Shown piece after piece: positions 1-23,753 of a stretch of DNA of 23,753 nt. Position 1 is the first letter of the stretch; the number at the start of each line of letters is the position of its first letter. A model generated the notes under the pieces. The model made no database searches. It was not told where the DNA came from and saw nothing but the letters and a program-made list of their open reading frames with translations. The stretch is from a virus, in the IMG/VR virus record IMGVR_UViG_3300028553_001402, positions 1-23,753 of that record; one strand, written 5' to 3'. The translations under genes were made by a program, and so were the position numbers.

Positions 1-304
1 CGCCAAGATAATCAAGATAGCTTAGTTTGATAGCCTGCTGCCGTAACCACCAGCCACGATAGTCATTTTCAAAAACCCAGTTGTTGACTTCGGGGTACAG
101 CTGATAAATTACATCATCGTTGACGTATTCAAACCGAGAAGTATCAATGTTGTAAGCGTCAAACGCCCGCCACAGCTCGTCTCGTGGTACTGGACTTGCT
201 ACAATGGTTTTGTCTATGCCTTTGATGTGTTGATCCCACTGCAAACTAAAACATGCATGTGGCACACGATACTTGGCCAGGAACATTACTCGGGCAACTG
301 CCAT
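1..304 (-). CDS. Glycosyltransferase-like protein, N-terminal part (runs off the left edge)
   Basis: This gene is open at the left edge, so only its first 101 residues are visible. The start is set at 304 because a Shine-Dalgarno AAGGA lies 6 bases upstream (plus-strand 311-315). A second ATG at 286 overlaps the upstream stop codon but has no ribosome site. The visible part begins AVARVMFLAKYRVPHACFSL and contains DRY-like and aromatic segments, then RGWWLRQQAIKLSYLDYL near residues 83-100. The GWW-RQQ-xKL pattern resembles, from memory, a family of phage and bacterial glycosyltransferase-like proteins (DUF6492 type) in which it follows the donor-sugar site. It is the last gene of a three-gene leftward operon behind a radical SAM enzyme and overlaps its neighbour by 19 bases. 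The glycosyltransferase assignment is tentative, because the catalytic part may lie outside the window. Confidence 0.45.
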   Translation of the reverse strand, partial: MAVARVMFLAKYRVPHACFSLQWDQHIKGIDKTIVASPVPRDELWRAFDAYNIDTSRFEYVNDDVIYQLYPEVNNWVFENDYRGWWLRQQAIKLSYLDYLG

Positions 305-495
305 GTCAGGTCCTTGAGTTGATCTCGGTGCCATAGCGACAGTCTGCGGCTCTCATGTATTTGTTCAAACAATGGCCATAGTTCATCTCGAATCTTTTTA
401 GTCATCTCCATGCTGCTGGCACCACGCATGGGTTCGCATGCTTGGTCTTGGGGATTATAAAATCTAGTAAATAATTTTTGTAGGTCAGTGTTCAT
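286..495 (-). CDS. Small unknown protein (69 aa) between radical SAM and glycosyltransferase-like genes
   Basis: I do not recognise this protein. It is 69 residues, hydrophilic and probably helical, with one Cys (residue 20) and a C-terminal half rich in Arg, Leu and Trp (ESRRLSLWHRDQLKDLTW). It has no signal peptide or membrane segment. Its ATG overlaps the TGA of the radical SAM gene (ATGA), and its stop lies inside the start region of the next gene, so translation of the three genes is probably coupled. A small protein directly after a radical SAM/SPASM-like enzyme can be a peptide substrate or an accessory protein. Nothing in the sequence proves either: there is no obvious leader/core boundary and no Cys-rich core. 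Confidence 0.6.
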   Translation of the reverse strand: MNTDLQKLFTRFYNPQDQACEPMRGASSMEMTKKIRDELWPLFEQIHESRRLSLWHRDQLKDLTWQLPE

Positions 496-1535
496 ATTTT
501 TCCACAGCTATTGACACAGTTATAGAGTCTGCCTTCAGCAATGCTACTGTGACTCCAGGATTGTTCCACACGTTCAAACCAGGCCATGGCATGTTCTAGG
601 CCATGTTCCAGAGCTGAGTTTTCCTGCACAACAGTTTTTACTTGTTCGTTGCCAGGGTGATGCATTTGTGTGGGATAAAATCCCAAGAAACAACAAGGGT
701 ACACAGTACCATCTGCTGCCACGTAGATTTCTTCGTTGACTTTGTGTATGCAATTTAACTCTAGTTCGGGCTTGTCCTTGGCAATGCGTATGGTTTTGTG
801 ATCAAACCATGAACGATGACTTTCCAGCAGAGGTTTGATTGTGGGAGTTACTCCCGAAGGATCATGTCCAATTTGGTGACTGAATTCACCTGACCGTGTG
901 AACACCGGTCCTGTGTCTCTACCATCATAGATGTTTTCAAATCTAGCAAATCCGTATTCTTGGGCCAGGTCACGACACTGTTGTTCTTGATGCCGGTTGT
1001 GATCAAACGGAATAAAACGCCACACAGCTTGCCCGCCAGCAGCAATAAAGGCCCGTGCGTTTTCTATCACACGGTTCCAGTCAGTGTCTTGCCGATACAG
1101 ACCGTGAGTGTCGGCCAAGCCGTCCAAGGCAAATCCTATTTCAACTCCGGGCAGGGCCAGGCGTGCCCACCAAGCAGGTGTTCGCATGCTGCCGTTTGTT
1201 GTGATCAGTACACGCACATTGTGAGTCACTAGATACTCTACAATTTCCACGCCATCTCGGGCCAGGCCAAAATCGCCCAAATTGCCGTTGAATATGACAC
1301 CATAAAATTTGAATGATTTGTGCTGGTAACCATTATCCGGCGGCGGCGGCGGCCTCAGTTGCTGTAATATCTTGGGTGAGAGTATTTTTTTAAAATCTGC
1401 CAATGTTAATTCAGTTGTGGGATATCCGCTGTCATAATCTGATCCACGATAGTTGCGCGGACACATGGGGCACCGAGCATTGCAACGTGTGGTTAATTCA
1501 ACATGAACCCGTTTAATTTCATTGAGCTTGAGCAT
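492..1535 (-). CDS. Radical SAM protein with SPASM/twitch-like C-terminal cysteines
   Basis: This is a radical S-adenosylmethionine enzyme of 347 residues. The CxxxCxxC cluster motif is at residues 18-25 (CNARCPMC), preceded by VELTTR, and binds the SAM-cleaving 4Fe-4S cluster. The C-terminal part has more cysteines: NCIHKVNEEIYVAADGTVYP followed by CC, then a terminal CVNSC. This arrangement fits a SPASM or twitch domain holding auxiliary iron-sulfur chemistry. Proteins with this pattern are, to my knowledge, common in aquatic phages, where their substrates are unknown. A run of five prolines near residues 61-65 is encoded by a (CGG)5 repeat. The gene begins the leftward operon. A perfect TATAAATA lies 7 bases before its ATG and there is no Shine-Dalgarno sequence, suggesting a leaderless transcript. 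It is not QueE-like, because it carries the long auxiliary-cysteine C-terminus. Confidence 0.85.
   Translation of the reverse strand: MLKLNEIKRVHVELTTRCNARCPMCPRNYRGSDYDSGYPTTELTLADFKKILSPKILQQLRPPPPPDNGYQHKSFKFYGVIFNGNLGDFGLARDGVEIVEYLVTHNVRVLITTNGSMRTPAWWARLALPGVEIGFALDGLADTHGLYRQDTDWNRVIENARAFIAAGGQAVWRFIPFDHNRHQEQQCRDLAQEYGFARFENIYDGRDTGPVFTRSGEFSHQIGHDPSGVTPTIKPLLESHRSWFDHKTIRIAKDKPELELNCIHKVNEEIYVAADGTVYPCCFLGFYPTQMHHPGNEQVKTVVQENSALEHGLEHAMAWFERVEQSWSHSSIAEGRLYNCVNSCGKI
1338..1352. repeat. (CGG)5 trinucleotide repeat encoding a proline run
   Basis: Five CGG units lie inside the radical SAM gene and encode a PPPPP run on the minus strand. It sits in a variable loop between the N-terminal radical SAM strands and a conserved-looking NGNLGDFG segment. 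Such repeats can change length by slippage in steps that keep the frame. Confidence 0.8.
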
Positions 1536-1542
1536 ATAGAGA

Positions 1543-1550
1543 TATTTATA
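1543..1550 (-). promoter_or_regulatory. T4-type late promoter motif TATAAATA for the leftward operon
   Basis: The minus strand reads exactly TATAAATA, the gp55-dependent late promoter box of T4-like phages. Only 7 bases separate it from the ATG of the radical SAM gene at 1535, so the predicted transcript would start at or just before the start codon. Confidence 0.6.
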
Positions 1551-1563
1551 GGCGTAGATTTTG

Positions 1564-1571
1564 GCTAAATA
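1564..1571 (+). promoter_or_regulatory. Late-promoter-like GCTAAATA for the rightward gene at 1577
   Basis: The plus strand reads GCTAAATA, a degenerate form of the late box, 5 bases before the ATG at 1577. With the minus-strand box at 1543-1550 it makes a compact divergent promoter pair in a 41-base gap. No Shine-Dalgarno sequence precedes the ATG. Confidence 0.4.
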
Positions 1572-1576
1572 TTCTT

Positions 1577-1876
1577 ATGAGCAAACGTAATTTTGTACTG
1601 GTATCATGTGATGTCTACTGCAAGTGGTATGATGTAGAGCCAACATATCGATGTTATGTCAACGATGAATTGTTTGCCGAGCGTACTTGGATCTGGAGAG
1701 ATGTCTATTTGGAAGAAAATCTTCAAATTGAAGCACCAGCAGGTCAATATCCCATTAGGTTTGAATTTGTAAATGATGTGGGTGCTCGATTAAAAGTAAG
1801 AAATATTCAAGTCTTGCACGGCCCGGCTAGAATTGTAAATGACAACCTTGTGGAGGTGTGGAATAAAAGTACATGA
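1577..1876 (+). CDS. Small beta-rich protein (99 aa), possible carbohydrate-binding-like fold
   Basis: The family is not firmly recognised. The 99-residue protein alternates short hydrophobic stretches (NFVLVSCDVYCKW, QIEAPAGQYPIRFEFVND, LKVRNIQVLHGPARI) in a way that suggests an all-beta sandwich. The RFEFVND...VRNIQV pattern resembles the small xylan-binding-like or carbohydrate-binding beta-sandwich modules seen in other proteins, but this is an inference from pattern only. It has no signal peptide or membrane segment. The start at 1577 follows a TAAATA box by 5 bases and has no ribosome-binding site. The stop lies just inside the possible small gene at 1863. Confidence 0.65.
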   Translation: MSKRNFVLVSCDVYCKWYDVEPTYRCYVNDELFAERTWIWRDVYLEENLQIEAPAGQYPIRFEFVNDVGARLKVRNIQVLHGPARIVNDNLVEVWNKST

Positions 1877-2063
1877 TATCGTGGTAGAAACCACCACAGC
1901 TGGCTGTATTGCCACCGTGTCTCAGCCCATGGGCATGGTGTCAAGATCAGGGGGTTCTTTACTAAATGGTAAATATACAACGGACCCCACTCTAAATACA
2001 CCAAAAGAATACAAAAGGAACAAGAATGTTAGCGGACGCTTTAAAAACTCTCCTGGCAAGTAA
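1863..2063 (+). CDS. Possible small phage protein (66 aa) with an AUA start codon
   Basis: This frame encodes IKVHDIVVETTTAGCIATVS and continues with QPMGMVSRSGGSL and a basic tail (TPKEYKRNKN). The TTTAGxIATVxQPMG segment resembles, from memory, short proteins common in aquatic T4-like phages. No ATG, GTG or TTG fits well. The best ribosome site, GGAGG at 1852-1856, sits 6 bases before ATA at 1863, which would give MKVHDIVVE. Other starts (ATG 1839, TTG 1848) lack a Shine-Dalgarno sequence and overlap the previous gene more. The frame overlaps the previous gene by 14 bases and the dps start by 38 bases. The alternative is that the gene is broken or the frame is not translated. Confidence 0.45.
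   Translation: MKVHDIVVETTTAGCIATVSQPMGMVSRSGGSLLNGKYTTDPTLNTPKEYKRNKNVSGRFKNSPGK
1991..1998 (+). promoter_or_regulatory. Late-promoter-like TCTAAATA upstream of dps
   Basis: TCTAAATA differs from the T4 late box only at its first two bases. It is 27 bases before the dps ATG, leaving room for a short leader that includes the AAGGAA ribosome site at about 2015-2020. Confidence 0.45.
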
Positions 2064-2466
2064 TTTTGCCTATTACCTAAAGGCCCAGCAGTTTCACTGG
2101 AATGTGGAAGGACCTGACTTTGGTGAATTGCATGAGTTTTTTCAAAATATCTATGAAGATGCTTATTCAGCAATAGACCCCACCGCAGAATACATCAGAT
2201 ACCTGGATGAGTATGCTCCAGGAAGTTTTGAACGTTTTGCCGAATTGACAAAGATATCTGGACAAACCAAGATCCCCCGCGCCAGGCTCATGCTGGAAGA
2301 ACTGCTGGCCAACAATCAACAAATGATTGAAATTTTAAATCAATGTTTTGCAGAAGCAGAACAAGAAAATCAACAGGGCATTGCTGACTTTGTGGCTGGA
2401 CGTCTGGGCCAACACGGAAAATACCATTGGCAACTGCGCAGTTATTTGAAAGACGCCAGAGCATGA
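2026..2466 (+). CDS. dps: Dps-family mini-ferritin (DNA protection / iron storage)
   Basis: This 146-residue protein is a Dps-like mini-ferritin. Family members form 12-subunit shells that oxidise Fe2+ with hydrogen peroxide and protect DNA. All ferroxidase ligands of the family can be placed: H24 (FHWNVEGP), H36 (LHEFF), D51 and E55 (DPTAEYIRYL). Their spacings of 12, 15 and 4 residues match Dps exactly. The four-helix pattern and length (about 150) are normal. There is no long basic N-terminal tail, so direct DNA binding is uncertain. A good AAGGAA ribosome site precedes the ATG and a late-like box lies further upstream. The TGA overlaps the next start as ATGA. In a phage it could protect newly made or packaged DNA from iron-driven oxidation. 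Confidence 0.9.
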   Translation: MLADALKTLLASNFAYYLKAQQFHWNVEGPDFGELHEFFQNIYEDAYSAIDPTAEYIRYLDEYAPGSFERFAELTKISGQTKIPRARLMLEELLANNQQMIEILNQCFAEAEQENQQGIADFVAGRLGQHGKYHWQLRSYLKDARA

Positions 2467-3218
2467 GCGATCCCATCTACGGTATAATTGAGAGACTTGC
2501 ATTGATCGAGGGTAAAACTACCCCGGTGTCGGTCAAGCATGGACTCAATCAACAGCAACGAGATGTGCCTCAGTTGCCTGCATTGTTCAAGCCCAAAAAC
2601 ATCTCTACAACATTGACCAAGAAGCCCTATCAAAAACATCCCATGGCCGGTTACATGGTAGGTGACAGTGTTGAGCCAACAAAAAATTCTCTTGAAGAGG
2701 CCATGCAAGAAGTTGAAGAAGACATGTTGAGCAAGGTCAAAAAAGATCTCAATGCATATCTAGACAGTCTAGGAGATTCTATCAATCACAAAGATGATGG
2801 ACAGCGTGAACGATCAACACCTGAACTGGACAAGTTGGCCAAGAAACAACGCATTGACCGTGACTTGATTGACAAGGCCAAGTCAGCTGTGAAACAAAAA
2901 CAAGCCGAAGAAGATGTGGAAGAAGGTTGGGATTCTGAAGAAGGTTCCGACATGGACAGCGAAGTTGCACATGATGTTGAAGATCAAGTGGCCACTTCGG
3001 TAGTGGCTGCACAGCAGCCGGTCAAAACCTATGCCATGGAAGATGGCACAGTGTTTGAATGCTGGGGTGACGAAGGCCAAGGATTTGAAATAAGAAATGG
3101 TCAGCGTCGACTACCTACCCGATTTCCCAAATTGTCACATGCCGACATGGCTGTGAAGTTGTTTCAGCGTCGTCAGCAGCCGCAACAACAAGACCAAGAT
3201 TACCTGGAAGAAAAATAA
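2463..3218 (+). CDS. Unknown acidic phage protein (251 aa)
   Basis: The start at 2463 overlaps the dps stop as ATGA, the usual arrangement here. The protein opens SDPIYGIIERLALIEGKTTP, followed by a Pro/Lys segment (LPALFKPKNIS). It then has a highly charged helical middle (about residues 80-150) and a very acidic stretch (EEDVEEGWDSEEGSDMDS). The small C-terminal domain (KTYAMEDGTVFECWGDEGQG onward) ends in a Gln-rich tail. The opening (IERLALIEGKTTP) resembles, from memory, unknown proteins of aquatic T4-like phages. It has no enzyme motif, signal or membrane segment. It may be a virion-internal or scaffold-associated protein, judging from charge and neighbours only. Confidence 0.65.
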   Translation: MSDPIYGIIERLALIEGKTTPVSVKHGLNQQQRDVPQLPALFKPKNISTTLTKKPYQKHPMAGYMVGDSVEPTKNSLEEAMQEVEEDMLSKVKKDLNAYLDSLGDSINHKDDGQRERSTPELDKLAKKQRIDRDLIDKAKSAVKQKQAEEDVEEGWDSEEGSDMDSEVAHDVEDQVATSVVAAQQPVKTYAMEDGTVFECWGDEGQGFEIRNGQRRLPTRFPKLSHADMAVKLFQRRQQPQQQDQDYLEEK

Positions 3219-3219
3219 C

Positions 3220-4101
3220 ATGATTGTTTCAGAATTATTCAACGAAGCCATTACCACGCAGACTGCGTCAATCAATCCTCGCACTGGACGATTATACACC
3301 AGTGATGATTTTGCTGATGGTGCAGATGAACTTGGTCGCATTGAACCAACATTGAATGACACACCCAAAGCTGATAAGGCCAAGGCCAATGGCTCTGCCA
3401 ACAAACCTTATGTGCCCAACACTCCCAACAAAGGTATTCGTCCCTTGAATCGCACACCGGCAGCCACCACTGGTTACAAGTCTACAACATACAATGTTCC
3501 TACCAGTAACATGCCAAACTTGTCAAATCCAGCATTTACCACCAAGGCTGCTTCGACTGCTGCACCTGCAACAACTGCTGCAAATCCAGGTTCAGGTTCA
3601 GGTGTGTTCGGCAACATGGCAAGTCAGTTGGCTTCAAGACCCACTACATCTAGCACCGGTGGTTCTACCACAGGAGTTTCAGGCGTGGGCAGCGGAGTGG
3701 TGCGCCACACTGCCAACCCCAATAATCCCAATCTCAAATCTACTGCAACTACTACTGCCGCAGCACCAGTCAAACAACGAACTGGTGGTAGAGTTGCAGG
3801 TGCTGAACCAAGTATGACACCCAATGCCATACGTAAACGTGAGGCCCGAAAAAAGGCTGCTAACAAAACTTGGACTGCACCCAGTACACAGGTCACACAG
3901 CGTCCTGCATTTAGTCCACAAGTGATGAAAAAAGTAGTTGACATGGTGCGCCGGGCAAAAACAGCAAAAGACTTCAACGGAGTCAAGACATTTGTAAACA
4001 CTCAGTTCCCTGCCAAGATGACTGAATCACAACGCAACTTCCGCAAGGCCTTGTTGGAACACATCACTCAAGTTGGCGCAATCAAACGCCGTCTCACATA
4101 A
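3220..4101 (+). CDS. Ala/Thr/Ser-rich low-complexity phage protein (293 aa)
   Basis: This 293-residue protein starts one base after the previous stop. It has a short N-terminal MIVSELFNEAIT motif and a long disordered centre rich in Ala, Thr, Ser, Pro and Asn (about residues 60-210, with GSGSGV and TTTAAAP patches). The C-terminal domain is basic and helical (MKKVVDMVRRAKTAKDFNGV onward, about 235-293). The N-terminal helix plus linker plus terminal domain suggests a structural or packaged protein, but I recognise no family. The GC-rich third positions in the repetitive centre make long shadow frames on both strands. Expression probably follows from the preceding gene. Confidence 0.65.
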   Translation: MIVSELFNEAITTQTASINPRTGRLYTSDDFADGADELGRIEPTLNDTPKADKAKANGSANKPYVPNTPNKGIRPLNRTPAATTGYKSTTYNVPTSNMPNLSNPAFTTKAASTAAPATTAANPGSGSGVFGNMASQLASRPTTSSTGGSTTGVSGVGSGVVRHTANPNNPNLKSTATTTAAAPVKQRTGGRVAGAEPSMTPNAIRKREARKKAANKTWTAPSTQVTQRPAFSPQVMKKVVDMVRRAKTAKDFNGVKTFVNTQFPAKMTESQRNFRKALLEHITQVGAIKRRLT

Positions 4102-4213
4102 GAACACACCTTAGGACCGGTACTTGTTACCACTAGTGTGCGCCGGCTGCTGGCGCGGGACGGCTGAATTCGCTACTCAGAATCCTGGAAGTGAGCACTA
4201 TCAAGGAAATATC
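4102..4213 (+). other. Structured intergenic leader with a GC-rich hairpin
   Basis: The 112 bases before the peptidase gene hold no convincing gene. A hairpin at 4140-4156 has the stem GCGCC/GGCGC, extended inward by G-C and G-U pairs to a 3-base CTG loop. A weaker GGTA/TACC stem precedes it at 4119-4131. No T-run follows, so it is not a typical terminator. It may shape the 5' leader of the next gene or be a remnant of a lost gene. Confidence 0.35.
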
Positions 4214-4621
4214 ATGCAACTTGCACAAGCCATTGCCCGGGTAGATGAAAAATTTATATACCAGTCAGACCCCAGAAGTTTTTTTACTGACTACTGGTTT
4301 GTGATGCAAGAGCGTGATGGACGATTACATGGTGATTGCGATGACTACAGTATCACAGTATTGTGGTATCTGTGCGATCAGAATTTTTGGACATTTGTCT
4401 GGAATGTGTTGATATTGCATCGATATTGTTTGCATCGTGTGCGAACACGCAATGGCGAATATCATGTTGTGGCACAGGTGGGCAATGTCTGGTTTGACAA
4501 CTGGACTCGTAGACCTTGCACTCGTGAAGAACTGTTTACTCAAACTGGACATGAATATCAACTGTGGTATCTTGCACCAATCATAACTTGGTTCATGATT
4601 TGGGGATACTTTCGTAGATAA
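4214..4621 (+). CDS. Small transglutaminase-like cysteine peptidase
   Basis: The start at 4214 follows a strong AAGGA (4203-4207), giving 135 residues. A longer TTG-started version is less likely. The core GRLHGDCDDYSI (residues 37-47) matches the GDCDD signature of bacterial transglutaminase-like cysteine peptidases. A Cys-His-Asp triad can be assigned as C42, H84 (GEYHVVAQVG) and D95 (VWFDNW). The C-terminus ends in a hydrophobic, aromatic segment (LAPIITWFMIWGYF) that could contact a membrane or a protein surface. Proteins of this family in phages are small and of uncertain role; cell-wall or virion-associated peptide cleavage is possible. It is a single gene between a structured leader and the ahcY promoter region. 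Confidence 0.75.
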   Translation: MQLAQAIARVDEKFIYQSDPRSFFTDYWFVMQERDGRLHGDCDDYSITVLWYLCDQNFWTFVWNVLILHRYCLHRVRTRNGEYHVVAQVGNVWFDNWTRRPCTREELFTQTGHEYQLWYLAPIITWFMIWGYFRR

Positions 4622-4644
4622 TTGTTGCAATGTGTTTGCAACAA
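4622..4644. repeat. Perfect 9-bp inverted repeat (hairpin) upstream of ahcY
   Basis: TTGTTGCAA and TTGCAACAA are separated by TGTGT, a perfect 9-bp stem with a 5-base loop. It begins at the end of the previous gene. No T-run follows, so it may be a weak terminator, an RNA end-protecting hairpin or an operator. Confidence 0.55.
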
Positions 4645-4654
4645 CATATATAAT
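4625..4654 (+). promoter_or_regulatory. Candidate ahcY promoter (TTGCAA - 18 bp - TATAAT)
   Basis: TATAAT at 4649-4654 lies 5 bases before the ahcY ATG, inside a 14-bp perfect palindrome (4648-4661). A TTGCAA at 4625-4630 is 18 bases upstream. There is no Shine-Dalgarno sequence, so a transcript from this site would be leaderless or nearly so. The -35 element overlaps the hairpin. Confidence 0.4.
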
Positions 4655-4659
4655 ATTAT

Positions 4660-5961
4660 ATGAACACACCTATCCAAGACTACCGAGTGGCCAACATTGG
4701 CCTGGCCGAATGGGGCCGAAAAGAAATTGCCATTGCCGAAGGCGAAATGCCTGGCTTGATGGCCATCCGTGAACGTTATTGTGGCGATCAACCTCTAAAA
4801 GGTGCTCGCATTGCCGGTAGCTTGCACATGACTATCCAAACTGCTGTGCTGATTGAAACTTTGATTGCACTAGGCGCTGAAGTACGCTGGAGCTCATGTA
4901 ACATCTTTAGCACACAGGATCAAGCCGCTGCTGCAATTGCCGCTGTGGGTATTCCAGTGTTTGCCTGGAAAGGCGAAACTGAAGAAGAATACTGGTGGTG
5001 CATTGAGCAAACACTGCAAGGTCCCAACAACTGGCAACCCAACATGCTGTTGGATGACGGACATGACCTCACAGCTTATGTGCATGATCGTCGCCCTGAT
5101 TTGTTGCCAGGCATTCGTGGCGTAACTGAAGAAACCACCACTGGCGTTCACAAACTTGCCGAACGTGTGGCAGCAGGCACACTGAAGATCCCAGCAATCA
5201 ATGTCAACGACTCAGTGACCAAGACCAAGTTTGACAATCTCTATGGCTGTCGCGAAAGTCTTGTGGATGCCATCAAACGTGCAACCGATGTCATGATTGC
5301 CGGCAAGGTGGCTGTGGTTGCCGGCTATGGCGATGTGGGCAAGGGATCTGCTCAAGCATTACGGGCACTGAGTGCCCAAGTCTGGGTCACTGAAGTTGAT
5401 CCCATCTGTGCCCTGCAAGCTGCCATGGAAGGCTATCGTGTGGTCACAATGGAGTATGCTGCCGACAAAGCAGACATCTTTGTAACAGCCACAGGCAACG
5501 TGGATGTGATCAAGTTTGAACACATGCATGCCATGAAAAACAATGCCATTGTGTGCAACATTGGACACTTTGATACTGAGATTGATGTGGCCAGCCTCAA
5601 GCAATGTCGCTGGGAAAACATCAAACCTCAAGTGGACTTGATTCACATGCCCACTGGACGCAAGATCATACTGTTGGCCGAGGGCCGCCTGGTCAACCTA
5701 GGCTGTGCAACTGGTCATCCCAGTTTTGTCATGAGCAACAGTTTTACCAATCAAGCACTGGCTCAGATTGAAATGTTCACTCGCACCGCTGACTATTCAG
5801 CAGGTCAGGTGTATCTGTTGCCCAAGCACATTGACGAAGAAGTTGCACACCTGCACCTGGCTCAATTGGGTGCCGAGCTGACTCAGTTGACTGAACGTCA
5901 GGCCGAGTACATTGGAGTTGGTCGTCGAGGGCCTTTCAAGAGTGACCACTATCGTTACTGA
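4660..5961 (+). CDS. ahcY: S-adenosylhomocysteine hydrolase (adenosylhomocysteinase)
   Basis: This full-length 433-residue enzyme hydrolyses S-adenosylhomocysteine to adenosine and homocysteine, removing the inhibitory product of SAM-dependent methyltransferases. Family motifs are in order: [16 protein letters not shown] (H56), LDDGHDLT (132-138), [13 protein letters not shown] (155-165), [17 protein letters not shown] (K188, D192), the NAD-binding [13 protein letters not shown] (222-234), and [11 protein letters not shown] (H303). The canonical C-terminus is [10 protein letters not shown]. It lacks the roughly 40-residue insert of many proteobacterial enzymes. No key residue is missing, so it should be active. 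There is no Shine-Dalgarno site; a hairpin and AT palindrome precede it. In this phage it probably supports heavy methylation or radical SAM activity and recycles homocysteine. Confidence 0.96.
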
Positions 5962-6721
5962 TTTGGTTGAAACACAGTATCGCTGGGAGAACCAAACACA
6001 GGTTTCTCCCAGTCTTTGGGTGTTGCAGGATTTTTTAACTCCAGCATACTTTGATGTTCTCTGTCATGAGATGCGATGCACTGAAAGTTTGTGGAGCAGT
6101 CGGTATGGCAATCGCTTGGTGTGCGAATCGGAAAACTGGATCAACGCCATTAACTTTGGGGGCAGCCTGATTCCCAAGCTGAATGAATTGACCGGATGTG
6201 AGTTGGCCATTGCGTCGGTGCGCGGCTACAAAGACTTCAGCAATAGCTTTTTCTTCAAGCACTTTGACAGCACTGAATTCTTGGTCAATGTGCAACTTTA
6301 CATGATTGATTTTGACGATCCCAGCATGGGAACACAATTTTGTCTAGACTCTGAAATTAATCAGCACTGCTTTGACACATTTGACTTGCACAGGATTGAG
6401 ATGGACATTCCCGAGGATCGGTATTTCACAGTGCCGTTTAAATCAAACTGGGGCTACATCAATGACAACCGAGACCCCAAGGTACACAAGACATTGCCAG
6501 TTCCACCTGGCAAGATTCGAGAAAGTATTCACATCAATTATGGTGTTGGTGGTGCAGGTAGACTGGGATTGGAAAACATTGTGGCCTTGTCTCGCAGCAC
6601 TGAACCGTTTCAGCAAGTGATGTGGCATGAGTGGCAAGAACGCAACAGTGTTACCAACACAACCGAGTGGCTGCAACAACAACGTCGTCAATTTGAACAA
6701 CAACAAATTGCAAAGCGTTGA
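5942..6721 (+). CDS. 2-oxoglutarate/Fe(II)-dependent oxygenase-like protein
   Basis: The protein is about 259 residues from a GTG at 5942, which overlaps the ahcY end by 20 bases. A TTG at 5912 would give 269 residues; the GAGGG just upstream favours the [23 protein letters not shown] contains the H-x-D iron-binding pair, and [20 protein letters not shown] carries the distal His and the Arg that binds 2-oxoglutarate. This matches the double-stranded beta-helix oxygenases common in aquatic T4-like phages. The substrate is unknown; DNA, protein and small-molecule hydroxylation are all possible. The C-terminal 25 residues are Gln-rich. It lies between ahcY and a DsbA-like gene. Confidence 0.7.
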
Positions 6722-6756
6722 CAACTGTGTTAAACTAACTTTTTATTGGAGAGATC

Positions 6757-7017
6757 ATGGAAACCAAAACTTTCAACGGCGAGCAAAAAATCAAGTTGAC
6801 TCAAATCATCAATGAGGGCATGCAGGTCACACACGAGATTGAAACCTTGCAGGGTGGTCTCAATGACACCATCAAGGCCATTGCCGAAGAATTGGAAATT
6901 AAATCAGCTGTGTTGAAAAAAGCCATCAAGCTGGCACACAAGGCTGAATTTGGCAAGGCCAAACAAGATCACGAACTGTTGGAAACCATTCTTGAGACTG
7001 TGGGCAAGACCCTATAA
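6757..7017 (+). CDS. dsbA: DsbA-like double-stranded DNA-binding protein
   Basis: This 86-residue, mostly helical protein aligns by eye with T4 DsbA (89 residues), a late-transcription-associated DNA-binding protein. The shared layout is an N-terminal IINEGMQV helix, a middle LNDTIKAIAEELEIKSAVLK segment and a C-terminal LLETILETVG helix, with the AEEL-I...KAIKLAHK pattern comparable to AKDELGV...LLALYHKD in T4. T4 DsbA is reported to bind late promoter regions, so a role in late gene expression is plausible. A GGAGAG ribosome site sits 4-9 bases before the ATG. Its stop codon lies inside a perfect late-promoter box. T4 gp33-like co-activators are an alternative but fit less well. Confidence 0.62.
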   Translation: METKTFNGEQKIKLTQIINEGMQVTHEIETLQGGLNDTIKAIAEELEIKSAVLKKAIKLAHKAEFGKAKQDHELLETILETVGKTL

Positions 7018-7020
7018 ATA
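7013..7020 (+). promoter_or_regulatory. Perfect T4-type late promoter box TATAAATA before gene 43
   Basis: TATAAATA overlaps the stop codon of the DsbA-like gene (TAA at 7015-7017). The predicted transcript would begin near 7026 and carry a leader of about 65 bases before the DNA polymerase gene. A late-type box before a replication gene is unusual, because T4 transcribes gene 43 early and in the middle phase. Confidence 0.6.
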
Positions 7021-7089
7021 CTGTTTACAACAGCGAGTCGTTCCCGTAAGGAACATGAATCACGGCTTACCGGCCATAAACGGAGAACA
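7021..7089 (+). promoter_or_regulatory. Structured leader of gene 43 with alternative hairpins and a possible 12-aa leader peptide
   Basis: A perfect stem GTTCC/GGAAC with a CGTAA loop spans 7040-7054. An alternative pairing, GTAAG (7046-7050) with CTTAC (7066-7070), would exclude it. An ATG at 7055, following AAGGA, opens a 12-codon frame (MNHGLPAINGEQ) whose TGA overlaps the gene 43 ATG. T4 and RB69 gp43 repress their own translation by binding a leader hairpin, so this region could be an equivalent control site. Confidence 0.45.
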
Positions 7090-9756
7090 ATGAGTTACGT
7101 AGACGCACTTTTTGATCGTGAACACGATCGCATTCACGTGGTTGAACGCCGCAATGGCGAACGAGTATACCGCGAATATCCAGCACAGTATGTGTTCTAT
7201 TATGACGATCCGCGAGGCAAGTTTCAGTCAATCTATGGAACACCAGTAAGCAGATTTTCAAGTCGCAACAACAAGGAGTTTCGCAAAGAACTTCGCATGC
7301 ATTCGGGCAAGAAGTTGTATGAGAGTGATATCAACCCAGTATTCCGTTGTTTTGAAGACAACTACAAGGGGCATGATGCACCCCGACTACACACAGCATT
7401 TTTTGACATTGAAGTAGCGTTTGACGCTGAACGAGGATTCTCGCCCACTGATGATCCATTCAATCCCATCACAGCAATTTCGGTATATCTAGACTGGCTG
7501 GGTCAATTGATAACACTGGCAATACCTCCTCGGGGACTGAGTTGGGAAACCGCACAAGAACTAGTAAGTGAGTTTGACAACACCATTTTGTTCGAGCGTG
7601 AAGAAGACATGATCAAATCCTTTTTGGACTTGATTGACGATGCCGATGTGTTGACAGGATGGAACTCAGAAGGCTATGATATTCCCTACACTGTGAATCG
7701 AACCATACGCATTCTCAGCAAGGATGACACACGTAGATTCTGCCTGTGGGGGCAATTGCCCAAGTCAAGAACATTTGAACGCTATGGTGCTGAACAGATC
7801 ACATTTGACTTGATCGGTCGTGTGCATATGGATTACATGCAACTGTATCGCAAATACACTTACGAAGAACGTCATTCATACAGTTTGGATGCCATTGGTG
7901 AATACGAGCTTGACGAACGCAAGACTCAGTTTGAAGGAACCTTGGACCAACTGTACAATCAACACTTCAAGAAGTTTATTGAATACAACCGACAAGATAC
8001 TTTGCTGGTACACAAACTGGACAAGAAACTCAAGTTCCTGGATCTTGCCAACACCTTGGCACATGAGAACACAGTGTTGCTCCAGACCACCATGGGTGCT
8101 GTGGCAGTGACTGAACAGGCCATCATCAACGAAGCTCATGAGCGTGGTGTTGTGGTGCCCAATCGTCGAGAACGACTCACTGATGATGACACGCAAGCCG
8201 CTGGTGCTTACGTGGCATATCCCAAAAAAGGCATACACGAATACATTGGCAGTATTGACATCAACAGTCTATATCCCAGTGCAATTCGAGCACTGAACAT
8301 GGGTCCTGAAACCATTGTGGCACAACTGCGACCAATCATGACAGATCGATTGATCAAAGAAAACATGGCCCGGGGGCAGAGCTTTGCAGCCGCATGGGAA
8401 GGGTTGTTTGGCAGTCTTGAATATACTGCTGTGATGGAACAGCAACGTGGCACTGAAATCACCATTGACTGGGCCAACGGCGAGGAAACTGTACACTCGG
8501 CAGCCGAAGTCTGGAACATCATATTTGACAGCAATCGGCCCTGGATCCTCAGTGCCAATGGCACAATCTTCACTTATGAACAACAGGGTATTATTCCCGG
8601 CTTGCTCAAACGCTGGTATGCCGAACGCAAAGACATGCAGGCCAAGGCCAAGGAAGTGGAAGGGGTTGATGCCAACCAGCACGAGTACTGGGACAAACGT
8701 CAGTTGGTCAAGAAGATTAACTTGAACAGCTTGTATGGTGCCATTTTGAATCCTGGTTGCAGATTCTTTGACAAACGCATTGGTCAATCAACCACACTCA
8801 CAGGCCGCGCCATTGCCAGGCACATGGATGCACATGTAAACGAGTGTATCACTGGCAAGTATGATCACACTGGTGAAACCATTATCTATGGTGACACTGA
8901 TTCTTGTTATTTTTCAGCTTGGTCTGTGCTGAAAAAGGAAGTGGAAGAAGGTCGTATGACTTGGTCAAAAGAAATCTGCATCCAGTTATATGACAGCATT
9001 GCTGAACAAGTGAATCAGAGTTTTCCGGGCTTTATGGAACAAGCGTTTCACTGTCCAAGAGACATGGGCAGTGTGATCAAGGGTGGTAGAGAAATTGTTG
9101 CATCCAAGGGTTTGTTTATTACTAAAAAGCGTTACGCTGTGATGATCATTGACAAGGAAGGCAAACGTCAGGACAAAGACGGCAAACCCGGCAAGGTCAA
9201 AGCCATGGGCCTGGATCTCAAAAGGTCAGACACGCCCAAGGTGATTCAAGATTTTCTCAGCGATGTGTTGCATGATGTGTTGTGCGGAGTAGCACGAGAT
9301 GATGTGATTGAAAAAATCCGTGCGTTCAAATACGCATTCAAGGAACGTCCGGCTTGGGAAAAAGGTAGTCCCAAGCGTGTGAACAACTTGACCATGTACA
9401 GCAAAAAAGAAAAACAAATGGGCAAAACCAACATGCCCGGACATGTGCGAGCTGCCATCAACTGGAACAACATGCGCAAGATGAACAGCGACAACTATAG
9501 CATGCAGATTGTTGATGGTATGAAAACCATTGTGTGCAAACTAAAATCAAATGCACTGGGATGGACCAGCATTGGTTATCCCACAGACGAAATGCACTTG
9601 CCCGAGTGGTTCAAGACACTGCCGTTTGACGATGCGGAAATGGAAGCCACTGTGGTAGATGGCAAAGTTGATAACTTGTTGGGTGTGTTGGACTGGGATC
9701 TTGCCGCGGCCACCAACACTGACAACACATTTAATTTACTGTTTACGTTTGAATGA
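7090..9756 (+). CDS. 43: DNA polymerase, family B, T4 gp43 type
   Basis: This 888-residue replicative polymerase is close to T4 gp43 (898). Proofreading motifs are visible: Exo I FFDIEV (D106, E108), Exo II LTGWNSEGYDIPY (about 194-206) and Exo III YNRQDTLLV. Polymerase motifs are: A, DINSLYPSAI (390-399); B, KKINLNSLYGA (about 540-550); and C, YGDTDS (600-605). A KKRYA motif follows near 680. The last residues, TFNLLFTFE (880-888), correspond to the C-terminal clamp-binding tail of T4/RB69 polymerases. The ATG follows GGAG by 4 bases. The enzyme is complete and unsplit, with no intein or intron seen. The frame is open back to the DsbA-like stop, so readthrough could add about 25 residues, but the ribosome site favours 7090. 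Confidence 0.97.
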   Translation: MSYVDALFDREHDRIHVVERRNGERVYREYPAQYVFYYDDPRGKFQSIYGTPVSRFSSRNNKEFRKELRMHSGKKLYESDINPVFRCFEDNYKGHDAPRLHTAFFDIEVAFDAERGFSPTDDPFNPITAISVYLDWLGQLITLAIPPRGLSWETAQELVSEFDNTILFEREEDMIKSFLDLIDDADVLTGWNSEGYDIPYTVNRTIRILSKDDTRRFCLWGQLPKSRTFERYGAEQITFDLIGRVHMDYMQLYRKYTYEERHSYSLDAIGEYELDERKTQFEGTLDQLYNQHFKKFIEYNRQDTLLVHKLDKKLKFLDLANTLAHENTVLLQTTMGAVAVTEQAIINEAHERGVVVPNRRERLTDDDTQAAGAYVAYPKKGIHEYIGSIDINSLYPSAIRALNMGPETIVAQLRPIMTDRLIKENMARGQSFAAAWEGLFGSLEYTAVMEQQRGTEITIDWANGEETVHSAAEVWNIIFDSNRPWILSANGTIFTYEQQGIIPGLLKRWYAERKDMQAKAKEVEGVDANQHEYWDKRQLVKKINLNSLYGAILNPGCRFFDKRIGQSTTLTGRAIARHMDAHVNECITGKYDHTGETIIYGDTDSCYFSAWSVLKKEVEEGRMTWSKEICIQLYDSIAEQVNQSFPGFMEQAFHCPRDMGSVIKGGREIVASKGLFITKKRYAVMIIDKEGKRQDKDGKPGKVKAMGLDLKRSDTPKVIQDFLSDVLHDVLCGVARDDVIEKIRAFKYAFKERPAWEKGSPKRVNNLTMYSKKEKQMGKTNMPGHVRAAINWNNMRKMNSDNYSMQIVDGMKTIVCKLKSNALGWTSIGYPTDEMHLPEWFKTLPFDDAEMEATVVDGKVDNLLGVLDWDLAAATNTDNTFNLLFTFE

Positions 9757-10697
9757 AGCTGAAAGACATTGTACATTTTAGAAATCTACTGGCCAAATTT
9801 GAACCCAATCCCCGGTGTCATGTTGCAATTGACCATTTGAGGTCACTGATACATCAAGTGGATGGCCAAGACATTCGACTACCCAACCGAGTAGAGGATC
9901 TCATGGCGCATTTGTCCACGGTTGAGTCTGGTGTCAACAACTTCATGGAAGTGGTACGAGACATGGATCGTCAGCTTATGACTTTGGTACAGGGACTTGA
10001 GCCAGCCATGTTGGAAAACAGTCGTGAAGTGCATTGCATGCAGCCGCTGACAGACAAATCAGATCGAATACTGCAACGACAACTAACAATGGACGAAGCT
10101 GACCGTGATCGATTGGTTGGTAAAATCAACAACATTGCAGATTGGCGTATGCCAGCCATGATACTGCGTCCAGGACTGGAATCATTTGTGGATATCATGG
10201 TTGGCTGGGATCCACTGTATGTTGTGGACGAACGAAGTGAGCTGTTGGATCCGTGTGTGGCCAAGTTCAATCCAGAATACCAGCGTCGACTGCGCAAGTA
10301 CACTGTGAATGATCATGGTGCTGCACCATATCTCAAAGATTTGCCCGACAATCAATTTGGGTTGATCCTGGCCTACAACTACTTCAACTACAAACCACTT
10401 GAGGTGGTAAAGCAATACCTTTCAGAGATTGCAGTCAAACTCAGACCCGGTGGCGAAGCCATTGTCACATACAACGACTGTGATTGGGCACATGGTGTGG
10501 CCTTGGCCGAGCAGGCATTCATGAGCTATGTTCCGGGACGTTATTTGATCGAACATGCTCGGGGTATTGGGCTGATTGTGTCAACTCAACATCGTGGCAC
10601 AGGTGACGTGTGTTGGTTGGTATTAAAGAAGCCCGGCGAAATGCACAGCATTCGAGGGGGCCAAAGTTTGGCCAAAATCCTTGCACGACCTAAATAA
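9753..10697 (+). CDS. Methyltransferase-fold protein downstream of gene 43
   Basis: This 314-residue protein starts at an ATGA overlap with gene 43. The N-terminal 110 residues are helical (VESGVNNFMEVVRDMDRQLM) and unassigned. The C-terminal half looks like a class I SAM-methyltransferase fold: an acidic strand end (PLYVVDERSELL), then PDNQFGLILAYNYFNYKPLE as a motif IV-like strand and KLRPGGEAIVTYND as the usual post-motif turn. The glycine-rich motif I is poorly conserved (FVDIMVGWDP), so activity is uncertain. It sits where T4 has regA, 62 and 44 between 43 and 45. It may modify DNA or the polymerase complex, or be a catalytically dead fold. Confidence 0.6.
   Translation: MKLKDIVHFRNLLAKFEPNPRCHVAIDHLRSLIHQVDGQDIRLPNRVEDLMAHLSTVESGVNNFMEVVRDMDRQLMTLVQGLEPAMLENSREVHCMQPLTDKSDRILQRQLTMDEADRDRLVGKINNIADWRMPAMILRPGLESFVDIMVGWDPLYVVDERSELLDPCVAKFNPEYQRRLRKYTVNDHGAAPYLKDLPDNQFGLILAYNYFNYKPLEVVKQYLSEIAVKLRPGGEAIVTYNDCDWAHGVALAEQAFMSYVPGRYLIEHARGIGLIVSTQHRGTGDVCWLVLKKPGEMHSIRGGQSLAKILARPK
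10689..10696 (+). promoter_or_regulatory. Late-promoter-like CCTAAATA before the sliding clamp gene
   Basis: CCTAAATA overlaps the stop codon (TAA 10695-10697) of the methyltransferase-like gene. It leaves a leader of about 25 bases that includes a strong AAGGAG ribosome site near 10716-10721 before the clamp ATG at 10728. Confidence 0.4.
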
Positions 10698-10727
10698 AAA
10701 GCATATACTATTATACAAGGAGATTTT

Positions 10728-11450
10728 ATGCGCGATTGTTTATTAGACCTAGTGGGTCACACTCTTGATCTTGGTTGCATTGACCTAATCAAAATTGTTG
10801 GTGATGCCAACACCACCACAGTGGTGGGCTTGGCCACGGATCTCAGCGTGGTGCTGGATGCCAAGTACCACAATCCAGTGGCAGAATTTGTGGGCACGTT
10901 TGGCATGCCCAACTTGGCCAAACTCAAGATTTTGTTGAACTTGTCTGAATACAAAGAAGATGCCAAGCTCAGTATCAAGCACCGAGCCACTGGTGAGCCC
11001 GAGGGTATTGATTTTGAAAATTCAGCCGGTGATTTCCGCAACAGTTATCGATTCATGGCCAGTGAGATTGTCACTGAAAAACTCAAGACTCCCAAGTTCA
11101 ATGGAGTGACATGGCACATTGAATTTGAACCATCAGTTGCTGCCATACAACGTCTGCGCATGCAGGCCCAGGCCAACTCTGAACAAGCCAACTTTCAGGT
11201 CAAAACTGACAGTGGTAACTTGAAGTTCTTGTTTGGCGATCACTCGACCCATGCAGGTAACTTTGTGTTTCACAGTGGTGTAAAAGGCACACTCAAACGT
11301 CCACTGGCTTGGCCGGCTGTGCAGGTCATGGGTATCCTGGCCCTGAGTGGCAACAAGATCATGCGCATCAGTGATGACGGTGCCATGCAAATCACAGTGG
11401 ATTCAGGCATTGCTGTTTACACATACACATTGCCGGCACACAGCAAGTAA
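10728..11450 (+). CDS. 45: Sliding clamp, DNA polymerase processivity subunit (gp45-like)
   Basis: This 240-residue protein fits gp45-like clamps (T4 gp45 is 228). It has the alternating strand pattern of a clamp, with DLIKIVGDANTTTVVGLATD near the N-terminus, an HNPVAEFVGTFGM segment, and NSYRFM in the middle. The C-terminus (NKIMRISDDGAMQITVDSGI, then YTYTLPA) resembles the end of clamp proteins in aquatic T4-like phages. Trimers of gp45 encircle DNA, tether gp43 and also activate late transcription in T4. It has its own ribosome site and a late-like box, and the next gene begins 6 bases after its stop. Clamp loader genes 44 and 62 are not in the window. Confidence 0.75.
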   Translation: MRDCLLDLVGHTLDLGCIDLIKIVGDANTTTVVGLATDLSVVLDAKYHNPVAEFVGTFGMPNLAKLKILLNLSEYKEDAKLSIKHRATGEPEGIDFENSAGDFRNSYRFMASEIVTEKLKTPKFNGVTWHIEFEPSVAAIQRLRMQAQANSEQANFQVKTDSGNLKFLFGDHSTHAGNFVFHSGVKGTLKRPLAWPAVQVMGILALSGNKIMRISDDGAMQITVDSGIAVYTYTLPAHSK

Positions 11451-11456
11451 TCACAC

Positions 11457-13001
11457 ATGACAACAGAGCAACATGATTTAACTGCACGGCAACATGACTA
11501 TGCTGTTTTTTTGCCGGCCATCAGCAGTTTTTACAGCACCTATATTGGGCGTCAACGATTTGAACCCTATGTAGAAGCTGCTCGCATGCCCAAGGGCATG
11601 CCTGACATGGAGAGCATGAATTTTCTCAATGCACAGCAAGGCCTGTTTCCCTATCGCTGGGCACTGTACTCAGCTGGGCATGCTGATCTAGATCTCACCA
11701 AGCACAATCCCAAAGAGGACATGTTGCGCAGTCGCGACCCCAATACCATTTTGTTGTGCGACTCGGGTGGTTTCCAAATTGCCAAGGGTGTGTGGGAAGG
11801 TGACTGGAAAGCCAATTCAGGTTGTCCCCGGGCTCAGAAAAAACGAGAAGCAGTGCTGAAATGGCAAGACGGCTTGGCCACATATGGCTTGACCTTGGAT
11901 ATTCCCACATGGACCAGCAAGTGGCCGGGATCAAGTGAAAAAACTGGCATCCGTAACTATCAAGATGCCGTGGACGCCACAATCTACAACAACAATTATT
12001 TTATTGCTCATCGTCGAGGCATAGACAACGGTGGTGCTCGATTGCTCAATGTGTTGCAAGGTGCTAATCATGTGGAAGCTGACTCATGGTACGACACCAT
12101 GAAAAAGTATTCTGATCCTGCACAGTACCCTGGACGCCACTTCAATGGTTGGGGCATGGGTGGACAGAACATGTGTGATGTACATCTTGTGTTGCGCAGA
12201 ATAGTCACCCTCATGCGTGACCGGTTGCTGGAACCTGACGTACATGACTGGATGCACTTCTTGGGCACCAGCAAACTGGAGTGGGCGTGTTTGCTCACAG
12301 ACATTCAACGTGCTGTGCGCAAGTATCACAATCCACAATTCACAATCTCGTTTGACTGTGCAAGTCCTTTCCTGGCCACAGCAAATGGTCAACTGTATTA
12401 TCAAAGCAGCTATCCCAATCGTGACAAATGGACCTATCGCATGGCGCCCACTGCCGACGACAAAAAGTACAAGACAGACCAACGCAGTTTCCGAGATGCA
12501 GTGATTCAAGATGGCATTCACGCCGAGTTTGATGACTCTCCAATTTCGGCCAGACTCAAGGTTTCTGATGTGTGTGTTTACGGACCCGGAGATCTCAACA
12601 AGATTGGCAAAGAAGGCAAAACATCATGGGACAGTTTCTCATATGCATTGCTCATGGGTCACAATGTGTGGCAGCACATCAATGCTGTGCAAACTGCCAA
12701 CGAGCAATATGATCTGGGCAGCAAGCCTGGCATGTTGGCCGGGCGTACCACTCCTGATCATGACTTCCGTGCCATAGTGGATGACATCTTTGGCCAACCT
12801 GACTATGCCAGCAGAATGGACCGTATCACACACTATGAAAAAGTCCTGGACTTGATCATTGGCACACGCGGATTTACCGGCAAGAAACTGGTGTCGGCTA
12901 GACCCATGTTTGAAGCATTGTTTACATTTGATGAAGCTGTGTCCATGGATCCCGATGAATTAGATACCGATAAACTAGATGCACTAGAGGATAGCATATG
13001 A
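11457..13001 (+). CDS. dpdA: DpdA-like guanine transglycosylase (7-deazaguanine insertion into DNA)
   Basis: This 514-residue protein resembles the tRNA-guanine transglycosylase barrel, and phage members of that superfamily (DpdA) swap guanine in DNA for a 7-deazaguanine. Visible motifs: LLCDSGGFQIAKG with D102 as the base-binding/general acid residue, GLTLDIP (D148), NVLQGA (198-203), GWGMGGQ (231-237), HFLGTSK (268-274, by family comparison) and SFDCASP with D300 as the likely nucleophile. The CxCxxC zinc site of bacterial tRNA enzymes is not seen, supporting a DNA-acting type. Residues 484-491 (MFEALFTF) match the C-terminal tail of this phage's gp43 and may bind the sliding clamp. It follows the clamp gene by 6 bases and overlaps the next gene as ATGA. 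Which deazaguanine it inserts cannot be read from the sequence. Confidence 0.8.
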   Translation: MTTEQHDLTARQHDYAVFLPAISSFYSTYIGRQRFEPYVEAARMPKGMPDMESMNFLNAQQGLFPYRWALYSAGHADLDLTKHNPKEDMLRSRDPNTILLCDSGGFQIAKGVWEGDWKANSGCPRAQKKREAVLKWQDGLATYGLTLDIPTWTSKWPGSSEKTGIRNYQDAVDATIYNNNYFIAHRRGIDNGGARLLNVLQGANHVEADSWYDTMKKYSDPAQYPGRHFNGWGMGGQNMCDVHLVLRRIVTLMRDRLLEPDVHDWMHFLGTSKLEWACLLTDIQRAVRKYHNPQFTISFDCASPFLATANGQLYYQSSYPNRDKWTYRMAPTADDKKYKTDQRSFRDAVIQDGIHAEFDDSPISARLKVSDVCVYGPGDLNKIGKEGKTSWDSFSYALLMGHNVWQHINAVQTANEQYDLGSKPGMLAGRTTPDHDFRAIVDDIFGQPDYASRMDRITHYEKVLDLIIGTRGFTGKKLVSARPMFEALFTFDEAVSMDPDELDTDKLDALEDSI

Positions 13002-13525
13002 ATAGAGAAGGTCATGACAATGTCAATTTTTTTACCGGAACTGAAGTAGAGAAAACTCCAGCACATGGAAAACAAACCTTGTTTGTGGTGGGCATTCAAT
13101 CAGTTGCGGAAATACAAGATTGGTTAGATAACTTTAACTCGTATGAAGATAAATCCAAGCATATTGGACATATATTCTTCGGTGCCAATCACAGCTTTCA
13201 TCCCAGTGATCGTCTAGAATGGCAGCGATGGGAAAGCATGATTGAGCAGTTCTTGTCCAAGGGCTACTTGTGCAGCCTGGACATTCCCGTCACCCACCTG
13301 GATGAGTTTCACGATGGCGCACTTTGCGAGTACCGCAACTTTATTCCACAGATTCGAGTAAGTGTACCATATACAAAGTTGTGGAATTATAATACAATGT
13401 TAAAAATAGACGACAAGGACTTCGATGCCACCAATCCTGGTGTATGGTGTCACAGTCTACACAGTCTAATGAGTCGTGATGCATTTACATCATGGGATGA
13501 TTACAGCAAGGATGAACCATTATGA
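12998..13525 (+). CDS. Unknown protein (175 aa) translationally coupled to dpdA
   Basis: The start overlaps the dpdA stop as ATGA. The protein opens with FFTGTEVEKTPAHGKQTLFV, continues with HIGHIFFGANHSFHP, and has three Cys-containing segments: GYLCSLDIP, GALCEYRNFIPQIR and NPGVWCHSLHSLM. It is soluble, with no membrane or signal segment. From memory, similar proteins accompany dpdA in other aquatic phages, which would make it part of the base-modification machinery. I cannot assign a fold or reaction. Conserved-looking His, Asp and Cys residues would suit an enzyme or a metal-binding adaptor. Its own stop overlaps the start of the T-fold gene. Confidence 0.75.
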   Translation: MNREGHDNVNFFTGTEVEKTPAHGKQTLFVVGIQSVAEIQDWLDNFNSYEDKSKHIGHIFFGANHSFHPSDRLEWQRWESMIEQFLSKGYLCSLDIPVTHLDEFHDGALCEYRNFIPQIRVSVPYTKLWNYNTMLKIDDKDFDATNPGVWCHSLHSLMSRDAFTSWDDYSKDEPL

Positions 13526-13965
13526 ATCAACAAGAACGAGACGCAGTTGAACGAATCAAACAACATGCAGAACGAAAAATCTGGATTACCTTCCGTAAAG
13601 AAGGCATTCACAAGTATCTTGCTGCTGCAACTGATCCTGCGTTGGCCACAGGTGATGAGTATGATGTTAGTTTTCTTGGCGTGCCCCATAGACACATCTT
13701 TCATTTCCGTGTGTGGATTGATGTATTTCACAATGATCGCGATGTTGAATTTATTCAGTTCAAACGCTGGTTGGAGAATCTCTATGCCGGTGGAACTCTA
13801 GAACTCAATTTTAAAAGTTGTGAAATGATCGCAGATGATCTCTATGATCAGATTGCACAAAGATATCCAGGCCGTGCAGTCTGGATTGAGGTGGCCGAAG
13901 ATGGTGAGAACGGCTGCTTTATTAAATATGATCTCACTCGTCCCAATCTTTCAGTGGTAATTTAA
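13522..13965 (+). CDS. QueD-like T-fold protein in the dpdA cassette
   Basis: This 147-residue protein has the outline of a T-fold (QueD/6-pyruvoyltetrahydropterin synthase superfamily) domain. KIWITFRKEGIH (H30) corresponds to the first zinc His region, VPHRHIFHFRVWIDV (H56, H58) to the H-x-H strand, and VEFIQFKRWLENLY to the VVDF-LK helix. SCEMIADDLYDQI (C100, E101) matches the PTAENIA helix, and VWIEVAEDGENG the final strand with acidic residues. The catalytic Cys position of QueD is not evident. It is the third QueD-like frame in the window and is coupled to dpdA through the 175-residue gene. It may act on a 7-deazaguanine or bind one for delivery. The assignment rests on pattern matching by eye. 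Confidence 0.6.
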   Translation: MNQQERDAVERIKQHAERKIWITFRKEGIHKYLAAATDPALATGDEYDVSFLGVPHRHIFHFRVWIDVFHNDRDVEFIQFKRWLENLYAGGTLELNFKSCEMIADDLYDQIAQRYPGRAVWIEVAEDGENGCFIKYDLTRPNLSVVI

Positions 13966-13967
13966 TC

Positions 13968-14195
13968 GTGGCAAAATTTAGTATCAAACCCAATCCTCGT
14001 GTGCGTGACTTGTTCGACGACTTGGACAAACTGCGGGAGTTCTGTGTAGATCATGGCTATCGCTACAACGAAGCAGATCTCTACAATTTCAAGAGCTATG
14101 CCTGGCAACAGTACAACAAGTTCTCTCAAGGCAAGAACGCCAAGAACATGTGGACAGAAGATCTACGCCGATTTGCAGGATATCGCTCTGCATGA
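13968..14195 (+). CDS. Small conserved-looking phage protein (75 aa)
   Basis: The start is a GTG at 13968, two bases after the previous stop. The 75-residue protein is charged and helical: VRDLFDDLDKLREFCVDHGY, then FNEADLYN-like and SYAWQQYNKFSQGKNAKNMW, ending in EDLRRFAGYRSA. From memory, short proteins with this layout (NARV...LFDDLE...FC...YG...ADLYN) are widespread in T4-like aquatic phages but have no known function. Its stop overlaps the next start as ATGA, and it closes the dpdA cassette before the sugar-related genes. Confidence 0.7.
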   Translation: MAKFSIKPNPRVRDLFDDLDKLREFCVDHGYRYNEADLYNFKSYAWQQYNKFSQGKNAKNMWTEDLRRFAGYRSA

Positions 14196-15088
14196 GTGTT
14201 TGCATTTTTCATAATGGCAACAGCAGAATAGTTGAATTTTACAAAAACAAATTCAATTATTTGCATTTCTATGGCAACTGGGCCGAGGCGCACAAGGCTA
14301 ATGCCTTAAAGGCTAATGCCAAGCCGGGGCTGTATGAAATTTGCTATGCAGACGCTTCGATAACAAATCTGCAACAGGCGCGAGATCTAGGAGTGCGGAT
14401 TGTGAGACATATATCCACACATGCTGACGATCTAGCAAACTTGTTGCCCGAGTGTCAGCCTTATGACCAAGTAACTTGGTTAAACAATGCTGTGGTGGAT
14501 AACCTTTGTTTTTCAGATGAGATTGTGTGCGACTTTGTATTACCCACAGACTGTGTTGCCGAGTGTGTTATTATTACCACTGGTAGAACCGCAAGTTCTC
14601 ACCTGGGGCAAGCCTGGAAAGCACAAGGAAAAAAAAATTTTGAACACGCAAAACGTGTTGATCAACGATTTCTAAATGCCGAATCGTCTGTGTTAAATTG
14701 GAGAGAAGACCAATGGGGGTGCGCTACCAGTTTGTGGATTATGTTAACATCTGAACGTATACTTCATGATGTAGCAGGAACCACCAATGATTATAACTTC
14801 CAGGTACCTGCTATTCCTCAAACATGGATTGACAACGATTGGGTCAATATGTCCAAAACAGTACTTGATCATTCGTTGTTTTTTAAATATGTTTTAAAAA
14901 AGTCTGTGTTGATCATGACCACAGAATATGTAATCAAACACTATCAATCACTGCATGGCAAGATCCCATATGAAAAAAACAAAATTATCCAAGATCATGA
15001 TGCCTGTATGAGCAAATACAATTCATCCAGCACTAGACATTTACTTGATATGTTGTATACTAATACTGTTAGGTTACTAAAGGAATAA
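14192..15088 (+). CDS. Sulfotransferase-like protein (298 aa), tentative
   Basis: The start at 14192 overlaps the previous stop as ATGA. The central segment CVIITTGRTASSHLGQAW (about residues 125-142) resembles the 5'-phosphosulfate-binding loop of sulfotransferases (TSGRTGST type), after a strand and before a helix. The rest is not clearly assignable: the N-terminus (SVCIFHNGNSRIVEFYK) is unusual, and no firm 3'-phosphate site was located. The gene is visibly more AT-rich than its neighbours, with poly-A runs such as at 14630-14640, which suggests later acquisition. It begins the run of sugar-related genes and could decorate a glycan. It may instead be another P-loop-like enzyme. Confidence 0.4.
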   Translation: MSVCIFHNGNSRIVEFYKNKFNYLHFYGNWAEAHKANALKANAKPGLYEICYADASITNLQQARDLGVRIVRHISTHADDLANLLPECQPYDQVTWLNNAVVDNLCFSDEIVCDFVLPTDCVAECVIITTGRTASSHLGQAWKAQGKKNFEHAKRVDQRFLNAESSVLNWREDQWGCATSLWIMLTSERILHDVAGTTNDYNFQVPAIPQTWIDNDWVNMSKTVLDHSLFFKYVLKKSVLIMTTEYVIKHYQSLHGKIPYEKNKIIQDHDACMSKYNSSSTRHLLDMLYTNTVRLLKE

Positions 15089-15089
15089 G

Positions 15090-16292
15090 ATGAGAAAATT
15101 ATACTACATGGGTCTGGAAAGCTACGAAGCCCGTTACACACTGCAACTCACCGAGTGGAACCGGCGTGTGTTTGACCGCAGAGGTCTTGACGTTGTGTAT
15201 GTGCTTGGCACCACAATTGACAACACTCAGGCCATTTCGGTAGGACAGGTGCTAGACGCACATGGACGCAGTTATTTTAGCATGAGCCAGATGATGAATC
15301 TGGTACAGCTAATGAAGAACGGAGAAGTTACCAGTGAAGATGTTATCTATTTTGAAGACATGTTCCAACCTGGAATGGAAAGTCTACCTTACATCCTTGA
15401 CCAAGTTCCTGCTGATCAGCGTCCTCGTATGTTTGTGCGCTGTCTTGCTCAGTCCATTGATCCTGATGACTTCGTTCATGTATGGGGTATGGAGAAATGG
15501 ATGGGCTTCTACGAACAAATGGTTAACGAGTTCGTGGACGGAGTTCTTGCCACGAACGAAGAGATGGTTGCTCATATGCGCATTGCTGGATGGCGTGCTC
15601 CTATATATAATATTTCGGGCCTAGCATTTGGCAAGTCCGAAGTGCTGGAGCGAATCGGCGGAGTAGAGAACGTTCGGCCGTTTGCGGATCGTCCGCGACG
15701 TGTGGGCTTTGCTGCACGTTTTGATCAAGAAAAGCAGCCGGGCTTTTTCATGGACCTAATTGACATGTATGGTGAGCTTACCACGGAGCACTGTGAGTTT
15801 GCAATCTATTCCGGTGGTCCGCTGAAGTCCAACAATCCCGAGTATGTGGAACGTGCTCGCCGCATGGAAGCCGAAGGCAAACTGAAGATATACGACAACA
15901 TTAGTAAGAATGAATATTACACTCACCTTAACAATACTCGTGTGTTGTTTAATTGTGCGCTACAAGACTGGGTCTCTAACACAGTTTCCGAGGCTGACAC
16001 TCTTGGCTGTAATGTGCTCTATCCTGCTTACCGCAGTTTCCCCGAAACTTTTGCAAATGACTCTAACAGGCTCTATGTTCCCTGGAGCATAGATGATGCC
16101 TACCACAAGATGCAAAACCTACTGCGCGAGCCACATCACAACATGGGACTCATCAGTGACTGGAACAATGGCACTGTGGATCGCGTGATAGATATCATGA
16201 CTGGTCAGGGCGAGACGTGGAACCGTGCAGGCAATCGTTATCGTGATCATACTGCACATGAAAAATACCAAGTGGTAAAAATTAAAGGATAA
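15090..16292 (+). CDS. Glycosyltransferase, GT-B fold (GT4-like)
   Basis: This 400-residue protein has two Rossmann-like halves. The C-terminal half starts with PRRVGFAARFDQEKQPGFFM, the usual opening of GT4 donor domains. It continues with CEFAIYSGGP, a KLKIYDNISKNEYYTHLNNT segment and VSNTVSEADTLGCNVLYPAY, where the acidic residues before a Gly-Cys turn take the place of the nucleotide-sugar-binding E-x7-E motif. The N-terminal half would bind the acceptor. It has no signal or membrane segment, so it acts in the cytoplasm. The ATG follows AAGGAATAAG closely. Beside galE, UDP-glucose or UDP-galactose is a likely donor. The acceptor could be modified DNA, as in T4, or a surface glycan. Confidence 0.75.
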   Translation: MRKLYYMGLESYEARYTLQLTEWNRRVFDRRGLDVVYVLGTTIDNTQAISVGQVLDAHGRSYFSMSQMMNLVQLMKNGEVTSEDVIYFEDMFQPGMESLPYILDQVPADQRPRMFVRCLAQSIDPDDFVHVWGMEKWMGFYEQMVNEFVDGVLATNEEMVAHMRIAGWRAPIYNISGLAFGKSEVLERIGGVENVRPFADRPRRVGFAARFDQEKQPGFFMDLIDMYGELTTEHCEFAIYSGGPLKSNNPEYVERARRMEAEGKLKIYDNISKNEYYTHLNNTRVLFNCALQDWVSNTVSEADTLGCNVLYPAYRSFPETFANDSNRLYVPWSIDDAYHKMQNLLREPHHNMGLISDWNNGTVDRVIDIMTGQGETWNRAGNRYRDHTAHEKYQVVKIKG

Positions 16293-16296
16293 GAGA

Positions 16297-17253
16297 ATGA
16301 ATGTGATAGTAACAGGAGCCTCGGGGTATATAGGTGGACAAATTGTACTGGCATTACTTGATGCCGGACACGATGTGCTGGGCATAGACAGCCAGCCACT
16401 GATGCCTGGCAAACGAGCAATGACATCTGACCGGTACGAGTTTTTGTTAGCTGACTTTGCCAGCGAGACCGCACTGAAACGCATTGTTGTTGTTCGACCT
16501 GATGCAATAATACACTGTGCTGGTACTAGCCTAGTAGGACCTAGCATTCAAGATCCTATGTCATACTATGAAAACAACATGATCAAGACCAAGACCCTAC
16601 TAGACATTGTTTGTCAATCCATGCCTCGTACTCGATTTATTTTTAGTTCATCTGCTGCGGTGTATGGTGAACCCATGATGAATCCATGCCATGAAGTTGA
16701 TGTACCACAACCGATTTCGCCCTATGGCGAAAGCAAATACATGGTTGAGATGATGTTGCAAAGTTATCATCGTGCACACGGTCTTGAATATGTGGCCTTT
16801 CGTTATTTCAATGCATGTGGTGCAGATCCTCAGCAACGAAACGGACAGAGACCCGGCGCCACTCATGTAATTGCTCGACTGTTAGAGGCCATTCGAGACA
16901 GCACAGAGTTTGTTATTAATGGTAACAATTACCCCACTGCTGATGGAACCTGTGTGAGAGACTATGTTCATGTTGACGATATTGCACGGGCTCACGTACT
17001 AGCATTGGATAGCACCTTAAAAGCTGGTGTATATAATCTTGGCAGTAATCAAGGCACTAGTATTCAACAAATCATTGACCGCACACAGCATGTGGTTGGC
17101 AGGCTACCTGTCATAGTGCAAGGAACTCCTCGCAGTGGTGACCCAGCCATACTCACCGCCAGCAGTGACAAATTCTCAAAGGTGTTTCCTGCTTGGAGAA
17201 CACATACTTTGGATGACATGATTCGTGATGCATGGGCATGGTATAGAGGTTAA
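16297..17253 (+). CDS. galE: UDP-glucose 4-epimerase-type NAD-dependent epimerase
   Basis: This 318-residue short-chain dehydrogenase/epimerase is close to GalE (about 338). The NAD-binding motif is TGASGYIGG (6-14). The catalytic residues are S118-S119 (FIFSSSAAVYGEP) and the Y143-x3-K147 pair (SPYGESK). YFNACGAD, PGATHVIARLLEA and DGTCVRDYVHVDDIARAH are classic GalE segments, so UDP-glucose/UDP-galactose or the N-acetyl forms are likely substrates. It lies 4 bases after the glycosyltransferase and 2 bases before the amidinotransferase, in the same operon. It should supply sugar nucleotide to the glycosyltransferases here. Confidence 0.88.
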   Translation: MNVIVTGASGYIGGQIVLALLDAGHDVLGIDSQPLMPGKRAMTSDRYEFLLADFASETALKRIVVVRPDAIIHCAGTSLVGPSIQDPMSYYENNMIKTKTLLDIVCQSMPRTRFIFSSSAAVYGEPMMNPCHEVDVPQPISPYGESKYMVEMMLQSYHRAHGLEYVAFRYFNACGADPQQRNGQRPGATHVIARLLEAIRDSTEFVINGNNYPTADGTCVRDYVHVDDIARAHVLALDSTLKAGVYNLGSNQGTSIQQIIDRTQHVVGRLPVIVQGTPRSGDPAILTASSDKFSKVFPAWRTHTLDDMIRDAWAWYRG

Positions 17254-17255
17254 AG

Positions 17256-18254
17256 ATGTCATTATTATCCGTGAATCAACCCTGGGATCCGTTGAAAGCG
17301 TGTGTCGTGGGCCGTAGTTACCCACCAGAATTTTATTCATGGATCAAGGTTCCACATGTTAGAGAACTGTTTGAAAAAATAGCCCGCGAGACTGAGGAAG
17401 ACTACCAAGCCATTGTTAACAAACTGGTTGAGTTTGGTGTTGAAGTGATACGACCTAATTTACCAACAGAGGCATTCAACAGCCATGGGCATGTGCAGAT
17501 ACCGCCCATGCAACCACGAGACAGTGCTATCATGATTGGAAATTGTTTTTATCACACTTACTACGGACCACAGTGGCAACCAGTACTGGATTATGTCAAA
17601 GATCACGGAAACTTGTCAACATCTGCAGGTCCACGGTGGTTAAATGGTGCCATGGTCAGTCGCGTGGGCAAGGATTTATATTTTGGTAGCTATCAGGCCG
17701 AGCCATATGACGACATGAGAAAATATGCGGCTCAGCAGTTCTCAGATTATCGATCTCACGTGATCGAAACGTTTGGTCATACTGATGGCACCTTTTGTCC
17801 AGTGGCGCCAGGATTGATTGTGAGTCTACACGATATACCCACGTATACCAAAACATTTCCTGGTTGGGAGGTAGTATACCTACCCAATCAGAGTTGGGCA
17901 CAGGTACAAGGTTTCCTGACTCTCAAACAAAAAAATGCAGGTCGCTGGTGGATCCCTGGATTTGAACATGACCAAGACGTAATTGATTGCGTAGAAACTT
18001 GGTTAAGTCATTGGGTGGGTTATGTTGAAGAAACTGTGTTTGATGTCAACATGCTAACTGTCAATCCAACCAATGTGATTGTCAACAACTACAATAAAAC
18101 CGTTTTTGAAGCGTTTGATCGCCATGGTATAACTGCCCATGTTATACCATTCCGTCATAGATATTTCTGGGACGGTGGCATACATTGTATTACCTTGGAC
18201 CTTGACCGCAGCGGAGAGCGACAAGATTTTTTTCCAGAAAGACCCCATGTTTGA
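17256..18254 (+). CDS. Amidinotransferase-family protein (glycine/arginine amidinotransferase-like)
   Basis: This 332-residue protein belongs to the guanidino-group-modifying superfamily (amidinotransferases, dimethylargininases). N-terminal PWDPLKACVVGRSYPPEFYS is the usual first strand of the five-bladed propeller. FGHTDGTFCPVAPGLIVS carries the catalytic His and Asp, and the C-terminal FWDGGIHCITLDLDR carries the catalytic Cys in its family context GG-HC-TLD. Amidinotransferases move the amidino group from arginine to an amine. The acceptor is unknown. It overlaps the next gene (DegT-like) by 8 bases, which suggests that the two act together, for example amination followed by guanidinylation of a sugar or base. 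Confidence 0.83.
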   Translation: MSLLSVNQPWDPLKACVVGRSYPPEFYSWIKVPHVRELFEKIARETEEDYQAIVNKLVEFGVEVIRPNLPTEAFNSHGHVQIPPMQPRDSAIMIGNCFYHTYYGPQWQPVLDYVKDHGNLSTSAGPRWLNGAMVSRVGKDLYFGSYQAEPYDDMRKYAAQQFSDYRSHVIETFGHTDGTFCPVAPGLIVSLHDIPTYTKTFPGWEVVYLPNQSWAQVQGFLTLKQKNAGRWWIPGFEHDQDVIDCVETWLSHWVGYVEETVFDVNMLTVNPTNVIVNNYNKTVFEAFDRHGITAHVIPFRHRYFWDGGIHCITLDLDRSGERQDFFPERPHV

Positions 18255-18828
18255 CAAAATTTTAAAATTTGAAAAAAGCCTAGCTGAATTCACTGGCGCA
18301 CCCTATGCCATCATGACCGATTGCTGTACACATGCAATTGAACTGTGCATGCGATACGATCAAATCAAGCAGTGCTCGTTTACTTGCTACACCTATTTGA
18401 GTGTGCCCATGATCATGCATCGACTGGGCATCAACTATGAGTTGACCCCAACATCCTGGCAAGGCGAGTATGAGTTTGTGGGCACTAGAATCTGGGATAG
18501 TGCTCGCAGGCTGGAGCAGGACATGTACAAGGGTGGTGCCATGCAGTGTCTGAGTTTTGGACACACTAAGCCTTTACAAATAGGCCGTGGTGGTGCTATA
18601 CTACTTGATGACCACCAGGCGTATGAGAGTATAATTCGCATGCGGTATGATGGTAGGGATTTGAATATTGCCCCCTGGCAGGATCAAGGTGTTTTCCGCG
18701 TGGGCTATCACTACAAACCTACCATAGAAGAAGCCCAGCGTGGAAGTGAGTTGCTGGCAGAATATGTTAGTGAGCCACCCCGGCATGTTATGTACCCAGA
18801 TTGTAGAAGTATCACAATCACCGACTAA
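18247..18828 (+). CDS. Shortened DegT/DnrJ/StrS-type aminotransferase (193 aa)
   Basis: The start at 18247 overlaps the amidinotransferase stop. The protein has typical DegT segments: FEKSLAEFTGAPYAIMTDCC, then THAIELCMR as the cofactor-phosphate helix, IWDSARRLEQ as a substrate-side strand and SFGHTKPLQIGRGGAILLDD, where the Lys of HTK is the likely pyridoxal-phosphate lysine. It is only about half the usual 370 residues: the long C-terminal small domain is missing. It is either a compact variant or a truncated gene that keeps its cofactor site. The last codon overlaps a TAAATA box for the next gene. It would aminate a keto-sugar or act as a partner for the amidinotransferase. Confidence 0.68.
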   Translation: MFDKILKFEKSLAEFTGAPYAIMTDCCTHAIELCMRYDQIKQCSFTCYTYLSVPMIMHRLGINYELTPTSWQGEYEFVGTRIWDSARRLEQDMYKGGAMQCLSFGHTKPLQIGRGGAILLDDHQAYESIIRMRYDGRDLNIAPWQDQGVFRVGYHYKPTIEEAQRGSELLAEYVSEPPRHVMYPDCRSITITD

Positions 18829-18831
18829 ATA
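18824..18831 (+). promoter_or_regulatory. Late-promoter-like ACTAAATA before folE
   Basis: ACTAAATA overlaps the stop codon (TAA 18826-18828) of the DegT-like gene. It lies 61 bases before the preferred folE ATG and would open a new transcript for folE, the HIT gene and possibly more. Confidence 0.4.
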
Positions 18832-18892
18832 AACATGCTACACAATGGTAGCAAACTTCAAAATTAACATCCGTGTAAGGAAGGATATCAAA

Positions 18893-19576
18893 ATGAGCTA
18901 TAACAAAACCAAATGTGACCCCGAGTTGGGTCAACGAGTACACGAGCACCTGGTTGCTTGTGGTGTAGAAACTCCAACGTTTCAGCATTCAGTTGATCGC
19001 AAAGATAAAATTGAACTGATCGAGCGAGATTTTAAACACATCATGGAAGTGCTGGGCCTGGACCTTGAAGATGACAGCCTGCGTGACACACCCAAACGTG
19101 TGGCCAAGATGTACGTGAACGAAATCTTCTGGGGACTGGACTACGAGGCATTTCCCAAGTGTACCACAGTGGACAACAAAATGAAGTATGATGAAATGGT
19201 TGTGGAACGCAATGTTTCAGTGCAAAGCAACTGCGAGCATCACTTTGTTGTCATAGACGGCTTGGCCACTGTGGGCTATATTCCCAAACAAAAAGTTCTG
19301 GGTCTCAGCAAGATCAATCGAGTTGTAGAGTACTTCTCCAAGCGACCACAGATTCAAGAACGACTGACTGAACAAGTGTATCATGCCTTGCAATACATCT
19401 TGGAAACTAATGACATTGGCGTGGTAATCAATGCCCAGCACTACTGTGTGAAAAGTCGCGGTGTTGAAGACACTGGCTCCAGCACTGTGACCAGTCGACT
19501 GGGCGGTGTGTTTCGCAGTGACCCATCAGTGCGCACTGAGTTCATGAACATTGTCAATGCTTGTACCAGAGGTTAA
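18893..19576 (+). CDS. folE: GTP cyclohydrolase I
   Basis: The 227-residue enzyme turns GTP into dihydroneopterin triphosphate, the first step to folate and to 7-deazaguanines. The start at 18893 follows AAGGAAGGA; an in-frame ATG at 18845 has no ribosome site. Zinc ligands are C114 and H117 in NCEHH, and C185 in HYCVKSRG; H116 is catalytic. SLRDTPKRVAKMYVNE (62-77) and STVTSRLGGVF (197-207) are family signatures. The length is normal and no residue is missing. It lies with the HIT gene and upstream of two queD genes, so here it most likely feeds the deazaguanine pathway. QueE and QueC, which complete preQ0, are not in the window. Confidence 0.96.
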   Translation: MSYNKTKCDPELGQRVHEHLVACGVETPTFQHSVDRKDKIELIERDFKHIMEVLGLDLEDDSLRDTPKRVAKMYVNEIFWGLDYEAFPKCTTVDNKMKYDEMVVERNVSVQSNCEHHFVVIDGLATVGYIPKQKVLGLSKINRVVEYFSKRPQIQERLTEQVYHALQYILETNDIGVVINAQHYCVKSRGVEDTGSSTVTSRLGGVFRSDPSVRTEFMNIVNACTRG

Positions 19577-19578
19577 AC

Positions 19579-19974
19579 ATGACTGATCTAGCACAAGCAC
19601 AAAAAGATGGTGTTGCACCCTGGGATCTGTTGGTAGATGAATTGTCTGACTTTCATGTGACTGTGTTCCAAGATCGATTTCCTGTCACACCCGGGCACTT
19701 GTTGTTTGTGCCACAGTACAATACTGATGCAGTAATTATGGATTGTTTTGAATCAGCCATGCGACATGGTCGTAAAATGGTTGATGTTGGCGAGTGTACA
19801 GCGTTCAACATTGGTATCAACATGGGCCGTGAAGCAGGTCAAACTGTGATGTATCCACATGTGCATTTGATTCCGCGACGGCTGGGCGACTGTGTTGATC
19901 CCGTAGGCGGTGTGCGTGGAGTTATTGCCGGGCAAGCCAACTACAAAGCAGACAGCTATCAACTGCCTGCATAA
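19579..19974 (+). CDS. HIT-family protein with an altered histidine triad
   Basis: The start at 19579 follows AGAGGT, 2 bases after the folE stop, giving 131 residues. The protein has the HIT-superfamily layout: PVTPGHLLFVPQ early, then TAFNIGINMGREAGQTVMYP leading into HVHLIPRR, and GDCVDPVGGVRGVI at the end, as in nucleoside-phosphate hydrolases or transferases. In the canonical H-x-H-x-H motif (GQTVxHxHxH) the first His is here Tyr, while the other two remain. The family hydrolyses diadenosine polyphosphates or nucleoside phosphoramidates. It may recycle nucleotides or act on a pathway intermediate. Cotranscription with folE is likely. Confidence 0.8.
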   Translation: MTDLAQAQKDGVAPWDLLVDELSDFHVTVFQDRFPVTPGHLLFVPQYNTDAVIMDCFESAMRHGRKMVDVGECTAFNIGINMGREAGQTVMYPHVHLIPRRLGDCVDPVGGVRGVIAGQANYKADSYQLPA

Positions 19975-20008
19975 GTATTTCTTCAAGCGGCCTTTGGCTT
20001 CATCCCGC

Positions 20009-20037
20009 TATACAAACTCTGCTGCCTATGCTATAAT
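20009..20037 (+). promoter_or_regulatory. Candidate sigma70-type promoter for the queD pair (TATACA - 17 bp - TATAAT)
   Basis: TATAAT at 20032-20037 is a perfect -10 box, with a TATACA (4 of 6 to consensus) 17 bases upstream. The gap before queD (19975-20056) holds no gene. This looks like a host-type early promoter, unlike the TAAATA boxes elsewhere. Confidence 0.5.
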
Positions 20038-20047
20038 TTAACATAGG
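20025..20047 (+). promoter_or_regulatory. Inverted repeat overlapping the queD ribosome site
   Basis: CCTATG (20025-20030) and CATAGG (20042-20047) form a 6-bp stem around an 11-base loop. The right arm contains the start of the AGGAG ribosome site for queD. It surrounds the -10 box, so it could be a DNA operator or, only if transcription began upstream, an RNA hairpin that hides the ribosome site. Confidence 0.4.
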
Positions 20048-20056
20048 AGAAAAACA

Positions 20057-20539
20057 ATGGCAAAATATTACTCAACAAAGCACTACGGACACAACATTGG
20101 TTTGTCGGCGGTATTCCGTCAACCCAATGCAGATCATTCACATTGTCATTTGTTGCATGGTTACAGTCTAGCGTTTACATTCACATTTGGCTGCGACACA
20201 TTAGACAACAAGAACTGGGCAGTGGACTTTGGCGGACTCAAACCACTCAAGGCTTGGTTGGAAGATCACTTTGATCACAAGTTGGCCTTGGATCAAGCTG
20301 ATCCACACTTGGCCAAATTCCAAGAACTAGAAGCATTGGATCTAGCTGAGATTCGTATCTTTGATGGTGTGGGTGCAGAGAAATTTGCTGAGCATGCTTT
20401 TAACTTTGCTGATCAATTGATTCGTGAAAAGACCAACGATCGTTGCTATTGTGTCCGAGTTGAGTGCGCCGAACACGGTGCCAACAGCGCCATCTATGAA
20501 GGTAATAGCGATTGGAACGAGGAGGACTGGTTGGCATGA
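20057..20539 (+). CDS. queD: QueD-like 6-carboxytetrahydropterin synthase, copy 1
   Basis: The 160-residue protein fits the QueD family, which makes 6-carboxytetrahydropterin from dihydroneopterin triphosphate in 7-deazaguanine synthesis. HSHCHLLHGYSLAF has the catalytic Cys (C30) and H34; HGY replaces the usual HGH, so one standard zinc His is Tyr. H27 or H29 may take over as a ligand. WAVDFGGLKPLKAWL matches the usual DF-LK helix, and FDHKLAL (D73, H74) is the catalytic Asp-His. VRVECAEHGANSAIYE is the terminal strand. A strong AGGAGA ribosome site precedes it. The stop overlaps the second copy as ATGA. Confidence 0.88.
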   Translation: MAKYYSTKHYGHNIGLSAVFRQPNADHSHCHLLHGYSLAFTFTFGCDTLDNKNWAVDFGGLKPLKAWLEDHFDHKLALDQADPHLAKFQELEALDLAEIRIFDGVGAEKFAEHAFNFADQLIREKTNDRCYCVRVECAEHGANSAIYEGNSDWNEEDWLA

Positions 20540-21075
20540 AGTACACCAGTACAAAAACGTATGGTATTGACCAAGAATTTTCCTGTGTGTTCAGGCAGTG
20601 GCGTAGTCGCCACAGCCACCGCAGTCTTCTTCATGGTTATTCCATGGGCTTTCGTTTGATTTTTGAGTCTGACTCCCTGGACGCCTGCAACTGGGTCATA
20701 GATTCAGATGGGCTAAAGGCATTCCATGACTGGGCCAAATACACATTTGACCACACTCTACTGATAGCACGTGATGATCCACATGTGGAACTGTTCAAGA
20801 GCCTGAGTGAGCTTGGGCCACAGGGTCGTGGCGGTGTGTGCGATCTACGCATACTTGAAGATGGTGTGGGCTGTGAAAAATTTGCCAAATTGGCATATGA
20901 AGAAATGAGTCGTATACTGCGTAAATTTCAAGATGACGAGCACTATGAGTTTACAGACCATCGAACTGGCAAGGTTCACGGCTACAGCATTGGTTATCTC
21001 ATGAATGAACAAGTGCGGTTGCGATCAGTTGAAGTGTTTGAGCATGCTGGAAGCAGTGCAACATACGAGGAGTAA
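20536..21075 (+). CDS. QueD-like paralogue, copy 2, lacking the catalytic cysteine
   Basis: The 179-residue protein is homologous to the gene before it: both share the VFRQ...HSH...LLHGYS block, the NWV-D-LK helix, the TFDHTLL Asp-His segment and a terminal VEVFEHAGSSATYE. In the active-site block, copy 1 has HSHCHLLHGY but copy 2 has HSHRSLLHGY, so the catalytic Cys is Arg (R29). It also has extra insertions (RGGVCDLRILEDGVGCEKF and a loop near 140). It is unlikely to do the standard QueD reaction. It may be a partner subunit of copy 1 or have another activity on a pterin or deazaguanine. The GGAGGA ribosome site sits at the end of copy 1. Confidence 0.82.
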   Translation: MKYTSTKTYGIDQEFSCVFRQWRSRHSHRSLLHGYSMGFRLIFESDSLDACNWVIDSDGLKAFHDWAKYTFDHTLLIARDDPHVELFKSLSELGPQGRGGVCDLRILEDGVGCEKFAKLAYEEMSRILRKFQDDEHYEFTDHRTGKVHGYSIGYLMNEQVRLRSVEVFEHAGSSATYEE

Positions 21076-21076
21076 C

Positions 21077-21910
21077 ATGACATCTAGATTTAACATTGCT
21101 GTGCTACTGGCCACTCGTGGGCGCACTGACAACATGTTGGGTCGCAGTGTTCGCAGTCTAGTGGAAAATGCTGCATGTCCACAACAGATTCAATTGATGT
21201 TTGCGTTTGACAATGATGATCAAGTGGGACTGACATATTTCCATGATCACCTAAAACCCTGGTTAGAGCAACACCACATTCAGTTCATGGCCATGCAGTT
21301 TCAACGCATGGGTTACATAAACCTACACAAGTACAGCAATGCTCTGGCCAAACATGCCGATGCTGACTGGTTGATTGTGTGGAACGATGACGCTGTGATG
21401 GAAACTCAAAACTGGGATCAAACCATTGCCAGCTACACTGGACAGTTCAAGCTGTTGTCTTTCCGCACACATCAAGATCATCCCTATAGTATTTTTCCCA
21501 TTGTGCCGCGCAAGTGGTATGAGTTGCTGGGCTATATCTCTCCACACCCCACACAAGATGGCTGGGTGAGTCAGCAGGCTTACATGCTGGACATTTATCA
21601 ACGCATCGAAGTGCATGTGTTGCACGATCGCTATGATCTAACAGGCAACAACAACGATGATGTATTCCGCAATCGACCCATGTTGGAAGGCAAACCCACT
21701 GACCCCAACGATTTTCACAGTCAACAAATGATAAATTTGAGACACAACGATTGTATCAAGTTGGCCAATCACATGCACAGCATGGACATGAGCGTGGAGT
21801 TTTTTCAAAATATCTTCAAGGGCACACAAGACCCCTGGGAAAAATTAGCCAAGAATGATATCAACAGTCAGATGATGCAATTCAAAAACCCACATCATTC
21901 ATTGAAGTAA
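21077..21910 (+). CDS. Glycosyltransferase, GT-A fold (GT2-like)
   Basis: The start at 21077 follows the queD2 stop by 1 base, with GAGGAG upstream, giving 277 residues. FNIAVLLATRGRTDNMLGRS is the standard opening strand and loop of GT2 enzymes, followed by QLMFAFDNDDQVG as an early acidic motif. WLIVWNDDAVMETQNWD (about residues 119-135) is the DxD-like metal/nucleotide site. The C-terminal half has HDRYDLTGNNNDDVFRN. It has no membrane segment, so it acts in the cytoplasm on a soluble or nucleic-acid acceptor. The stop codon overlaps the TAAATA box of the next gene. Confidence 0.72.
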   Translation: MTSRFNIAVLLATRGRTDNMLGRSVRSLVENAACPQQIQLMFAFDNDDQVGLTYFHDHLKPWLEQHHIQFMAMQFQRMGYINLHKYSNALAKHADADWLIVWNDDAVMETQNWDQTIASYTGQFKLLSFRTHQDHPYSIFPIVPRKWYELLGYISPHPTQDGWVSQQAYMLDIYQRIEVHVLHDRYDLTGNNNDDVFRNRPMLEGKPTDPNDFHSQQMINLRHNDCIKLANHMHSMDMSVEFFQNIFKGTQDPWEKLAKNDINSQMMQFKNPHHSLK

Positions 21911-21913
21911 ATA
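21906..21913 (+). promoter_or_regulatory. Late-promoter-like AGTAAATA 4 bases before a start codon
   Basis: AGTAAATA overlaps the stop codon (TAA 21908-21910) of the glycosyltransferase. Only 4 bases separate it from the ATG at 21918, and no Shine-Dalgarno sequence is present, so a transcript from it would be leaderless. Confidence 0.4.
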
Positions 21914-21917
21914 CTCA

Positions 21918-23753
21918 ATGAAATATAAAATTGCATGGGTACAGCCCAATTTCCAACAAGGGCCCAAGGAGTTCAATGCCCACTACTTGCCGTATTCTGC
22001 AGGAGTGATATGGAGTTATGCCAAGGCCGATGAGTGGATTGGACAAAACTTTGAATGCACTGACATGGTGTGGCGTCGCGACGCTGTGGAACCTCTAGCA
22101 CAACAGTTGGCTGCAAATGATGTAGTGGCATTCAGCACCTATGTGTGGAATCACCAGTACAACTACACTCTGGCTCGCATGGTCAAACAACTGAATCCCG
22201 ATTGTTTGATTGTGTTTGGTGGACCGGAGCCGGCTGTGACTGATCCCGATATCTTTCGCAAAGAACCCTACATGGATATTGTGATCTGTTTTGAAGGTGA
22301 AATTATTTTTCGTGAGATACTGAGAAATTTTGAAAATCAACGCTGGGAAGACATTCCGGGTTTGTTGATCAATCGCGACGGCAAAGCAGTAAAGACTCCG
22401 GACGCCAAGCGAATAGAAACCCTGGGAGAAGTACCCAGCCCGTATCTGACAGGAATATTTGACCAGATCATGGCTGACAATCCCAACGTGGAATGGAACG
22501 GCACATTGGAGACCAATCGTGGCTGTCCGTTTGCCTGCACTTTTTGTGACTGGGGTAGTCTGACCTACAACAAGGTCAAACACTTTGGCCTGGAACGTGT
22601 GTATGAAGAACTGGAATGGATGGCCAAACATCGTTGTGGGTTTATCTCCATAACCGATGCCAACTTTGGCATGTTCCCCGAGCGTGACAATCTCATTGCA
22701 GACAAGATAATTGAAGTACAGGAAAAATATGGGTATCCCAAGACCTTCTCTGTGGCCTGGGCCAAGAATCAAAAAAAAGAAGTAGTGGACATTGTGAAGA
22801 AACTGTTGGACGCACCAGGATTCAATCAAGGACTCACACTGAGTGTGCAGAGTCTTGATGTAGACGTGCTTGAAAACATTCGTCGCAAGAACATGGAAAT
22901 GAACAAGCTGGAAGAAGTTTTTGAACTTTGTGAACAGCGCAACATTCCCACTTATACCGAACTGATCCTGGGATTGCCAGGCGAGAGTTTGACCACATGG
23001 AAGGACAACTTCTGGCGCTTGTTCCGCATGGGCAATCACACTGGCCTCACAGTGTTCCAGGCACAGTTGTTGGAAAATGCAGAAATGAACCTGTTGCAGA
23101 AAAAACTGTTCCAGATCAAGTCAGCTCGAGTGACCGACTACTTCTCGGGCAGTTATTCAAACGAACACATTGAAGAAGGCATTGACATCATCACTGCCAC
23201 CAAGGATCTGCCCGACGAAATCATGTTGGATGCCGAAGTGTTTTCATGGTACATCAACACATTCCATATCAATGGAGTGAGCACACTGTTGAGTCGACTG
23301 GTCTACAAATATTCTGGCGTGGATTACAGCAAGTTCTATGATGATCTGTTTGAATTCCTGCAACAAGACTCATGGTTTGTGAAAGAAATGCAAGAAGTAC
23401 GACAGTACTATCAGAACTGGATGACTCAAGGACAAATACGTCACCCCAACATTGGCGGAATTGAAATACACGGTTGGAACCTGATTCATCGATCAATCTT
23501 GAACATGCATGTGCATCATCAGTATGACAACATATTTGAAAGACTGGAACAGTTTATGCAACGCTACGATCTACCACAAGACTTGTTGGCCGATGTCATG
23601 AGATTCCAACGCAGATATCTAGTGGCATATGATTCCATATCGTCTTATCCGCAACAGCTCAAACTTGACTACAACATTTGGGAATACATCACCACTGATG
23701 CCAAACTTGAAAAAACAACAGTGACCTATCACTTGGACTTTCCCGAAGAGAAA
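21918..23753 (+). CDS. B12-binding-domain radical SAM protein (runs off the right edge)
   Basis: At least 612 residues are visible, with no stop before the window end. The N-terminal 170 residues form a cobalamin-binding-like Rossmann domain (KIAWVQPNFQQGPKEF, NPDCLIVFGGPEPAV, IVICFEGEIIFREIL). The radical SAM CxxxCxxC motif is at C203, C207, C210 (NRGCPFACTFCDWG). Then come FISITDANFGMFPERD, VAWAKNQ, and TYTELILGLPGE, all usual barrel segments. Enzymes of this class often methylate unreactive carbons with methylcobalamin or rearrange substrates. No DxHxxG base-off motif was seen, so cobalamin use is inferred from layout. The large C-terminal region is unassigned. The substrate is unknown. 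Confidence 0.88.
   Translation, partial: MKYKIAWVQPNFQQGPKEFNAHYLPYSAGVIWSYAKADEWIGQNFECTDMVWRRDAVEPLAQQLAANDVVAFSTYVWNHQYNYTLARMVKQLNPDCLIVFGGPEPAVTDPDIFRKEPYMDIVICFEGEIIFREILRNFENQRWEDIPGLLINRDGKAVKTPDAKRIETLGEVPSPYLTGIFDQIMADNPNVEWNGTLETNRGCPFACTFCDWGSLTYNKVKHFGLERVYEELEWMAKHRCGFISITDANFGMFPERDNLIADKIIEVQEKYGYPKTFSVAWAKNQKKEVVDIVKKLLDAPGFNQGLTLSVQSLDVDVLENIRRKNMEMNKLEEVFELCEQRNIPTYTELILGLPGESLTTWKDNFWRLFRMGNHTGLTVFQAQLLENAEMNLLQKKLFQIKSARVTDYFSGSYSNEHIEEGIDIITATKDLPDEIMLDAEVFSWYINTFHINGVSTLLSRLVYKYSGVDYSKFYDDLFEFLQQDSWFVKEMQEVRQYYQNWMTQGQIRHPNIGGIEIHGWNLIHRSILNMHVHHQYDNIFERLEQFMQRYDLPQDLLADVMRFQRRYLVAYDSISSYPQQLKLDYNIWEYITTDAKLEKTTVTYHLDFPEEK

Follow-up and report, generated by a model that had tools for sequence, protein, structure and literature searches.

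The clamp-binding motifs of phage T4 are short hydrophobic and acidic segments carried on a linker, with the core L/F-x-x-L/M-F/Y, as given in the accessible portions of two reports (PMC2988020, PMC7892883). By the accessible portion of the former, gp43, gp55 and gp33 can also exchange their motifs, one of which functions internally in a fusion. T4 gp43 ends in ASLDFLFG, and T4 gp55 in SLDFLYEAND. In the available text of PMC13216743, T4 alpha-glucosyltransferase (alpha-GT) pulls down gp45 (repeating Sommer 2004, as cited there), beta-GT did not bind gp45, and the modification share of alpha-GT stems mostly from stronger upstream regulatory sequences and not from clamp binding. A physical link between a clamp and DNA modification thus already had a precedent, of which the author of the preliminary description of the present locus was not aware. 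By analogy, the alpha-GT result is also a caution, and would count against clamp binding as what sets modification levels.

The closest described enzymes are DpdA and DpdA2 of Hutinet et al. 2019 (PMC6884629), which the available text presents as TGT-like proteins that insert 7-deazaguanines into phage DNA. DpdA2 was described there from the T4-like phage nt-1, in which, by the same partial source, only about 0.1% of G is dPreQ0. The word clamp is absent from the main text of that paper, and a search of open-access titles and abstract starts found no report of a clamp motif in DpdA.

Gene content of the locus and the tail of DpdA

The window, which is the whole stretch of DNA analysed here, comprises 23,753 bases of an IMG/VR virus record and, judged by its gene content, comes from an uncultivated phage. 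Four genes follow one another on the + strand. The family-B DNA polymerase (gp43 type, 888 aa, 7090..9756) matched PF00136 (E 2.4e-34) and phrog_262 (E 1e-193), and is followed by a 314-aa gene (9753-10697) with a weak methyltransferase match below the cut-off. The PCNA/gp45-type sliding clamp (240 aa, 10728..11450) matched phrog_12062 (unknown function) and had no Pfam or NCBIfam match, and the 514-aa DpdA-like protein (11457..13001) had no match in profile searches against Pfam, PHROG and NCBIfam; for both proteins, the assignment comes from the predicted fold. Further along the + strand are a GTP cyclohydrolase I (FolE, 18845..19576, PF01227, E 1e-61) and two QueD-like (PTPS) proteins (20057..20539 and 20536..21075, PF01242, E 6e-14 and 1.2e-11), a set that is consistent with a 7-deazaguanine pathway.

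The clamp and DpdA were modelled with AlphaFold2 as a single chain, a clamp-G-S-H-DpdA fusion, and the folds were compared by VIA-align. Residues 1-243 of the fusion adopt a PCNA fold resembling a two-domain clamp protomer (8dr4_G, Z 18.4, rmsd 3.4, 224 aligned), and most of the remainder adopts the tRNA-guanine transglycosylase (TGT) fold (6h62_B, Z 18.1, rmsd 5.4, 299 aligned; also 2z1w, Z 18.1, rmsd 4.5, 301 aligned). As a putative sliding clamp, the former would form a ring on DNA and confer processivity. As a putative DNA transglycosylase with a TGT fold, a DSGGFQ sequence and pathway genes nearby, DpdA would exchange bases in DNA. DSGGFQ (D102-Q107), which we take to be an active-site stretch, is invariant in 11 aligned sequences.

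The preliminary description had pointed to a likeness between an octapeptide of DpdA and the polymerase tail, and the reported peptides were all found in place. MFEALFTF, encoded by ATGTTTGAAGCATTGTTTACATTT (12906..12929, + strand), occupies DpdA residues 484-491 of the 514-aa ORF at 11457-13001, and its core F485-x-x-L488-F489 is the proposed sliding clamp-binding motif. The polymerase ORF (7090-9756) ends in TFNLLFTFE, with TFNLLFTF at 9727..9750 before the final E and the stop codon, and the RB69 gp43 record ends in KKASLFDMFDF, which includes the cited tail LFDMFDF. However, the terminal F-x-F, said to be common to all three, fares less well: just 12 of 47 homologues have F at position 491, and the T4 gp43 end differs. 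What the homologues conserve is F-x-x-L-F rather than the F-x-F at the end. The start of dpdA 6 bases past the clamp gene is correct for the window (stop 11450, start 11457) but applies to only part of the family; among the best-scoring relatives, the DpdA start, taken from the longest ORF, lies at most 20 bases from the clamp stop or overlaps it in 59 of 129 distinct DpdAs. Downstream of the motif, the DpdA tail has another conserved block in the alignment (L502 D503, L507, L510 E511; 12960..12989, + strand), and this block (L-D, then L..LE) is partly retained in phage PA5oct.

In a related 342-kb contig, whose ORFs (some of them spurious) add up to 109,850 residues, the pattern F..[LMF]F was counted 36 times, approximately once per 3,050 residues, and at this rate a 514-aa protein would contain it by chance in about 15% of cases. 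The peptide match in one phage is therefore weak evidence and could be due to chance. The motif codons differ between dpdA and the polymerase gene of the window, indicating that the segment is not a simple copied stretch.

Conservation, relocation and matching of the motif

DpdA relatives were collected in two scans, which covered the best 80 of 492 and the best 80 of at least 576 relatives, and the following counts apply to these best-scoring sequences. From 171 loci with a DpdA match, two with an open end (L159, L170) and three short ones (L108, L185, L191) were dropped, and 30 identical copies were merged, leaving 136 distinct proteins. In the homologues below 95% identity, F485 is kept in 46/47, L488 in 44/47 and F489 in 47/47, and the flanks are variable. 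All of the 129 distinct DpdAs that have a family-B polymerase in their locus carry the motif when three classes are counted: 116 have F..[LF]F, 8 have conservative variants (Y instead of the first F in six), and 5 have an LF-type motif at the extreme C-terminus, the variant and moved classes having been defined after the data were seen. Clamp and polymerase are present in the same set of loci, so that loss of the motif despite a similar clamp, which would have spoken against the proposal, was not seen among these 129. None of the seven DpdAs without a polymerase in their locus, namely those of phage Phosso, its relative L104 and five bacterial contigs (L186-L190), has the motif.

Several comparisons place this conservation above background. 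The strict core was present in 30 of 36 DpdAs at 80% identity, versus a mean of 0.9 and a maximum of 5 of 36 in 500 shuffles of the tails. A set of 1485 other + strand ORFs of at least 150 aa, some of which are not genes, has 12 members with the strict core in the final 75 residues and no member with a polymerase-type tail. Of 129 polymerases with a readable tail, 126 have F..[LMF]F.[FWY] within the last 14 residues. At the level of sequence, the conservation of the DpdA peptide across relatives is strong evidence for the putative motif.

In the AlphaFold2 fusion, the motif corresponds to residues 727-734. The blocks covering residues 711-740 have pLDDT values of 54, 52 and 46, and the motif lies in the latter two, outside the confident core. 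The segment is accordingly modelled as part of a low-confidence, flexible tail and not as buried within DpdA. The model did not place the DpdA tail on the clamp; a control consisting of the polymerase tail, the read-through linker and the clamp of locus L014 did not place the polymerase tail either, with residues 1-40 under pLDDT 50.

Four DpdAs lack the inner motif and instead have a similar segment at the very end: DNPLFEF in L121, NSDIFEV in L131, NPDLFEV in L132 and NPELFGE in L176. In a core tree built without the tail, L121, L131 with L132, and L176 fall in three separate places (that of L176 with low support), and their closest relatives have the inner motif. A docking peptide can relocate in this way, and part of a fold would hardly do so. 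The relocated motif thus speaks against the segment being a piece of the DpdA fold.

The DpdA segment also resembles the tail of the polymerase of the same phage. Vibrio phage 2.275 has NNNDLFGW at the end of DpdA and NNTDLFDW at the end of the polymerase, and here too the motif codons differ between the two genes. In PA5oct (DpdA 35% identical), SFNSLFDV is paired with HFDSLFGW; a homing endonuclease gene divides the polymerase of this phage (L100:5605-10831) into two ORFs. The two proteins of L165 share FF (DpdA LFDTFFEE, polymerase TFSLFFEL), and L184 has VFSDLFDI and MFNDLFDW, respectively. Phosso is an exception that counts against clamp binding: its polymerase ends in TFNDLFTF, and its DpdA ends in VEGLF without the motif. 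In Phosso, dpdA is a neighbour of genes for primase and helicase and is distant from the clamp gene. The related DpdA of L104, which also lacks the motif, likewise counts against clamp binding.

The matching was evaluated by permutation in 10 chosen lineages with the motif in both proteins (K571 stood for phi-Grn1; see below for the T4-like phages). The set left out CZ01, pf16 and Phosso, whose DpdAs have no motif, as well as L121, L131, L132 and L176, so that the tests address matching where the motif exists and not its presence. True DpdA-polymerase pairs outscored permuted pairs with p of about 1e-5, and when permutation was confined within the two DpdA families, the true score was reached by 2 of 14,400 arrangements, one of which is the true pairing; these values are rough because of related lineages and hand-chosen peptides. 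In 8 of the 10 lineages, no polymerase tail matched the DpdA segment better than that of the own polymerase.

DpdA2 of T4-like phages and other proteins with similar tails

The second family is independent in sequence. With the window DpdA as query, 13 records of the phage collection matched at E 1e-5, with no DpdA2 and no phage of the 9g or nt-1 groups among them. In viral_contigs, the DpdAs of PA5oct and Vibrio phage 2.275 gave no match and that of Phosso gave two loci. DpdA2 was scanned in the best 80 of 380 IMG/VR relatives, from which L262 (open) and identical copies were dropped to leave 55 distinct complete proteins. Of these, 51 end in L/I-x-x-L/F/M-F, with D or E after the first motif position in 48 of the 51. 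The four remaining ends are TLELF (two), NILDL (whose own polymerase has NTLDF) and SLELEF. The same end pattern occurs in 7 of 943 other + strand ORFs of the DpdA2 loci, and five of the seven are one protein. The pattern is also present on a baseplate hub protein of L215, a reminder of chance. A 298-aa protein without a family match (L282:4227-5120) ends in NTLESLFA, and ORFs with the same length and ends are found in L283, L285, L288 and L289.

Comparison of DpdA2 with the own polymerase gave SLEELFG and SLESLFG in X1, TLDELFE and SLDDLFE in ACP17, SLDDLFG and SLEDLFGW in Moby, and SLDSFFD and TLDDFFS in BUCT-ZZ01. In phi-Grn1 and K571, the DpdA2 segments are internal (DLSSFFGG and DLTAFFGG), and both polymerases end in TLESFFG. 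Altogether, six of the eight named phages show a match between DpdA2 and polymerase; in the other two, CZ01 and pf16, DpdA2 is without the segment and the polymerases end in TLESFFG and SLEDFFS, which counts against clamp binding. Polymerase tails were readable in only four IMG/VR DpdA2 loci (L215, L216, L228 and L267), and L228 has TLENFFE in DpdA2 and SLEDFFG in the polymerase. In seven T4-like records, kilobases separate the genes for DpdA2 and the polymerase. With T4 gp45 as query, a homologue was found in 7/7 T4-like DpdA2 records searched (a set without K571), and the Pfam gp45 family (PF02916) was detected in 3/7 T4-like records, below the cut-off only. DpdA2 phages differ in modification level. 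nt-1 is low, which is a point against the proposal, and phage 6E351A has 15% dG modification according to the available text of PMC12028318, where it is treated together with Schizotequatrovirus phages, whose core genome includes the pathway.

Other proteins of the window's group were compared as well. The loose tail pattern ends 57 ORFs in 172 loci, 15 of them on the + strand; the longer + strand ones are a few unrelated proteins found in one or two loci each, together with a 97-aa ORF in three. In the 342-kb relative, only the polymerase and DpdA stood out for their tails, and across these two sets no other replication protein with the tail was seen, which counts against clamp binding. Ligase (PF01068) is present in 4 of 5 relatives and lacked a polymerase-like tail in the one relative that was read, and a Sigma70_r2 search of five relatives had no match over the cut-off. 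Some individual ORFs are worth recording. In Vibrio phage 2.275, the gene after DpdA (L101:9723-10835), weakly amidoligase-like, begins with MFNELFDF as an N-terminal segment. Downstream of one DpdA, an HNH endonuclease-like protein of 124 aa (L132:12681-13052) ends in TTFNSIFNFQ, like a polymerase tail, and a 185-aa protein without a family match (L182:3640-4194) ends in STFTKLFTLE. L087 (G001, about 100-105 kb) gives the impression of ORFs resembling a bacterial transporter operon within a phage contig, possibly host genes or a chimeric assembly.

The 9g-type DpdAs of Seurat, Vid5 and HTN2 (L295, L297 and L298) end in MELF, QELF and QELF, respectively, and a gene for a beta-type clamp or processivity factor is found within one to three small genes of each; the Seurat DpdA was named by its likeness to the annotated DpdA of HTN2. 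A rule of matching with the own polymerase tail is unsupported in this type, as the polymerase tails of Seurat and HTN2 do not match the ends of their DpdAs and the DpdA of PenguinLover67 has no such LF end.

Proposed role of the tail and comparison with known systems

We consider it highly probable that the F-x-x-L-F tail of DpdA is a clamp-binding motif, like the tail of the phage's own polymerase, and tethers base exchange to loaded clamps. The docking site would be the hydrophobic pocket of the PCNA/gp45-type clamp, and the docked tail would hold the transglycosylase on clamps at newly made DNA. The replacement of guanines by 7-deazaguanine bases may then take place shortly behind the fork, or at any site where loaded clamps persist, with DpdA acting as a putative clamp client that is attached through a peptide of the polymerase type. 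The phage would probably modify its DNA where copying occurs. Recruitment of DpdA by the clamp, as first suggested for this locus, gains from conservation in homologues, the flexible tail, co-variation with the polymerase and the independent DpdA2 family; binding to the clamp, the pocket as its site and the coupling of modification to replication are what we infer from these sequence patterns.

The tail segment might instead be conserved as part of the DpdA fold or of a dimer interface, its likeness to the polymerase tail being coincidental. The second conserved block nearby allows that the tail is structural, and the pattern F..[LMF]F is not rare. This explanation is nevertheless improbable, because the segment is flexible in the model, took up a C-terminal position in three distinct parts of the tree, tracks the own polymerase tail, and has T4-type counterparts at the ends of DpdA2. 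More improbable still is an origin of the dpdA motif from the polymerase gene by gene conversion or recombination, with no selection for function. The two genes are neighbours with near-identical octamers, and the tails of L131, L132 and L176 are alike though their cores are apart in the tree. However, the differing codons in the window and Vibrio phage 2.275, the retention of the motif in every one of the 129 best-scoring relatives with a polymerase, and the distance between the DpdA2 and polymerase genes in the T4-like records all argue against such copying.

A further explanation refines clamp docking and does not exclude it: the motif may bind the clamp for a purpose other than fork-coupled exchange, such as general DNA loading, restraint from tRNA, or post-replication use on leftover clamps. 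We regard this as less likely than not. T4 gp45 also serves late transcription, as stated in the accessible portions of PMC2988020 and PMC7892883, and the low modification of nt-1 and the alpha-GT result, both taken from partial sources, fit a modest role in modification levels.

If DpdA does ride on the clamp, this would account for the way in which a base-exchange enzyme selects phage DNA over host DNA and tRNA, as well as for the time of its action. The co-varying tails suggest gain or retention of this link in two or more DpdA families and in several clamp lineages. A tail the same as that of the own polymerase would also offer a simple rule for recognizing other clamp clients in uncultured phages. 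The two DpdA families, the candidate segment of T4 alpha-GT and the amidoligase-like gene of Vibrio phage 2.275 are the basis of a broader and tentative proposal, to which we give slightly less than an even chance: that docking on gp45/PCNA-type clamps is general for base-rewriting phage enzymes, with the pathway assembled on the clamp and the DNA marked during its synthesis, ahead of any host restriction.

The closest precedents are in T4. As far as the available T4 sources go, the motifs of gp43, gp55, gp33 and DNA ligase resemble the situation in the window, in that the same segment occurs in the polymerase and in other clients. In contrast to them, the client in the window is a DNA base transglycosylase, and its core lies 25 residues before the C-terminus. 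The segment is terminal in most DpdA2 proteins, unlike in the window DpdA, and the DpdA2 of nt-1 is a member of this second family, its relatives having the T4-type tail. T4 alpha-GT is similar to DpdA as a phage DNA-modifying enzyme with a link, predicted in the case of DpdA, to the phage clamp, whereas it is an unrelated enzyme that glucosylates hmC. The alpha-GT sequence (L193:3625-4827) contains FYQMFDF at residues 211-217 as a candidate segment, the beta-GT sequence has no match to the motif pattern, and T4 Dam also has a match, FVDLF. Among eukaryotes, the methyltransferase DNMT1 is brought to the fork by PCNA; the likeness to DpdA is in the combination of a DNA-modifying enzyme and a clamp at the fork, and the difference is that DNMT1 is a eukaryotic methyltransferase. 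Clamp clients, including one phage DNA-modifying enzyme, are already known from the sources available; what is new here is that DpdA, in two families, is a predicted clamp client with a tail that co-varies with that of its own polymerase.
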